A stretch of DNA of 64,000 bases, from NCBI GenBank assembly GCA_018818835.1, contig JAHIRD010000015.1, forward strand, positions 1 through 64,000. The letters run 5' to 3'. How positions within the stretch are numbered: position 1 is the first letter of the stretch; each line of letters starts with the position of its first letter. Shown here piece by piece: positions 1-64,000 of the stretch. The position numbers and the translations under genes are program-made. The DNA is from Pseudomonadota bacterium (GTDB taxonomy: Bacteria; Desulfobacterota; Desulfobacteria; Desulfobacterales; Desulfolunaceae). A model generated the notes under the pieces. The model saw only the letters and a list, made by a program, of their open reading frames with translations, did no database searches and was not told where the DNA came from.

Positions 1-1
1 C

Positions 2-1975
2 GGTGTCATCGGCATAACAGAACTTCTTCTTGACACTCCCCTTGACCATAAACAACGGCATTACGCTAAACTTATTCGCGACAGTGGTGAAGCACTGCTC
101 ATTCTGATCAACGACATTCTGGATTTTTCCAAGATTGAAGCTGGAAAGCTTGATCTTAATATTCTGAACTTCGACTTACAGAGCCTGCTCGACGACGTGG
201 CTGCCATGGTTTACATTCAAGCCCATGAAAAAGGCCTGGCTCTGCTCTACTCCGCCGAGCCAGAAGTTCCTATCATGCTGCGCGGGGATCCGGGACGTTT
301 GCGCCAGATTCTTACCAATCTTTCAGGAAATGCGGTAAAGTTCACCCATTCAGGTGAGATATTTGTCCATGTGGGACGTGTCACCGAGACAGAAAATGAC
401 GTCTTGCTTCGCTTTTCCGTGCGGGACACAGGAATAGGAATCCCAAAAAACAAAATCGGCATTCTCTTCTCAAAATTCACCCAGGTGGACAGGTCAACCA
501 TACGTAACTGCTGTGGCAGCGGCCTTGGCCTGGCCATATCCAAGCAATTGGCAGAAATGATGGGCGGCAAAATCGGTGTTGAGAGCCAAGAGGGAGTCGG
601 CTCCAATTTTTGGTTTACGGTTCGCTTGGAAAAACAAGGTAAAGGGGCAAATGACCAGCGACAATACTCTCCTGGTCTATCCAGTATGAGGGTTCTGATC
701 GTGGATGGTGTCCCTGCCAACCGTGAGATTCTGATCTCGCAAATGAGGTCCTGGGGTTTGAACCCATCCGAAGCCAACGATGGTAAGTCTGCATTTACGT
801 CCCTTGAATTGGCGCTGGATGAGAATGACCCCTTTCGTATTATCATGATCGATATGAAGCTGCCTGACATGTCGGGGGAGGCCCTGGGCCTTGCCATCAA
901 AAAAGATCCCCGGATGGCTGAACTCCGGATGCTGATTTTGACCTCCATGGGGATCCGGGGTGATGGCAAACACTTTGGAACACTCGGCTTTGACGGATAC
1001 CTGACCAGACCCTTTAATAATCATGCACTTCAAACGATGCTGGGTATGATCCTTAACAAAAAGGACGGCGAAAAAAAAGTCCCCCCGGCCCTTGTTACCC
1101 ATCACATGGCCCGTGAGTCCATCAACGTTTTTTCCGGCCGCAAAATAAGCATTCTCATCGCCGAGGATAACATAACCAATCAGCAGGTCGCCCTGGGCAT
1201 CATCACTAAACTGGGCCTGAACGCCCATGCTGTGTTCAACGGAGCAGACGCTGTCAAAGCGCTTGAATCCTTGGCCTATGATCTGGTCTTCATGGACGTT
1301 CAAATGCCCCTGATGGATGGGCTGGAAGCCACACGAATCATACGTGACCCCACCTCCGGGGTCCTCAACCACACGATACCCATTATCGCCATGACCGCAT
1401 ACGCCATGCAGGGTGACCGTGAAACATGCCTGACCGCTGGAATGAACGATTACATCACGAAACCCGTGGATGCACTGTCCATGGCAAACCTAATCGAAAC
1501 GTGGCTACCACCCGGAAAAATGGCTGACCATGGGCATGGGCCACGGGCTACCAGTTCAGGCGACATGGACAGACCGTTAAGTGCTGAAAGACGCCCGGCA
1601 TCCACCCCCGAAGCGCCTCTGATTTTTAACTGGAAAGCCGTGCTGGACCGCCTTATGAATGACGAAGAGCTTGCCTTCATGGTCCTCGAGGGTTTTATGG
1701 ACGATATCCCAAAAAAAATTTTATCCCTCAAGAATCTGTTGGACACGGACGATTCAAAAGGTTCCGAGATGATCGCCCACACCATCAAAGGTGCGGCATC
1801 AAATGTGGGCGGTGATTGTTTGCAAGCCGTTGCCCTTGTCATTGAAAAAGCGTCCAGAAACGGTGATTTAATTTCAGCCAAGGCAAATATCCAGAACCTG
1901 GAAACCCAGTTTGCGCGATTAAAAGCCGCTATCAATGATCTAAAAATCATATCTAAAAAGGAGGTATTAAATTGA
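2..1975 (+). CDS. Hybrid sensor histidine kinase, 5' end cut by window
   Basis: This is the C-terminal 657 residues of a membrane-type hybrid kinase of the BarA/TorS class. Reading from base 2, the first ~60 residues are the end of a HisKA dimerisation helix pair (INDILDFSKIEAGKL). The phospho-accepting His lies just before base 1. Next come an HATPase_c domain (N-box NLSGNAVKF, DTGIGIP, GSGLGLAI), two receiver domains and a C-terminal HPt domain (AHTIKGAASNVG). Receiver 1 looks degenerate: its acidic pair reads VDG and the conserved Lys is replaced (YLTRPF). Receiver 2 is canonical (AEDN, FMDVQMP, TKP). This points to a His-Asp-His-Asp relay. The sensor domain is outside the window, so the signal is unknown. 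The stop codon overlaps the start of the next gene. Confidence 0.93.
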   Translation, partial: GVIGITELLLDTPLDHKQRHYAKLIRDSGEALLILINDILDFSKIEAGKLDLNILNFDLQSLLDDVAAMVYIQAHEKGLALLYSAEPEVPIMLRGDPGRLRQILTNLSGNAVKFTHSGEIFVHVGRVTETENDVLLRFSVRDTGIGIPKNKIGILFSKFTQVDRSTIRNCCGSGLGLAISKQLAEMMGGKIGVESQEGVGSNFWFTVRLEKQGKGANDQRQYSPGLSSMRVLIVDGVPANREILISQMRSWGLNPSEANDGKSAFTSLELALDENDPFRIIMIDMKLPDMSGEALGLAIKKDPRMAELRMLILTSMGIRGDGKHFGTLGFDGYLTRPFNNHALQTMLGMILNKKDGEKKVPPALVTHHMARESINVFSGRKISILIAEDNITNQQVALGIITKLGLNAHAVFNGADAVKALESLAYDLVFMDVQMPLMDGLEATRIIRDPTSGVLNHTIPIIAMTAYAMQGDRETCLTAGMNDYITKPVDALSMANLIETWLPPGKMADHGHGPRATSSGDMDRPLSAERRPASTPEAPLIFNWKAVLDRLMNDEELAFMVLEGFMDDIPKKILSLKNLLDTDDSKGSEMIAHTIKGAASNVGGDCLQAVALVIEKASRNGDLISAKANIQNLETQFARLKAAINDLKIISKKEVLN

Positions 1976-2367
1976 AAACACTTATCGTAGAAGACGATTT
2001 TACAAGCCGCCTGCTCCTCCAGGAACTCCTGAAAAGTTACGGCCAACAACACATCGCTGTTAACGGAGAAGAGGCTGTGGAGGCGGTCCAAAAAGCCCTG
2101 GAAGATGACGAACCATACGATTTGATATGCCTGGACATCATGATGCCGAAAAAAAATGGCCAACAGGCCCTCAAGGAAATTCGTGCCCATGAAGAGGCCC
2201 GGGGAATTTTTTCATCAGATGGATCGAAAATTATTATGATCTCGGCTCTTGATGATATGAAAAACCTGGGTGCGGCATACACAAACCTGTGCGATGCTTA
2301 CCTTGTAAAACCCATTGCCAAAGCCAAGTTTATCTTAACACTTCAGGAACTGGACCTAATTCCCTGA
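1972..2367 (+). CDS. Single-domain response regulator (CheY-like)
   Basis: This 131-residue protein is a receiver domain with no output domain. The acidic pocket (EDD), phospho-acceptor (CLDIMMP), Ser/Thr switch (MISA) and Lys (VKP) are all present. It probably takes phosphate from the HPt domain of the upstream hybrid kinase, and the target is not evident. I chose a TTG start at 1972 because AAGGAGGT at 1958-1965 is well spaced from it and the TTG overlaps the kinase TGA, which implies translational coupling. The next in-frame ATG would remove part of the receiver fold. Confidence 0.9.
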   Translation: MKTLIVEDDFTSRLLLQELLKSYGQQHIAVNGEEAVEAVQKALEDDEPYDLICLDIMMPKKNGQQALKEIRAHEEARGIFSSDGSKIIMISALDDMKNLGAAYTNLCDAYLVKPIAKAKFILTLQELDLIP

Positions 2368-2373
2368 TTTTTT

Positions 2374-2437
2374 CATGGACGAACACGGACATGCACGGAC
2401 AGCCATGGACCTTCACGGACGGTCGATGCCCTTGGTT
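2374..2437. repeat. GGACGGTCGATGCCC repeat, copy 1
   Basis: This short intergenic stretch is built from ACGGACATG-like units and ends in a 21-bp block (2417-2437) that recurs exactly at 4887-4907. It lies between the response regulator and the convergent lipoprotein gene, so it may also act in 3' end formation. No T-tract follows it. Confidence 0.6.
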
Positions 2438-2464
2438 TCAGATTGTCATCAGCGTGTAACTTGC

Positions 2465-4675
2465 TCATTCATAGGCACCCGCCGAATAAGGGATTGACCT
2501 TTCATTGCCGTTTACATCGTATCGGATATCCATTCCGTAGCGTTCTTGGAATAATGCAAAGGGATCTGTGCCATCAGCAGCGGTATCGGCACCCAGGCCC
2601 AAGGCTTGGCTAAGGGGTGCGATGCTGAAATCCCGTTCAGGGTATGTGGTGAAAAGATTTGCCAAAAGTGGGTCAAGGTTAAGATTACCATAGACATGAT
2701 CATCAGCCCCTTCCCATTCACTCAAAGAATCGTAACCAAAGGTACTGTTACCCCAACCCACATGAAAATTATCTTCATCCCAGAAAATATTGTTATGAAC
2801 CCAGACGAAATCATTTGGATTATAGGAGACAAAAGTCCCCACAAGGGGGTCATCACTGATGGACTGTACGATGTTATTCCATACAAATGCGCCATCCCTG
2901 GCATTTCTGATCTCTCCGATTTTCATCACCAGACCGCTTTCACATTCAACACACGTATTGAATGCGATGTAATGGATTGCAAAGGGCTTCCAGGCTGAAA
3001 TCCCAAATCCACCGCGCCAGGAACTCGTCAAATCCGGATAGGTAAACCGGCGGATATTGTAGAATCGGTTACCCAGTATAAATAGAGTACCATAATCATC
3101 CAGAGAGTCCTCTTCATTGGTATCTGTCTGCTGGATACCGAAATCAGAATCATGAAATTCATTATTAATAAACCAGACCCAGTCCGGACCGTATTGCATG
3201 CCTGAGGACTGACCGTTTCCGCCTGTGACTCCCCGGTTACCCCAGGAGCGACAGGACGAGACAATAAAATTACTGGATCGTTTGGCCCACCATCCGCTTT
3301 GGCGGCTGTCTCCATGGGTGTTGCCCCCCATATAGATGTGATGAACCAACTCGCGCCAGTCCACATTCGGGACTCCCAGGGAAATGGCTTGCACCTGATT
3401 GCCGGAAATTTGCTGGGAATGACAGTCAAGGATCCAGATATGATGTGTGCTGTTTGTCGTTACCCCATCCTGGGTCCGGGTGCTGATGCCCACCATATGA
3501 TTATCGCAATCGGTCGTACTCCAGTCACAACCGCGCGCTTCTGAATTAGCGGCCTCAATGGCGCTAACGTCATAAATCATAATATGATGTGTTTCTGTTC
3601 CCCCTTCAAGATTTGATGAGCTGATTTGGAAAATACCGGATCCACCCCCAATATAACTCCACCGCTGAATAAAAAGATGGCGCAAGGTAACGTGGTGTGT
3701 GCTGCCCCGGCTGCCATTATAGGTCGTCATGATGGCACTGTTCAAAGTATTTTTCACCGCACCGGCAGCTTCCGGGTCCCATGTTAGGTTTTCAATGGTG
3801 ACCCAGGAGGACCCTTCCAGTGAGAATTGAGCTGAACCCGCTAAAATGGCATGGTTATCCGGATCACTGGTGACCCAGCAGGGGGCTTCAGCTGTCCCGA
3901 AAAATCGCCAGAGCCCTGCACCACTGTTATAGGGTCCTCCCTGGATTTCGATATAGGTTCCAGGTTCAAAATCACTTTTACTCCCCATAAGCGTGGCCCG
4001 GGGACGCTGTGGCGTCCCATATACGATGCCATCAATGGCATTATCGCCCATATCCGTATCGGTTGAATCCCCATGGGTATTATCAATATACCAATGATTT
4101 TCAACGACAGTACCCGGCCAACCACTTGGCCAGCCCGGGGTCTCCACGGTACGCGGATCCATGGTCCAGGGTTCCGGATTCGCCTGCCAGTCTGCGTCAC
4201 TGTTATCAAAATTATTGGTCAGGAGAACATGGGGCAGAGGAATTCCAGTATAATTTTCAACTTCATCATCACGTCCAAGCACATAAATGGAAAATTCTGG
4301 CAAGGCCGTGGTATCACTGCCATCTGTGACTGAAATCAAAATATGTTCATAGGTGCCTTCATCCTCAGCCCCGGGAATACCGGATATGACACCTGTTGTG
4401 CTGTCAAAGACTACCCAGTCAGGCATGTTGGTAATGGAAAAAGCAAGTGAGTCTCCGTCTGCATCAAAAGCCAAAGGAGAAAAGGTGTAGGTGTTTCCTG
4501 CCACAACAAGGGTCAAGGGTGTCCCACTGATGGTGGGAGGCGTGTTGGCATCGGTATTGTTGCCCGTGGGTGGGGTGTCGGTATCGTTATTATTATCAGT
4601 GGATGTGCAGTTCACAAGAACCATCATGATAAACAACACAATAATGAGCCGCCTGGCCCATGCATCTCGTTTCAT
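2465..4675 (-). CDS. Secreted lipoprotein with Ig-like and parallel beta-helix domains
   Basis: The product has 736 residues. An N-terminal hydrophobic segment ends in a lipobox (VLVNC, Cys 23), followed by a Thr/Asn/Asp-rich linker, so it is probably an exported lipoprotein. Residues ~45-135 look like a cadherin/putative-Ig (He_PIG type) module (SGTPLTLVVAGNTYTFSP, GVISGIPG). The remaining ~550 residues have the Asn/Gly/Trp-rich pattern of right-handed parallel beta-helix proteins (HHIMIYDVS, HHIWILDCH). Beta-helix proteins often bind or cleave polysaccharide, but no catalytic residues can be assigned here. The gene stands alone, and the upstream region carries an AT-rich promoter candidate. 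Confidence 0.85.
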   Translation of the reverse strand: MKRDAWARRLIIVLFIMMVLVNCTSTDNNNDTDTPPTGNNTDANTPPTISGTPLTLVVAGNTYTFSPLAFDADGDSLAFSITNMPDWVVFDSTTGVISGIPGAEDEGTYEHILISVTDGSDTTALPEFSIYVLGRDDEVENYTGIPLPHVLLTNNFDNSDADWQANPEPWTMDPRTVETPGWPSGWPGTVVENHWYIDNTHGDSTDTDMGDNAIDGIVYGTPQRPRATLMGSKSDFEPGTYIEIQGGPYNSGAGLWRFFGTAEAPCWVTSDPDNHAILAGSAQFSLEGSSWVTIENLTWDPEAAGAVKNTLNSAIMTTYNGSRGSTHHVTLRHLFIQRWSYIGGGSGIFQISSSNLEGGTETHHIMIYDVSAIEAANSEARGCDWSTTDCDNHMVGISTRTQDGVTTNSTHHIWILDCHSQQISGNQVQAISLGVPNVDWRELVHHIYMGGNTHGDSRQSGWWAKRSSNFIVSSCRSWGNRGVTGGNGQSSGMQYGPDWVWFINNEFHDSDFGIQQTDTNEEDSLDDYGTLFILGNRFYNIRRFTYPDLTSSWRGGFGISAWKPFAIHYIAFNTCVECESGLVMKIGEIRNARDGAFVWNNIVQSISDDPLVGTFVSYNPNDFVWVHNNIFWDEDNFHVGWGNSTFGYDSLSEWEGADDHVYGNLNLDPLLANLFTTYPERDFSIAPLSQALGLGADTAADGTDPFALFQERYGMDIRYDVNGNERSIPYSAGAYE

Positions 4676-4735
4676 TAATCCCCCTTAAAAATTGTTTCCA
4701 ATATTGTGGACGGAATTCAGAAATATAAAAACAGC

Positions 4736-4766
4736 ATTATATTAAGTATATACTGTTTATAGTCAA
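4736..4766 (-). promoter_or_regulatory. Candidate sigma-70 promoter for the lipoprotein gene
   Basis: On the minus strand TTGACT (4766-4761) is followed after 19 bp by a perfect TATAAT (4741-4736), about 60 bp before the ATG. The spacer is longer than the usual 17 bp, so this is tentative. Confidence 0.4.
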
Positions 4767-4854
4767 CAAAACAAACTTATGTAAACAATGTTATTAAATA
4801 TTTCCAATTTTTTGCAGATCAACACAAGGAGGCCGATAGAATTGAATGGGGGGA

Positions 4855-4950
4855 AGGGAATAACAGGGACGGACATGGACTTGTGGGGACGGTCGATGCC
4901 CTTGGTTCCGAGCCTGTGTCTGTCCTTGCCTGTCCGTGCTCGTCCCCAAA
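4855..4950. repeat. GGACGGTCGATGCCC repeat, copy 2, imperfect palindrome
   Basis: This copy repeats the 21-bp block of copy 1 (here 4887-4907). It is flanked by GGGACGGACATGGAC on the left and a roughly complementary run (TGTCCTTGCCTGTCCGTGC) on the right, so the whole is an imperfect palindrome of about 95 bp. The rest of the 4676-5138 gap shows no gene that I can support. Confidence 0.6.
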
Positions 4951-5138
4951 CGTCTAATAAAACTAAAACATCCACAGCCATCCAGCCAAAAGACGCTCAC
5001 TCATGGTGTGCTTGCCCGAAGGCCCCCGGGTTCGACGCAGGGTCCTGATCACCTCCATGCGGGTGTCGGAAGGAGAACATGGATTATACAATGTTATTCC
5101 GAACATATGCCCCACCCCTTAGGTCAAGTCAATTTCTT

Positions 5139-6827
5139 TTATATTTTAAACGTGCTGACCAATGTCATTAATGTATCGGCCATATGTGTCAAGTCATTGG
5201 CACTTGAATTCAGCATTGTACTGCTTTCAGCCATTTCCGTCGCGGATCTGTTCACATCGGATATGTCCGATGCAATCTCTGATGTCGCTTCAGTGCCCTG
5301 TGCTATATTTTCATTCATATCCAGAAGCCCGCTTGAAGCTTGGGAAATATTACTGGCAACCTCTTTCATTGTTACCGATTGTTCCTCAATGGCTGCTGCA
5401 ATAGAAACGACAATTTCGTTTGCTTCATTGATGACATTGGTAATCTTTTCAATGTCGTCTACTGATTCGCCTGTTGACTCCTGTATACCTTTAATTCGTT
5501 TTTTTATCTCAAGGGTTGCTTCTGCTGTTTGCTTGGCCAGTTCTTTAATTTCATTGGCAACAACGGCGAAACCCTTTCCTGCCTCTCCGGCACGGGCTGC
5601 TTCTATCGTTGCATTCAATGCAAGCAGATTGGTCTGCTCCGAAATTTCTGTTATTGTTTCGGTTACAGAATTAATAGACATTGCGGCCTTTCCCAGTGCA
5701 TCAATTTTCCCTTTTGTTATAGCAGAAATGGATACGGCCTCACGTGTAATAGCCCTGGCTTTTTCAGAATTTTTTGCTATTTCGGACACAGTGGCCGTGA
5801 TTTCCTCGGCTGATGTCGCGACCATATTAATCCCAGTTGATGTCTCTTCCATTGCCGCTGCAATAGAGGTGATACGTGAGTTCATTCCACTCGCGGCCAC
5901 AGACACCGTATCGCATTTCGTAGACATATGACCTGCGCCCCCTGATAATTGTCCGGAAAGGTTTGACAGTTCCCCAGCAGCCATAGAAAGGGTTTTCGCA
6001 TTATCCATAATATCATGAACAACGTTTCTTATTCTTTCAAGAAAGAGGTTAAACCACTTGGATAACTCGCCAAGCTCATCTCGCGAATCCGTAGTCAACA
6101 TTTTTGTCAAATCACCTTCCCCTTCGGCAATATCTCTCAAACCTTCAACGGCATTGTTTACTGGGACCGTTATACTTCGACTGATAACAAAAGAAAGCAG
6201 CGCCCCTGCGAAAATACCACACAAAATTATACCGACCAGAACAAACGCTGTTCTATCATATGTTTTTCTGGAGTCATTCCATTCTTTCTCGGCAAGTTCC
6301 AGATTAACTTCAGTCAAACTGTTGAGCTTCCCTCTCATATTTTCAAACTGCTCTCTTGCCTGGGCAAGCGTCAGGTCCAACGCTAAGCGCCGGCCTTCTC
6401 TGGTATCTTCTTTTCTTCCATCAATGACCCTTCTGGACACAGCCTCCCAGGTTTCTCTTACAGCCTCATACTCCGTGATTAATGCCTTTTCATCTTTTCC
6501 GGATGACAGTGCTTTATACTTATCAAATCTTTCCCGGGCCTGCTTCAGGTTGGATTCGTAGTCATTTACCAAGGATTTAAAAACATCCGATTTTACGTTT
6601 GCAAAGATCATCGAACGTTCAGAAACAAGCAATTGCTGGAGGTCCCTGTCCGCTTCTGTTAAATAATCAATACTGTGGAGGCGTACCGAATATATCGAGT
6701 CAAGTTTAGCCTGAACCAGTTTAAGGCTGCTGAATGCGTAAATCCCGATAACAACCATAAAGACAATCATTAAACTAAAACCGATTCCAAGTTTTACCCG
6801 TATCTTAATATTCTTTAAAATATTCAT
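5139..6827 (-). CDS. Methyl-accepting chemotaxis protein
   Basis: This 562-residue chemoreceptor has a first membrane helix at residues ~10-30, a periplasmic four-helix-bundle-type sensor region (~35-190) and a second membrane helix (~193-215). A HAMP domain follows ([12 protein letters not shown]), then a long cytoplasmic signalling coiled coil. The hairpin tip is the highly conserved [19 protein letters not shown] segment, which binds CheA and CheW. The start has an upstream AGAGGA. The gene directly upstream on the same strand encodes a secreted sensor-like protein 31 bp away, so the two are probably co-transcribed and may act together. No CheA or CheW gene is present in the window. Confidence 0.95.
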
Positions 6828-6858
6828 ACATCCTCTACTTATTTAAATTAAAACCGGG

Positions 6859-7413
6859 TTAATTCACCTTGTCTACATCAATCCCAAACGTTATAGCTCC
6901 AATCGCTTTATCGCCATCTTTAACAGGCACGGACACCTGAACGAGATAGGATTGGCTGCTTTCATCAAATTCAACGTCATCGATAAATACCGCTCCGGCG
7001 CCCTTGTTGAAGGAATTAATAAATTTGGCTTCATCACCTTGCCAGTAATCAGAGGTCTTATCGGTCATGGCTACGTTCCCACCAAGATTGTCCATGACAA
7101 ATATTTCCGCGTAAAACGGTTTTTGTGCCTGAATAGATCTCACGTGTTTTCCACACTCTGAATCCATTATCGCCTTCATAGAATCAGAAATCCCGGCTGT
7201 TGCCTTCCACGTTTCATCTGTTTTTTTAACCTGGTCCAGGGTTTTGCCTTTTGCATTTTCCTGTTTCACAGCGTCAACGATAACCGGGTCACTGCCCATT
7301 GCTGCAAGTGTTGAATGTGCTAAATCAACAATTTTTTTTGGTGCTTTTTCAGCGAAAGAAACCGATGGGAGGATAAGAATCAGTGCCATTAAAGTTAATT
7401 TGAATTTATTCAT
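6859..7413 (-). CDS. Secreted single-Cache (PDC) sensor-like protein
   Basis: The product has 184 residues. It starts with a cleavable signal peptide (MNKFKLTLMALILILPSVSFA) and has no later membrane segment, so it is probably periplasmic. The body matches the pattern of soluble PDC/Cache sensor proteins (QAQKPFYAEIFVMDNLGGNVA, TSDYWQGDEAKF, VQVSVPVKDGDKAIGAITFGID). I chose the start at 7413 because AAGGAG lies just upstream. A longer frame exists to 7503 but lacks a ribosome site and would bury the signal peptide. It sits immediately upstream of the chemoreceptor gene and may deliver a ligand signal to it. The ligand is unknown. Confidence 0.82.
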   Translation of the reverse strand: MNKFKLTLMALILILPSVSFAEKAPKKIVDLAHSTLAAMGSDPVIVDAVKQENAKGKTLDQVKKTDETWKATAGISDSMKAIMDSECGKHVRSIQAQKPFYAEIFVMDNLGGNVAMTDKTSDYWQGDEAKFINSFNKGAGAVFIDDVEFDESSQSYLVQVSVPVKDGDKAIGAITFGIDVDKVN

Positions 7414-7977
7414 TTTTGATCTCCTTAGGAAGCAGTTGTCACGCTGTTTAGATGTTTTAACATGAGGGCCATAATGAATTATTGGGGGCAACTCATCATT
7501 CAAAAATGGCTATACAAACGTATCAATTACCCGATATATTGAATTATTGATAAATGGGAAACTGTAACAAATAAATGAATTTCAAAAAGATTCTTATACA
7601 AATAGAGTTGAATAGAAAATATTAAGTTACTGATAATAATATAACATACCCCCATCAATTGCAATTTATTTTATATTTTTGCCTTGGGAATAAACAAAGA
7701 CGTTTTAATCCTTACCTTTCAGACTCCTTTTGAATATGGTTTAAATATATCACCCGTCACGATGAGTCGTGACAAATTTCCCAATTCCATCCGTACATAT
7801 TTGTTTAAACAAACCTTTAGAAAACTGAAAAGAACGGTTACAATGGAACGTTTTATATTATTATATTGAGATATTCTTTTGGATGAGCGCAAAGAAGATA
7901 TACCCACACTCCCATGGGGCATGGGGCATGCGTTTCCCAAACCTTGAAAATCGTTCAACACACCCTGGGAGGACCAC
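7414..7977. other. AT-rich intergenic region, no gene seen
   Basis: About 560 bp separate the divergent secreted sensor gene and the acetyltransferase-nitrilase gene. The region is AT-rich from 7500 to 7680 and has a short GGGGCAT reiteration near 7916-7930. A 61-codon frame inside it has no ribosome site and no recognisable sequence. Promoters for both flanking genes must lie here, but I see no convincing -35/-10 pair. Confidence 0.5.
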
Positions 7978-9510
7978 ATGGAAAACAAGGCCATGACCCA
8001 CAAACTGGAAACACGGAACCTGCGCATATCGGACTACGAGGATATGCGAGTCATGATGGACGTTTCGTATTCGGGCATGGGCGGCGCCTGGAAAAAAGAA
8101 GAGTTTGCCACACTTTTATCACTGTTTGCCGAAGGACAGATCTGCATTGAAGACCAAGGGGTGGTGGTGGCGGTGGCATTGACACTGATCATTGACTATT
8201 CCAATCTGGAGCAGAATCACTCCTACGAGGATATTGTCTCTGACGGACGGTTTGAAAGTCATGATAGTGACGGGGATTACCTGTATGGCATAGACATGGT
8301 GGTGCACAAGGACTATCAGGGCATGCGTCTTGGGCGAAGACTTTACGACGCCCGCAAAGAGCTGTGTGAAAAGCTTAATATCAAAGGCATTATTGTGGGG
8401 GGACGCATACCCGGGTATTCAAAGTATCATAAAGAGATGAGCCCCAATGAGTATATCCAGAAGGTGAAAAACCGCGAAATTGTTGACAAGGTGTTGACCT
8501 TTCAACTGTCCAACGATTTTCACCCCAAACGGGCCATTCGGAACTATATTCCCGAGGACAAAGCGTCCAAGAGCCATGCCGTGTTTCTGGTCTGGGACAA
8601 TATTTTTTATCAGGCCGCCAAAAAATTCGTGTGGGGTCGAAAATCCAATGTCCGGCTCGGAATTGTCCAGTGGCAGATGCGACCCTTCAAGTCTTTCGAG
8701 GAACTGCTCCAGCAAGTAGAGTTTTTCGTGGATACAGTCTCAGGGTACCATGCCGACTTGATCCTGTTCCCGGAGCTGTTCAACGCCCCGTTGCTGGCAC
8801 AGTACAACCAGGAAGACCCGCCCCAGGCTATGCGTCATCTGGCAGAGTACACCGAGCTTTTACGGCAGGAAATGATCCGGATGGCGGTGAGCTACAACAT
8901 CAACATCGTGGCGGGAAGCCTACCTCAAAATGTGGATGAAAAACTGTATAATGTATCGTTTCTCTGTCGCCGGGACGGGACCTGGGATTTCCAGCACAAA
9001 CTCCACATCACACCGGATGAACAAGAGTGCTGGGGTCTTCGGGGCGGTGATGAACTGAAAATATTCAATACAGATATCGGGCAAATCGGCATTTTGATCT
9101 GTTATGATGTGGAATTCCCGGAACTGAGCCGTCTGCTTGCAGACAAAGGCATGAAAATCCTTCTCGTTCCGTTCTGGACAGATACCCAGAACGGCTACCT
9201 CCGGATCCGGCGTTGTGCCCAGGCCCGGGCCATTGAAAACGAATGTTATGTAGCCATTTCGGGAAGCGTGGGCAACCTTCCAAAAGTTGAGAACATGGAT
9301 ATCCAGTATTCCCAGTCCGCCATTTTCACCCCCTCGGACTTTGCCTTTCCACATGATGCCGTAGCAGCAGAAACCACCGCCAACAATGAAATGACGCTTA
9401 TTGCTGATATCGACCTGGACCTATTGAGGGAACTCAGGAAGCATGGCAGTGTCAGAAATCTTGAAAGCCGGAGAAAGGATCTTTATAAGATTGAGTGGGT
9501 CAAATCCTGA
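7978..9510 (+). CDS. GNAT acetyltransferase fused to nitrilase-superfamily hydrolase
   Basis: This 510-residue protein has two catalytic modules. Residues ~10-180 form a GNAT acyltransferase, with the acyl-CoA loop around DYQGMRLGRRLYDARKEL. Residues ~225-500 form a carbon-nitrogen hydrolase with the Glu-Lys-Cys triad at Glu266 (LFPELF), Lys341 (QHKLH) and Cys375 (LICYDVEFP). The same fusion architecture is known in other bacteria but its substrate is not settled. A plausible role is acylation and deamidation in amino-acid or amine metabolism, which is inference. The start has a good GGGAGG at 7967-7972. It appears to be a single-gene unit. Confidence 0.92.
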   Translation: MENKAMTHKLETRNLRISDYEDMRVMMDVSYSGMGGAWKKEEFATLLSLFAEGQICIEDQGVVVAVALTLIIDYSNLEQNHSYEDIVSDGRFESHDSDGDYLYGIDMVVHKDYQGMRLGRRLYDARKELCEKLNIKGIIVGGRIPGYSKYHKEMSPNEYIQKVKNREIVDKVLTFQLSNDFHPKRAIRNYIPEDKASKSHAVFLVWDNIFYQAAKKFVWGRKSNVRLGIVQWQMRPFKSFEELLQQVEFFVDTVSGYHADLILFPELFNAPLLAQYNQEDPPQAMRHLAEYTELLRQEMIRMAVSYNINIVAGSLPQNVDEKLYNVSFLCRRDGTWDFQHKLHITPDEQECWGLRGGDELKIFNTDIGQIGILICYDVEFPELSRLLADKGMKILLVPFWTDTQNGYLRIRRCAQARAIENECYVAISGSVGNLPKVENMDIQYSQSAIFTPSDFAFPHDAVAAETTANNEMTLIADIDLDLLRELRKHGSVRNLESRRKDLYKIEWVKS

Positions 9511-9711
9511 CGGGCTCCGTTAAAATTTTTGACCAGGCCACGTATTAATAACATTGCGGATCACGGAAAAAGGCCGATGAATAATCTGGCACATGAGTGA
9601 TGGAAACGAATGAGCGATTTATAAAGAATACGACAAAGATAAATGGAAGGTGGTAGGGTTTTAACAGATACTTTCTTAAGAGTGGAATAATGATCCATAA
9701 GGAGGTGTTTA

Positions 9712-9783
9712 ATGAAAAAGAAGCGACGGAAATACACACACGAGCCTTCGGTCATGATCAACAGTCTGTTTAAAATAATCTAA
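9712..9783 (+). pseudogene. 23-codon frame with strong ribosome site, possible IS3 OrfA remnant
   Basis: An ATG at 9712 follows a near-perfect AAGGAGGTG (9699-9707). The frame reads MKKKRRKYTHEPS and stops after 23 codons. The first ten residues resemble the N-terminus of IS3-family OrfA transposases (KRRKYTPEFK type), after which the similarity ends abruptly. I read this as a deleted insertion-sequence remnant. A genuine small basic peptide is an alternative. Confidence 0.4.
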
Positions 9784-9812
9784 CAGGTTGGAATTTAGAA
9801 TTGACCCCCAAC

Positions 9813-9842
9813 AAAAAAGGCCCCCGGAAACATCCGAGAGCC
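9813..9842 (-). terminator. Rho-independent terminator of tRNA-Glu
   Basis: On the minus strand a 9-bp stem (GGCTCTCGG with CCGGGGGCC, some G-T pairs) with a 6-nt loop is followed by TTTTTT. It lies 14 bp beyond the CCA end of tRNA-Glu. Confidence 0.85.
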
Positions 9843-9855
9843 TTGATAGTCGTGG

Positions 9856-9930
9856 TGGTGATCCCAATGGGATTTGAACCCATGTTACCGGCGTGAGAGG
9901 CCAGCGTCCTAACCCCTAGACGATGGGACC
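9856..9930 (-). tRNA. tRNA-Glu (anticodon CTC)
   Basis: The minus strand folds as a full cloverleaf of 75 nt including an encoded CCA. The acceptor stem is GGTCCCA with TGGGATC, and the T arm is ATGGG-TTCAAAT-CCCAT. The anticodon loop CTCTCAC gives anticodon CTC, reading GAG. Promoter and terminator are both visible, so it is a monocistronic tRNA unit. Confidence 0.95.
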
Positions 9931-9943
9931 ACAAATTTGGGTG

Positions 9944-9972
9944 ACTATAGAAAATCGTGGGGGGATTGTCAA
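9944..9972 (-). promoter_or_regulatory. Sigma-70 promoter of tRNA-Glu
   Basis: A consensus TTGACA (9972-9967) and TATAGT (9949-9944) are separated by exactly 17 bp on the minus strand. Transcription would start about 7 nt before the tRNA 5' end. Confidence 0.87.
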
Positions 9973-9983
9973 ATAAAACCTCA

Positions 9984-10024
9984 ATGGATCGACAATAAGT
10001 AGAACCCATGGTCTGTCGATCCAT
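9984..10024. other. 11-bp inverted repeat
   Basis: ATGGATCGACA (9984-9994) is exactly complementary to TGTCGATCCAT (10014-10024). It lies between the HD-GYP stop codon and the tRNA-Glu promoter. It could end the HD-GYP transcript, although only a weak T-rich run follows. Confidence 0.6.
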
Positions 10025-10054
10025 GGGTCTCATCCATTTGAAAAATCGCTTATC

Positions 10055-10885
10055 TCAGGTCAAGGGCACTTCAGAAAGAGTCTGATTTAATTCATCATCA
10101 CGGTCGTCCATCTCTTTTCTTATTCTTACGAAATCTTTATTTCGAGCCATAAATGCATTCACAACATCCGGATCAAACTGCCTGCCCCTTTCGGAAACGA
10201 TGATTTTCACGGATTGCTCATGGGTGAATTCTTCCTTGTAAACACGCTTGGACGTGAGTGCGTCGTAAACATCTGCCAGGGCCACAATTCGTGCTGACAA
10301 AGGGATTTGATCTTTGGATAAGCCTCGGGGATATCCCTTGCCATTCCATCGTTCATGATGAAAATAGGAGATTTCCTTGGCCTGGGTTAAAAAAGAATCC
10401 CCTTCAATTTTCACTTCAATCTCACGCAGGGCATCACCCCCTATTCGTGAATGCTCTTTGATTATTTCAAATTCCTCCATGGTAAGCTTTCCTGGCTTGA
10501 GCAGAACCGAGTTGGGTATGCCCACTTTCCCGATATCGTGAAGAATGGATGATTGATAAATGTCTTCAATATATTTATCCGTCACAAAATCCTTAAATTT
10601 TTTGTGAACCGAAATCTCCTGGGCAAGCATTTTTGAAAATTCCCGAATGCGCTCCAGGTGGGACCCTGCATCTTTGTCTCTGTATTCGGCCAGCTTGGCA
10701 AGCCCCATGATGGTGGCTTCCCTGGCGTTCTGGGCCGGGTTCAGAGAGTATCCTTCATGGATAGTTGAGATGTCCGGCCCGGTGCCCATCTCCTGAAATA
10801 GTTTGACCTGTTTGAGTTGTTCATTTTCGGCCAATAATCGATCATGGGCCTTTTTCAATTCGGCATATGAAGCTTTTTCAGTCAT
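10055..10885 (-). CDS. HD-GYP domain protein, probable c-di-GMP phosphodiesterase
   Basis: The 276-residue product has a short N-terminal coiled-coil segment (YAELKKAHDRLLAENEQL) and an HD-GYP domain from about residue 80 to 270. It carries the metal-binding HD pair (LHDIGKVGIP), HSRIG, the HHERWNGKGYPRGL segment that gives the family its name, and DVYDALTSKR. HD-GYP proteins hydrolyse cyclic di-GMP. There is no receiver or membrane domain, so the input is unclear. I prefer the ATG at 10885, which has AAGAAGG upstream, over a GTG at 10924 that lacks a spaced ribosome site. Confidence 0.9.
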   Translation of the reverse strand: MTEKASYAELKKAHDRLLAENEQLKQVKLFQEMGTGPDISTIHEGYSLNPAQNAREATIMGLAKLAEYRDKDAGSHLERIREFSKMLAQEISVHKKFKDFVTDKYIEDIYQSSILHDIGKVGIPNSVLLKPGKLTMEEFEIIKEHSRIGGDALREIEVKIEGDSFLTQAKEISYFHHERWNGKGYPRGLSKDQIPLSARIVALADVYDALTSKRVYKEEFTHEQSVKIIVSERGRQFDPDVVNAFMARNKDFVRIRKEMDDRDDELNQTLSEVPLT

Positions 10886-11368
10886 ATCAACCTTCTTTGG
10901 GGGGTATGCTTCCACAGGAAACACCTTTTAGGAATTCAACCTTTTTTGTTTTCGTGAGAATAAACCCTGTGATTCGATGTACGAAATGATTGTAGGTCTT
11001 AGAAACGTGGAAATCATTGTTTTTCCTATATCAACACGTTTCTTGTCCGGATCAATTGGCCCAATAACAATTATTTAATTATATCAGAAACTGTCCACAG
11101 AAGCAAAGGGGAAAAACATTTTAAAACATAGTTTTTGTTATAAAACTTTGACTTATGTTGATTTGAAAAAAAGCACTGTGTATACTTTAGGCACGGGCAT
11201 AATACTGGTTTCACCCATGACATTCAGCACGAAACTGCCGCATTTCTTGAATGTCCGGAATCATTGGGATATGCCCCCGGGAAAATAGTCTGGGGGGTAA
11301 AGCGGCATTACATAGGCCCCCGGGGATATGCAAGGCGATGCATGACTCCGGGGGTCACTTTTTTTTGA
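10886..11368. other. Intergenic region with GC-rich hairpins, no gene
   Basis: About 480 bp lie between the HD-GYP and mltA genes, both on the minus strand. The 11265-11365 part contains four runs of five or more C or G. ATATGCCCCCGGG (11269-11281) can pair with CCCGGGGATAT (11319-11329). A small TGACTC/GGGTCA hairpin followed by T8 (about 11343-11366) reads as a terminator only on the plus strand, where no gene precedes it. No coding region is supported. Confidence 0.5.
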
Positions 11369-12625
11369 TTATTGCACCAAGGCCCCGTTCTCAGGCTCTT
11401 TGTCTTTGTTCATGACCAAAAAATACAACGATCCTGTATGCTGCATATGGCCGGCTGACACTTCGGCATAGCGACCGTTTCCTTTGAACAGGTCTGCCCG
11501 GCCCGGTCCCTTTATGGCACCCCCGGTGTCCTGATTCAAGACAAACCGACCGAATGGCATCCATTCGACGATTTCTCCATCGCCGTTAATCAAAGGCTTT
11601 TCCGTGTTGATAAATGATATGGCACAAGCAGGAAACATTCGTTTGTCCGTTGCAATGGTCCGCTCGGGTGTTACTTCAACGCCATAACAACCGTAGGGGC
11701 CTCCTTCTTCGGGTCTAAAAAAAACATAGCTGGGGTTGTAATTGAGAATCCCTTTCACCTCATCGGGATGCAGGGTGAGATACTCACGAATCTTCTGCAT
11801 GGACATCTCTTCTTTTAGGACTTTCCCTGTTCTGATCAGATAACTTCCTATGCTCCGGTAGGGGTGTCCGTTTTTAGTATGATAATGAACCCGTATAAAC
11901 CCGCCGTTTTCCAGATAGATGATTCCTGAACCTTGAATTTCCAGAAAAAACAGGTCTATCTTATCATCAACATAGGCAAGGATGTCTGCCTGATCTTTCA
12001 GAATGTCTCCGTTTCCGATCTGGCTTCGCTCATAATAGGGCACCACGGTATTTTCAGATGTATATCTCCCGATAATGGTTCGGCGGAAGGCCTCTTCACT
12101 GGAAAAAAGTCTGAGGTTGATGGCCACCAGATCCTTGGGATGGGTATAAACCGGGTATCGGTATATCTCCGTTTTCTCTAAACTTCCCCTCAAACTGGGC
12201 TCATAGTATCCGGTATACAACACCTCGTTTGTCTGATCTTTGCCTGTTGACCGATATACTGCAAATTTGTTTCGAATAAATTCATTCAAATCCTCTTCGG
12301 ATGGCTCTGACTCGACATAGGAAAGAAAAAACTCCAAAGAGCGGATCAGGTGTCCCACATCATAGGAATCACCGGCAAAGTCGTAGGTTTTGCTCAAGGG
12401 CATTTTGTTATAATAGGAGAGGCTTTGAAATATAGCCTGGTCAATGCCATCGTAAAACAGATCATCGGTAAAGCGGGGATACTTATCAGGCTTAAGTCGG
12501 ACAAGGGAGGGTGGCGGCCCTTCCTTACCCTTAAAGAAACATCCCCCCATAAGGCTAAGGGCAAAAAGGACCAAAAAACTTAAAAGGAAGAAGGTACAAA
12601 CACGAACGGGCTTACGTTGTTTCAT
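11369..12625 (-). CDS. mltA: Membrane-bound lytic murein transglycosylase A
   Basis: The 418-residue product has an N-terminal hydrophobic segment ending in a lipobox (LMGGC), so it is probably an outer-membrane lipoprotein. The MltA barrel is followed by the 3D domain with the catalytic-Asp segment NQDTGGAIKGPGRADLF near the C-terminus. It cleaves peptidoglycan strands to 1,6-anhydro products. The start at 12625 overlaps the moaC 3' end by 14 bp. A GTG at 12658 in the same frame is possible but deeper inside moaC. Co-transcription with the molybdenum cofactor genes looks like simple operon packing. Confidence 0.92.
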   Translation of the reverse strand: MKQRKPVRVCTFFLLSFLVLFALSLMGGCFFKGKEGPPPSLVRLKPDKYPRFTDDLFYDGIDQAIFQSLSYYNKMPLSKTYDFAGDSYDVGHLIRSLEFFLSYVESEPSEEDLNEFIRNKFAVYRSTGKDQTNEVLYTGYYEPSLRGSLEKTEIYRYPVYTHPKDLVAINLRLFSSEEAFRRTIIGRYTSENTVVPYYERSQIGNGDILKDQADILAYVDDKIDLFFLEIQGSGIIYLENGGFIRVHYHTKNGHPYRSIGSYLIRTGKVLKEEMSMQKIREYLTLHPDEVKGILNYNPSYVFFRPEEGGPYGCYGVEVTPERTIATDKRMFPACAISFINTEKPLINGDGEIVEWMPFGRFVLNQDTGGAIKGPGRADLFKGNGRYAEVSAGHMQHTGSLYFLVMNKDKEPENGALVQ

Positions 12626-13103
12626 AGATATCTCGTTTATAATGTCCACTTTTCCCACCTGATTTTTCCATAAGGCAGACGTCGTTGATCATCATGGCTT
12701 TGTCATAGGATTTACACATATCATACAAGGTCAGGGCGGCAACGGACACGGCAGTCAACGCTTCCATTTCCACACCGGTCTGGCTTTTTACCCGGACTTC
12801 AGCCTGGATATGGATGGCAGATCGCGTTTCATCCGGGAAAAAATTGATAACGGCATGGGTGATGGCAAGGGGGTGGCACATGGGAATGAGATCCCATGTT
12901 TTTTTTGCGGCCATAATCCCTGCGATACGTGCTGTTTCAAGGACATTTCCTTTTTTGGCCTGCCCATGGGTGATTATCTCAAAAGTCTTTCGACTCATTA
13001 AAACGGTTCCCTTTGCAACGGCTCGCCGGTCTGTTTCGGGTTTCACGGTAACATCCACCATACGTACGTTGCCCTTTTCATCAAGATGGGTAAACTCACT
13101 CAT
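12612..13103 (-). CDS. moaC: Cyclic pyranopterin monophosphate synthase
   Basis: The 163-residue product converts 3',8-cyclo-7,8-dihydro-GTP to cyclic pyranopterin monophosphate in molybdenum cofactor synthesis. Signature segments are MVDVTVKPETDRRA, the IPMCHPL loop, the GVEMEALTAVSVAALTLYDMCK helix with its catalytic Lys, and the C-terminal SGGKSGHYKR. I chose the ATG at 13103 for its AAGGAG ribosome site. A frame extension to 13160 reads into the moaE coding region. It overlaps moaE by 8 bp and mltA by 14 bp, so these genes form one tight operon. Confidence 0.96.
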   Translation of the reverse strand: MSEFTHLDEKGNVRMVDVTVKPETDRRAVAKGTVLMSRKTFEIITHGQAKKGNVLETARIAGIMAAKKTWDLIPMCHPLAITHAVINFFPDETRSAIHIQAEVRVKSQTGVEMEALTAVSVAALTLYDMCKSYDKAMMINDVCLMEKSGGKSGHYKRDIYETT

Positions 13104-13476
13104 GGGGCTCTCCTTTGAGAAAAAATTCCGTTTTAGATGTAACCGATGACTTGATGGCATTCAGTGTGTCGGTAAGGCAGCTGATCACCCGATCCCTTAT
13201 ATCGCCAGCAACAACGATGTACATCACGTCTTCCCCCACGGCAAGCGTTCGACCTTCATCAGCCAGCTCCACCAGAACATCCATAATACCTGGGCGTGAT
13301 TTCTGTTCTGCAATGATTTTTTCCAGTGCTGCCAGGTTAATTTTGATTTCAATCCCGGAGACCTGTCTTCCATCGCGGGATGTTTCCCGGACAACACCGT
13401 TGTGGCAGAGGATCATACCCACCTTGGGATAATCAGGATTTGTTTTGATCTTTTCCATCAGTGCGTTTAAATTCAT
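13096..13476 (-). CDS. moaE: MoaE-type molybdopterin synthase catalytic subunit
   Basis: The 126-residue product belongs to the MoaE family that transfers sulfur to cyclic pyranopterin monophosphate to form molybdopterin. The pattern MILCHNGVVRETSRDGR near the N-terminus is typical of the form found in delta-proteobacteria, followed by EDVMYIVVAGDIRDRV and the C-terminal TSKTEFF. It overlaps both mobA (4 bp, ATGA) and moaC (8 bp). No MoaD gene is adjacent, so the sulfur-carrier subunit must be encoded elsewhere. Confidence 0.85.
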   Translation of the reverse strand: MNLNALMEKIKTNPDYPKVGMILCHNGVVRETSRDGRQVSGIEIKINLAALEKIIAEQKSRPGIMDVLVELADEGRTLAVGEDVMYIVVAGDIRDRVISCLTDTLNAIKSSVTSKTEFFLKGEPHE

Positions 13477-14090
13477 GGGATAGCTTTCCTTTGCTGTTGT
13501 TCAATCAACAGGGCCTGTTCAAAGTCCTGGGGCCTATTGATATTGTAGAAAGAAAGAAGGTCCGGATCGGCAACCCTCAGGCGCTTCTCAGATACTTTGT
13601 AGATGCGCTTGGCATTGAAAAATTGCTGTATCTTCAACCGGCCCCTGTCAAGAGAATGTTCAATGGCCGGAATATTGTCTTTTGAGTAGATGGCGAAAAG
13701 CGCCTCCAGACCCTTTGATGTTTCGGGTATAATCACTGAATAACGGTCCTTAATGTGATCCAGAAGAACCTGGATCATCTCTTTTTTCACAAAGGGCAGA
13801 TCGCAGGGCAGAACCATGGCCCATGAATGGTACGCATGGAAAAGACCGGCATGGATTCCCGTAAGAGATGATTTTGTCTGTTTAATGTCCGTGACGATTC
13901 TCAGGTCCAGATCAAAATACTCGCTGGGACTGTTTGTCACAAGGACGATATCGTCAAAAAAATGCCGATAGACCTCCAGAATCCGGTCAATAATCCGCTT
14001 ACCGCCAAGGGATATAAACGCTTTGTTTTCTCTGTTCATCCGGGAATTTTGCCCACCGGCCAGAATGACACCTGTGCATGGTATTTTCAT
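13473..14090 (-). CDS. mobA: Molybdenum cofactor guanylyltransferase
   Basis: The 205-residue product attaches GMP to molybdopterin to give the dinucleotide cofactor. It shows the nucleotidyltransferase signature GVILAGGQNSRMNRENKAF at the N-terminus, the Mg-site segment VLPCDLPFV, and a length normal for MobA. I chose the ATG at 14090 because it places the signature loop at the very N-terminus as in the family. An upstream ATG at 14123 has no ribosome site either. It is the first gene of the moaE-moaC-mltA operon. Confidence 0.9.
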   Translation of the reverse strand: MKIPCTGVILAGGQNSRMNRENKAFISLGGKRIIDRILEVYRHFFDDIVLVTNSPSEYFDLDLRIVTDIKQTKSSLTGIHAGLFHAYHSWAMVLPCDLPFVKKEMIQVLLDHIKDRYSVIIPETSKGLEALFAIYSKDNIPAIEHSLDRGRLKIQQFFNAKRIYKVSEKRLRVADPDLLSFYNINRPQDFEQALLIEQQQRKAIP

Positions 14091-14370
14091 ATTAAATGAA
14101 CCGTTTCCAGAACATAAAAGCATTGGTGATACCCTGGCTATCTATCCCCTTGTTAGAAGAAATCCAGACTTGAAAGCAAGGGTATTAAGGGAATTCAGGG
14201 CTGGGGCCTTTAAAAAAATTAAATGACCGACATGACCGGCCCACCCATAGAATCACTTTAGTATTGCCTGTTTGACTCAAACTGGTTTATACACTTGATA
14301 CGTGTAATTTTCAAGTTATCTTGGCCGCTCTTATCATTTCGTGACGAACGTATACCATGTGGAGAAGGCA

Positions 14371-14907
14371 GTGAATACAGACAACACCATCGTAAATGCG
14401 GGAGATATCAACCGCATGATCACCCGGATAGCCCATGAAATTCTCGAAAAACACCAGGGCGTCGACAATCTTGCATTGATCGGTATCCAGACCCGGGGTG
14501 TCTATATTGCCAAGCGCATCCAGTCTGAAATCAGAAAAGTGGAAGGCATCAATGTGCTCCTGGGAGAAATAGATATCACCTTGTACAGGGATGACTGGAC
14601 CCGCATCAGTCTCCATCCCATTGTTAAGCCCACTGAAATTCAATTTTCCGTGGATGATGTGAACGTCATCCTGGTGGATGATGTCTTGTTTACGGGGCGG
14701 ACCATTCGGGCGGCCATGGATGCCCTGGTCGATTTTGGAAGACCTGCCAGGATTGAACTTGCGGTTCTCGCCACGCGGGGCCACCGGGAATTCCCCATTC
14801 AACCGGATTATTCAGGTCGTTTTTTTGAAACCAACTATGGGGATTCCATTAATGTTCTTTTAACCGAACACGATGGGGTTGATAAAATTGTCATTGAACG
14901 GGAGTAA
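14371..14907 (+). CDS. pyrR: PyrR pyrimidine regulator / uracil phosphoribosyltransferase
   Basis: The 178-residue product belongs to the PyrR family. These proteins bind pyr mRNA and have weak uracil phosphoribosyltransferase activity. It has GIQTRGVYIAKR and the PRPP-binding loop VILVDDVLFTGRTIRAA. I chose GTG at 14371 because GGAG (14361-14364) is 6 nt upstream and the family N-terminus begins here. A GTG at 14341 would add 10 residues without a ribosome site. No pyrimidine biosynthesis gene is near, and I see no PyrR-binding hairpin in the window. It ends 4 bp before moaB and is probably co-transcribed with it. Confidence 0.92.
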   Translation: MNTDNTIVNAGDINRMITRIAHEILEKHQGVDNLALIGIQTRGVYIAKRIQSEIRKVEGINVLLGEIDITLYRDDWTRISLHPIVKPTEIQFSVDDVNVILVDDVLFTGRTIRAAMDALVDFGRPARIELAVLATRGHREFPIQPDYSGRFFETNYGDSINVLLTEHDGVDKIVIERE

Positions 14908-14911
14908 GATT

Positions 14912-15415
14912 TTGGGAACAGAACAACACCGAAAAGAATCAAAAAAAAATTTAAAGATAGGTATTGTCACCATGTCATCCACCCGGACCCTCAAAGAGGA
15001 TAAAAGTGGAGCCTGGATGGCAAAACATGCGGTCAAGGAAGGGCACGAGGTTGTCTGTCATGTGATGGTCAAAGACAATGAGGAAGACATCCGAAAAACC
15101 TTGAGGGATATCATACGGGATCATGGGCCCCAGGCCCTTATTCTGAATGGAGGCACCGGTATTACCAAGGCCGATGTGACCATCGAAGCGGTGACACCCA
15201 TGTTCCGGAAGGTCATGTCGTCCTTTGCCCCGATTTTTTCCCAGCTCAGCTACGACGAAGTGGATTCGGCAGCGATTATATCGCGTTCCATGGCAGGAGT
15301 CATCGGCGAAACCGCGGTGTTCTGTCTTCCCGGAAGTCTCAAGGCCTGCAAACTGGCTTGTAAAAACCTCATTTTCCCGGAACTCAGCCATGTGGTCAAA
15401 CATATCCTTGATTGA
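14912..15415 (+). CDS. moaB: MoaB/MogA-family molybdenum cofactor protein
   Basis: The 167-residue product belongs to the MoaB/MogA family that adenylylates molybdopterin before metal insertion. The family signatures are IVTMSSTRTLKEDKSG, the molybdopterin-binding LNGGTGITKADVTIEAV, and FCLPGSLKACKLA near the end. I chose a TTG start at 14912 because GGGAG (14900-14904) is correctly spaced. Together with mobA-moaE-moaC on the other strand it makes a divergent molybdenum cofactor cluster around the 14.1-14.4 kb gap. Confidence 0.93.
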   Translation: MGTEQHRKESKKNLKIGIVTMSSTRTLKEDKSGAWMAKHAVKEGHEVVCHVMVKDNEEDIRKTLRDIIRDHGPQALILNGGTGITKADVTIEAVTPMFRKVMSSFAPIFSQLSYDEVDSAAIISRSMAGVIGETAVFCLPGSLKACKLACKNLIFPELSHVVKHILD

Positions 15416-15460
15416 TTTTTATTTAATACGATAATATCGAAAACAAAGGTTTATCTTGAA

Positions 15461-15504
15461 TCTAACCCGATGCTAACACAACTCTAACAATACAGGCCTA
15501 TTTT
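15461..15504 (+). promoter_or_regulatory. PhoB-box-like triple repeat and -10 of the pst operon
   Basis: CTAAC occurs three times at an exact 11-nt period (15462, 15473, 15484), each with purine-rich spacing. PhoB binds direct 7-mers at 11-nt spacing that replace the -35 element. A TATTTT at 15499-15504 lies about 10 bp further, where a PhoB-dependent -10 would be. The sequence deviates from the E. coli CTGTCAT consensus. Confidence 0.65.
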
Positions 15505-15566
15505 AACTCCGACGTGAACAAGAGCTCCGGATAAACCGGTTTAATCTTACATACAAGGAGATAACT

Positions 15567-16367
15567 ATGAAAAAAATCATTTTGGTCCTGTCACTGATTT
15601 GTTTGGCAAGCCCTGCCATGGCAGGCAAACTTGTTTTAAAAGGATCCACAACGGTCCTCCCCATTGCCCAGAAAGCAACGGAAGCTTACATGGCCCTGCA
15701 TCCTGATACGGTTATAACCCTTTCAGGGGGGGGCTCGGGCAACGGAATCAAAGCGATTATAGATGGAACCGCAACCATCGGAAATTCTTCACGTTTTATT
15801 AAAGACAAAGAAGTGAAACAAGCCGTGGATCAGAACGCCTATCCCGTGCCCCACCGCATCGCCATAGACTGCATTGTCCCTATCATTCATAAAAACAATC
15901 CCGTGTCCGACCTGAGCAAAGAAAAGCTCCGCGATATCTATACCGGTAAAATTACCAACTGGAAAGATGTGGGTGGTCCGGATATGAAAATCGTGGTGAT
16001 CAGCAGGGACAGCTCTTCGGGTACCTTTGATGCATGGAAAGAACTGGTCCTTGATGGCGAGCGTGTAACGCCAGCTGCCCTGACCCAGCCTTCCAATGGA
16101 GGCTTGGTCACCCAGATTTCAGGGACCAAGGGTGCCATCGGATACATCGCGTTGGGTTATATCAACACCGATGTTAAAGTGGTCTCCGTGGATGGTATCA
16201 AAGGAAGTGAACAAACAGCCAAAAACGGCCGTTACACCATCAGCAGGCCTCTGTTCATGTTCACTGCCGGATGGCCGGAAGGTGAAACCCTTGATTTTAT
16301 CAATTTCATTCTCTCTCCCAAAGGTCAGGCCCTGGTCAAAGAAGCTGGAAGTATTACCCTGTACTAG
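15567..16367 (+). CDS. pstS: Periplasmic phosphate-binding protein
   Basis: The 266-residue product has a cleavable signal peptide (LSLICLASPAMA) and the two-lobed phosphate-binding fold. Phosphate-contact segments are GSTTVLPIA, SGGGSGNGIKA and SRDSSSGTFDAW. It captures orthophosphate and delivers it to PstCA. An AAGGAG precedes the ATG. It is separated from pstC by a strong hairpin terminator, which would let pstS be made in excess over the permease. At ~270 residues it is of the shorter PstS type found in delta-proteobacteria and Gram-positives. Confidence 0.95.
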   Translation: MKKIILVLSLICLASPAMAGKLVLKGSTTVLPIAQKATEAYMALHPDTVITLSGGGSGNGIKAIIDGTATIGNSSRFIKDKEVKQAVDQNAYPVPHRIAIDCIVPIIHKNNPVSDLSKEKLRDIYTGKITNWKDVGGPDMKIVVISRDSSSGTFDAWKELVLDGERVTPAALTQPSNGGLVTQISGTKGAIGYIALGYINTDVKVVSVDGIKGSEQTAKNGRYTISRPLFMFTAGWPEGETLDFINFILSPKGQALVKEAGSITLY

Positions 16368-16400
16368 GCCAATAAAAACCTTTCGTTTTATGATTCACGC

Positions 16401-16429
16401 AGAGCAGCTTCGGCTGCTCTGGGTTTTTT
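16401..16429 (+). terminator. Attenuating terminator between pstS and pstC
   Basis: A perfect 8-bp stem AGAGCAGC/GCTGCTCT closed by a TTCG tetraloop is followed by GGG and T6. It lies 33 bp after the pstS stop codon. Partial read-through would set a high ratio of binding protein to permease. Confidence 0.88.
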
Positions 16430-16457
16430 AATTTTTCAGGGATAATTTATACCCACA

Positions 16458-17324
16458 ATGCGACGAAACGAATATCTAATTAAAGCATTTTTCTTCCTGA
16501 CTGCATGCGTATCCGTCACCATCCTTGCGCTGATCATGATTTTTCTGGTCAAGGAAGGGGCTCCGATTTTGTCCCATGTCACCCTCAAAGAATTTCTTTT
16601 TGGGCAGTACTGGTACCCCACTGATGATCCTGTTGCATTCGGCATTTTCCCCCTGATTGTCGGGACCGTTTCGGTCACCCTGATATCCACCCTTGTTTCT
16701 GTTCCTCTGGGCGTTATGACCGCCGTTTATATTGCCGAAATCGCAACGGATAATCTGGCTGCGATTATTAAGCCCCTTGTGGAACTTATCGCAGCCATTC
16801 CCTCTGTGGTCATCGGGTTTTTCGGCATGGTTGTGGTTTCACCCTTTCTACAGGACACCTTTGGTGTTCCCACGGGTCTCAATCTGTTCAACGCCTCGCT
16901 GATGCTTGCATTCATGGCCACCCCAACCATCTGTTCCGTGACCGAAGATGCCATTCGAAGCGTTCCGGAGTCCTTGAAAGAAGCGTCACTGGCCCTGGGG
17001 GCCACTCACCTTGAAACCATTTTCAAGGTCACGGTGCCAGCGGCTATTTCAGGTATCAGCACCGCCATTATCCTGGGCATGAGCCGGGCCGTGGGAGAAA
17101 CCATGGTCGTCCTTATGGTTGCGGGGGGCGCAGCCATGAACCCCCATTCACTCTTTGATCCTGTAAGGCCCATGCCTGCCAGCATTGCCGCTGAAATGGG
17201 TGAGGCTGCCTTTGGTAGTGAACACTACAATGCCCTGTTCGCCACCGGGGTGGTCCTTTTTCTTTTCACCCTTGGCTTCAATCTCTTTGCTGCATGGATT
17301 GCAGGGAGGTACAATCGAAAATGA
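16458..17324 (+). CDS. pstC: Phosphate ABC transporter permease PstC
   Basis: The 288-residue inner-membrane protein has about six membrane helices and the permease EAA-loop (SLKEASLALGATHLETIFKV) that contacts PstB. Segments LVELIAAIPSVVIGFFGMVV and SRAVGETMVVLMVAGG are typical of PstC. With PstA it forms the phosphate channel. The stop codon overlaps the pstA start (ATGA), so translation of the two is coupled. Confidence 0.95.
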   Translation: MRRNEYLIKAFFFLTACVSVTILALIMIFLVKEGAPILSHVTLKEFLFGQYWYPTDDPVAFGIFPLIVGTVSVTLISTLVSVPLGVMTAVYIAEIATDNLAAIIKPLVELIAAIPSVVIGFFGMVVVSPFLQDTFGVPTGLNLFNASLMLAFMATPTICSVTEDAIRSVPESLKEASLALGATHLETIFKVTVPAAISGISTAIILGMSRAVGETMVVLMVAGGAAMNPHSLFDPVRPMPASIAAEMGEAAFGSEHYNALFATGVVLFLFTLGFNLFAAWIAGRYNRK

Positions 17325-18190
17325 CAGGAAACCGCATTCAATACCGTATGGCCAAACAGAAGATTCTGTTCGGTCTTTTTCGATCAGCTGCAGTGTTAAA
17401 TGGCCTGGCCCTTTTTGCCGTGGTGTATTTCATCACCTCCAGAGGGTTTTCCGCCCTGTCCTGGGAGTTTTTAAGCCAGGCACCCAGAGATTCCATGACA
17501 AAGGGCGGGATATTCCCCTGTATTATCGGAACCCTCTGCCTTTCGGGGGGGGCCATTTTATTTGCCCTGCCCGTGGGTGTGGCCACAGCCGTCTACCTTA
17601 ATGAATATGCAAGGCCTGGAAAAATTGTTGGTTTTATCCGCATGGCCATCAACAACCTTGCCGGTGTCCCCTCCATTGTATTCGGCCTTTTCGGCCTTGC
17701 CTTCTTCTGCATTATTTTGAAGATGGGCGTCAGCATTCTCGCAGGGGCTTTGACGCTGGGTGTCATGAGCCTTCCGGTGGTGATCGGCTCTTCGGAAGAA
17801 GCCTTGAAATCAGTCCCTGATACATACCGGGAAGCCTCACTTGGTCTGGGCGCCACCAAATGGCAGACCATTTTTCGTGTGGTTATTCCCACGGCATTAC
17901 CCGGGATTTTAACCGGCACCATTCTGGCCTTGAGCCGGGCGGCCGGTGAAACAGCCCCCATCATGTTCACAGGAGCCGTCTTTTTTACCCCCAAACTTCC
18001 CGAATCCCTTATGTCGGAAGTCATGGCACTGCCTTACCATATCTATATTCTTGCCACTGCTGGAATCAACATCGAGCAGACCCGCCCCATGCAATACGGA
18101 ACGGCCCTTGTTCTTGTTCTGCTGGTCCTTGGAATGAACATGTTCGCCATGATTTTGCGATACCGTTTGCGGCGAAAGATGAAACCATGA
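17321..18190 (+). CDS. pstA: Phosphate ABC transporter permease PstA
   Basis: The 289-residue inner-membrane permease partners PstC. It shows [30 protein letters not shown], the EAA loop [20 protein letters not shown] and [16 protein letters not shown] chose the ATG at 17321, which overlaps the pstC stop, rather than an in-frame start at 17294 inside pstC. It overlaps pstB by 4 bp at its end. Confidence 0.95.
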
Positions 18191-19023
18191 AACATATAAG
18201 CATTTTGGAGAATGAACCCATGGACAGACCCACGCGGTCAAACGAGCAACGGAAAGCCAAAGAACCGGAAACGCCTAAATTATCCGTAAAAAATCTTAAT
18301 TTCTTTTACAGTGATGTTCAGGCCTTGTTCGATATTTCCCTTTCCATGGCTCCCCAGAAAGTCACGGCACTGATCGGTCCGTCGGGCTGTGGCAAAAGTA
18401 CCTTTCTTCGATGCCTGAACCGCATGAACGATCTTATTCCCGGCATCCGTGCCCAAGGTGAGATTCTTTTTGACGGACAGAATATCCTGTCACGCCAAAT
18501 TGATGTGGTATCCTTAAGACGGCGGATCGGCATGGTCTTTCAAAAGCCCAATCCCTTCCCCAAAAGTATTTTCGAAAATGTGGCTTATGGCCTTCGTATC
18601 AACGGTGTGCGTGACAGATCAGTAATTGCCGGACGTGTGGAACAAAGCCTCAAACTGGCCGCGCTTTGGGAGGAGGTCAAGGACCGCCTTGACAAGCCTG
18701 CAACCGGTTTATCCGGTGGCCAGCAGCAACGGCTCTGCATAGCAAGGGCACTTGCTGTGGAACCGGAAATCCTCTTGATGGACGAACCGGCGTCAGCCCT
18801 TGATCCCATCGCCACCCTCAAGATCGAAGAGCTGATCAATGATTTGAAAAAAAAGTTTACCATTATCATCGTGACCCATAATATGCAGCAGGCCGCCAGG
18901 GTGTCGGATAAGACAGCCTTTTTCTGCATGGGCAAGTTGATTGAGGTCAATGATACGGACATCATTTTCACCCGGCCACGTGATAAACAAACAGAGGATT
19001 ACATTACCGGTCGATTTGGATGA
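18187..19023 (+). CDS. pstB: Phosphate ABC transporter ATPase PstB
   Basis: The 278-residue ATPase drives phosphate uptake. Walker A (GPSGCGKST), the signature LSGGQQQR, Walker B ([12 protein letters not shown]) and the switch His (VTHN) are intact. The [23 protein letters not shown] segment is diagnostic for PstB. The ATG at 18187 overlaps the pstA stop. A second ATG at 18220 with GGAG upstream is a realistic alternative and would remove an 11-residue extension with no family counterpart. Confidence 0.96.
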
Positions 19024-19131
19024 TGCATTTATGATGGGTTTGCTGTGGAATAAAGACAGATCGGTAAAGGGGGTCTGCCCTATTAAACCTTGGATTGTCA
19101 TTGAAAAATAAAAAATGAATGGGGAACAGGA

Positions 19132-19782
19132 ATGAATGTACTTTTGAGAAACGAACTTGAAAAAATACGAAAAAAACTTCTGGAAGTCGGGGGCATGGCC
19201 GAAGACCGATTTAGAAAAGCTGTTAAAGCCATTAAATACGGTGACTTGAGCCTTTGTGAAGAAATCATCAGTCACGATTTTGAGGTGGATAACATGGAGG
19301 TGGAGGTGGAAGAAGACTGCCTGAAAGTCCTTGCCCTTCATCAGCCTGTGGCCGGAGACTTGAGATTTCTGATTGTGGTGATCAAAATCAACAATGATCT
19401 TGAGCGCATTGCCGATCAGGCCGTGAATATCGCCCAAAGGGTCGTCCGGGTTCAGGGATTCAGCTATCATCATTTCATCGATGATTATGAAACCATGGCA
19501 GACATGACGGGAAATATGCTGAAAATGAGCCTGGATGCCTTTGTCAATATGGACACAGCCCTTGCTGAGTCCATCAGGGTCATGGACAATGACGTGGATG
19601 AAATGAAAAACATTTTTTATGACCGCATCAAGGCAGAGATTATGAAGACCCCTGAAAAAACAGGAAAACTCATTAATTTACTTCTGATATCACGCCATCT
19701 TGAACGCATCGCCGACCATGCCACCAACATTGCAGAAGAAGTCATTTATATGAAAAAAGGAGAAATCATACGACACAAATGA
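19132..19782 (+). CDS. phoU: Phosphate signalling protein PhoU
   Basis: The 216-residue all-helical protein has the two PhoU repeats, each with the metal-binding E/DxxxD pattern (NNDLERIADQAVNIA and SRHLERIADHATNIAEEV). PhoU links Pst transporter state to the PhoR sensor kinase and represses the Pho regulon in high phosphate. It closes the pstSCAB-phoU operon. phoB and phoR are not in the window. A GGGAACAGG precedes the ATG. Confidence 0.95.
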   Translation: MNVLLRNELEKIRKKLLEVGGMAEDRFRKAVKAIKYGDLSLCEEIISHDFEVDNMEVEVEEDCLKVLALHQPVAGDLRFLIVVIKINNDLERIADQAVNIAQRVVRVQGFSYHHFIDDYETMADMTGNMLKMSLDAFVNMDTALAESIRVMDNDVDEMKNIFYDRIKAEIMKTPEKTGKLINLLLISRHLERIADHATNIAEEVIYMKKGEIIRHK

Positions 19783-20045
19783 TACTAAGCCGCCCCATGG
19801 GCAGCATCCCGCGGGTCTTTTTGGTGTCATATATGCCGTCGCTTTGGCATTGAAAAAGGATTCACCCTTTTTCACGATTTTCTATTGCCATTCTTTCCTT
19901 TTCCGGTTAAAAAAAACAATCTAGCTTAACGATTAAATGACCTTTTGGCATTGAATCAAAGGCTTGGGCTTCGGACCCTCTTGGTTGTGCCTTTTCCTTT
20001 TCCTTAAAAACGGATGTTTCACCAAATAAAACGCAGATACGAAAT

Positions 20046-23000
20046 ATGGAAAAAATACGTGTTGGTTTTGACATAGGAACAGATTGCCTAAACGTTGCGG
20101 CACTCTCCCATGGGCTTGAGTTGATATTTTCGCCTAAGCCCTTGTTTCACTTTGGTAATCCGGTTAAAACCCTAAAAGACAGCTACCAGATGATCATTGA
20201 CCGCTTCGGCCAGGATCAGATTGAATCAACGGTTTTTACCGGAAACGGGGGTGAGTTTTTCGCCCGGGAACTGAATGTACCTTTTTTCCACGACACCATC
20301 ACTATCCCGGCCGGCGTCTCCCACATGGCCCCTGACACACGTTATATTTTTCACATCGGTGCCAGGGATTCCTATTTTTTTGAAATGGAAAATATCCATG
20401 ATTCAGGGGATCTTCTCTCCTTTGTTCCGGACCATGGAACCGGAACAAAATGTGGTGGTGGCAGCGGTCTTTTGATCACAAAACAATGCCGACGTTATTT
20501 TGAAAACACCCTCCCCATGGAAGCCCTTCCCACCGGCGACAAGGAACGGCGAGATTTCCTGAACAGACGTTTAAACAGCATATTCAGCCTTGCGGATAAG
20601 GCTGTGGCCTCATCGGATAAAGAGATTGATGTGGGGGGGCGCTGTGGCGTGGTCATTCAGTCGGATATGATTCATCTTCAGAATAACGGCGAATCCATCA
20701 AAAATATCCTCAACGGTCTTTACTGCCGTATCATCAAGAACTACAAATCCGATGTGCTTAAAACCAGACAATTTGATTCCGGAGTCAAGGCCATGGCCAG
20801 CGGAGGAGTATTTCAGAGTCACCATCTCCTCCGAATGCTCGAAAAAACATTAGGCCTTACCATCCAATCCCATTCCCAGGCCCCTGCCATGGGTGCTGTG
20901 GGAGCTGTATTAAAAGCCCATGACAACAAAAGGTTTTTTTTTCCTGAACAACTTGAATCCATCGCAGATTCAGAAAAAAAATCCATCCGGATGGTCCCGG
21001 GCCTTAAACAGGCCATGGACAAGGTGATCATTTACTCCGAAGAGCAATCTGAAAATTCCACAGACCCCCTCCAGATTTTTCCCATTGAACAAAAAGGAGA
21101 ACTGGACGTGATTCTGGGTGTTGACGGGGGCTCCACCACAACGAAAGTGGTGGTTGCCCAGGTTGAAAGCTTACGGATCATCGCCCAGATTTGCCTGTAC
21201 ACAAACGGAAAACCACTTGAAACCATTCAAGATATATTTAAACGCATCCACGAGGCCTTCGCGCATCGGCTGAACATCCGGGCTGTGGCCTATACCGGTT
21301 CCTCCGGTGCCTTTTACCACAGATTATTCACCCTGAGCCCCAATGGATTCAGGGCCATGGATTTGGTCAAAGACGAAATCACCTGTCACGCTCTGGGTGT
21401 CAAACATTTCAATGAAAAAACCGATACCATATTCGAACTGGGTGGCCAGGATGCCAAATTTACCCTGTTCAACCCGGACGGAACCGTAAAAAAGTCCCGG
21501 ATGAACCTTTCATGCATGGCCGGAACCGGACAGACCATGCAGAACATGGTCGAAATGCTGGGCCTTGATATTAAGACCAGCTTTCATGATTATGCACTTA
21601 AAGCTGAAAGAACACCCGTGGTGGATGACACCTGTGGTGTATTTACCGAAGCAGGAATCGCACGTCTGATTTCCCTGGGCTTTCCCAAAGAAGAGATTGC
21701 TGCGGCCATTGCCTATGGATTCATGGGAGGTTATGTTAATAAATTCATCGGCAACGAAACATTCGGTGAATGCGCATCGGCCCAGGGTGGTCCCTTCCTT
21801 GGCAAAGCCCCTTTGGCGGCCTTGGCCATGCATACCGGCTTGACCATCCATGCCTTTCCCCACCGGCAGATGTTCGGTGCTCTGGGCGCCGCCATAGCTG
21901 CACAGAATTCCATGCTGTGGTTACAGGCGGAAAACATTCCCTTTGAATGCCGATTCAGAGGCTTGGAGCTTTTCCGCCTTTCATTTAAAAAAACCGACGT
22001 GACCTGCAGTCATCTTATCAAAAATTCATGCAGCATCAAGGATTGCAGGCTGAGTGTTTATTCAGCCGGGCCGGATAAAATATTAACAGGGGGTGCCTGT
22101 CCCAAAGGAAATACAGACAGCTCCATCAAAAAAGCACCCGATTACGTTCATCGCTACAAATCCATCGTAAACGAGCATCTATCCAAGGTATCTGCCCTTC
22201 CGGACCAAAACAGCCCAAATGAAAGGATTCTTATCCCCCGGTCCCTGACATTTTTGAACGAAAAAGGGGTGTTTTATGCCGCATTTTACCACGCCCTGGG
22301 TTTTGAGGTGGTCATATCCCCCGAGTCGGATGATGAGATCACCGAACTGGGCCTCTGTTACTCCCATTCGGAAACCTGCTTTCCCATGAAACTGGCCCAT
22401 GGCCATGCCGCTTATCTCAAGAAAAAATTGCGGCGCGGAACAGACAAGATTCTTCTGGTGAATGCCATTGGATCAGGAAAGGAACGCTATAAATTCTGCC
22501 CCTATGTTTCCGCCGCGGGCTTTCTTGCAAAAGATGCCCTTGATATGGCAAACGACGATGTGCTTTTACCGGTACTTTATTTTAATGATCCGGCCAACCG
22601 CCTCCACCAGTCCTTTCACAAGGATCTGACCCGCCTCTATGGCAAGCGGTTTACGATCAAACAAATCAGAGGGGCCATCCGTGATGCAAAAGCTGCAGAA
22701 CAAGCCTTTCTATCTGAAATATACCTGACAGGGGAGTCCCTTGTTGAACAATTGCGAAAGAAAAAGATAAAAATCTTCTTGGGGCTGGGACGAGGATATA
22801 CACTCCTGGACGACAAGGCCAGTTCAAGGGTCCACGAACTATTCGTTAAAAATGGTCTCCATTTCATTCCCTCATTTTTTCTCAAACCCGTGATGCACGA
22901 TATCCGGTTTATTTCGGAAAACATGTACTGGGTCCAGGGTCGCAACATCATACGCTACACCCTTGAATCTGCCATCAATCCTGATTTTTTCCCGGTCCGG

Positions 23001-24500
23001 GCCACAAATTTCAACTGCGGGAGCGATTCCATGCTTTTATTCCATGAGGAAAAAATCTTGGAAAAAGCGGGAAAACCCCATCTTGTTCTTCAGACAGACG
23101 GCCACTCCAGCAACGCCCAGTTCGGCACACGGACTCTTGCCAATTATGAGGTGGTCAAAACATTCCAATCCAGAGAGATGGCCATAGATACATTTGTTCA
23201 GGAACATCCTTCGGTGGTTTTGAAAAATAAAATTATCGGCATCCCATACATGGGGGATCATTCCCATGTACTTTCGGCAACATTCAGGGCCCTGGGCTTT
23301 GAGTCTCTGGTTATACCAACCCAAACGCCCGAAGCCAAAATCATTGCTGCCCGACTGGGTGGGGGAGCCGGAAACATCTGCCAGCCGTTTTCCTTTCAAG
23401 TGGGGGATACCCTTGCCTGGCTGCACAGTCTTCTCAATAAGGGCATTGACCCGGATAAACGGGCTGTCATCCTTGAACCCATGGCCAAAGGCCCTTGTCG
23501 TTTCGGGCAGTACCACGTCCTTTTGAAAAAAATATTTATTGACAACGGATTTAAGGACGTGGATATCCTCAGCCCGGACGCTGACAGCGATTATTCCAAT
23601 CTTCCCATGACCGATTCCCAGATCGTGTCCCAGGCCAAAAATTTTTTCAAGGGGCTTTTCTGTATGGATATCCTCTACGATGCCCTGCTCAGGACCCGGC
23701 CCTATGAAAAGGAAAAAGGCTCGGCCCGAGCCTGCTACGATCATTATTCAAAAACCCTTGTATCCCTTGTGGAAAAAAATGCCAGCATCTCCTCTCTGAC
23801 CAAACTTCTCACCCGGGCAAAACAGTCCTACGAGGTTCTCATCAATCCGGACATCAAACGAAAGCCTATCATCGCCATGACCGGAGAAATTTTCGTTCGC
23901 ATGAACCCCCATGCCAATCATCAGTCTCTTTTAATGCTTGAGAAATACGGTCTTGAAACTCGACTTGCACCTCTTTCCCTCTGGATGGAATATTCCAATT
24001 CATCCAGCATTGAAAGCTTTAAAATGTCAAACCAATGGAAACAGTATATCAAATCCGTCTTAAAAAAACGGTATATGCAAAGCACGGTTAAAACCCTTAT
24101 GGCTCCGTTTCGTGAATTTCTTAAAGGGCGTGAGCCTCATGATTCGGGTCACATCATAGATCATATTCAGAAAGACTTGGTATTTGACAAAGGAATCCAG
24201 GGTGAATCCCCCTTATCCATCGGTGAGGCATACATGTTCGCGACAGGGCAAATGCCTGATATTTCAGGAATCTATCATGTTGGGCCCTTTGGCTGCATGC
24301 AGGAAACGGCGGCCACATCCCAGATCCAGTCCATTACACGGCAACAAAGAAACAATGCCCTTTCTGCTTTTGATAAAATCATACCGTTTATGGATGCTGT
24401 TTTCGGGGATTCAAGCCTGTCAAATCTCGAAGCAGAGATCGCTGTGTTTTCAGAAAAATGTTATCTTAAACAGCGGCTTTCCAATGGTCATTCATCTTGA
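20046..24500 (+). CDS. Giant acyl-CoA dehydratase activase (BcrAD/BadFG + DUF2229)
   Basis: This 1484-residue protein has two tandem ASKHA-fold BcrAD/BadFG modules (about residues 1-320 and 355-650). Both have a recognisable nucleotide fold (VGFDIGTDCLNVA; GVDGGSTTTKVV). In the second, Cys490 (SCMAGTGQT) and Cys530 (DDTCGVF) are spaced like the pair that holds the [4Fe-4S] cluster between subunits of 2-hydroxyacyl-CoA dehydratase activators. A DUF2229-type region begins near 727, followed by dehydratase-like sequence to the end. Known relatives reductively activate radical 2-hydroxyacyl-CoA dehydratases or benzoyl-CoA-reductase-like enzymes. No dehydratase subunits are adjacent, so the partner is unknown. 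The gene is alone. Confidence 0.88.
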   Translation: MEKIRVGFDIGTDCLNVAALSHGLELIFSPKPLFHFGNPVKTLKDSYQMIIDRFGQDQIESTVFTGNGGEFFARELNVPFFHDTITIPAGVSHMAPDTRYIFHIGARDSYFFEMENIHDSGDLLSFVPDHGTGTKCGGGSGLLITKQCRRYFENTLPMEALPTGDKERRDFLNRRLNSIFSLADKAVASSDKEIDVGGRCGVVIQSDMIHLQNNGESIKNILNGLYCRIIKNYKSDVLKTRQFDSGVKAMASGGVFQSHHLLRMLEKTLGLTIQSHSQAPAMGAVGAVLKAHDNKRFFFPEQLESIADSEKKSIRMVPGLKQAMDKVIIYSEEQSENSTDPLQIFPIEQKGELDVILGVDGGSTTTKVVVAQVESLRIIAQICLYTNGKPLETIQDIFKRIHEAFAHRLNIRAVAYTGSSGAFYHRLFTLSPNGFRAMDLVKDEITCHALGVKHFNEKTDTIFELGGQDAKFTLFNPDGTVKKSRMNLSCMAGTGQTMQNMVEMLGLDIKTSFHDYALKAERTPVVDDTCGVFTEAGIARLISLGFPKEEIAAAIAYGFMGGYVNKFIGNETFGECASAQGGPFLGKAPLAALAMHTGLTIHAFPHRQMFGALGAAIAAQNSMLWLQAENIPFECRFRGLELFRLSFKKTDVTCSHLIKNSCSIKDCRLSVYSAGPDKILTGGACPKGNTDSSIKKAPDYVHRYKSIVNEHLSKVSALPDQNSPNERILIPRSLTFLNEKGVFYAAFYHALGFEVVISPESDDEITELGLCYSHSETCFPMKLAHGHAAYLKKKLRRGTDKILLVNAIGSGKERYKFCPYVSAAGFLAKDALDMANDDVLLPVLYFNDPANRLHQSFHKDLTRLYGKRFTIKQIRGAIRDAKAAEQAFLSEIYLTGESLVEQLRKKKIKIFLGLGRGYTLLDDKASSRVHELFVKNGLHFIPSFFLKPVMHDIRFISENMYWVQGRNIIRYTLESAINPDFFPVRATNFNCGSDSMLLFHEEKILEKAGKPHLVLQTDGHSSNAQFGTRTLANYEVVKTFQSREMAIDTFVQEHPSVVLKNKIIGIPYMGDHSHVLSATFRALGFESLVIPTQTPEAKIIAARLGGGAGNICQPFSFQVGDTLAWLHSLLNKGIDPDKRAVILEPMAKGPCRFGQYHVLLKKIFIDNGFKDVDILSPDADSDYSNLPMTDSQIVSQAKNFFKGLFCMDILYDALLRTRPYEKEKGSARACYDHYSKTLVSLVEKNASISSLTKLLTRAKQSYEVLINPDIKRKPIIAMTGEIFVRMNPHANHQSLLMLEKYGLETRLAPLSLWMEYSNSSSIESFKMSNQWKQYIKSVLKKRYMQSTVKTLMAPFREFLKGREPHDSGHIIDHIQKDLVFDKGIQGESPLSIGEAYMFATGQMPDISGIYHVGPFGCMQETAATSQIQSITRQQRNNALSAFDKIIPFMDAVFGDSSLSNLEAEIAVFSEKCYLKQRLSNGHSS

Positions 24501-24550
24501 GTCAACCGGTGTTTAGTCGTTGACATAAGGCAAGCCCCCTGTTAAGGTTT

Positions 24551-24580
24551 TTGACATTTATATTTTGAAGGCGTTTAAAT
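24551..24580 (+). promoter_or_regulatory. Candidate promoter of the cytochrome c3 gene
   Basis: A consensus TTGACA (24551-24556) is followed after 18 bp by TTAAAT (24575-24580), about 45 bp before the cytochrome start codon. Confidence 0.5.
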
Positions 24581-24626
24581 ATTTTACTCTATTTCATTCA
24601 TAATTAAGTAGGAGATAAATTCAGCT

Positions 24627-25106
24627 ATGACCAAGAGAACGATACTCACCACGATTGCTGCCGTTTTTTCCTCAATGTTCATTGCAGCTATCCTTTTTGC
24701 TGGAACCACCGTACCGGATACATTTAATATGGAAACCAAGGCCTATGAAGAACATACCTACAATCCGGTTCCCTTCACCCACAAAAAACATGTGACCGAT
24801 TACAAAATAACCTGCGGTGACTGTCATCACGATGACAAGGGCAAAGCTCTGACCGGCCTCAAAGAAGGCGATGATGTCCAAAAATGTATCGAATGCCACA
24901 AAAACCCCGGCAAAGTTGAAAAACCCAAAAAAGGTGAGCCCAAACTGACTGATAAAGAGCGACGTCAGTACCACGCCGAAGCCCTTCATGATAACTGCAA
25001 GGACTGTCACTCGGAACACAACAAAAAAGTTAAAAAAGACACGGGGAAAAATGGCGAAGCTCCCACAAGCTGTAACAAATGCCATCCTGGAGGAAAGATT
25101 AAATAG
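24627..25106 (+). CDS. Tetraheme cytochrome c3 (class III)
   Basis: The 159-residue product has a signal peptide (~24 residues) and is periplasmic. Four CXXCH heme motifs are present (CGDCH, CIECH, CKDCH, CNKCH), together with the upstream axial His residues (FTHKKH, YHAEALH, HSEHN) expected for bis-His ligation. Class III cytochromes shuttle electrons between periplasmic hydrogenases or formate dehydrogenases and membrane complexes in sulfate reducers. The protein is Lys-rich, as is normal for the family. It has its own promoter candidate and a strong terminator, so it is probably an abundant monocistronic transcript. Confidence 0.96.
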   Translation: MTKRTILTTIAAVFSSMFIAAILFAGTTVPDTFNMETKAYEEHTYNPVPFTHKKHVTDYKITCGDCHHDDKGKALTGLKEGDDVQKCIECHKNPGKVEKPKKGEPKLTDKERRQYHAEALHDNCKDCHSEHNKKVKKDTGKNGEAPTSCNKCHPGGKIK

Positions 25107-25140
25107 ACTTAAAATCAGTTAATTATATTTTTGTTATTCT

Positions 25141-25174
25141 GGGGAAAGCCGAATTCGGTTTTCCCCTTTTTTTT
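25141..25174 (+). terminator. Rho-independent terminator after cytochrome c3
   Basis: An 11-bp stem (GGGGAAAGCCG with CGGTTTTCCCC) and an AATT loop are followed by T8. It lies 34 bp after the cytochrome stop codon. The following AT-rich stretch up to 25435 holds no gene I can support. Confidence 0.93.
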
Positions 25175-25435
25175 ATAAACAATCATTTAATCCACTGAAC
25201 ACTCTGTTTTTACTTGTAAAGTACAACCGCCAAAGGTATAATTAGCAAAATTTCGTTCCTAATCTTTATGAATCTGGTTTTCATGACATTGTGACATGAA
25301 ATGTTTATTGCGAATATTTTGCCATATTTAACGCCCGTAGCGTTTCCATTTTTCCAGATAAACCTTATTGAGTTCCTCGTCATGATCTTCACCAGATAAT
25401 TAATATTATTTGACATGTTTTTCCGGGATTTAATT

Positions 25436-27166
25436 ATGAATGATGACACACCGCCATTTACGGAAGCTAATTTAACACCTGACAGCATCCAAAATAAAGC
25501 CGATATTCTGGAAAACAACATCTTCAAGGATCTTAAGAGATCAGAAAACGATACCCTTGCCCAGCTTCAGGTTGACCGCTCAATCAGTATCAACCCGGTT
25601 ATTGAGAAGGCCATTTATCAGGTTCTGTTCCGATTCAATATTCATCCATCCATCCTGGAAAATGAGTTCAAAGAAGCACTTAATCAATCATTGAATAAGG
25701 AGTCCAAACCCATCACCTTGAACCGGCACATTCAGGGGACCTACTTGAATCAGGGCGACAGACAACTGGAAATCATTGTGGGGCCTCGGATGATCACCAT
25801 TTTGATCAAAGGAATTCAGACCCGGCAAGAACAGCATGAAGAAATTGCAAAATTTTATTTTGAACATGAAAGTCATCCGGGAAAACTATTGCCCAACGGC
25901 AAAATTGACTTCCGTGAACTGCATAAATTCCCGTCGGTAAAAATGGGAGATAAACTTTTATTTGTCAAATACCCGGTTCCTGGTAAACCCGGAATCTCCT
26001 TTGAAGGAAAGGTCATTCCCGTGTCGGAACCCAGGGCACTTGAACTGACTTACAAAGAAGGGGTCATAAAAAACGATCATCTCGATGAAAACGGAAACCC
26101 CGTGGGTTATTTTCTGACGGCAGCCAAAACCGGGGTGATCATCTTGACCCGTATTGACGGAATCATTCGGGACATAGATGTGAATGACAAAATTGAGCTT
26201 GAAACCATTGATTTTTCAATCGGCAATATCGGTACAGAGTTCATTTCTCCGGTGAGTATGAAAATCGGGACCATCAACAATGGATTTAGAATTAAGGCCC
26301 ACGGTCTGATCGAAGTTCTAAGTTTGGATGGAGGGAGCGTCATTACGGACAACGACGCTATGATTGACCAGGTCCGGCCCAAAAGTTATGTTCAAGCAGC
26401 CCAGGATATATCAGCACGAACAGTCATGGACTCAGACCTGATCTCTTCCAAGGGTAAGATCTCCATCAAAGATGAACTCCGCGATTCCAGAGTAAAGGCA
26501 CCGGAGGTTTTATTCAAATCTGCCAAAGGCATCATGCTTAATACCATCGTGGACACCTACAGGCTGGATTTTCAAAATGTATATTTTTGCGGTGTGAACA
26601 AAATTTATCTGGGCCGTGATCTTTTCAAAAAAAGGAATGAACTTCTGGAAGAAACTGAAAAAGTCGACAAAGGGCATCACGATGTCCAGGAAGCCATTGA
26701 TTATATCAAGGCCAAGCTTCTTTCCGGTTTAAAAGCCCTTGCATCACAAATCTCTGATGACAATCTTCTCAACATGTTCAAACTTTTGATCCATTCCCTT
26801 CAGTCCTTCACCTTTTCAGACTCGTTCAAAGTTCTTGAAAACCTCAGAGCCAAAATGAATGTCATGCAGGTTGATCAGCTTAAAAAGACATTTCAAGAGC
26901 TTGAAAAACTATCCAAAGCGATCATAGCTTATTCAAACAAAAAAAAGGAACTGGTCCGCGCCTGTGAGCAGATCGAAGCCATGATCAACAGCATCCGCTT
27001 TGTATTGAAGGGTAAAATCAATCCCACGGCAACGGTTCAAATATTCTGTAACAAAAAGTCAAATGATGAACCTGTCTTTGAAATCAAACCCGTAAAAAAA
27101 GATGCCATTGAGATTGTTTCATATTCAGGATCCTACACCCTGGATTCCGGTTTCAAAACCAATTAA
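25436..27166 (+). CDS. FapA-family protein (DUF342)
   Basis: This 576-residue cytosolic protein has the FapA/DUF342 central region (GDKLLFVKYPVPGKPG, then a beta-rich stretch with NGFRIKAHGLIEVLSLDGGSV) and a C-terminal helical coiled-coil region (~400-520). FapA proteins are linked in some bacteria to flagellar or polar localisation, but the biochemical role is not established. No flagellar genes are near. I prefer the ATG at 25436. An in-frame ATG at 25415 lacks a ribosome site. Neither start has a strong one. Confidence 0.82.
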   Translation: MNDDTPPFTEANLTPDSIQNKADILENNIFKDLKRSENDTLAQLQVDRSISINPVIEKAIYQVLFRFNIHPSILENEFKEALNQSLNKESKPITLNRHIQGTYLNQGDRQLEIIVGPRMITILIKGIQTRQEQHEEIAKFYFEHESHPGKLLPNGKIDFRELHKFPSVKMGDKLLFVKYPVPGKPGISFEGKVIPVSEPRALELTYKEGVIKNDHLDENGNPVGYFLTAAKTGVIILTRIDGIIRDIDVNDKIELETIDFSIGNIGTEFISPVSMKIGTINNGFRIKAHGLIEVLSLDGGSVITDNDAMIDQVRPKSYVQAAQDISARTVMDSDLISSKGKISIKDELRDSRVKAPEVLFKSAKGIMLNTIVDTYRLDFQNVYFCGVNKIYLGRDLFKKRNELLEETEKVDKGHHDVQEAIDYIKAKLLSGLKALASQISDDNLLNMFKLLIHSLQSFTFSDSFKVLENLRAKMNVMQVDQLKKTFQELEKLSKAIIAYSNKKKELVRACEQIEAMINSIRFVLKGKINPTATVQIFCNKKSNDEPVFEIKPVKKDAIEIVSYSGSYTLDSGFKTN

Positions 27167-27216
27167 TACATCTGTTGTAAGAAAATTATGGGACCTATCA
27201 ACAGTTAAAGCCAGAT

Positions 27217-27283
27217 CATAAGTCACATGAGTCACATGAGTCATATAAGTCCTATGGGACCCATGAGACCTATGGGACTTATG
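27217..27283. repeat. Array of seven degenerate 9-bp repeats
   Basis: Units of the form AGTCACATG, AGTCCTATG and GGACCTATG follow one another without gaps. The array begins CATAAGTC and ends GACTTATG, so it is also an inverted repeat and could form a hairpin. It lies in the convergent gap between the FapA gene and dsrN. Confidence 0.8.
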
Positions 27284-27300
27284 AATTCCGATAGGAATTG

Positions 27301-28731
27301 CTATGGGTTTGTATTCAATTGGTATTGTCTGGCCTGATTGACAAAGCGTTTGGCCCAGGAGGGATTGCCCAGGGCATGGATATGGGTGTAGCAGGCAAAC
27401 ACATTTTTATAAAGGGCTCCGTCTTTTTTGTCAGCCATTCCGGTGCCTCGTTTCATGGTCAATGCCGTCTCTATGTCATTGTCCCAGGAGATGATTTTTG
27501 AATACCTGAATTCATGGCCTTTGACTTCCGAACCCACGTCAAAATAAGGGTTTTCCCGACTGACTTCCGCCACCACATACCCGTGACCCTGGGGTTTGTG
27601 TGACAAGCCGAAGGACAAGGGAAATATACCTGTCATGGGGTAGTTGACCCCCTCGATCACAAGCTCACGGCCAAGATACATCAGGCCCCCGCATTCAGCA
27701 TAGATGGGAAATCCTTTATCTGCAAGGGCCTTGATCGTTTCTCTGAACACCCTGTTTTCAGACAGTTCCTTTGCATGGGTTTCAGGAAATCCACCTCCGA
27801 TATAAAGGGCATCCACATTAGGAAATTCCGCATGACTTAAAGGGCTGGTGTAAATAATTTCAGCACCCTCATTTTCAAGTGCCTCAATATTTTCAGGATA
27901 GTAGAACTGAAAGGCGGCATCCTTGATTACTCCGATCCTGGGACCTTTTATTGTGTGAGTCTCTGAAGAAGGATTGACGATTTCAAGCGGATAAACTTCT
28001 TGGGAGATGGATCGGGTTTCGCGGTGCGCAATTGCAAGAAGCTGGTCAAGATTGATGTTTTCCCGGACAAGTTTCTCAGCACTTTCAATAGATACGGAGG
28101 CCCATAAATGTTCATGGGTGGGTACCAGACCCATATGGCGCTCAGGGAAATCGTGGCTGCGCAGCTTGGGCACAGACCCAAGAACAGGAACCCCTGTGTG
28201 ATATTCAATGTTGCTGGCCAAATTGTCCCTGTGCCTTGATCCCGCAACCTTATTGAGAATGACTCCCCCGATGGTGAGCTCCGGGTCAAAATGGAGGCAA
28301 CCCAAAACAGCCGCAGCCATGGTCCGGGTCGTTTTCGTACAGTCCAAGCAAAGAAATACCGGAAGCCCTAATAGTTTGGCTGTTTCTGCCGTACTTGTTT
28401 TTCCGTCAAGATCGATCCCGTCATAAAGACCACGGTTTCCCTCAACAACAGCAATATCAATACCTGCATTCAGCGTATTGTTCACATAGGATTGGATGAC
28501 CTGATTTTCGGGAATAAGATATGTATCAAGATTATAACAAGGCCGGCCGGCTGCAAGTGATAACCAGCCGGCATCGATATAATCCGGACCTTTTTTGAAG
28601 GGAGCAGTCTTTTTACCAAGAGCCCTTAAAGCTGCAGTTATTCCTATGGTGATCAAGGTTTTCCCAGACCCGCCCCTTAGAGCAGATACAAAGAATCCAG
28701 GACAACCATCTTTTTTTTCAAGCATGACCAT
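27301..28731 (-). CDS. dsrN: DsrN, CbiA-type amidotransferase for siroheme
   Basis: The 476-residue product has the cobyrinic acid a,c-diamide synthase architecture. The N-terminal ATP-binding part has GGSGKTLITIG, KKGPDYID and EGNRGLYDG. The C-terminal class I glutaminase-like domain has AECGGLMYLG with the nucleophile Cys. Its place as last gene of dsrABD-N identifies it as DsrN, which amidates siroheme to the siroamide form used by dissimilatory sulfite reductase. No other cobalamin gene is near, which supports this over a role in B12 synthesis. The two Met codons at the start lack a clear ribosome site. Confidence 0.9.
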   Translation of the reverse strand: MVMLEKKDGCPGFFVSALRGGSGKTLITIGITAALRALGKKTAPFKKGPDYIDAGWLSLAAGRPCYNLDTYLIPENQVIQSYVNNTLNAGIDIAVVEGNRGLYDGIDLDGKTSTAETAKLLGLPVFLCLDCTKTTRTMAAAVLGCLHFDPELTIGGVILNKVAGSRHRDNLASNIEYHTGVPVLGSVPKLRSHDFPERHMGLVPTHEHLWASVSIESAEKLVRENINLDQLLAIAHRETRSISQEVYPLEIVNPSSETHTIKGPRIGVIKDAAFQFYYPENIEALENEGAEIIYTSPLSHAEFPNVDALYIGGGFPETHAKELSENRVFRETIKALADKGFPIYAECGGLMYLGRELVIEGVNYPMTGIFPLSFGLSHKPQGHGYVVAEVSRENPYFDVGSEVKGHEFRYSKIISWDNDIETALTMKRGTGMADKKDGALYKNVFACYTHIHALGNPSWAKRFVNQARQYQLNTNP

Positions 28732-28769
28732 TCACAGCTTTTGGGGAATGCCATAAAACGACAACCAAA

Positions 28770-29018
28770 TCAATCTTCGCCTTCAGCACCCGCTTGTTTA
28801 CCCGTACCTTTAAGGCCGATCATGGTTGTACTTCCACTTGACCAGTATTCAAGGATACCTTGGGCAACCATATCGTTGACGATTTTCTTAACGGTTCTGG
28901 GTTTTTCCTCAGGAAAAAATGAATAGAAATCTTTCAAATAAAATTTTGATTTTGATTTCGCTTTTTTTTCAAGATTTTCAACGATGACTTTTTGGGCTTC
29001 AGCTGTATCTAATGCCAT
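28770..29018 (-). CDS. dsrD: DsrD, activator of dissimilatory sulfite reductase
   Basis: The 82-residue product is a small winged-helix-like protein found only next to dsrAB in sulfate reducers and their relatives. The segments SKSKFYLKDFYSFFPEEKPR and VNDMVAQGILEYWSSGSTTM are typical. It has been shown in other species to stimulate sulfite reduction by DsrAB. An AAGGAG precedes the ATG. Its presence argues for reductive (sulfate-reducing) rather than sulfur-oxidising use of this cluster. Confidence 0.95.
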   Translation of the reverse strand: MALDTAEAQKVIVENLEKKAKSKSKFYLKDFYSFFPEEKPRTVKKIVNDMVAQGILEYWSSGSTTMIGLKGTGKQAGAEGED

Positions 29019-29105
29019 GTTAATTCTCCTTTTGTAATACTGACCGGAACCTGTGCGTAAAGGTTCCGGTCAGCGGTATAACGATAAAAAGACCCGGTTT
29101 AACGT

Positions 29106-30254
29106 CTAGAATTTAAACAGAGTTGACTGTCTCCATGTGTGATATGCCGCATCACGGAAGTCATCGATCAGGTGGTGGGTGAATTCAAGATCACACACTT
29201 CAAAGAATCTTTCCCAGCCGATTCTTTCTGCCCAGTCGCCCAGACGTTCGTATTTGTTGGCACCGTTTGAGTAAGCGTTGATCATTTTCTTGATAGCCAC
29301 TGTCATATTATCCCAGCGTGGTGCTTCGTTGGGCAGGAAGGCCACAACTACTTTTGAGAACTTGGGTGCTGAAATACGGTTGGATACTTTACCACCGGCC
29401 ATAAGTACAATACCGTCACCTTCTTTATCGGAAAGGGGCATTGAGGGGCACATGGTGTAGCAGTTACCGCAGTACATGCAGCGTTCATTTTTAACGGCAA
29501 CAGAATTCACGGTTGTCCCGTTGGGAAGTTCAACTTTTGAGGGTCGGATGGCTGCCGTGGGGCAGGAAGCGACGGCAAGAGGAACTTCACAGACTTTATC
29601 AAGATATTCGTGATCCAATATTGGAGGCTTTCTGTGGTAACCGAGAATGGCGATGTCAGAACAATGAACAGCACCGCACATGTTCAGGCAGCAGGCCATG
29701 GAGATTTTGAGTTTCGCAGGCATTTTCATGCTCTGGAAATCTTCGAAAACGGTGTCCATGGTTGCCTTAACTGTTCCGGAAGCATCCGTTGCAGGTGTAT
29801 GGCAGTGAATCCAGCCCTGGGTATGAACGATATTGGAAATACCGGAACCGGTACCGCCAATAGGAAATTTCATACTTCCGCCGTCGAATTTTCTTTGGGC
29901 CAGATCAGCCTTCAGAGCATTCATTTTATCTTTGCTTGTAACCATGAATTCGATGTTGTTTCGTGTGGTGAAACGAACATGTCCGTCACAATGTTTGTCT
30001 GCGATTTCACAGATTTCACGGATGTGAGTTACGCTCATCAGTCGGGCACCACCACAACGAACGGTAAACACTTCGTCCCCGGATTCTCCAACGTGAACAA
30101 GAACGCCGGGTTCGAGGATTTCATGATGAGACCATTTGCCTTTGTTTTTCTTAATGACTTCCGGGTAGAACGAGTCATAATGTTTGGGACCGATATCGGT
30201 AATACGACCTTCCATCGGTTTGTCCGGATTGTATCCTGCGGATATAAATGCCAT
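29106..30254 (-). CDS. dsrB: Dissimilatory sulfite reductase, beta subunit
   Basis: The 382-residue product is the catalytic-siroheme subunit of the DsrAB heterotetramer, which reduces sulfite in the cytoplasm with DsrC as co-substrate. Cys151, Cys188, Cys189 and Cys193 (ACCLNMCG) fit the ligands of the siroheme-coupled [4Fe-4S] cluster. An inserted ferredoxin domain has Cys231 and the [11 protein letters not shown] cluster (259-269). An AGGGAGG ribosome site precedes the start, 12 bp after dsrA. Confidence 0.98.
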
Positions 30255-30266
30255 TTTTATTCCTCC

Positions 30267-31643
30267 CTAGCGTGAATGCGCTTTTCTGTAGTCTTCAATA
30301 TCACGGCCCCAGCCACCTTCAACCTCATCTTCTTTCCAGAAAATGTAGGGGTTGGTTCGAGGATGCTGAACATGAACCGCCATGGGCTCAACTTCAACTT
30401 TCTCAAGGAATTTCTGCAGACCCTGTCGCATCATCAATTCACCAAGGCGTTCACGGTTCTTGCCTTCTTCCATCCAGTAGTCCCAAACGAGTTCAATGAA
30501 TTCGGTGATGGCTTCGTATTTTTCTGCCAGGTATTCCATCCATTCATCTTCATCTTCAAAATCAGAAAGTTGTTTGTTCAGGGTCTGGTCAATGCTGATA
30601 AAGGGTCTGATGAGGGTTCCCATCTGGGCACCGTCAACGATGGGTGCTTTGGCACCACACAGAATGGATACGCCTTTATCCTTACCGGGCTTGAGGGCCT
30701 TGGGCATAACGTTGATGCAATGCATACAACGGGTACATTCTTTGTCATTGATCTTAAGTTCGCCTTTCACAAGCGCCATACAGCCAGTGGGGCAAAGATC
30801 GATCACTTCTTTCTGGATGTCGAATTTTCCCCAGTCTCGTCCTTTAAAAGCACCGCCGTTATCAACAGTTTTTCCGTCAATATAGGCTTTGACTTCGGCC
30901 TGATTCACTTGGATTTGATCTTTCCAGGTACCGATGAAGGAAAGGTCGGAACGTGCTATGGAGCATACGCAACCATTGGGACATCCGTCAAATTTGAATT
31001 TAAATTTGTAAGGAAATGCCGGTCTGTGAAGCTCATCCTGGTAGGTCATGGTCAGGAAGTAGCAGAGCTCCTGGGTATCAAAGCAGGCGTATTCGCAACG
31101 TGAGCTGCCGATACAGTCAGCAGGAGTTCGAAGGTTCGAACCTGACCCACCCAGATCCTGGCCCATTTCATGGGTCAACTGGTAGAAAATTTCTTCAAGC
31201 TGGGGAGTTGTTGTACCCAGAAGAATGATGTCACCGGTGGAACCGTGCATGTTTGTGAGACCGCTACCACGAAGGTCCCAGATGTCCATGAGTTGGTTCA
31301 AAAAAGCGGTTGTGTAGTATTTACCACCGGGCTGTGCAACACGGACGGTATGAAATGCTGCAACGCCGGGAAAATCTTTGGGCTTGTCGCAGTAACGGCC
31401 GATAATACCGCCGCCGTAACCGAAAACACCAACGATACCACCGTGTTTCCAGTGGGTTGTACCATCTTTGTAAGAAAGTTCGAGAATTCCGAGAAGATCG
31501 TCACACACATCGCTAGGCATCTGATAGTCGAGACCTTTTGCGTTTTTCGCCCTTGTCGCAGCTTCCTGCTTGATATCGGACACAAAACTTGGCCACGGCC
31601 CGGATTCCAGCTGGTCTAACAAAGGGGTTTCATGCTTTGCCAT
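30267..31643 (-). CDS. dsrA: Dissimilatory sulfite reductase, alpha subunit
   Basis: The 458-residue product pairs with DsrB. The coupled-cluster motif C-x5-C (Cys177, Cys183) and C-x3-C (Cys221, Cys225) is intact. The inserted ferredoxin domain has Cys284, Cys288 and CTRCMHC (303-309). GGAGG precedes the ATG. It is the first gene of the dsrABDN operon. The window does not contain dsrC, dsrMKJOP, sat or aprAB, which are commonly elsewhere in these genomes. Confidence 0.98.
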   Translation of the reverse strand: MAKHETPLLDQLESGPWPSFVSDIKQEAATRAKNAKGLDYQMPSDVCDDLLGILELSYKDGTTHWKHGGIVGVFGYGGGIIGRYCDKPKDFPGVAAFHTVRVAQPGGKYYTTAFLNQLMDIWDLRGSGLTNMHGSTGDIILLGTTTPQLEEIFYQLTHEMGQDLGGSGSNLRTPADCIGSSRCEYACFDTQELCYFLTMTYQDELHRPAFPYKFKFKFDGCPNGCVCSIARSDLSFIGTWKDQIQVNQAEVKAYIDGKTVDNGGAFKGRDWGKFDIQKEVIDLCPTGCMALVKGELKINDKECTRCMHCINVMPKALKPGKDKGVSILCGAKAPIVDGAQMGTLIRPFISIDQTLNKQLSDFEDEDEWMEYLAEKYEAITEFIELVWDYWMEEGKNRERLGELMMRQGLQKFLEKVEVEPMAVHVQHPRTNPYIFWKEDEVEGGWGRDIEDYRKAHSR

Positions 31644-31820
31644 TGCCTTACCTCCATTAAAAAAAAAATTTTCTCAACTCAACATGACGAAGATCTTTCG
31701 TTTAACCCGTAAACCGGGCTGTCAAGTTACTCCACCAAAATATAACTACTTAAAATAATTTAGGACTTTATCAAGTTCTACAATTATTTGATATGCAAAA
31801 CCATGATATTCAAACTACAT

Positions 31821-31849
31821 GGTATAAAGTTATTATCTTTTGTTGTCAA
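31821..31849 (-). promoter_or_regulatory. Candidate promoter of the dsr operon
   Basis: On the minus strand TTGACA (31849-31844) and TATACC (31826-31821) are 17 bp apart. The start would fall near 31814, giving a leader of about 170 nt before dsrA. The leader includes a small CCCG/CGGG hairpin. No gene is present in the 31644-31966 gap. Confidence 0.6.
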
Positions 31850-31966
31850 TAAAAAAGGATTCTTTCCCTGTTTTTAGGGCTTTCCGCCATTTCTTCTTTT
31901 GGCCCCCCATACTTCATCTTGGGGTATTGACCTTATTATTACTGGCTATCTTGTGATTTTAAGAAA

Positions 31967-33106
31967 CTACACACGGCCCTTTTTAAGTTCCTCACACAGC
32001 AGGGAAATGTGGTCATCCAGATGATCCCGAATCACTGAAAGGTCTGGCGATTCAGGATGATAGGACTGGATGAGCATGATCGCAAAATCCATCAGTTCAT
32101 TATCGGGAACGGAGACTATGAATGCCGCGAACCGATCTATGATGGGTGGTGCCATGGAGGCGGAGGTCCTCTTTGCGCCAAGGCCGTCCCAAAATCCCCT
32201 GACAACACCTGCAACACTCCGGTCGTCCGCCCAGACCGTTTTTCCAATGCCATCTTCCCTGTCCAGTCGCATGCGTATGGATAGATTGATTAAAAATATC
32301 AATGCCGCCTCAACACGCTCATCACCATCGTCCGGGGGTTCCTGAAAAATAGACGTATACTGCCTCACCGTGATCAGCTTCACATCAAGGCCCTCGTTGC
32401 CTTTTTTCACGACAAAGTCACCGGCGGCATGGTGCCAGGGCTGGATCTGTTCGCATGTCTCGACATTATAACAGCAGGTCATGATGAAAGCGGCTTTATG
32501 ATATAGCTCGTCACACTCATGTTCCGATAGAAAATAGTGCCCTTTGTCTTCATTCCAGACAATGATTTTTTTTTCGTGAATATGGAATTCATGATAATCG
32601 TCGAACCACTGGGCTGCAAACATGGAAAAATCAATATGATCATCTGAACGGAAATGACCTTTGCCATACACGGCTGGCACGGAATAGCTCTGTTTTGAAA
32701 GCCTTTCAAGGGCAGCGTACTCGCGCTCGACACAGGCAAGCCCCTGGCTTGAAACCGCCAGGTTCAAAGCAAATGACCAGGAATCACCCCTATCAAGAAC
32801 AACGTCCACTTTGGAGGGGTGATAGAATGTTCCGTGTTTGACAAGGCAAACAGCAATCGTTTCAATATGGTCTGTCCGGATTTGTTTTCCCAGGGATCCC
32901 AGAGCCGACGTTTTAAGAATCCCGTAATCGTCTGCCGACAGGAATCGTGATGCTGCCTTAAAATAGTGCCCCGTGGTGGCCGGAGAGTTGTGTGAATCTC
33001 CGGGATGACGATTGGCAGGAAGATGACGCAGCCATAGCTCTGACTGTTCATCAACCACACTGGCGGAATCGGTAATAGAAAATAAAAATTGGGGATGACG
33101 ATTCAT
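31967..33106 (-). CDS. Unrecognised 379-residue protein upstream of dsrA
   Basis: I do not recognise this gene. It is cytosolic by composition, with no signal peptide or membrane helix. The middle has features reminiscent of a kinase/aminoglycoside-phosphotransferase fold: a beta-rich N-lobe (VDVVLDRGDSWSFALNLAV), an EREYAALERL helix, a hinge-like FAAQWFDDYHEFHI and a later QPWHHAAGDFVVK followed by VKLITVRQY. A canonical HxD catalytic triad is not clear, so this is a weak structural guess. The C-terminal third is helical. It lies 43 bp after a TPR gene and 323 bp before dsrA, all on the same strand. Confidence 0.7.
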   Translation of the reverse strand: MNRHPQFLFSITDSASVVDEQSELWLRHLPANRHPGDSHNSPATTGHYFKAASRFLSADDYGILKTSALGSLGKQIRTDHIETIAVCLVKHGTFYHPSKVDVVLDRGDSWSFALNLAVSSQGLACVEREYAALERLSKQSYSVPAVYGKGHFRSDDHIDFSMFAAQWFDDYHEFHIHEKKIIVWNEDKGHYFLSEHECDELYHKAAFIMTCCYNVETCEQIQPWHHAAGDFVVKKGNEGLDVKLITVRQYTSIFQEPPDDGDERVEAALIFLINLSIRMRLDREDGIGKTVWADDRSVAGVVRGFWDGLGAKRTSASMAPPIIDRFAAFIVSVPDNELMDFAIMLIQSYHPESPDLSVIRDHLDDHISLLCEELKKGRV

Positions 33107-33148
33107 AAAGCGATTAAATCACCGACCCCATTTAAGGACCGGTGTCCA

Positions 33149-33799
33149 TTACCTGTAAGAATTGATTTCGTTTAATAATTCCGGTGCCACCTCGTAGCCC
33201 AGGCTGATGGCCGTATCGATGTGTTCTGCTGCCAGAGCGTAATCTTTTTGTTCAAGATAGGCGATGGCAAGATTGTTATGGGCAATGGGAAAATTCGGCT
33301 CGATTTCAAGGGCTTTCTTGCTGGTTTCAATACTCTCATGCACAAGGCCCTTCATCAAATAGGCGTTGGCAAGGGTGGTGTAGGCCTGTAAAAATAAAGA
33401 GTTATAGACAATGGCCTTATGAAGATTTTTGATGGCTTCATCAATATTCCCTCGCTGGAGTTCGATAAAACCAATGTTTCCAAATCCTATGGAAAAGCCG
33501 GCCCTTGATTTGGTGGCCAGTCTGTTATAATAAAGGCAACCTTCCATATCTTCCCTTTGGAGACAGATGGCACCAAGCTGAACGTAGGCCTCTGCAAGGG
33601 TGGGGCTACATCCCACAGCCTCATGAAGTTCGCTTTCTGCTTCCTCGTATTTTTTCTGTCCCATCAGTGCCACTGCCAGATTGTAATGGGTGGTCCCGCA
33701 CTCGGAGTTTGACCCTATAGCCTGTCTCAGCTGGGCGATGTATTCTTCTGCATTTTTAGCTTTAACCATTGTTTTCAAACCCTTATTCATAAATATCAT
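33149..33799 (-). CDS. Tetratricopeptide repeat protein
   Basis: This 216-residue protein consists of about five consecutive TPR units (for example THYNLAVALMGQKKYEEAE, LAEAYVQLGAICLQREDME, PIAHNNLAIAYLEQKDYALA). It has no signal peptide and probably acts as a cytosolic protein-protein scaffold. It may be translated with the unrecognised 379-residue gene downstream. Three candidate starts (33799, 33790, 33769) exist and none has a clear ribosome site. I keep the longest. Confidence 0.85.
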   Translation of the reverse strand: MIFMNKGLKTMVKAKNAEEYIAQLRQAIGSNSECGTTHYNLAVALMGQKKYEEAESELHEAVGCSPTLAEAYVQLGAICLQREDMEGCLYYNRLATKSRAGFSIGFGNIGFIELQRGNIDEAIKNLHKAIVYNSLFLQAYTTLANAYLMKGLVHESIETSKKALEIEPNFPIAHNNLAIAYLEQKDYALAAEHIDTAISLGYEVAPELLNEINSYR

Positions 33800-33941
33800 T
33801 ATTATTTCAAAGTTTTGGTTTTATATCTTTTTGGAATGTTTTACAATGCAAAAAAACATTTTCCCGTGAGACTATGTCTATTAATCAACTGATTTTCTAT
33901 TGATTCGAACCATAAAAAAACATTAAATATAATATAATTTA

Positions 33942-33970
33942 TTGACATTATGCCGACTCTTTTTTATCTT
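33942..33970 (+). promoter_or_regulatory. Candidate promoter of the DapA-family gene
   Basis: TTGACA (33942-33947) and TATCTT (33965-33970) are 17 bp apart. The predicted start near 33977 coincides with the left edge of the palindromic element, so the element would form most of the 5' untranslated leader. Confidence 0.55.
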
Positions 33971-33976
33971 TCCAAG

Positions 33977-34132
33977 CTCGATGAACTCGTACAAAATCGA
34001 CGGATGGCTATGGAAAAAGTTCCATAGGCAAGGCATAGTGTTTGGCCGGGCGTTACGGCATTCTTGGTCGTATGTCGAACGTCCGGCTAAACACTATAAC
34101 GCCGCATATGGAACTTTTTACGACGCCATCAA
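33977..34132 (+). repeat. Palindromic ~150-bp element, copy A
   Basis: The ends are imperfect inverted repeats (GATGAACTCGTACAAAATC at left, the complement of GATGGCGTCGTAAAAAGTT at right). Inner arms ATAGTGTTTGGCCGGGCGTT and AACGTCCGGCTAAACACTAT flank a central loop, and a further pair (GGAAAAAGTTCCATA/CATATGGAACTTTTT) lies outside them. The element closely matches 40664-40828 in reverse orientation. It codes for nothing itself but extends the open frame of the following gene artificially. Confidence 0.9.
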
Positions 34133-34157
34133 GGACAATCTATCATCAGGAGGAATT

Positions 34158-35192
34158 ATGAATACCGGCTGTTACACTGCACTGACCACTCCCTTTTTAG
34201 ATGGTGAAGTTGATTACCCGGGTCTTGAAAAGCTTGTTGATTTTCAGATTCAAAACGGAATAAGTGGTATTCTTGCCGTGGGCACCACAGGCGAAAGTCC
34301 CACCCTCGTGTGGGATGACCATATCAAGGTCATTGAAAACATTTCAAAAAAAACGAAAAATAAATGTCTCTGTATAGCCGGAACCGGAAGCAATAATACC
34401 TGTGAAACCCTTTCTGCCACTCGGCAGGCCAAGGATGCAGGTGTCGATGCTGTTCTTCTGGTGGATCCTTACTATAACGGCCCGAGTTCCATTGAGATTC
34501 GAAAAGAGTATATCGGACCTGTTGCCGAGGCCTTTCCTGACCTGACCATTATTCCCTATATTATTCCCGGACGCACAGGTACCCAGCTGCTGCCCGAAGA
34601 TCTGGCCATATTAAAGAACCGGTACAAGAATGTCAGTGCTGTCAAAGAAGCCACGGGGAATATTGAAAATATGAGGCGGACACGGCAGGTCTGCGGCCCG
34701 GACTTTTCGATTTATTCCGGCGATGACGCCATGGTCTATGATATGATGACAGACCCTGAAATCCAGGCATGCGGCCTGATATCCGTGGCGTCCAATATCA
34801 TTCCGAAATTCACCACCCAACTGGTCATGATGATCGAAGAAAAACGGCTGGATGAAGCCAGTGCTCTGGTGAAACAGCTTGAACCCCTGTTCAACCTGAC
34901 AACGGTGATTACGCGTGAAAAAACACCTTATGGAGAAATCACCTGCCGGGCACGAAATCCTCTGGGGATTAAAACAGCCATGGCTATTCTGGGAATGCCT
35001 TCGGGAGGATGCAGAAAACCCCTTGGGAAAATGACCCCAACGGGTCTTACGACCGTTCTGGGAACCCTGAAAGCCGTTTGGAAGGATCATCCTCACCTGC
35101 TTGCACCTATGGCCGATTTTTTTCAGGTAGATATTGAAAAACGGCTCAATGACAAGGACCGATTCAAGGATCTGGCTTATACAGACATCTAA
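34158..35192 (+). CDS. Dihydrodipicolinate synthase (DapA) family lyase
   Basis: This 344-residue protein is a class I aldolase-type TIM barrel of the DapA/N-acetylneuraminate lyase family. It has AVGTTGESPTL, the Tyr-containing IIPYIIPGRTG and the Schiff-base Lys in VSAVKEATGN. It is about 50 residues longer than classical DapA, with the extra sequence at the C-terminus, so a substrate other than aspartate semialdehyde is possible. I chose the ATG at 34158, which has AGGAGG upstream. The frame continues upstream only because of the palindromic element. No lysine-pathway genes are adjacent. Confidence 0.88.
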   Translation: MNTGCYTALTTPFLDGEVDYPGLEKLVDFQIQNGISGILAVGTTGESPTLVWDDHIKVIENISKKTKNKCLCIAGTGSNNTCETLSATRQAKDAGVDAVLLVDPYYNGPSSIEIRKEYIGPVAEAFPDLTIIPYIIPGRTGTQLLPEDLAILKNRYKNVSAVKEATGNIENMRRTRQVCGPDFSIYSGDDAMVYDMMTDPEIQACGLISVASNIIPKFTTQLVMMIEEKRLDEASALVKQLEPLFNLTTVITREKTPYGEITCRARNPLGIKTAMAILGMPSGGCRKPLGKMTPTGLTTVLGTLKAVWKDHPHLLAPMADFFQVDIEKRLNDKDRFKDLAYTDI

Positions 35193-35205
35193 TCTGTTTT
35201 GGTTT

Positions 35206-35230
35206 ACCCCGGCTCAGACCTCGTCGGGGT
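35206..35230 (+). terminator. Weak candidate terminator after the DapA-family gene
   Basis: ACCCCG (35206-35211) and CGGGGT (35225-35230) can pair, 13 bp after the stop codon. Only TT follows, so an intrinsic terminator is doubtful. Confidence 0.3.
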
Positions 35231-35358
35231 TTCACATCGCACAAGCTATGTTAAACGTCTTCTTGTTCGTATCGTTTCAATGCTGGTAAAGATGTCATCG
35301 GCACCGATGCAGGTTCGTGAGAGTATCGAGAACGAGTACGAATAATTCGGAAGTACCT

Positions 35359-35416
35359 CGCCAACCAACAGCTGGAGGCGACGCATAAAACTGCGCACCT
35401 CAGCTTGGCGTTAGGT
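35359..35416. repeat. attC-like imperfect palindrome
   Basis: CCAACCAACAGCTGGAGGCGACGC is matched across an 8-nt loop by GCGCACCTCAGCTTGGCGTT, with single unpaired bases in one arm, and the site ends in GTTAGGT. This is the layout of an integron attC site (GTTRRRY right core, CAGCTG/CCTCAGC arms with extrahelical bases). The left core does not match RYYYAAC exactly. No integrase gene or second attC is seen in the window. Confidence 0.5.
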
Positions 35417-35430
35417 TCTGGTAGAAAGGG

Positions 35431-36210
35431 TTATTTCAAACGAAGCCGTTTAGAAGACATCTGAAAAAAGCTGACTTTCACAAAATCAAATCCAAATTTC
35501 ATCATTTCCACATCATTGCGTTTGATTTTTTTCCGGATGTCTTCCTTGACTTTATACCGCTTTAAAAATGAGCTCCCGAACACGAATTCACGAAAGGCAT
35601 CCACGTTGTACAAGGCCATGAAGGCCATCTTGCCCCTGTTCCCCCCGGGGCCTTCACCACCCCAGGGATCGGCCTGGAAAAGGCCTATGAGCCCAGCCCA
35701 CAGCACCGTCATCGCGTTGTAAGTGGCGGCATCCTGGTCATCGGCCCAGGTATCAATGGTGAATACCTGCGTTTCATGCTGCCCCAGACAAAAGTCCGGA
35801 GGCCTGAAAAAAAACACCGGTTCAGGTTGGGCACCATCACGAAACATCACCCCCTGCTCCACGGGAAAGGTTCGGCAGGCGTCGGGTCTGTCCGGGTAGA
35901 CCAGGCAGCCCGTGTCGGACAAGTAGGGGCAGGTTTTCGCATCATTATCCGCCATTTTCAGAAGAACATCAGGAAAATGATTTCCGGGCCGCAATACGAT
36001 ATCGGTATAACGATCAATAAATTCACCGGAGGATATGTTCAGATTGTTTTTCAGGCGAATCACATCATAGGGGTAAAGAAAAAGGTTCAAATTTCTGCAA
36101 CAGAGGTTGAAGCAGGTAAGTCCCTTGTGACATTTAAAGTGAAATTCATCTTTTGTTTCAAGCTTTTGTCCGGGAAGCCCCGGAATATCTTTCAGATCCA
36201 CTGATTTCAT
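35431..36210 (-). CDS. YkgJ-type cysteine-cluster protein
   Basis: The 259-residue product carries the YkgJ/CxxCxxCC-like pattern. CFNLCC (near residues 33-38) is followed by CPYL, GCLVYP and DACRTFP, eight Cys in all that could bind a metal or Fe-S cluster. The family is sometimes annotated as Fe-S oxidoreductase or zinc/iron-chelating, but the function is not established. The C-terminal ~100 residues are not part of the core motif. It overlaps the preceding cysteine-rich gene by 4 bp (ATGA), so the two are coupled. Confidence 0.82.
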   Translation of the reverse strand: MKSVDLKDIPGLPGQKLETKDEFHFKCHKGLTCFNLCCRNLNLFLYPYDVIRLKNNLNISSGEFIDRYTDIVLRPGNHFPDVLLKMADNDAKTCPYLSDTGCLVYPDRPDACRTFPVEQGVMFRDGAQPEPVFFFRPPDFCLGQHETQVFTIDTWADDQDAATYNAMTVLWAGLIGLFQADPWGGEGPGGNRGKMAFMALYNVDAFREFVFGSSFLKRYKVKEDIRKKIKRNDVEMMKFGFDFVKVSFFQMSSKRLRLK

Positions 36211-36794
36211 AAAAGCAGCATCTCCGCAATGGTATACTTCATCCGGTCCATGATTCCGGTTTTCAATCGAAATTCACTCTCCAACTGGGCCATGTCTTTA
36301 TAAAAAGGCGTTCTGTCAAAGGGTATATACATCATCTGTTCGGTTTGTTTGCGGAACAGATCGCAGCCGATGCTCTTTACCGGTGCTTGACCGGGCTTGC
36401 AGAGTTCATGATCCAGCCCGTGAAGGCGACATACCATGGGCCGGAATGTGTAAAGCAAACAACGCCCCTGGGCATTCAGGGGGCACATGATCTTCAGATC
36501 ATGGCCGTGTTTGTCGGCGCTGTTGGATTGGGCGACCACGTCTGCAGCCTTTTGAAGAATGGTTTCACGTGTCCCATGGTCAAGGGTTCCCATGCCTTGA
36601 TGCAGATAAGCATACTCAAGGAGGGTGTGGTGGTAAAAACGGCTGTAACAGCAATTGTCCTCACACCCCCTGCAATGGAAGCCATAGGCCCCTGCCACAC
36701 AGCCATATGCCTGGTCCATCCTGTCAAACAGGACCTTGAGTCTTTCACACCACGGGCCATTGGCCTGAACAATCAGACGGCGGGAAAGTGTCAT
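36207..36794 (-). CDS. Second cysteine-cluster protein
   Basis: This 195-residue protein also has a YkgJ-like arrangement: FHCRGCEDNCC, then CPLNAQGRCLLYTFRPMVCR and a later IGC. It is clearly distinct in sequence from its neighbour. No specific function can be assigned, and metal binding is an inference from the Cys spacing. It begins immediately after the dGTPase stop codon (ATG 36794; a GTG at 36797 is also possible) and overlaps the next gene, so dgt and both cluster genes form one operon. Confidence 0.78.
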   Translation of the reverse strand: MTLSRRLIVQANGPWCERLKVLFDRMDQAYGCVAGAYGFHCRGCEDNCCYSRFYHHTLLEYAYLHQGMGTLDHGTRETILQKAADVVAQSNSADKHGHDLKIMCPLNAQGRCLLYTFRPMVCRLHGLDHELCKPGQAPVKSIGCDLFRKQTEQMMYIPFDRTPFYKDMAQLESEFRLKTGIMDRMKYTIAEMLLL

Positions 36795-36797
36795 CAC

Positions 36798-37859
36798 TCA
36801 CACCAGGGGAAGGGGGAAAAAGAGCTTGGAATAGAGATCAAGAGCATGTCTGTCCGTCATGCTGGCGATTAAATCCGTGACACGTCTATCATGGGGATCG
36901 TTGGTTCCACATCCTTCCATTTCGATACCGATCAGTTCTTCTTCAAAGCTTTTGATATTGGAGTCATCCATGAAAAAAACGTAAAGGTCCTTGAGTATTT
37001 TCATGGACTTCTCAAATTCTCCATGGACCTGGGGTGAACGATAGACATTTTCATAGAGGAACTCGCGCAGGGCCGTCATGGCATTCCTGACATCATCACC
37101 TACTTTAAGACATAGCTCTCCATTTTCAGGTTTCGTGGAATAAATGAGGTCCGTCACCATGGTGGTGGCTCTCTGGGAGTGCGTGTTTCCCAGAACCCGT
37201 GTGCATATTTCCGGGATCTGGCTCTCGTTGATGACCCTGCTTCGTATGGCGTCATCCAGATCATGGTTCAGGTAGGCCATAATGTCTGCGATTCGGACTA
37301 TCCGCCCCTCAACCGTGCTGGCCATGTCATCGGGATTCTTAGAGATGACATCCCCATAGCCTTTGGAGTGTTTTATGATTCCGTCACGGACCTCAAAGGT
37401 CAAATTGAGACCCTTCCCATCCTTTTCAAGGACATCCACCACCCTTAAACTTTGGCTGGTATGGGAAAATGTCGAAGAAAAGATTTGTTTCAATGCTGTT
37501 TCGCCGCTGTGTCCAAAGGGGGTATGCCCCAGATCATGGGCCAGGGCAATGGCTTCGGTAAGGTCTTCGTTAAGTCTCATGGCCCTTGATATGGTCCGGG
37601 CAATCTGGGCCACTTCGAGGGTGTGGGTCAGCCGGGTTCTGTAATGCTCTCCCAAGGGGGATAGAAAAACCTGGGTTTTGTGTTTTAGGCGTCTGAACGC
37701 ATTGGAATAAACGATTCTGTCCCGATCCCTTTGAAACGCAGTGCGAATCGGGCAGGTCTCTTCCTCCACTTGTCTTCCCTTTGACTCCGAGCTCAGACTC
37801 CCGAATTCTGAGATAAAGGTTCTCTCTCTTTTTTCGAATTCTTCCCGAATGGACATCAT
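36798..37859 (-). CDS. dgt: Deoxyguanosinetriphosphate triphosphohydrolase-like protein
   Basis: The 353-residue product belongs to the HD-domain dNTPase family that releases triphosphate from dGTP or other dNTPs. Motifs are FQRDRDRIVYSNAFRRLKHKTQVF, the metal site (THTLEVAQIART, AHDLGHTPFGH) and the later ADIMAYLNHDLDDA. The length fits the short dGTPase type 2 class. It may lower dNTP pools for genome maintenance or phage resistance. Two adjacent Met codons mark the start, with AGGAAG somewhat far upstream. Confidence 0.92.
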   Translation of the reverse strand: MMSIREEFEKRERTFISEFGSLSSESKGRQVEEETCPIRTAFQRDRDRIVYSNAFRRLKHKTQVFLSPLGEHYRTRLTHTLEVAQIARTISRAMRLNEDLTEAIALAHDLGHTPFGHSGETALKQIFSSTFSHTSQSLRVVDVLEKDGKGLNLTFEVRDGIIKHSKGYGDVISKNPDDMASTVEGRIVRIADIMAYLNHDLDDAIRSRVINESQIPEICTRVLGNTHSQRATTMVTDLIYSTKPENGELCLKVGDDVRNAMTALREFLYENVYRSPQVHGEFEKSMKILKDLYVFFMDDSNIKSFEEELIGIEMEGCGTNDPHDRRVTDLIASMTDRHALDLYSKLFFPLPLV

Positions 37860-38037
37860 TAATTTCTATTTCTTCCTGAGATTCGGCTCATTTCAGACTA
37901 TTTCTTCCATTGTCATTATTTTTATAAACTTTTTATATAAATCAGAATGATCTATTTAACAACCATTACATAAAATATATCTGATCATCGTGTGAAATTC
38001 TTTACTTATACAGCCATCTCTTTTATGATCAAATGAT

Positions 38038-38601
38038 ATGAACGATCATCACCTTATTCTTGGAAGCCTGATTGATTTTATATCCGGTAAAGAAATCCCC
38101 GATACTCTGGACGAACGTTACAGGCAGGCTATTGCCGAACGTCTTGTCAGGGACAAACAGTTCAAACGGACTGATATTGTTCAGGATTATAGCCTGACAG
38201 TCACGACGCCGGAGAAAAAAGCCATCCTTAAAATCGATTTTATTGTTTTAATCGACAAAAAGGAGCTGATGCTGATCAAGTACGGCCCAGGTTCCATCAT
38301 CACTCGACACCGTTCTTCCCTGGCAGCATCCAGGCTTGTGGCTCCCCACCAGATCCCCTGTGTGGTGGTGACCAACGGTGAAGATGCAGATATTCTCCTG
38401 GGCCGAACAGGAACGCTGCTGGCTCAGGGCCTGGACCGGATTCCCTCAAGAAATGAACTGGCCCTAATGGCCAGCAAAGAACCCCTGGAAGTCATCGATT
38501 CAAAGCGTTCTGTGCTGGAATCCAGAATCCTTTATGCCTTTGAGGTGGATGGGAGCTGTCCCTGTGATACCGATATATGCAGGATTGAATATGAGCCATG
38601 A
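38038..38601 (+). CDS. HsdR N-terminal-like domain protein
   Basis: This 187-residue protein resembles the stand-alone 'type I restriction enzyme R, N-terminal' proteins common in delta-proteobacteria. The core LKIDFIVLIDKKELMLIKYG aligns with the PD-(D/E)xK strand region. However, the Glu of the usual ECK triplet is not present as I read it, so nuclease activity is doubtful. There is no methylase or specificity gene nearby, so it is not a restriction system. It overlaps the deaminase gene by 11 bp and is probably co-expressed with it. Confidence 0.7.
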   Translation: MNDHHLILGSLIDFISGKEIPDTLDERYRQAIAERLVRDKQFKRTDIVQDYSLTVTTPEKKAILKIDFIVLIDKKELMLIKYGPGSIITRHRSSLAASRLVAPHQIPCVVVTNGEDADILLGRTGTLLAQGLDRIPSRNELALMASKEPLEVIDSKRSVLESRILYAFEVDGSCPCDTDICRIEYEP

Positions 38602-39106
38602 GACCTATATGAAAGAAGCCCTGATCCAGGCTGAATCGGCCCTGGCAGAGGGTGATTTTCCCGTGGGCTGCGTGATCGTTCTTAAGGACACGATCATTTC
38701 AATGGGCAGGAGGGAAAACGCCTCGGTTCATGGGGTCAATGAAATCGACCATGCTGAAATCAATGCACTCAAACAGATTGATTATCCAGGCACGGATCCC
38801 AGAAGAAAAGACATGATCCTTTATTCCACCATGGAACCCTGCCTGATGTGCTTTGCAGCGATTCTTTTAAGCGGTATCAGGCACATTGTTTATGCCTATG
38901 AAGATGCCATGGGAGGGGGGACATCCTGTGACCGAACACATCTGTCACCCCTCTACAGGACCCCGGAAATAGTTATTGTCCCGGGTGTGATGCGAGATGA
39001 AAGCCTTTCTCTGTTCAAGCAATTTTTCCTGTCACCCGGCAACCGGTACTGGAAGGGGAGTTATCTTGAGGATTACACGCTTTCTGCCACATATCAAAAG
39101 ACATGA
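38591..39106 (+). CDS. Nucleoside / tRNA adenosine deaminase-family protein
   Basis: The 171-residue zinc deaminase has the HAE motif (DHAEINAL) and PCLMC, the usual ligand and proton-shuttle set of the cytidine/deoxycytidylate deaminase fold. The N-terminus (MKEALIQAESALAEGDFPVGCVIV) is like TadA and guanine deaminases. The C-terminal part after GGTSCDRTHLSPLY departs from canonical TadA, so the substrate (tRNA adenosine-34 or a free base/nucleoside) is uncertain. The ATG at 38591 is inside the end of the upstream gene. The longer upstream frame is a shadow. Confidence 0.8.
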   Translation: MSHETYMKEALIQAESALAEGDFPVGCVIVLKDTIISMGRRENASVHGVNEIDHAEINALKQIDYPGTDPRRKDMILYSTMEPCLMCFAAILLSGIRHIVYAYEDAMGGGTSCDRTHLSPLYRTPEIVIVPGVMRDESLSLFKQFFLSPGNRYWKGSYLEDYTLSATYQKT

Positions 39107-39256
39107 TCATGTACGATTCATAGCAAATCAATTATTTTTCTCTTGCTTTTAGTATAATATTTCTATAAGAAGTTCGGTTGTTAATATTATTGTGGAATGC
39201 TTCGTGTTTTATCGGCATTTCTTGATTCAATAACAGGTTACCATGAGGAGGGTAGC

Positions 39257-39772
39257 ATAGCTAACCGCGACCAGACCAATATCAATAGGAAAATAAGAGC
39301 CAAGGAAGTGCGTGTGATTGATCCCGACGGCAATCAGTTGGGTATTTTGCCCTTACATCAGGCTCTTGCTTCCGCCAATGAATTCAATCTTGACCTTGTT
39401 GAAGTTTCGCCCAACGCGTCACCACCTGTGTGCAAAATCATGGATTACGGCAGGTATAAGTACGAAGAAACAAAGAAGAAACAAGAGGCAAAAAAGAAAC
39501 AGGCGACGGTCCAGCTCAAAGAGATAAAGGTCCGGCCCAAAACCGGGGAAAACGATCTTGTGACCAAAATTGGCCATATCAAAAAATTTATTGCCAAGAA
39601 AAACAAAGTTAAGGTCACGTGTGTTTTCAGGGGCCGTGAGATCACACTTTCCGCCATGGGAAAAGAATTGCTCATCCAGATTGCATCTGAAACCGAAGAC
39701 ATTGCCATTGTCGAACAGATGCCAAAATTCGAAGGACGCGCAATGTTCATGATTCTTGGTCCCAAGCCATGA
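39257..39772 (+). CDS. infC: Translation initiation factor IF-3, likely AUA start
   Basis: The 171-residue product is IF-3, which blocks subunit joining and proofreads start codons. The N-domain (NINRKIRAKEVRVIDPDGNQLG) and C-domain (VRPKTGENDLVTKIGHIKKFI, FRGREI) are complete. The only start with a good ribosome site is ATA at 39257, preceded by GAGGAGGG (39245-39252). It places the protein N-terminus where the family begins. The upstream in-frame ATG at 39197 has no ribosome site and would add 20 residues with no family match. Non-AUG starts in infC allow self-control by IF-3 in E. coli (AUU). Confidence 0.9.
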   Translation: MANRDQTNINRKIRAKEVRVIDPDGNQLGILPLHQALASANEFNLDLVEVSPNASPPVCKIMDYGRYKYEETKKKQEAKKKQATVQLKEIKVRPKTGENDLVTKIGHIKKFIAKKNKVKVTCVFRGREITLSAMGKELLIQIASETEDIAIVEQMPKFEGRAMFMILGPKP

Positions 39773-39794
39773 GCCTGTTTTCTTCCTGAAAGTC

Positions 39795-39828
39795 GGGAGC
39801 ATCGTAATCATTGCAGTCTGATGCTCCC
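39795..39828 (+). promoter_or_regulatory. Hairpin between infC and rpmI
   Basis: GGGAGCATC (39795-39803) is exactly complementary to GATGCTCCC (39820-39828), with a 16-nt loop. No long T-run follows. It could be a weak terminator or a site for L20 autoregulation of the rpmI-rplT part, which is known at this position in other bacteria. That role is inference here. Confidence 0.55.
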
Positions 39829-39957
39829 TTTGTAAAACGATACAGGAACCATTGGCGTGGTCTGTAAGTACAGGTTCGCGCCATATGTGTTTGTTCAGAA
39901 GCCTTGTGTTTCTGATTGACTGTACAACGCATATGGAGTTTTTTAAGGAGAATTTTA

Positions 39958-40155
39958 ATGCCAAAAATTAAAACGAACAGAGCCGCCGCCAAACGATTCA
40001 GGGTCACCGGCACAGGAAAATTCAAGTTCAAAAAAGCATTTGCCGGTCATATCCTGACCTCAAAATCACGCAAGAGAAAACGGTCCCTGAGACAGGGTAA
40101 CATTATTGACGCGTCCAATGTCAAGTCAATCCGAAGAATGCTTCCCAATTTATAG
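39958..40155 (+). CDS. rpmI: Ribosomal protein bL35
   Basis: The 65-residue basic protein starts [14 protein letters not shown], the normal bL35 N-terminus. It has the [16 protein letters not shown] segment. AAGGAG (39945-39950) fixes the ATG at 39958. An upstream in-frame start at 39916 is not supported. It belongs to the large subunit and lies between infC and rplT as in most bacteria. Confidence 0.97.
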
Positions 40156-40212
40156 ATGACCGTTGTTCCGACATAAAAAATACATCGCGTTTGATGTGTG
40201 AGGAGATAAAAA

Positions 40213-40566
40213 ATGCGAATTAAACGAGGTACCAAAGCAAAAAAACGGAGAAAAAAGGTCTTAAAGCTTGCCAAAGGATTCCGCGGAGGCCGAAGCAAAC
40301 TTTTCCGTACTGCGGCTGACTCGGTTGACAAAGCTCTGATGTATGGATTCAGAGACCGAAAAGCAAAAAAACGTGATTTCAGAAAACTCTGGATCGCCAG
40401 AATCAATGCAGCTGCCAGAATGAATGATCTGAGTTACAGCAACTTTATTCATGGTCTTAAATGCGCTGACATTGAGCTGGACAGGAAGGTTCTTGCTGAA
40501 CTGGCAATTTCTGATCCCGGGGCTTTCAGCCAGATCGCCAGTCAGGCTGCCCAAAAGCTTTCATAA
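40213..40566 (+). CDS. rplT: Ribosomal protein bL20
   Basis: The 117-residue protein has the basic N-terminal extension ([21 protein letters not shown]) and the globular part ([32 protein letters not shown] type) of bL20. It is required early in large-subunit assembly and in many bacteria represses its own operon. GAGGAG precedes the ATG. It is followed by a hairpin and a palindromic repeat element before pheS. Confidence 0.97.
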
Positions 40567-40580
40567 TCATAAAATTGCAT

Positions 40581-40634
40581 GTAAAGGGAATCAAGGCGGT
40601 CGCATGGATCATGCAATCACTTCATTCCCTTTAC
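40581..40634 (+). other. 11-bp inverted repeat after rplT
   Basis: GTAAAGGGAAT (40581-40591) is exactly complementary to ATTCCCTTTAC (40624-40634), and a GCAT/ATGC pair lies between. It begins 15 bp after the rplT stop codon. No T-run follows, so it may protect the 3' end of the transcript rather than terminate it. Confidence 0.5.
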
Positions 40635-40663
40635 CTGTTTGAGATTTACGGATTGTATTCACC

Positions 40664-40828
40664 ATGATTGATGGCGTCGTAAAAAGTCCCATATGCAGCG
40701 TTATAGTGTTTGGCCGGACGTTCGACATACGACCAAGTATGCCGGAACGCCCGGCCAAACACTATGCCTTGCCTATGGACCTTTTTCCATAGCCATCCAT
40801 CTGCCGACTTTTTACGAACTCACCATGA
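40664..40828 (-). repeat. Palindromic ~150-bp element, copy B
   Basis: Read on the minus strand it matches copy A (33977-34132) almost throughout. It has the same terminal GTAAAAAGTC repeats and the same inner arms (ATAGTGTTTGGCCGG / CCGGCCAAACACTAT). An 11-bp direct repeat TCACCATGATT brackets it (40659-40669 and 40820-40830), which could be a target-site duplication. It sits in the rplT-pheS gap of an otherwise conserved operon. Confidence 0.9.
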
Positions 40829-40980
40829 TTATACGGTGGCAGAAAAGACGGCGACGTTAATGACGTACCCCTTTGACCGTGTGGCACCGAGGGATCGGCC
40901 ATCTTTCGAATCATGGCTGTAAAGATGACGTAATATGAAATTCCCCGTTTATCCAGACTAACACATAAAGCGGAAACACC

Positions 40981-41988
40981 GTGCAGAAATCTATTGATCA
41001 GATATATCATGAGGCGCTTAAGGATATTGAAGGCGCCGACACCTTGGAATCCGTTGAGGCTCATTCCATCACATACCTGGGTCGAAAAGGACTGGTGACT
41101 CAGTTTTTGAGGAGCGTCGCAACGCTTCCTGCAGATGAGCGGCCCCTGGCTGGAAAAAGGGCCAATGAGGTCAAACAGGCCCTTGATGCTGCAGTGCTTG
41201 CGGCAACAAAACGATGTGAACTGGCAGCAGAAAAAGCCGATGAAGGCATCGATGTGACGCTTCCCGGCCGAACGGTCAAACAAGGCACCCTGCATCCCCT
41301 GACCCGTGTCACCCTTGAAATATGTGATATATTCACACATCTGGGTTTTCAAATTGTCGAAGGTCCTGAAATCGAGACCGACTACTACAACTTCGAGGCT
41401 CTCAATATCCCAAAGAACCACCCGGCCCGGGACATGCAGGATACGTTTTATATTTCCGAGAACACAGTTCTTCGAACCCACACCTCGCCCACCCAGCCCA
41501 GGGTTATGGAGAAGCAGGATCCTCCGGTCCGCATCATTGCCCCAGGCAAGGTCTATCGGTGCGATTCGGACCTGACCCATACCCCCATGTTTCACCAGGT
41601 GGAAGGCCTTCTTGTGGATGAGCATATTTCATTTGGAGATCTCAAAGGGATTCTCACCACCTTTATCCATAAGATATTCGATGAGGAAACCAGCTTGAGG
41701 TTCCGCCCTAGTTTCTTCCCATTTACCGAACCCAGTGCCGAAGTGGATATCCGATGCGTGATATGCCGAGGTAAGGGATGCCGGGTCTGTTCCCAGACCG
41801 GATGGCTTGAGGTCCTGGGTGCCGGCATGGTTCACCCGGCTGTTTTCGAGAATATCGGTTACGATACTCAAAAATACACCGGCTTTGCATTTGGCATGGG
41901 AGTTGAACGAATTACCATGCTCAAGTACGGGGTCGATGATATACGAAAATATTTCGAAAACGATTTAAGATTTTTAAGGCAGTTTTGA
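40981..41988 (+). CDS. pheS: Phenylalanyl-tRNA synthetase alpha subunit
   Basis: The 335-residue class II synthetase subunit has an N-terminal coiled coil, motif 2 ([10 protein letters not shown]) and motif 3 (FGMGVERI). The segment [28 protein letters not shown] near residue 255 is typical of the family. It forms a heterotetramer with PheT and charges tRNA-Phe. The start is GTG at 40981. It ends one base before pheT, so the two are coupled. Confidence 0.97.
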
Positions 41989-41989
41989 T

Positions 41990-44419
41990 ATGAAAGTCAG
42001 CCTAAGCTGGTTACGAGAATACATTCCCATCACCATGGAAACAAAGGATCTTGCCGATGCTCTGACCATGGCCGGTCTTGAGATCGAGTCCGTGGACAAC
42101 CGGTATGAGTCTCTTGATAACGTTGTTGTCAGCCGGATTGTTGAAATCAAAGAACACCCCAATGCAGACAAGCTCCGTGTCTGCCAGGTGGATGTGGGCG
42201 ATGGCATTCTTTCTGTTGTCTGCGGAGCTCCCAATGCCGCCAAAGGGCTTTTGATTCCCTGTGCCCTTGAAGGGGCCACCCTTCCAAACGGAATGGTGAT
42301 CAAAAAAGGGAGGCTCCGGGGCGAACTGTCCGAAGGCATGCTTTGCAGCGCATCCGAATTGGGTTTGAGCCTTGAAAAATCCGGCATCATGGAACTCCGG
42401 ACCGACGCCCTTCCCGGAACCCCACTTGCCCAGGCTCTTGGCCTGAATGACGCAACCCTGGATATCAGCGTGACCCCCAACCGTCCGGACTGTTTGAGTA
42501 TTATAGGCATCGCACGGGAAATAGGAGCATTTGAGGCCCATAAAACCAAAGTCACGTATCCGGACCCCAATCTGGCGTCTCCTTCAAAAGACTATAAATC
42601 CATTTCCGAGTATACCTCGGTTCAGATCAAGGATCCTGACCTCTGCCCCCGTTATGCCGCACGACTCGTTTTTGACGTTACGGTGGGGCCTTCACCCTTC
42701 TGGCTTCAGGATCGATTGATTTCCGTGGGCATGAAACCCATTAACAACATCGTGGATGTCACCAATTTTGTGATGATGGAAACGGGCCAGCCCTTGCACG
42801 CCTTTGATTTTGACCGTCTTGGTGAAAACCGTATTGTGGTTAGAGCAGCAAGCCCGGGTGAAGTGTTCACCACGCTGGACGACCGTGAACATACTCTGGA
42901 CAGCGAGATGCTCATGATCTGCGATGGTGAAAAACCTGTGGCCCTTGCCGGTGTCATGGGGGGACTTAATTCCGAAATTTACGAAAAAACAACTCGGGTT
43001 CTGATCGAAAGCGCCTATTTCGATCCTGCATGCATCCGTAAGACATCCAAAAAAACAGCTCTGAGTACCGATGCAGCCTATCGTTTCGAAAGGGGAATCG
43101 ACCCCGGGGGTGTTCTTTTCGCTCTAAACCGTGCCGCATCCTTGATCACATCCATCGGAAACGGTACTCTGGTGGATGGTCAGATTGATGAATACCCCAA
43201 ACCGATTCCTTCCAGGGAAATCACGGTCAATATTCAGGCGCTGAACAAGCGACTGGGGACGTCCCTTACCATGGAAGACATCAAAGGATATCTTGAGTCC
43301 ATTGAGATGACAGTTCAGCCCCTTTCCGAGGGCGTTTTGAGCATCCATGTCCCCACGTTCCGGGTTGATCTTGAACGGCCCGAGGATATTTCCGAAGAAG
43401 TGGCAAGGCTCTGGGGATACAACCGTATAAAAACAACGTTCCCGCCCATTCCTGCCGAAGCCTTTGAATTGACACCCAATTTAAGAGTTAAAAATCTGGT
43501 ACGCTCTGTACTGACCGGCTACGGTTTTTCAGAGACCATTCATTACAGTTTTATCCACAGCCGTTCATGTGATGCCCTGAGACTATCAGCCCATGACCCC
43601 AGAAGGAATGTTATTGACGTCCTGAACCCCATTTCAGAAGATCAGTCCGTCATGAGGACCTCTCTGGTTCCTGGAATCTTGTCTACCATTCATTACAACA
43701 ATGCCCGCCAGGTAAAAAATCTGATGATTTTTGAAATTGGTAAGGTGTTTCTCAAAAAAGAAGATAGTGTTCTTCCCGATGAAGTTGAAATGATTGTGGG
43801 CGCCATCACAGGAAATAGCCAGGAACCCTCGTGGTACTCCAAGGAAATTGAATGTGACTTTTTCGATTTAAAAGGCTTGCTGGATGGTTTTTTCAAGGGT
43901 CTGCATACCCCTGTTGTGGATTTTTCAGCTCTGACCGAAGCAGAATGTACCTATACCCGAAAGGGTTATTCTGCACGAATGAGTGCCGGAAATGAGCCGG
44001 TTGGGCTCCTGGGCAAAGTGCATCAGGATGTTCTCGATGCCTATGATATCCGCCAGGATGTGTTTATTTTTGAAATCGCACTTGCCCCGCTGGTTAACCT
44101 GGCCAGAGATGAACGTGAGGCTGGTCCCATACCCCGGTACCCTTCGGTTTCACGGGATACCACAATCATCTGCGGGAATGATGTCCGGTCCGGTGCCTTG
44201 CTGTCGTGTCTCCGTAAATCAGGGGAAGATCTTGTCGAGAAGGCTGAACTTCTGGATCTATACACTGGAGATCCCATTCCAAAAGGGAAAAAAAGTCTTT
44301 CTTTTCGAATGACGTATCGATCCCAGTCAAAAACATTGAAAGATAAGGATGTCAATAAAATACACACAAAAATAACTCAAATGCTCCTGGATCATTTTAA
44401 CGCGGATCTGCCGGGATAA
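41990..44419 (+). CDS. pheT: Phenylalanyl-tRNA synthetase beta subunit
   Basis: The 809-residue product is full length. In order it has the tRNA-binding (EMAP-like) domain (HPNADKLRVCQVDVG), the B3/B4 editing domain (around residues 210-390), two B5 domains, the catalytic-like core (ETIHYSFI, NPISEDQSVMRTSLVPG) and the C-terminal ferredoxin-fold anticodon-binding domain (PRYPSVSRDTTIIC, LSFRMTYRSQSKTLKD). It contributes tRNA binding and hydrolysis of mischarged Tyr-tRNA-Phe. Confidence 0.97.
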   Translation: MKVSLSWLREYIPITMETKDLADALTMAGLEIESVDNRYESLDNVVVSRIVEIKEHPNADKLRVCQVDVGDGILSVVCGAPNAAKGLLIPCALEGATLPNGMVIKKGRLRGELSEGMLCSASELGLSLEKSGIMELRTDALPGTPLAQALGLNDATLDISVTPNRPDCLSIIGIAREIGAFEAHKTKVTYPDPNLASPSKDYKSISEYTSVQIKDPDLCPRYAARLVFDVTVGPSPFWLQDRLISVGMKPINNIVDVTNFVMMETGQPLHAFDFDRLGENRIVVRAASPGEVFTTLDDREHTLDSEMLMICDGEKPVALAGVMGGLNSEIYEKTTRVLIESAYFDPACIRKTSKKTALSTDAAYRFERGIDPGGVLFALNRAASLITSIGNGTLVDGQIDEYPKPIPSREITVNIQALNKRLGTSLTMEDIKGYLESIEMTVQPLSEGVLSIHVPTFRVDLERPEDISEEVARLWGYNRIKTTFPPIPAEAFELTPNLRVKNLVRSVLTGYGFSETIHYSFIHSRSCDALRLSAHDPRRNVIDVLNPISEDQSVMRTSLVPGILSTIHYNNARQVKNLMIFEIGKVFLKKEDSVLPDEVEMIVGAITGNSQEPSWYSKEIECDFFDLKGLLDGFFKGLHTPVVDFSALTEAECTYTRKGYSARMSAGNEPVGLLGKVHQDVLDAYDIRQDVFIFEIALAPLVNLARDEREAGPIPRYPSVSRDTTIICGNDVRSGALLSCLRKSGEDLVEKAELLDLYTGDPIPKGKKSLSFRMTYRSQSKTLKDKDVNKIHTKITQMLLDHFNADLPG

Positions 44420-44446
44420 GTTTCTCCGGCGACCATAAACCGGTCT

Positions 44447-44471
44447 GTCGACTTTTTTACGAGTTCATCAA
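44447..44471. repeat. Solo terminal repeat of the palindromic element
   Basis: GTCGACTTTTTTACGAGTTCATCAA closely matches the terminal repeat of copies A and B (CCGACTTTTTACGAACTCACC in copy B). No inner arms are present. It lies in the short pheT-merR gap. Confidence 0.65.
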
Positions 44472-44504
44472 GGTTGCAGAGCGTGTAAACAAGGATCTTT
44501 TTTC

Positions 44505-44837
44505 ATGGACCCTGTCATCCCGGATAAAATGTATTTTAAAATCGGCGAGGTCAGTGAAATCACAGGCCTTGAATCCCACGTACTCAGGTTCTGGGAAAGC
44601 GAATTCAAAAACATCAAACCCAGACGCACCTCAACCGGCCAGCGAATGTACCGGAAAAACGATATTCAGCTTATCCTTTATATCAAACACCTCTTGCATA
44701 ATGAAAAATTCACCATTCAGGGTGCGCGGAAATACATTGAATCCGAATCCTCGGGGTCAAAAACCGTCAATACCGCTAAAGTAGACATTGCCTTTATCCG
44801 CAACGAACTTGAGGAAATTCTAAAAATGCTTGAATAA
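44505..44837 (+). CDS. MerR-family transcriptional regulator
   Basis: The 110-residue protein has a MerR winged helix-turn-helix (FKIGEVSEITGLESHVLRFWESEF, RRTSTGQRMYRKNDIQLI) and a short C-terminal helix for dimerisation. It lacks metal-binding Cys or a ligand domain, like the small MerR regulators that follow pheT (often with ihfA) in many proteobacteria. ihfA is absent here. The target genes are unknown. Confidence 0.9.
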   Translation: MDPVIPDKMYFKIGEVSEITGLESHVLRFWESEFKNIKPRRTSTGQRMYRKNDIQLILYIKHLLHNEKFTIQGARKYIESESSGSKTVNTAKVDIAFIRNELEEILKMLE

Positions 44838-44950
44838 AATAGTGCATGTTATAGGGAAACAATATTTATTATCATCCTTTATGGAACGGATCAATACGAC
44901 ACGTGTCAATCAACACGGTTAAAATATAAGAATCGATATTTTATTACGTA

Positions 44951-44979
44951 TTGACAATATTGATATTTTGTCGTAGAAC
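44951..44979 (+). promoter_or_regulatory. Candidate promoter of tRNA-Gly
   Basis: TTGACA (44951-44956) and TAGAAC (44974-44979) are 17 bp apart, giving a start about 25 nt before the tRNA. It could also serve the downstream rimP-nusA-infB operon. Confidence 0.55.
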
Positions 44980-45009
44980 GTCTTTTTGGTACACGGGTAA
45001 CGTTTAAAT

Positions 45010-45085
45010 GCGGGCATAGCTCAGTTGGTAGAGTACAAGCTTCCCAAGCTTGGTGTCGCGAGTTCGAATCTCGTTGCCCGCTCCA
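45010..45085 (+). tRNA. tRNA-Gly (anticodon CCC)
   Basis: The 76-nt cloverleaf is complete with encoded CCA. The acceptor stem is GCGGGCA with TGCCCGC, the D arm starts TAGCTCAGTTGGTAGAG and the T arm is GCGAG-TTCGAAT-CTCGT. The anticodon loop TTCCCAA gives anticodon CCC, reading GGG. It stands directly before rimP-nusA-infB. Confidence 0.96.
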
Positions 45086-45216
45086 TCTACCTTTCTTAAC
45101 TGTTTATTGGCCAGTTCCGGGTAGAATTTTAATCCGCTTCAGGTTTAGCGTTTGTGACCATGGCGGGTTAAGTGTCCCAGAGTCCGCTTCAAAATTGAAG
45201 TATATTGCACATGGGA

Positions 45217-45239
45217 ACGGGCAAACGCCCGTTTTTTTT
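45217..45239 (+). terminator. Rho-independent terminator between tRNA-Gly and rimP
   Basis: The perfect stem ACGGGC/GCCCGT with an AAAC loop is followed by T8. It lies 26 bp before the rimP ATG. Since no promoter fits between it and rimP, it may act as an attenuator for the operon. Confidence 0.85.
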
Positions 45240-45264
45240 ATAGCAAGAGATAGGTTGTTCAGGT

Positions 45265-45819
45265 ATGGAAAAAAAAAAGACGTTTAAACCTGAAAAAGCA
45301 GGTCGATTCCGAACTGTAAAGCGGAAGACCATATTGCCTGAGCAGGAGAAAAAAATTGCGGGTCGTGTGGAACATATGGCCGCAACCTTGTGCAGTGAGG
45401 AAGGGCTTGAGCTGGTCCATGTGGAATTTGTCAGTGAGTCCCATCATTATTTTTTAAGGGTATATATCGACAAACCCGATGGGGTGACCATGGCCGACTG
45501 CACTGCCATCAGCAAGCAATTGGGAGATATTCTGGATGTGAATCTGGATTTGGATGTTGAATACCGATTAGAGGTTTCTTCTCCAGGTATTTACAGGCCC
45601 TTGTTTAAGAAAAAAGACTACCTTCGCTTTAAGGGAAATGTTGTGGAAATTAGGACCGTATCCAAAATTATGGATAAAAAGAAATTCACAGGCATCCTCG
45701 AAGGCATCTCGGAAAAAGACAGTGTCACACTTTCGGTTGACGGAAATACGGTTGAAATTGATTACTCATCAATAAAAAGTGCACGGCTTGCCGAAAACAA
45801 TGGAGATGACAGATGTTGA
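45265..45819 (+). CDS. rimP: Ribosome maturation factor RimP
   Basis: The 184-residue product assists 30S subunit maturation. It has the N-terminal alpha/beta domain (GLELVHVEFV, FLRVYIDKPDGVTMADCTAISKQLGDILDV, LEVSSPGIYRPLF) and a C-terminal SH3-like barrel. An extra ~25-residue basic N-terminal tail (MEKKKTFKPEKAGRFRTVKRK) precedes the usual start. The 3' end overlaps nusA by 7 bp. Confidence 0.95.
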   Translation: MEKKKTFKPEKAGRFRTVKRKTILPEQEKKIAGRVEHMAATLCSEEGLELVHVEFVSESHHYFLRVYIDKPDGVTMADCTAISKQLGDILDVNLDLDVEYRLEVSSPGIYRPLFKKKDYLRFKGNVVEIRTVSKIMDKKKFTGILEGISEKDSVTLSVDGNTVEIDYSSIKSARLAENNGDDRC

Positions 45820-47396
45820 TATCAGATATTAAGCGCGTGGTTGAGCAGGTCAGCAAAGACAAAGGCATCAATACGGATGTCCTCATCAAGACACTTGAAG
45901 AGGCCCTCACGTCTGCCGCCAGAAAAATTTTGGGGCGTGATGCGGATATTGAAGTGCAGTACAATGAGGAAGCCGGTGAAATTGAAGTTTTTCAATTCAA
46001 AGAAGTCGTTGAAAACATTGAAAATCCAGAGCTTGAGATATCTGTTGAAGATGGCAGGAAGCTGGACCCTGATTGTGAAATCGGAGACTCTCTGGGATCA
46101 AAAGTCGATACGTCTTCCTTTGGTCGTATTGCAGCACAATCTGCCAAGCAGGTGATCATCCAGAAAATGAAAGATGCCGAGAGGGATGCCGTATACAAGA
46201 GCTTTATCGACCGGAAAAAAGAAATCATCAACGGCATTGTCCAGCGCATCGACCGCGGGAATATCATCGTCAACCTGGGTCATACCGAGGGTATTCTTTC
46301 CATTCGGGATCAGATTCCTAAAGAGAGTTATCGCCGTGGTGACCGTATACGCGCCCTGATCAAAGATGTGCTCCTGGAATCCAGAGGGCCCCAGATCATT
46401 CTGACCCGTGCCAGTACCGATTTCTTGATCAGTCTTTTCAAAACCGAAGTCCCCGAGATTATGGAGGGTGTGGTTACCATTGAAAAGGCAGCCCGCGAAC
46501 CGGGTGCCCGGTCTAAAATAGCAGTCAGCTCAATGGATTCGGACATCGATCCGGTGGGCGCCTGTGTGGGCATGAAAGGAAGCCGGGTCCAAAATGTGGT
46601 TCAGGAGCTTCGCGGGGAAAAAATCGATATCATTCCATGGCACATTGATGCGGCGAAATTTATCTGTAATGCCCTTGCCCCTGCTGAAATATCAAAAGTG
46701 ATCATTGATGAAGACAATCATTCCATGGAAGTCATCGTCCATGATGACTATCTGTCTGTGGCCATAGGCAAAAGGGGACAGAACGTCCGTCTCGCCTCGG
46801 CACTGACCGGATGGCAACTTGATGTGATCAATGAAGAATCTTACAGTTCCATGGTCAAGGCTGGCTACGACGCCCTTCTAAGTCTTCCCGGCGTTAATAT
46901 CGCCATCGCGGATGCCCTCCATGAAAAGGGCTTTTTTTCCGCCCAGGATGTCTCCGATGCGTCAGCCGATGAACTGATGCAGATCAAAGGAATCGGAAAA
47001 GCCAAAGCTCAGACCATCATTGATTCTGCAAAATCCTATGTGCCGTCACAAGACACTCCTCCCGATGAGGAGGCTACCATTGAAGCGGAGACGAATGAAC
47101 CCGCTCCAGTGGATGAGATAACGGATACGCCGACTCCTGATGACCCGGAAGAAACAGACTCTTCGGATGTGCAGGATGTGGCCCAGCCCCCGGCAGATAG
47201 TGAAACCGCTCCGGTGGATGAGATAATGGATACACATGTTCCTGATGACCAGGAAGAGGCGGACTCTTTGGATGTGCAGGATGTTGACCCGTCCCCGGCA
47301 GATGAAGATACCCCTGATTCCACAAAAGAACAGGATATTGCCCAGGTATCTGGTGACGATGAAGAGCCTGACCCGGCGGGCGGGTCGAATGATTAA
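45813..47396 (+). CDS. nusA: Transcription factor NusA with acidic repeated tail
   Basis: The 527-residue product has the N-terminal RNA-polymerase-binding domain, an S1 domain (GIVQRIDRGNIIVNLGHTEGIL), two KH domains (KGSRVQNVVQEL, GKRGQNVRLAS) and a helix-hairpin-helix-rich region (IKGIGKAKAQTII). It controls pausing, termination and antitermination. After residue ~415 it carries an unusual acidic tail made of two near-identical 35-residue units plus a third partial one. These are encoded by a 105-bp direct repeat (47106-47210, 47211-47310). Confidence 0.96.
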   Translation: MLISDIKRVVEQVSKDKGINTDVLIKTLEEALTSAARKILGRDADIEVQYNEEAGEIEVFQFKEVVENIENPELEISVEDGRKLDPDCEIGDSLGSKVDTSSFGRIAAQSAKQVIIQKMKDAERDAVYKSFIDRKKEIINGIVQRIDRGNIIVNLGHTEGILSIRDQIPKESYRRGDRIRALIKDVLLESRGPQIILTRASTDFLISLFKTEVPEIMEGVVTIEKAAREPGARSKIAVSSMDSDIDPVGACVGMKGSRVQNVVQELRGEKIDIIPWHIDAAKFICNALAPAEISKVIIDEDNHSMEVIVHDDYLSVAIGKRGQNVRLASALTGWQLDVINEESYSSMVKAGYDALLSLPGVNIAIADALHEKGFFSAQDVSDASADELMQIKGIGKAKAQTIIDSAKSYVPSQDTPPDEEATIEAETNEPAPVDEITDTPTPDDPEETDSSDVQDVAQPPADSETAPVDEIMDTHVPDDQEEADSLDVQDVDPSPADEDTPDSTKEQDIAQVSGDDEEPDPAGGSND

Positions 47397-47510
47397 GCGT
47401 TAAACTTAATATAATGATTAATATGTCTTACGGCTTTAATATGGCAATGGTTCATGGAACCGCCTGAGACTCAACCTGCCTTCGAGTGCAGATTAATTTA
47501 GGGGGATTGA

Positions 47511-50339
47511 ATGGCAAAAATCAGAGTATATGAACTTGCCAAAAATCTTAACATGACCAATAAGGCTCTTCTGACTAAAATGCAAAAATTAGATATTGTA
47601 GTCGGAAGTCATATGAGTTCTTTGGAAGATGAAACCGTTGAGTTGATTAAAACCAACCTTTTCGGAAAAAAAGAATCGGCTGATGTGGATGTCAAACGTG
47701 TGAGATCGACGGTTATCCGGCGGCGGAGAAAAGCCTCGGATCAGGATGATGCTGATGACGATTCAACCGATGAGCAAGATCATCTTTCAGAAGAGTCACC
47801 CGAGCATGAGATCGTTCCCGATGAAAGGGTTCACAGCACAGCTGAAGCCGATGATGTGCCAGAGGCAAAAAAAGGTGTGCCCCCTGTTGAGACGCTCCAG
47901 CCAGAAATTAAAGAGCCGGTCAAACCTGAAGAAAAACAGGCCGCTGTGAAGAAAATTGAAAAACCTGGTTTTGAAGCAGCCCGTATCGTTAAAAAAACCA
48001 TTGTTAAAGAACCTGCTCCCATTGAGGAGACACCCCCCGAGGAAAAAACCCCTTCTATGGTTGAAATAACGGCAGAAGCCGTCCTTCCTGAGGTGGAACC
48101 GGACGTTCCGGAAACACCGATTGTTGAAGACGTGGAACCTGTCCTTTCCGAAGAAATCGAATCGGTTTTGGACATGGCTGAAATCGATGATGATGCCAAA
48201 CCCGGTTCCAAGAAAAAGAAGAAAAAGAAATTTACTGCAGCCAAAATCATCAAGCTCCCGGATCCCGTGGTTCTTGTACCCGATGTGGTTGAAGAAAAAA
48301 TCACGCGTCCGATTTCTACCGATATCATCAGCAAACCGGTTGTTGAAGAAGAGAAACCCACAGAAAAAAGTCCTAAAAAAGCGAAAAAAGGCCGCGCTTT
48401 TGTTGAGACAGTGGATTCGGAGAACGATCTTTTTTCACGAAAAAAATCAAAACGGAAAACCGTTGTTGAAGGAAATGCCCTCTATGCCGGAGGACGTGGT
48501 AGAAAAGGACGTAAGGGAGCCAAAGGGAGTAAAACCCAGATCCCCGAAGGTCAGAAAACCCAGATCACAACACCCAAGGCTATTAAACGACGAATTAAAA
48601 TTGATGAAACCATTGTTCTTGCTGACCTTGCCAAGCGCATGGGTATCAAGGCCAGTGAAATGATCACAAAGCTCATGGGACTGGGAGTGATGGCCACGGT
48701 CAACCAGACCATTGATTACGATACGGCGGTTCTTGTGGCTTCCGAATTCAGCTTTGAAGTTGAAAAAGCCTCCTTTGAAGAAGATATTTTTCTAAAACCC
48801 GAAAGCACGGATGATCCGTCGACCTTGCTCCACAGGCCACCTGTGGTCACCATCATGGGCCATGTTGACCATGGAAAAACCTCTCTGCTTGACGTAATCA
48901 GGACCTCGACCATTGCAGCCGGTGAAGCTGGCGGCATCACCCAGCACATCGGGGCCTACAATGTGGAAACCGCCCGTGGACAGGTCGTCTTTCTTGATAC
49001 TCCAGGCCATGAAGCCTTCACGGCCATGCGTGCCCGGGGTGCCAAGGTCACTGACCTTGTTGTTCTTGTGGTGGCTGCGGATGACGGTGTCATGCCCCAG
49101 ACCATTGAAGCCTTGAATCATGCCAAAGTCGCCAAAGTACCTATTATCGTTGCTGTCAATAAAATCGACAAGGACGGTGCGGATATTGACCGTGTCAAAC
49201 GTGAGTTGTCTGACCATGGTGTTGTTCCGGATGACTGGGGTGGTGATACCATTTTTGTCAACGTATCAGCCAAAAAGAAAATCGGCATCACCGATCTTTT
49301 GGAAATGATCATTCTCCAGGCTGAAGTCCTTGAACTGAAAGCGAATCCCAATAAATTCGCCACTGGCCATGTTGTTGAGTCCAAACTTGATTCAGGCCGG
49401 GGCCCCCTTGCCACGATTCTTATTCAGGAAGGAACTCTGAAAAACGGTCAATCCGTTGTCTGCGGCATGCATTATGGAAAAATAAGAGCCATGTTCAACG
49501 ATCAGGGTGTCCAGGTCACCGAAGCAGGTCCGTCCATCCCCGTTGAAATCCTGGGGCTTACGGGCGTTCCCGAGGCAGGTGATGAATTGATTGTTCTTGC
49601 TGCTGACAAAGACGCGAAACAGGTCAGCCTTCACCGTACTCAAAAAGCCCGATCCAAAGAGTTGGCTAAAAACAGCCGCCTCTCCCTGGAAGGACTGTTT
49701 GAACAGATGGAAGAAGGTATTGTCAAAGAGCTGAATCTGATTATCAAGGCTGATGTTCACGGCTCCATCGAAGCCCTTAAAGAATCATTGGGTAAACTAT
49801 CCAACGATAAAGTTAAAATCAATGTCATCCATTCGGCAACGGGAACCGTCTCCGAATCTGATATCTCCCTTGCCACGGTATCCAATGCCATCATCCTGGG
49901 TTTCAATGTGCGCCCTGCAACCAAAGTGCAGGACATGGCCAAGGAAGAAAATGTGGACATGCGTTTCTATGACATCATCTATGACGCCATCAAAGATTTG
50001 AAGGACGCCATGGTGGGCTTGATGGAATCCACCTTCAAAGAAGTGATTCTCGGTCGAGCCGAAGTCCGTGAAACCTTTGTCATTCCCAAACGTGGTACCA
50101 TCGCAGGCGCCTTTGTCACCGAAGGCCATATCCAGAGGGGCCAGCGCATCCGTCTTCTTCGCGATGGAATCATCGTTTTTGACGGAAATATCTCATCGCT
50201 GAAACGATTCAAAGATGATGCCAAGGAAGTTCAGCACGGCTATGAATGCGGTATCGGTATAGAAAATTATAATGATCTCAAGATTGGTGATACCTTGGAT
50301 TGTTACATGCTTGAAGAGGTCAAACCAACGTTTGATTGA
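47511..50339 (+). CDS. infB: Translation initiation factor IF-2
   Basis: The 942-residue GTPase positions initiator tRNA. It has an N-terminal IF2_N motif, a long charged and low-complexity linker (~70-370), then a second IF2_N and the G domain ([36 protein letters not shown]). Domains II-IV for fMet-tRNA binding follow. The length is typical for delta-proteobacteria with long linkers. It is preceded by a 114-bp gap after nusA and a GGGGG ribosome site. Confidence 0.97.
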
Positions 50340-50354
50340 TAGGTCATATGTAAT

Positions 50355-50714
50355 ATGAAACCCTTTACACGGGCCGACAGGATCAGTATGAAAATACAAA
50401 CGACCCTGTCAGAGCTCCTAAGAAAAAAAATAAACGATCCCCGCCTGGAGATGGTTACCGTTACCGGTGTCAAAATGAGCCAGGATTTACGGGATGCCTA
50501 TATCTATTTTACGATATCAAGTGGTGAGAAAGCCCAAAAAGAGGCCCTTCATGGATTTGAAAGCGCCTCGGGATTCATTCGAAGCTCCCTTGCCAAGCAA
50601 CTTGGCCTCCGCTTTGTACCGAAACTCCGATTCCTTCACGACCCTTCGTTTGACTACGGATCTCGTATTGAGTCAATTCTTAAATCATTGAAAGATGACG
50701 ATCATAAGCCATGA
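50355..50714 (+). CDS. rbfA: Ribosome-binding factor A
   Basis: The 119-residue KH-like protein acts in late 30S assembly. It has the family core RISMKIQTTLSELLRKKINDPRLEM and the C-terminal LRFVPKLRFLHDPSFDYGSRIE segment. It begins 16 bp after infB and overlaps the next gene by 4 bp (ATGA), in the conserved infB-rbfA-nrnA-truB order. Confidence 0.95.
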   Translation: MKPFTRADRISMKIQTTLSELLRKKINDPRLEMVTVTGVKMSQDLRDAYIYFTISSGEKAQKEALHGFESASGFIRSSLAKQLGLRFVPKLRFLHDPSFDYGSRIESILKSLKDDDHKP

Positions 50715-51670
50715 TCACAGACGAAATACATAAAAGTCATAGCATCTTGATCGCGTCACACACCCAGCCCGATGGAGATGCCATTGGTTCTATGCTCTCG
50801 CTGGGTGTGGCTTTGAAATCCCTGGGTAAAAAGGTGACCCTGTACAATGAAAGCCCCATTCCGGCTATTTTCCGATTTCTGCCATCCGTAAATCTGATTG
50901 TGGCTGAGGCTGGGAATTTAGGCAATTACGACATGGCCATCATTCTGGATTGTGGAGATCTCCAGCGCATAGGAAAAATTTCCGACGACATCCACCAGAT
51001 ACCTGTGATCATCAACATCGACCATCACATCACCAACACCGAATTCGGGACCACTGTCATGGTTGACAGCACGGCCTGCGCCACGGCGGAAATTATTTAT
51101 CGACTGATCAAGGACTTGGGTGCCACCATCGACAAAACCATCGCCAATGCCTTGTATACAGCAATCCTCACCGATACCGGCTCTTTTTTATTCCAGAATA
51201 CGAACAGTGCCGCTTTTTCTATCTCATCGGAAATGGTTTCCAAGGGTGCCGATCCCTACATTGTGGCCCAGTACGTGTACGCCACCTATTCCCTGGGGCG
51301 TCTCAAACTGCTCAATATGGTTCTTGATACCATCGACATTTCCGAAAATGGCAAGCTTTCAACCATGTTTCTGTCCCAAAAGATGCTCATGGAAACCGGA
51401 ACCCAGCTGGAAGACATCTATGGTCTTGTCAACTACGCCAAGCACATTGAAGATGTTCAGGTGGCTGCACTGATTCGGGAAACCCACCCCGGTGTCAATG
51501 GGAAAGGAACCTTCCATGTCAGCTTACGTTCCAGCGGTGCGGTGGATGTTTCAAAAATTGCCAGCGAACTGGGAGGTGGAGGGCACTGTAATGCCGCGGG
51601 ATTTAAAGCTGAATCCATGACCCTTTCGGACCTTAAGAAAAAAATTTTCATTTTAGCTAAAGCCCTCTGA
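50711..51670 (+). CDS. nrnA: DHH-family oligoribonuclease / pAp phosphatase
   Basis: The 319-residue DHH-DHHA1 phosphoesterase is like NrnA, which degrades short RNA and 3'-phosphoadenosine 5'-phosphate. Metal-binding motifs are ASHTQPDGDAIGS, ILDCGD, NIDHHITN and the DTGSF segment, and the DHHA1 GGGGHCNAAGF motif lies near the end. In a sulfate reducer pAp removal may be less important, since sulfate is activated to APS only. The gene is coupled to rbfA and followed by truB. Confidence 0.93.
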   Translation: MITDEIHKSHSILIASHTQPDGDAIGSMLSLGVALKSLGKKVTLYNESPIPAIFRFLPSVNLIVAEAGNLGNYDMAIILDCGDLQRIGKISDDIHQIPVIINIDHHITNTEFGTTVMVDSTACATAEIIYRLIKDLGATIDKTIANALYTAILTDTGSFLFQNTNSAAFSISSEMVSKGADPYIVAQYVYATYSLGRLKLLNMVLDTIDISENGKLSTMFLSQKMLMETGTQLEDIYGLVNYAKHIEDVQVAALIRETHPGVNGKGTFHVSLRSSGAVDVSKIASELGGGGHCNAAGFKAESMTLSDLKKKIFILAKAL

Positions 51671-51676
51671 TCAGAC

Positions 51677-52603
51677 ATGCCCATTTCCCCAGCCGCCACA
51701 CAGCACGGAATTCTTCTTGTTCATAAACCCGAAGGCATAAGTTCAGCAGGACTCGTGGCGCGGATCAAACGAATAACCGGCGCCAAAAAAGTCGGTCATG
51801 CAGGCACCCTTGATCCCTTTGCCCGAGGATTGATGGTTTGCGGTATCAACCATGGAACCCGTTTGTCCCGTTTCTTTCTTCACGGCGATAAAACCTATAC
51901 GGCTGAACTGACCTTTGGCCGTGAAACCGATACCATGGACCGAACCGGCTGTGAGGTCCAGGCCTGTGCTGAAGATTTTTTTGAACACCATCCGGATTTT
52001 TTTTCAAAGGGCAACCAGATCTGTCTGCTCGACGCCTTTAAAGGGCCACAGAACCAGCTGCCCCCTGTCTATTCAGCACTCAAACACCAGGGTGTTCCCC
52101 TTTACAAGCTGGCCCGAAAAGGAACACCGGTTCAGAAAGAAGCCCGTTCCATCGTTATCAAGGAAATTAACCTCCTTGGCATCACCCCTCCTTCTGTTAC
52201 CTTTTCGGTCCAGTGTACAGCCGGGACCTATATTCGTTCCCTGGCCTCGGACATGGGGAAGAAAGCCGGGTGTGGGGCCCATTTGAGCGCCCTTGAACGG
52301 ACAGAAACGTGCGGTTTTTCCCTTAACTACGCCATAGATCTCGACACCTTGGCCCAGGCTACCGACTGGTCGAAACATCTGATTTCCATGGATGATGCAC
52401 TTCCCAATATGACCCCGGTCTTTGTTGATGAGACGTTGGCAGAGAAAGTCAAACATGGTGTCCTGATGACCCGTGAAGAAATCGGACCGGATATTCAGGA
52501 TTGTTTTTTAAAGGTTCTGGACAAGGAAAGAACGGTTATCGCTATTCTTGAATATGATAATAGCAAGAGCCGATACAATTATTGTTGTGTTTTTCATGAT
52601 TAA
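51677..52603 (+). CDS. truB: tRNA pseudouridine-55 synthase
   Basis: The 308-residue product makes pseudouridine 55 in the T loop of tRNAs. It has GILLVHKPEGISS, the catalytic-Asp motif GHAGTLDPFARGLM, DKTYTAELTFGRETDTMDRTG, and PPVYSALKHQGVPLYKLARKG. A small C-terminal PUA-like extension follows. It begins 6 bp after nrnA. It is the last gene before the rpsO-pnp unit. Confidence 0.96.
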   Translation: MPISPAATQHGILLVHKPEGISSAGLVARIKRITGAKKVGHAGTLDPFARGLMVCGINHGTRLSRFFLHGDKTYTAELTFGRETDTMDRTGCEVQACAEDFFEHHPDFFSKGNQICLLDAFKGPQNQLPPVYSALKHQGVPLYKLARKGTPVQKEARSIVIKEINLLGITPPSVTFSVQCTAGTYIRSLASDMGKKAGCGAHLSALERTETCGFSLNYAIDLDTLAQATDWSKHLISMDDALPNMTPVFVDETLAEKVKHGVLMTREEIGPDIQDCFLKVLDKERTVIAILEYDNSKSRYNYCCVFHD

Positions 52604-52612
52604 AGGTATAAT
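52585..52612 (+). promoter_or_regulatory. Candidate promoter of rpsO-pnp
   Basis: A perfect TATAAT (52607-52612) follows a poor -35 (TTGTGT, 52585-52590) at 16 bp. It lies at the end of truB and about 120 bp before rpsO. Confidence 0.35.
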
Positions 52613-52740
52613 AGTTCGATTTATTTATTTATTGAGTTCGGGATACGTCTTTATTTCATGCATTCATTCTGAATGGAATATTGGTTTGAACGGCTGATAT
52701 ATCCCCTTGTCATATTCCAATTATTTTTACGGAGGAAAAC

Positions 52741-53010
52741 GTGGTCTACGCAAAAGAAGATAAACAACGCACCATTTTGAAATTCAAGCAACACGACACA
52801 GACACAGGCTCACCCGAAGTTCAGATTGCGCTTCTGACAGAGCGTATCATTTACCTGACGGAACATGTCAAAGTCCACAAGAAAGATCACCATTCAAGGC
52901 GAGGTCTTCTTATCCTTGTTGGACGACGAAGACGACTGCTCAACTACCTCAAGGGAAAAGATATCAAACGATACAGAGACTTGATAGAAGAGCTTGGATT
53001 AAAACGTTAA
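52741..53010 (+). CDS. rpsO: Ribosomal protein uS15
   Basis: The 89-residue protein is a normal-length uS15 that binds 16S rRNA. It has [22 protein letters not shown] and [25 protein letters not shown]. The start is GTG at 52741 with GGAGG (52733-52737) upstream. It is followed by a hairpin and then pnp. Confidence 0.97.
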
Positions 53011-53025
53011 GGACTGACCTATTTT

Positions 53026-53052
53026 GCACCCGGAGATCTCTTTTCCGGGTGC
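53026..53052 (+). terminator. Hairpin after rpsO
   Basis: GCACCCGGA (53026-53034) and TCCGGGTGC (53044-53052) are perfectly complementary with a 9-nt loop. It lies 16 bp after the rpsO stop. The T-run after it is poor, so it is more likely a partial terminator or a transcript-end stabiliser. Confidence 0.6.
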
Positions 53053-53107
53053 TTGCAAGTCCCATATAACCTGCAGCGTTCGGATTCCCGGTTTGCGTAT
53101 TAGACTT

Positions 53108-53194
53108 TCATATCAAATAAGCACGCCTGTTATATCAAAAGATCATGATATACGGATTCTTTTGATGTCACATGTGTGCGTTTATTTCATATGA
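53108..53194 (+). promoter_or_regulatory. Long hairpin in pnp leader, candidate RNase III site
   Basis: The arm 53108-53142 (starts TCATATCAAATAA, ends ATCAAAAGA) pairs with 53158-53194 (starts TCTTTTGAT, ends TTATTTCATATGA) over about 35 nt with few mismatches and a 15-nt loop. It ends 57 bp before the pnp ATG. In E. coli a long duplex at the same place is cut by RNase III and lets PNPase repress its own message. Confidence 0.72.
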
Positions 53195-53251
53195 ATTGAT
53201 ATTTACGCAAGCCCCTGAAGCTGCAAAATTAAACATACAAAGGAGCTACTT

Positions 53252-55366
53252 ATGGAACACTGTTTTAAAGCCGAAATTGGGGGCAAAACAATCAGTATTA
53301 AATCCGGAAAAATCGCCAAGCAGGCTTCCGGTTCAGTCATCGTTCAACTGGGTGAAACCATGGTTCTTGTCACGGTTGTGTCGGACAAGAAACCACGTGA
53401 AGGACTGGATTTTCTTCCTCTTTCAGTTGAATACCAGGAAAAAATCTATGCGGCCGGTCGAATTCCGGGCAACTACTTCAGACGCGAAGTGGGACGCCCC
53501 AGCGAAAAAGAAATTCTAACCTGCAGGCTCATTGACAGGCCCATCCGGCCTCTTTTCCCCAAGGGATATTATTGTGAAACACAGGTGATCTGTACTGTGA
53601 TTTCCATGGACAGGGAAAATGATCCGGACGTTCTTGCCATGATCGGTGCCTCGGCTGCCCTGAGCATCTCGGATATTCCCTTTGACGGCCCCATGGGCTC
53701 CATCAGAGTGGCTCGGGTCAATGGTGAATTCATTGCCAATCCAACCATCGAAGAATGCAAAATCTGTGATATCAATATCGTTCTTGCCGGATCACGAACC
53801 GGTGTCACCATGGTTGAAGCCGGTGCGAAAATCGTTTCAGAGGATGATATGATCGCTGCCATTGAATTTGGCCATACAGCCTTGCAGCCCCTGATCGATA
53901 TCCAGGAAGAATTAACCCGTACCCTGGGCAAACCCAAACGTGAAACCGTTGTTGTTTCCATGGACGAAGCACTTTACGCCCTGGTCAAGGAAAAGGCATC
54001 CCAAGGCATTGTCGAAGGCCTCAAGGTGCCGGACAAACTCATGCGACAGGGCGCCCTTTCCAAGGTCAAAAGCGATCTTGTGGAGTCCCTGGGTGAGGAC
54101 TATTCCGACAAAAAAAATGATATTTCCTCCATCTTTGAAAAACTAATCAAAGAAATCAGCCGTAATATCATCCTTGAACAAGGAAAACGTATTGACGGCC
54201 GAGCCTTTGATGAAATCAGACCCATTACGTGCGAAGTTGGAACATTGCCCCGAACCCACGGCAGTGCCCTGTTCACCCGGGGAGAAACCCAGGTTCTGGG
54301 TATCCTGACTCTGGGGTCAGGCAACGATGAGCAGCGTGTGGAAACCTTGAACGGAGATTCCACCAAGCCGTTTATGCTCCACTACAACTTCCCTCCTTTT
54401 TCCGTGGGTGAAGTCAGACGTCCCGGTGGCCCAAGCCGACGGGAAATTGGTCATGGAGCCCTGGCCAGCCGAGCCATTGAAGCCATTCTGCCTGGCAAGG
54501 AAAATTTTGATTACACCATTCGTATCGTCTCCGAAGTCACCGAGTCAAACGGAAGTTCCTCCATGGGAACGGTTTGTTCCGGGACCCTGGCCCTGATGGA
54601 TGGCGGTGTGCCCATCATCGCACCTGTTTCGGGCATTGCCATGGGACTGGTCAAGGACGGTGACAAGATTGCCATTCTTTCGGATATCCTGGGTGACGAA
54701 GATCATACCGGCGATATGGATTTCAAAGTGGCTGGTACCCGTGAAGGAATTACAGCTCTGCAGATGGATATCAAAATCTCTGAGCTTTCCAAGGAAATCA
54801 TGATTAAGGCACTGGAACAGGCCCGCGTTGGACGTATCCATATCCTGGACCGGATGCTTGCATCCTTGTCCTCAACCCGTGAAGATATTTCCAAGCACGC
54901 CCCCAAGGCATACTCGGTCACCATCAACAAGGATAAAATCAGAGATATTATCGGACCGGGGGGTAAAATCATTCGCCAGATCCAGGCAGACACAAACACC
55001 ACCATCGAAGTTAACGATGATGGACTGGTCAAGATTCACGCCAGTACCCAGGAACAAGGTGAAGCGGCGTTACGTATTGTCACTGAAATCGGAACAGATC
55101 CCGAACTGGGAACCATTTACGACGGTGTCGTATCCAAAACCACGGATTTCGGTGCCTTTGTCACCATCAAACCCGGCACAGACGGCTTGGTCCATATTTC
55201 AGAGCTGGCCAATTACCGGGTTAAAAAAGTCACGGACATCGTCAAGGAAGGCGATACCATAAGGGTCAAGGTTCTTGAAGTGACCCGTGATGGCAAAATC
55301 CGCCTCAGCTATAAAGCGGCCATGGAAGACAATCAGGATAATGTTGATCTGGAAGAAGACAATTAA
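53252..55366 (+). CDS. pnp: Polynucleotide phosphorylase
   Basis: The 704-residue product is a 3'-5' phosphorolytic RNase. In order it has RNase PH-like domain 1, an all-helical domain, RNase PH-like domain 2 ([37 protein letters not shown]), a KH domain ([16 protein letters not shown]) and an S1 domain ([21 protein letters not shown]). A GGAGC ribosome site precedes the ATG. The stop codon abuts the next gene's ATG. Confidence 0.97.
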
Positions 55367-56644
55367 ATGACAGATAATCCTGTGCGTAAAACAGTACTGG
55401 GGAATGGTGTTCGGATTATCAGCCGGAAAATTCCCCATGTACGTTCCGTTTCCATGGGTATATGGGTCAATGTGGGAGCCCGTGATGAACAGGCCAGTGA
55501 AAACGGGCTTTCCCATTTTATCGAACACATGCTTTTCAAGGGGACACACACCCGGTCAGCATATCAGATTGCCAAGGAGTTTGATGCCATTGGGGGGCAT
55601 ACCAATGCCTTCACATCCCCTGAATACACATGCTACCACGCACGGGCCCTGGACACCCATCTGGAATCCATGGCCGGCCTTTTGTGCGACATTCTCATGA
55701 ATTCCGAATTCAGTGCCCATGAGATTGAAAACGAACGACCTGTCATTCTGTCCGAAGTCAGTATGCTGGAAGACAGCCCCGAAGAATACGTGCATAGCCT
55801 TCTTGAAGAAAATTACTGGGAAGGCCATGCCTTGGGGCATTCCATTCTCGGCAGTCCTGAAAGCATTAACAGTTTCTGCTCCGAAAGTGTCAAAGCCTTT
55901 TTCTCAAAATATTACCAACCGGATCGTATCATCATTTCGGTGGCGGGCAATGTGGACCACGACCGGTTCCTTGATCTTGTGGCCCCCGCATTTGAATCCC
56001 TCGTGCCACAGGACTCGTTTCCGAAACGGACACAGCCTGTCCCGAACATTCATACCCGGCTTTACGCAAAAGACCTGGAACAGGTTCACCTCTGCCTGGG
56101 GACCAAGGGCTTATCCCTCAAAGATCCGTCCCGATTCTCTTGTTCGTTGCTGAATACCCTTCTGGGTGGGAATATGAGTTCCAGACTCTTCCAGGAAATC
56201 CGTGAAAAACGAGGTCTGGCCTATTCGATCTACTCGTTCAGTTCGCTCAATATCGACACGGGCCTTTTTGGAATATACACTGGGGTTGCACCTGAAAAGG
56301 TTATCCAGTCCCTGTCATTGATCCTTGAAGAACTTGACAAATTCTGTTGCGCCATAATTTCGGAAAGCGAGCTCAGTGACGCCAAAGAATACACCAAAGG
56401 AAACATTCTTCTTTCAGCTGAAAGCACGGAAAGCCAAATGGTCCGAATGGCACAAAATGAAATCCATTTCGGCCGGTTTATCCCTGTCACCGAGACCATC
56501 GAAAAAATCCAGGCTGTTACGGTAGACGATATCCTTTCCCTGGCCCGTCATTTTTTTAAAAGCCAGCGTCCCTCCCTGACCCTTCTGGGCCCCTTTGATA
56601 AAAAATCCGAACTCAATGACCTGCTTGACGGATTTTACAAGTGA
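55367..56644 (+). CDS. M16-family zinc peptidase
   Basis: The 425-residue product is an M16 (pitrilysin-type) peptidase. It has the inverted zinc motif HFIEH and the downstream Glu in ENERPVILSEVSM, which together bind zinc. It also has the typical GGNMSSRLFQEIREKRGLAYSIYS segment. Single-chain M16 proteins of this size next to pnp are common in delta-proteobacteria and Firmicutes, with no settled substrate. It starts directly after the pnp stop. Confidence 0.93.
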   Translation: MTDNPVRKTVLGNGVRIISRKIPHVRSVSMGIWVNVGARDEQASENGLSHFIEHMLFKGTHTRSAYQIAKEFDAIGGHTNAFTSPEYTCYHARALDTHLESMAGLLCDILMNSEFSAHEIENERPVILSEVSMLEDSPEEYVHSLLEENYWEGHALGHSILGSPESINSFCSESVKAFFSKYYQPDRIIISVAGNVDHDRFLDLVAPAFESLVPQDSFPKRTQPVPNIHTRLYAKDLEQVHLCLGTKGLSLKDPSRFSCSLLNTLLGGNMSSRLFQEIREKRGLAYSIYSFSSLNIDTGLFGIYTGVAPEKVIQSLSLILEELDKFCCAIISESELSDAKEYTKGNILLSAESTESQMVRMAQNEIHFGRFIPVTETIEKIQAVTVDDILSLARHFFKSQRPSLTLLGPFDKKSELNDLLDGFYK

Positions 56645-56742
56645 TCCGGGTCTAAATTCCATTTTACATTTCGTTGCATGATAATTAGCATGGGCCGTTT
56701 TCAAACTGCCCATGTTTTATTTTGTGCTTTTAAAAAGTATCA

Positions 56743-56777
56743 ACAATGTTGCAACTTGTCCTGTGGTCAGGTATAAT
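56743..56777 (+). promoter_or_regulatory. mazEF promoter with overlapping operator-like palindrome
   Basis: TTGCAA (56749-56754) and a perfect TATAAT (56772-56777) are 17 bp apart. The -35 lies inside ACAA-T-GTTGCAAC-TTGT (56743-56759), an almost symmetric inverted repeat. Autorepression by antitoxin or toxin-antitoxin complex at such a site is the usual arrangement. Confidence 0.65.
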
Positions 56778-56810
56778 CATCCCACGATTAAATCCAAAAG
56801 GGAGGTAGAC

Positions 56811-57056
56811 ATGCATATCATTGTGAAAAAGTGGGGCAATAGTGCATCCGTTCGGATTCCCGTAGCGATTATGGAAGCCGCCAAATTAAGCCTGGACGAT
56901 ACTGTTGACGTGCGTGAAGAAGGCGGTCGCATTGTTATTGAACCGGTACGACCTGCGAAAGAATACGACCTTGAACAACTATTGGTTGGGATCACTTCTG
57001 AAAACCAGCATAGTGAGGTCAGCTTCGGCCCAGCCGTAGGCAAGGAAGTCTTCTAA
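56811..57056 (+). CDS. mazE: MazE-type antitoxin
   Basis: The 81-residue protein has an AbrB/MazE swapped-hairpin DNA-binding N-terminus (MHIIVKKWGNSASVRIPVAI) and an acidic C-terminal tail that should bind and block the toxin. GGGAGG at 56800-56805 supports the ATG at 56811. The longer frame from 56712 crosses the promoter and is not real. It overlaps the toxin gene by one base. Confidence 0.93.
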   Translation: MHIIVKKWGNSASVRIPVAIMEAAKLSLDDTVDVREEGGRIVIEPVRPAKEYDLEQLLVGITSENQHSEVSFGPAVGKEVF

Positions 57057-57394
57057 TGGTTCACAGTTACGTACCCGAAGCTGGCGATATTGTATGGCTG
57101 CATTTCGATCCTCAAGCAGGCCATGAGCAGGCGGGTCATCGGCCTGCATTGGTGATCAGTCCATCAAGTTACAATAAAAAAACAGGCCTGATGCTTTGCT
57201 GCCCGATGACGACTCAGGTTAAAGGCTACCCTTTTGAAGTACTGATTACAAGCAACCGCCCGAGCGTAGCGCTGGCCGATCAAGTCAAACGTCTTGATTG
57301 GGTTGTACGAAAGGCGGTTAGAAAAGGAATGGCTTCATCTGTTGAACTATCCGAAGTTAAGGCAAAAATCCTTGCTCTCATCGGAAAGCCCTAA
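57056..57394 (+). CDS. mazF: MazF-type endoribonuclease toxin
   Basis: The 112-residue protein is a MazF/PemK RNase that cleaves mRNA at short sequences. It has GDIVWLHFDPQAGHEQAGHRPALVISP, in which the Arg is catalytic, and the later LADQVKRLDW with its conserved Asp/Gln. It is of normal length and looks intact. It lies just upstream of a gene-free, repeat-rich stretch. The pair interrupts what is elsewhere a continuous pnp-peptidase-dut order. Confidence 0.94.
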   Translation: MVHSYVPEAGDIVWLHFDPQAGHEQAGHRPALVISPSSYNKKTGLMLCCPMTTQVKGYPFEVLITSNRPSVALADQVKRLDWVVRKAVRKGMASSVELSEVKAKILALIGKP

Positions 57395-58262
57395 ACCATT
57401 TGCCCATATTCAACGTTGGTATTTATTCCATCCAATCCCCAAGTGATACGTTCCCAAGTCGAAGATAGCGTGGACGAAACAATTATTACTCACCAAACAC
57501 CCACACCCATTTGCGTGTCAGGGCGAAGCCCTGGCGATGACCGATCCAGATTTCTAAAGCTTGTCCCCGCGAAAGCGAGGAGCCGACTGCCGGAGGCGTT
57601 TTTCTTAGTGCTAATATCTCGTAAAATTAAGTTTTTTTGCTGGGAGTTGTCAAATATTATCAAAAAACTTGAAATTTTCGGATAGTTATATCCTTAATCA
57701 TAATTTCGGGCTCTATCCCGGGGGTGTCGGACTCCCGTCTGACAATTTTGTTTTCTGGCTCGCCAACAACACGATTTATAAGTAGGCCTCAAACTGTGCA
57801 CATCCCCCTTGGGGGGATGCTCATAATTTTTTCTCACAGAGGCACAAAGATCACAAAGAAAAAACAATCATTACCAAGCTTTTAGCCCTTCTCCGTGATC
57901 TCTGTGTCTCTGTGAGAGACAAGGCTTTTTGGTTGTAGCTTTGCAGCGCTGTGCTCTTCGTGTCTTCAGTGAGCCCTCGCGAACGGGTGGTGGATAAAAA
58001 AGAAAACAACGTTTCAATCAAAGGCGTTGCCTGGGATTGAAACAAAAAGTAATTTTACCATGAAGTACAGGAAGATCATGAAGAAAAACGATTAAATAGT
58101 TTAACCACCCACTCCCTTTGGTCGTTCAAGAACACGAAGAGCACGAAGAAGGGCAAAAGAGTGTCCCTGCCGGGGGCCCCAAACATTCAGGTTCCAATCC
58201 CTGAGATTTCATGGTAGGTTTGCCAAAACAGATTGGGACCCGAATACACATACAGGCAGATC
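57395..58262. other. 868-bp gene-free region with nested inverted repeats
   Basis: I see no gene here. The region has a GC-clamped hairpin at 57801-57820 (CATCCCCC/GGGGGATG). An imperfect long repeat pairs 57831-57858 (TTCTCACAGAGGCACAAAGA) with 57891-57917 (CTCCGTGATCTCTGTGTCTC). An outer pair is GTGCTCTTCGTGT (57951-57963) with ACACGAAGAGCAC (58132-58144). A stretch near 57520-57600 with AGGGCGAAGCCCT and CCCCGCGAAAGCG looks like common environmental repeat sequence. An 89-codon frame across this stretch has no protein-like features. Confidence 0.7.
58011..58043. repeat. GTTTCAATC...GATTGAAAC inverted repeat
   Basis: Nine bases at each end are perfect complements around a 15-nt centre. It has the look of one CRISPR repeat (terminal ATTGAAAC) but occurs only once, with no spacer array and no cas genes. 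Confidence 0.55.
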
Positions 58263-58721
58263 ATGAACCAGACACCGCTAATTCGATTTTTGAAAATAAA
58301 CCCTGATAAAGATGGGGATATCCCCCTTCCCCGGTACATGACACCCGAGGCAGCAGGCATGGACATCTGCATTTCAATTTCCGGTGATCTATCCCTTAAG
58401 CCCGGAGGCATTATGCTTTTGCCCACGGGATTCAAAATGGCCATGCCCTCCGGATTCGAAGCCCAGATCAGACCCCGCAGCGGCCTTGCCGTCAAACACG
58501 GCATCGGACTGATCAATTCTCCGGGGACCATCGACAGTGATTACAGGGGGGAAGTCAAACTTGCCGTGATCAATCTGGGCGACCATGAATACACGTTCAA
58601 GCGCGGGGACCGGGTGGCCCAGATGGTTATTTCACCGGTGATCCAGGCCCGGATTGACGTGGTGGACACCCTTGACGACACGGAACGAAACAGCGGAGGA
58701 TTTGGTCATACCGGTATTTGA
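58263..58721 (+). CDS. dut: dUTP diphosphatase
   Basis: The 152-residue product hydrolyses dUTP to dUMP, keeping uracil out of DNA and supplying dTMP synthesis. The five motifs are intact (AAGMDI, RPRSGLA, GLINSPGTIDSDYRGE, GDRVAQMV, RNSGGFGHTG). I chose the ATG at 58263 because it matches the family N-terminus. An upstream ATG at 58233 is not needed. The ribosome site is weak (AGGCAG). Confidence 0.96.
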   Translation: MNQTPLIRFLKINPDKDGDIPLPRYMTPEAAGMDICISISGDLSLKPGGIMLLPTGFKMAMPSGFEAQIRPRSGLAVKHGIGLINSPGTIDSDYRGEVKLAVINLGDHEYTFKRGDRVAQMVISPVIQARIDVVDTLDDTERNSGGFGHTGI

Positions 58722-58732
58722 CCCGTTCAAAT

Positions 58733-59548
58733 ATGAAAAACAACGACACCGATCCAATATTTTCAGTATGCATGCTTGCCAGCGGAAGCAAGGGCAACGC
58801 CATTTACATCTCCGGCGGTGGCGCCACCTTACTCATTGACGTGGGTCTGTCCGGAAAAGAAATCCAGAAACGCATGGCCCTGCGCGGGCTTGACCCCGAG
58901 TCCATTGATGCCATTGTCATCACCCATGAGCACACCGATCACATCCGGGGTGCCGGGATATTGAGCCGACGCTTCAATCTGCCTATTTATATCAATAAAA
59001 AAACCTACAAGGCCGGGGAAAAGACGATCGGCAAAGCCCATGCCCTCGAGTTTATCGACTGTGGCAAAGATTTTTTTATCGGGGATATGAAAATTCATCC
59101 CTTTTCAATTTCCCATGATGCGGTGGACCCCTCGGGCTTTGTCATTGAATGCATGGAGATGAAAATCGGTGTGGCCACAGATCTGGGAATTGCGAATCTG
59201 GTGGTTCGAGAACATCTGAAAAATGCCCATCTCCTGATCCTCGAATCCAACCATGACCCTGTGATGCTCATTGAAAATGATAACTATCCTTGGGCCCTCA
59301 AACAAAGGGTCAAAGGACGTAAAGGGCATCTGGCCAACGAAGACACACGGGATCTCCTTGTCGAGCTGGTCCATGACCGGTTGCACCATGTGATTCTGGC
59401 CCATTTGAGTGAAGAGAACAATACCCGGGAAAAAGCCAGGGCTTCAGCTGTCCAGGCACTGAACGGGTCGAAAATCGCCCTGTCCATTGCTGCCCAGCAT
59501 GAGCCGGGGCAGGTTATTCGAATCACGTCATCCGGAATTCTCCCATAG
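58733..59548 (+). CDS. Metallo-beta-lactamase-fold hydrolase (YycJ/WalJ-like)
   Basis: The 271-residue product has the dinuclear-metal motif THEHTDH, an SHDAVDPSGF segment and LAHLSEENN near the end. The N-terminus (FSVCMLASGSKGNAIYI) is typical of the YycJ group, thought to be 5'-3' DNA exonucleases or tRNA-processing-like hydrolases. I chose the ATG at 58733. A TTG at 58718 overlapping the dut stop is possible. It is probably co-transcribed with dut. Confidence 0.88.
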   Translation: MKNNDTDPIFSVCMLASGSKGNAIYISGGGATLLIDVGLSGKEIQKRMALRGLDPESIDAIVITHEHTDHIRGAGILSRRFNLPIYINKKTYKAGEKTIGKAHALEFIDCGKDFFIGDMKIHPFSISHDAVDPSGFVIECMEMKIGVATDLGIANLVVREHLKNAHLLILESNHDPVMLIENDNYPWALKQRVKGRKGHLANEDTRDLLVELVHDRLHHVILAHLSEENNTREKARASAVQALNGSKIALSIAAQHEPGQVIRITSSGILP

Positions 59549-59622
59549 CATCTTGATTATTCGAACAAAGCATGGAATAGTTGAGTCATGGTCATTGATT
59601 ATTTTGATCGTGAAAAGGAACC

Positions 59623-60369
59623 ATGAACGCGCCACATCCTTTCAGTCAAGCCACATTGATTTATAAAACAGGTCGACTGTTTTTTGTCCTGGGGGCCTTG
59701 GTGTTTTTCCTGGCCTGCGCCCATAAGCGCCCCAGCCCTATCCCCGGGCATCCCCCGTCCTACAAGGTCCTGGGAAACTGGTACCAGCCCATTTCGGATT
59801 CACATAATTTCAAACAACGGGGACTGGCATCCTGGTATGGCCCTCAATTCCACGGAAAAAGAACCGCAAACGGTGAAATCTATGATATGCATGCCTTGAC
59901 TGCGGCCCATAAAACTCTGCCCTTGGGCACACGGGTAAGGGTTCTGAACCTTTCCAACGGGAAAGACGTGGTGGTGCGCATCAATGACCGTGGGCCCTTT
60001 GTAAAAGGACGTATCATTGATCTGTCATTAACGGCAGCAAAAACCATTGGCATAACGGGAAAAGGGACAGGCCGTGTCGAAATAACAGCACTTTCGCATA
60101 GGACAGCTCCGGAGGTCAGCCCTTCTGAGCCAGGTCATAAACGGGTTTATACCCTTCAAGTGGGATCTTTTTCCGAAAAAACCAATGCCGAGTCCCTGGT
60201 CAAGTCTCTGACCCAAAAACATAAGGATGTTTCCCTGGTGGCGGAACAGGGCTTTTTCAAAGTCCGGGTAGGCCGTTTTTCAAAAAAAAACGATGCTGAC
60301 CAACTCAAAGACCGGCTTACCGAAAAGGGATACCCGGCCTTTACGGTGAGCATTCTGCCTGGCTCATGA
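59623..60369 (+). CDS. rlpA: RlpA-type lytic transglycosylase lipoprotein with SPOR domain
   Basis: The 248-residue product has a signal peptide with a lipobox (FFLAC). The double-psi beta-barrel has GLASWYGPQFHGKRTANGEIYDM and the catalytic Asp/His pattern (INDRGPFVKGRIIDLS). A C-terminal SPOR domain (residues ~173-245) binds denuded septal peptidoglycan. RlpA cleaves glycan strands without stem peptides. It is probably at the division septum, anchored in the outer membrane. Confidence 0.95.
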   Translation: MNAPHPFSQATLIYKTGRLFFVLGALVFFLACAHKRPSPIPGHPPSYKVLGNWYQPISDSHNFKQRGLASWYGPQFHGKRTANGEIYDMHALTAAHKTLPLGTRVRVLNLSNGKDVVVRINDRGPFVKGRIIDLSLTAAKTIGITGKGTGRVEITALSHRTAPEVSPSEPGHKRVYTLQVGSFSEKTNAESLVKSLTQKHKDVSLVAEQGFFKVRVGRFSKKNDADQLKDRLTEKGYPAFTVSILPGS

Positions 60370-60411
60370 TATTGAAGCATCACAAAAGAAAAGAGAGAAA
60401 AACGTTGAGAC

Positions 60412-60984
60412 ATGAATAAAACGGTTTTCATAGACAGGGATGGCGTCATTAACAGAGACTCCCCGGATTACATCACCTCGGTGGAAAAATTTGAATTTCT
60501 ACCGGGAAGTCTTGATGCCATTCGTACCTTAACCCTTCATCACTATGATATCATTATTATCACAAACCAGTCCGTGATCGGCCGGGGCATGATCACGTCA
60601 GATACCCTGGATCAGATTTTCATGAAAATGAAAAAGGGCGTCGAAGCCCATGGGGGGCGGCTCAAAGATATTTTTTTCTGCCCCCATACCCCGGATGATA
60701 AGTGCGTATGTCGCAAGCCCAAGCCCGGAATGATATTTTCCGCCCGGGATAAACATGGCATTGACCTAAAGCAATCCTGCATGATCGGTGACAGCGCCAA
60801 AGATATCCTCTGTTCCAAAAACGCAGGGATTGGCCGGGCCATTCTTGTCCGGACCGGCAACGGCCCCAAGGCCCTTTTGGAGCTCCAGGGCAAATCAATC
60901 GTTCCGGACCACGTGGCCAACGATCTTCTGGATGCAGCTGATTGGCTCATAGACAAGGATCATTCCCGTGACCTCCATACTTGA
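60412..60984 (+). CDS. gmhB: D-glycero-beta-D-manno-heptose-1,7-bisphosphate 7-phosphatase
   Basis: The 190-residue HAD-family histidinol-phosphatase-like enzyme acts in ADP-heptose synthesis for lipopolysaccharide core. Motifs are FIDRDGVINRD, TNQSVIGRG and the zinc loop CPHTPDDKCVCRKPKPGM, followed by MIGDSAKDI. This zinc loop is diagnostic for GmhB. No other heptose gene is in the window. It overlaps the helicase gene by 17 bp. Confidence 0.92.
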   Translation: MNKTVFIDRDGVINRDSPDYITSVEKFEFLPGSLDAIRTLTLHHYDIIIITNQSVIGRGMITSDTLDQIFMKMKKGVEAHGGRLKDIFFCPHTPDDKCVCRKPKPGMIFSARDKHGIDLKQSCMIGDSAKDILCSKNAGIGRAILVRTGNGPKALLELQGKSIVPDHVANDLLDAADWLIDKDHSRDLHT

Positions 60985-63160
60985 AATCAAAGGACAGATC
61001 AGTAAAATACGTTATAAAAATGACGAAAATCTGTATACGGTGGCCGACTTCCTTTCCGAAGAGACACGTATCTGTATCACCGTGGTGGGCTTTCTTGTGG
61101 GTGTCCGCCTTGGGGACGCACTTATCCTCAGCGGCACCTGGGAAAAGCACAGCCGCTATGGCCAGCAATTCAAAATCGAATCCTTTGAGCCCCTTTTACC
61201 AACCACCATTGGCGGCATTAAAAACTATATCAAAGCCTTGGATATAAAGGGACTCAGTGCCAAAAAGATCGCTATCCTCGTCAATAAATATCTTGAAAAT
61301 ACCTTTGATGTCATTGAAAACAAACCCGAAGAATTAAAAACAATCAAGGGCATCGGAGATGTTCTGGGCCAGCGGATTACCGAGGCCTGGGAACAGCACA
61401 ATGAAATCCGGAATCTCTCCCAGACGCTTCAGGAACTCGACCTTCCCGTGGCGTTTTGCGCCAGAATTTACAGGCAATATAAAGGGGAGGCCATGGATAT
61501 CATCCGGCGCTCACCCTATACCCTTTCCTTTGATTTCCCGGACATGGGTTTTGCCCAGATCGATCAGGCTGCACGGAAGATGGGGATCGATAAAAACGAC
61601 GCCCAAAGGGTCTGTGCCTGCCTGCTCCACCTTCTGGATGGATTTGCATCAGATGGTCATGTCTATGCAACAAAAGATGTATTGAGTGAGCGCTGTGCCG
61701 TGCGTTTCGGTATTGACGGGGACCGGATTCCCATGGGACTTGAAGAACTTTGCACCCAGCAGCGTATCGTTGTGGAAGCAGCCGTGGATCAACCGGATAC
61801 CACCGCCATCTACATCAAGGACCTTCATCGTGCTGAAACCGGGGTCTCGGCCATACTCCATTCCTTGAACGCCATGGCCCTGAAAGATCCGGGACTGGGC
61901 CAGAATGAAATCATCGAAGCAGTTCTTCAGAAACTGGCCATTAAATTATCCGACGAACAACTGGAGGCCCTTGAAGACATACTCTCACACAAAGTGGCCG
62001 TGATCACAGGAGGGCCAGGCACAGGAAAAACAACACTGGTCAGATCCATTACAGCCATATTCCAGCTTCTTGGTAAAAAGACACTGCTTTCAGCCCCCAC
62101 GGGCCGAGCTGCCCGAAGGCTTTCCGAAGTTACCGGGGAAGAGGCCGCCACCATTCACAAAATGCTTCAGTACAATATTCGAACCGGACGGTTTGATAAA
62201 AATAAGTACGATACCCTGGACGCCGATGCCCTGATTGTGGATGAATCCTCCATGGTGGACATCCTTCTCATGTACCATCTGCTCAATGCCGTGCCTGTCC
62301 ATGCGTCGGTCATCTTTGTGGGGGATATTTTCCAGCTCCCCTCGGTGGGGCCGGGAACCGTCCTTTCGGATCTGATTCATTCCAAACGTTTCAGGACTTT
62401 TGAATTGACCAAAATTTTCCGTCAGGCCCAGGAAAGCCCCATTATCCTTAATTCACACCGTGTCCGATATGGGAAACTGCCCAAAACATCGGACAAGGGG
62501 GATACCCGGACGTTGTCGGAATTTTATTTTATTGAAACGGCAAATCCGGTGACGGTTATGGAACGGGTCGTGGAACTCTGCTCACACCGGATCCCCGAAA
62601 AGTACGCCTTTGATCCCCTGACCGATATCCAGGTTCTCACCCCCATGCACAAGGGGGACGTGGGCACCATCAGCCTGAACACAGCCCTCCAGAGTGCCCT
62701 GAACACCCGGACCCAGGGCATCGAAAGTTTCGGGAATCATTTCAAGCAAGGTGACAAGGTCATGCACCTTAAAAACAACTACGAAAAAGAAGTGTTCAAT
62801 GGGGATATTGGCATAATCAAGAGCATTGACAAGGCCAGCAAGGGCTTGACCGTCACCTATTATGGCCGTGACGTGGTCTATGCCTTTGAAGAACTCAACG
62901 AACTCACCCTGGCCTACGCCATATCCGTCCATAAATCTCAAGGGTCCGAATATGCTGCCGTGGTGGTTCCCATTACCACCCAGCACCGGCCTCTCCTCCA
63001 GAGGAACCTCTTATATACGGCCATGACACGGGGTAAAAAGCTTGTGATCCTCATAGGGACAAAACAGGCATTGACCCTTGCCCTTGAAAATGATCGGCCA
63101 AAACAAAGGCTGTCGGGTCTGGAATGCCGACTGAAAGGGTTTCCGCCCTATGGATCCTGA
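60968..63160 (+). CDS. recD2: RecD2-like SF1B DNA helicase
   Basis: The 730-residue protein has an N-terminal OB-like region and helix-hairpin-helix repeats (LKTIKGIGDVLGQRI). The helicase core has Walker A (GGPGTGKTTL near 347), motif II (VDESSMVD), motif III (GDIFQLPSVGPG) and the UvrD-C-type motif VI region (AYAISVHKSQGSEY). RecD2 enzymes unwind 5'-3' and act in repair without RecBC. The start is GTG at 60968, with AAGGAT upstream. Confidence 0.94.
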   Translation: MTSILEIKGQISKIRYKNDENLYTVADFLSEETRICITVVGFLVGVRLGDALILSGTWEKHSRYGQQFKIESFEPLLPTTIGGIKNYIKALDIKGLSAKKIAILVNKYLENTFDVIENKPEELKTIKGIGDVLGQRITEAWEQHNEIRNLSQTLQELDLPVAFCARIYRQYKGEAMDIIRRSPYTLSFDFPDMGFAQIDQAARKMGIDKNDAQRVCACLLHLLDGFASDGHVYATKDVLSERCAVRFGIDGDRIPMGLEELCTQQRIVVEAAVDQPDTTAIYIKDLHRAETGVSAILHSLNAMALKDPGLGQNEIIEAVLQKLAIKLSDEQLEALEDILSHKVAVITGGPGTGKTTLVRSITAIFQLLGKKTLLSAPTGRAARRLSEVTGEEAATIHKMLQYNIRTGRFDKNKYDTLDADALIVDESSMVDILLMYHLLNAVPVHASVIFVGDIFQLPSVGPGTVLSDLIHSKRFRTFELTKIFRQAQESPIILNSHRVRYGKLPKTSDKGDTRTLSEFYFIETANPVTVMERVVELCSHRIPEKYAFDPLTDIQVLTPMHKGDVGTISLNTALQSALNTRTQGIESFGNHFKQGDKVMHLKNNYEKEVFNGDIGIIKSIDKASKGLTVTYYGRDVVYAFEELNELTLAYAISVHKSQGSEYAAVVVPITTQHRPLLQRNLLYTAMTRGKKLVILIGTKQALTLALENDRPKQRLSGLECRLKGFPPYGS

Positions 63161-63359
63161 AAAAAGAGATGGAATATAACGTTCTTCTGGCCGTTATACT
63201 CATAATGTACCTTCAGGCATGTCAAGGTCATATCTTTCGTTTATCGCCATAAATTCCCACGGACTGGGCTAATTTATTTGACATTTACCCTGTTTTGTTT
63301 GTATCTGTATGCATACGTTTTTGATCATTATTCAAACCTTTTTATTGGAACAATCCGCC

Positions 63360-64000
63360 ATGAGAAAAATATTACTCCTTTTCGTGACCTCTTTTTGTCT
63401 TTTCATGACCCAGGCTTTTGGCGAAATTCCTCCGACTCCCAGTGGGCTTTCATTGACTGCAACCGGCACAGCCATCACAGTGAAATGGACGGCCAATACG
63501 GATGATATAACCGACGGGTACTATATCTCCCATTGGGTGACCGGTGCAAGTACTGCCCCCACGAGAAAAACATTTCTCCAGGCCGATCCCATTCCGGTAT
63601 CCTATACGTATGCCATATCCGGGTTGACCGATAACACAAAATACACGGTTCAGGTCACGGCCTACGACGGCTCCGATGAATCATCGGCCACGTCTCTTTC
63701 CATCACCACAACCACCTTGGACATTAATGTCGAACTCGCAGGACCGGGAACTCTCCAAATTGATCTGGCAGAAAATGCAACAAGTATCGATACCTACGAT
63801 ATCTATATGGGAACGGCCTCGGTTCCGAAAGATATCAATGGAGAGCGGGACACCAGTGCCTATGACATAGTCCTTGACAATGCCACAGGCCTTCCCAGCG
63901 ATACGGTGTACTCGGTGACCGGACTTTCCAACGGAACCTATTATCTTCTGGTCACGGTTCATTACAGTTCCGGCAACTCCGGTGTATCGGATGAGATCAT
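63360..64000 (+). CDS. Secreted fibronectin type III protein, 3' end cut by window
   Basis: An ATG at 63360 opens a frame that runs without a stop for 213 codons to the window edge. It starts with a signal peptide (MRKILLLFVTSFCLFMTQAFG). Residues ~25-115 form a fibronectin type III domain (PPTPSGLSLTATGTAITVKW, YTYAISGLTDNTKYTVQVTA), and a second domain-like stretch (LSNGTYYLLVTVHYSSG) follows. It is probably an extracellular or surface protein. The function depends on sequence beyond base 64000. Confidence 0.85.
   Translation, partial: MRKILLLFVTSFCLFMTQAFGEIPPTPSGLSLTATGTAITVKWTANTDDITDGYYISHWVTGASTAPTRKTFLQADPIPVSYTYAISGLTDNTKYTVQVTAYDGSDESSATSLSITTTTLDINVELAGPGTLQIDLAENATSIDTYDIYMGTASVPKDINGERDTSAYDIVLDNATGLPSDTVYSVTGLSNGTYYLLVTVHYSSGNSGVSDEI

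Follow-up and report, generated by a model that had tools for sequence, protein, structure and literature searches.

Sulfate respiration centres on the sulfite reductase DsrAB, whose siroheme cofactor is thought to be amidated by DsrN. To our knowledge, it is not settled how this cofactor is loaded into DsrAB and by which helpers. Pseudokinases and repurposed kinases, such as those of the SelO type, retain a kinase fold without the usual catalytic residues, and the TPR proteins Ycf3 and, in magnetosomes, MamA act as assembly or scaffold factors. A series of accessory genes, for DsrN, DsrT, DsrR, DsrS, DsrU, DsrV and DsrW, lies near dsrAB, as do the two genes described here. Several of the named accessory proteins are still without a resolved function according to the available parts of PMC3368242, PMC6018796 and PMC10504309, the last of which covers 2070 genomes in its survey of named Dsr proteins.

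The window analysed here is a stretch of 64,000 nt from a 6.75-Mb draft genome (334 contigs) of the Desulfobacterales. It carries on its minus strand dsrA (30267-31643; TIGR02064, 575.5 bits against a cut-off of 392.85), dsrB (29106-30254; TIGR02066, 472.9 bits against 341.5), dsrD (28770-29018; PF08679, E 7.5e-32) and dsrN (27301-28731), which encodes an a,c-diamide synthase of the CobB/CfbB type (PF07685 and PF01656; CobB/CfbB in NCBIfam). By position and literature, DsrN is the siroheme amidase, and its gene comes after dsrABD in relatives. Directly upstream of dsrABDN and on the same strand, exactly as the initial annotation had described, lie the genes for a stand-alone TPR protein, T (33149-33769), and for a 379-residue protein, K (31967-33106), with a spacer of 42 nt between them. 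The T frame is open up to 33799 (33149-33799, minus strand, 216 amino acids); since most relatives match only from around Met11 onwards, the likely start is Met11 at 33769, which gives 206 amino acids. Rfam returned nothing relevant near the window genes and, at five relative loci, tmRNA only.

T proved to be a plain TPR protein in Pfam (TPR_1, E 1.4e-23, 82.1 bits against a cut-off of 27.8) and NCBIfam, as had been annotated; PADLOC gave a single weak row (E 0.004). Its AlphaFold2 model, built from 25 rows, reaches a pLDDT of 95.5 and contains 12 helices. Identity to the window protein is 59-84% for T among 24 aligned relatives of the same order and 34-43% for K among 69 aligned relatives, with about 66-89% for DsrA as a comparison. 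Such conservation in a repeat protein suggests that T has a conserved partner. Cys34 and Cys88 of T are kept in all 61 sequences of the order set; a metal site in T is not implied, because sequences from other orders retain these residues only patchily (Cys34 in 13 and Cys88 in 5 of 24).

K belongs to no recognised family, as the initial annotation held, and all of its scores in Pfam and NCBIfam fall below the cut-offs: the best Pfam row is MEDS (E 0.02, 15.2 bits against a cut-off of 29.8), NCBIfam gave no row at E<=1, and PADLOC gave none. A comparison of 70 K members with Pfam (E<=1) returned 32 families, with no kinase among the best 25 of the 32; each of these 25 appeared in one to five of the 70 members, with a best E of 0.002. 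Residues 24-81 resemble dihydroneopterin aldolase (FolB) in 5 of the 70 members (best E 0.017; E 0.44 in a PDB profile search), a likeness we set aside as probably due to chance, since the structural matches cover residues 46-372 or so of K as a kinase. The AlphaFold2 model of K (70 rows; pLDDT 93.2, pTM 0.92) has a predicted two-lobed kinase fold. With this model, Foldseek found 129 PDB matches at E<=0.001 (best E 8.4e-6, probability 1.00), of which the best 50 are kinases, pseudokinases or the lipopolysaccharide (LPS) kinase WaaP; the TM-scores are low, at 0.27-0.33 by query length (0.32 for the best match), and the rmsd values mostly large. VIA, a re-alignment of Foldseek's own candidates, ranks APH-type kinases first, led by 8agy (Z 13.6, 3.6 Å over 227 residues), and its five best rows span Z 13.6-12.1 and 3.6-4.5 Å over 211-252 residues.

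We compared the kinase positions in 32 deeply sampled K sequences (the window, 12 named loci and 19 phylum-sample matches, at least one of which, L145, is from the same order), mapping them by the order of secondary-structure elements, so that an individual assignment may be off by one residue. The beta-3 lysine (VAIK) is absent at position 115 (N in 24 sequences, T in 4, S in 4), the catalytic HRD/HGD aspartate at position 225 (H in 30/32), the catalytic-loop asparagine at position 230 (D in 32/32) and the DFG aspartate at position 246 (T in 29, A in 3); the alpha-C glutamate is kept as E129 (E in 24, D in 8). On this mapping, the canonical kinase positions of K are replaced, mostly by other conserved residues. 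Invariant in all 32 sequences are K90, H91, G92, Y95, E173, H175, W224, G229, D230, R248 and D282, and the residues K90, H91, H96, H175, H225, H226, D230 and R248, found in 30-32 of the 32, would all line the cleft. We know of no named family with this set (KHGxxYH at the glycine loop, N115, WHHAAGD and TxR). A profile of K aligned by hhalign with 18 APH proteins, hand-picked from 10 genomes of relatives, gave no significant match (probability 1.9%, E 0.026), and we therefore speak of a kinase-like fold and not of a kinase. The weak kinase resemblance noted earlier thus holds for the predicted fold, and fails for the canonical catalytic residues and for the profile comparison with APH proteins.

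Within the order, we sampled 291 genomes, at thresholds of E<=0.001 for K and E<=1e-80 for dsrA. Relatives of K occur in 217 of them and dsrA in 247; 203 genomes carry both, 14 K only, 44 dsrA only and 30 neither (Fisher P 6e-11, uncorrected for kinship, and since genomes share ancestry such P values overstate independence). With K present in 217 of 291 genomes, the T-K-dsr arrangement is not a chance observation. The initial annotation had proposed comparing gene order across dsr-bearing genomes, and this order is widely kept: of the 85 genomes that have both genes among the 150 best places listed for each, 71 carry K immediately in front of dsrA and on its strand, with 200-578 nt between the matches. 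The two are about 31 kb apart on one contig in a single genome (G067) and on different contigs, some at contig ends, in 13. Two K motifs, used to scan named genomes, yielded 353 relatives, of which 80 were analysed; their titles include Desulfobacterales, Desulfobacteraceae, Deltaproteobacteria and Proteobacteria, mostly metagenome-assembled genomes (MAGs), with one 'Candidatus Delongbacteria' MAG. T precedes K in 78 of these 80 loci, and in the two exceptions (L040, L076) K begins 256 nt or less from the contig start. dsrA follows K in 62 of the 80. Among the 18 others, eight have at most 630 nt after K (L044, L045, L053, L078, L094, L098, L114, L115) and ten have room for it (L048, L055, L072, L076, L079, L085, L090, L100, L103, L113); the genomes of these ten carry dsrA elsewhere in seven cases, one of them partial, and none in three (L048, L055, L103). 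At seven hand-picked loci from the 44 K-less order genomes (L177-L183), T sits directly upstream of dsrA in six.

The 14 of 217 K-bearing order genomes without dsrA (E<=1e-80) include two with dsrB above cut-off (G137, G154) and two with a partial dsrB (G195, G011); ten have no or weak dsrB matches (<=63 bits), and nine of these ten are 70-90% complete. G044 (93% complete), together with G385 from outside the order, is a real candidate for K without dsr. At L103, in genome G675 (apparently the same as G044), which has no dsrA that we could find, the K gene contains an in-frame stop, which may reflect decay after loss of dsr, an assembly error or incompleteness. At L105 (apparently G154) only a short piece of dsrA follows K, and an intact dsrB match lies about 390 kb away on the same contig; a frameshift, a relocation or an assembly error could each account for the piece. 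The 'Candidatus Delongbacteria' locus (L115) is a 3.1-kb contig with a typical Desulfobacterales cx1-dapA-T-K segment, and is probably a binning error.

Across the phylum, a sample of 395 genomes (dsrA at E<=1e-60) contains K in 64 and dsrA in 190, and 63 of the 64 K-bearing genomes carry dsrA; K is absent from 127 of the 190 genomes with dsrA. The initial annotation would have abandoned the link had the pair occurred in non-sulfate-reducers without dsr, which is mostly not the case, given dsrA in 63/64 K-bearing genomes of the phylum sample and 203/217 of the order sample; the counterexample is G385, 99% complete, with K and neither dsrA nor dsrB. The profile search for T (E<=1e-25) matched 163 of the 395 genomes, and a cut at 120 bits or more, chosen after viewing the match list so as to exclude general TPR proteins, left 109, of which 105 carry dsrA; T at this cut is found in 54 of the 64 K-bearing genomes. 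Since T accompanies dsrA in 105 of 109 genomes, yet lies within 10 kb of it in only 61 of the 97 genomes in which both places are listed (beyond 10 kb in 36), T tracks dsr also where the two are not adjacent.

Outside the order, we inspected 30 K loci, hand-picked for spread from 52 K-bearing genomes, with several of the stretches ending at contig ends. A dsr gene is present in 18 of the 30, T in 14 and dapA in none, so that the linkage to dsr is wide and survives rearrangement. The arrangements comprise dsrABD-T facing K (L149, L152, L155, L156, L158, L174, L175), dsrABD facing K (L147), dsrN, T, cx2 and K with dsrDBA (L148), K and dsrN divergent from dsrABD (L154, L168, L169), dsrABDN-K (L166, L171), dsr genes divergent from T and K (L167, L170), and the window-type order T-K-dsrABDN (L151). 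The reading frames of K and dsrN overlap by 4 nt in L169, L166 and L171 and lie 3 nt apart in L154, and such overlap or abutment occurs in two families and in both gene orders; in L168 the gap is about 380 nt. The stretches fetched around the remaining 12 of the 30 K loci (L150, L153, L157, L159, L161-L165, L172, L173, L176) hold no dsr gene. Two of these loci, L150 and L153, keep T nearby, and the contig of L157 is short; in L159, L172, L162, L161 and L163 K lies away from dsr beside genes for RelA/SpoT, GGDEF or histidine-kinase proteins. A placement beside unrelated genes in most relatives, which would also have counted against the link, was mostly not observed, with these 12 loci as the exception. 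A gene for a HEAT-repeat protein, at 7784-8890 in L150 and at 8229-9299 in L153, shares 8 nt with the start of K. Of 21 dsr loci without K, picked by hand from outside the order, 10 contain T (>=90 bits) and none contains dapA; the 90-bit threshold is loose, as in L189, where a 92-bit match is counted and the best T of that genome lies elsewhere. T and K thus co-occur and cluster with dsr across lineages, with exceptions, and since dapA is missing from all 30 and all 21 loci while K and T accompany dsr in varied arrangements, inherited gene order alone is insufficient as an explanation.

The dapA-like gene (34158-35192, plus strand; PF00701, TIGR00674), divergent to T, is a constant neighbour in the order and served as the internal control. 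Its frame (33942-35192, plus strand) looks over-extended, the dapA-like domain fitting an ATG at 34158, and most of 33942-34157 (plus strand) consists of a palindromic repeat of about 130 bp, a MITE-like element found at 34003-34130 and again at 40670-40798, with at least 40 places in the genome at 92-100% identity (40 of 271 candidates scored). Further upstream of T on the minus strand lie cx1 (35431-36210), which encodes a CxxCxxCC protein (PF03692 in Pfam) with homologues in relative loci and is a conserved neighbour in the order, and cx2 (36207-36797), which overlaps cx1 by 4 nt and encodes a second protein of CxxCxxCC type, at 18.5 bits below the cut-off of 23. Proteins of the PF03692 type recur in other orders, where they are encoded between T and K in L148, L150, L152, L153 and L174 (below cut-off in L152).

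The 323-nt gap between K and dsrA (31644-31966, minus strand) contains a promoter-like box and the leader of dsrA; across 62 loci this gap measures 142-524 nt, with a median of 312. In the window the box (31821-31849, minus strand) consists of a run of T, TTGACA (31849-31844), 17 nt and TATACC (31826-31821). A T-run followed by TTGACA is found in 61 of 63 gaps (the window and 62 loci; lacking in L091 and L112), with a -10-like hexamer 16-18 nt after TTGACA, TATA at 17 nt being the commonest case; the median distance between hexamer and dsrA is 163 nt. By eye, the same box precedes dsrA in six of the seven K-less loci. A generic sigma-70 promoter scan of the window does not list the box because the scan requires T as the last -10 base. 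Judged from these motifs, dsrAB seems to have its own promoter and T-K probably forms its own transcription unit. Co-transcription of T-K with dsrA, which the initial annotation had suggested examining across the gap, is not required given such a box, and read-through could occur.

The dsrA leader (31644-31815, minus strand, in the window) has further features. In relatives it contains a near-perfect complement of the anti-SD sequence, of the GAGAGGAGGTGACC type: AGGAGGTG occurs in 44 of 61 leaders, in 43 of these at 72-106 nt before the dsrA start, with a mean of 0.09 in 200 base shuffles, and a second SD lies near the dsrA ATG. The window and L037 have the variant GTGGAGTA in place of AGGAGGTG. 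We take this element to resemble the mRNA stabiliser STAB-SD. By eye, the region around 31665-31735 (minus strand) of the window and the L037 leader can pair as a three-way junction, in the window with the outer arms AACTTGACA and TGTTGAGTT and two inner hairpins; Rfam holds no relevant match to it.

Our tentatively favoured explanation is that T and K assist the sulfite reductase DsrAB as accessory proteins, with its maturation as their most likely task. The initial annotation had named DsrAB assembly, siroamide insertion or regulation as roles that the pair could have. Both would act in the cytoplasm. T, predicted to form a TPR superhelix from six pairs of helices, would dock DsrA, DsrB or a maturation partner, and K, its usual phosphotransfer residues gone, would bind a ligand or partner in its recoded cleft; the step we prefer is one in which the siroheme-type cofactor would be handled or loaded alongside the amidase DsrN. 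Cysteine-cluster (PF03692) partners may join in some lineages, and T-K would be transcribed separately, with dsrAB expressed from its own promoter. Three points lead us to prefer maturation: the junction of K with dsrN, seen in two families and in both gene orders; the docking fold of T, whose occurrence follows that of dsrA; and the PF03692 partners, whose family name marks them as binders of metals or clusters. As K is missing from 44 of 247 dsrA-bearing genomes in the order and from 127 of 190 in the phylum sample, it is not generally required; the latter absence suggests that K refines or protects a process able to run without it, or is replaced there. An unlikely, more specific version makes K a kinase fold turned carrier or insertase of siroheme or siroamide, in which the emptied nucleotide cleft would hold an anionic iron tetrapyrrole or a sulfur oxyanion and K would pass this ligand on to T-bound DsrAB in concert with the amidation carried out by DsrN. 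If true, we would know of no earlier example of machinery dedicated to loading a siroheme enzyme.

The main rival to maturation, which we consider doubtful on balance, is that T and K regulate the activity, stability or expression of DsrAB instead of building it, with K sensing in its recoded pocket a small ligand, for instance sulfite, sulfide or a nucleotide, and T relaying the signal. This would suit accessory genes that adjoin an enzyme with its own promoter-like box, the pseudokinase-like cleft of K, and those K genes outside the order that stand away from dsr beside RelA/SpoT, GGDEF and histidine-kinase genes; however, K is joined to dsrN in two families, which argues for a link with the cofactor, and no DNA- or RNA-binding family was found for K or T in Pfam and NCBIfam (among the best 25 NCBIfam rows for T). 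The kinase-like fold also raises the idea that K is an active atypical transferase with non-canonical residues, using ATP or another donor to modify DsrAB, DsrC, DsrD or the tetrapyrrole, and the conserved K90, H91, D230 and R248 (32/32) and H225 (30/32) speak for it; we think this improbable, given that the positions of the beta-3 lysine, HRD aspartate and DFG aspartate are, by element order, N/T/S115, H225 and T246. Finally, there may be no functional link at all, the order being inherited or K and T merely co-expressed with dsr. dapA and cx1 are likewise conserved neighbours in the order, so gene order can persist for reasons unrelated to dsr, and no dsr gene is found near 12 of the 30 K loci from outside the order; but K and T stay with dsr there in varied arrangements when dapA does not (0/30 and 0/21), and both track dsrA even when not adjacent to it, which makes an absence of any link very improbable.

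How T and K relate to described proteins can be set out for each in turn. T resembles Ycf3 and MamA as a TPR protein of about 200 amino acids and belongs to neither equivalog, scoring 59.4 bits against the NCBIfam model of MamA and 26.1 bits against that of Ycf3, far under the cut-offs of 200 and 143; it differs from both in that its orthologue tracks dsrA. DVU2210, a YcaO-TPR protein linked to molybdate resistance (PMC7774982, as far as available), was set aside because of its different architecture. T and K differ from the named Dsr proteins as far as the descriptions of these in the available text go: in 12 of 30 places in PMC10504309, neither a TPR nor a kinase-like Dsr protein is named, and the word tetratricopeptide is absent from its text. 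We found no description of T or K in the available portions of the open-licence literature, including PMC8528874, PMC6018796, PMC13293266, PMC13047784 and PMC545781, and likewise PMC7774982, PMC10504309, PMC3368242, PMC5109826, PMC2702500 and PMC10553843; one may exist elsewhere. Both the TPR and the kinase fold are known, and it is their dsr-linked role that looks undescribed in the portions of the open-licence literature searched. The predicted fold of K is closest to the APH/choline-kinase branch (corramycin phosphotransferase, 8agy; amicoumacin kinase, 6sum; APH(3')-VIII, 4h05; APH(2'')-IVa, 9qow; NahK, 4wh3), with which it shares the order of strands and helices and the acidic residue of alpha-C (position 129), and from which it differs in the replaced beta-3 lysine, HRD aspartate, loop asparagine and DFG aspartate and in the lack of a profile match. 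Like pseudokinases, K thus combines a predicted kinase-like fold with the loss of the usual catalytic residues. These two conserved, unnamed genes that track dsr offer concrete targets for the study of cofactor loading in DsrAB, and the kinase fold, if recoded and linked to a redox enzyme, would have gained a new use.
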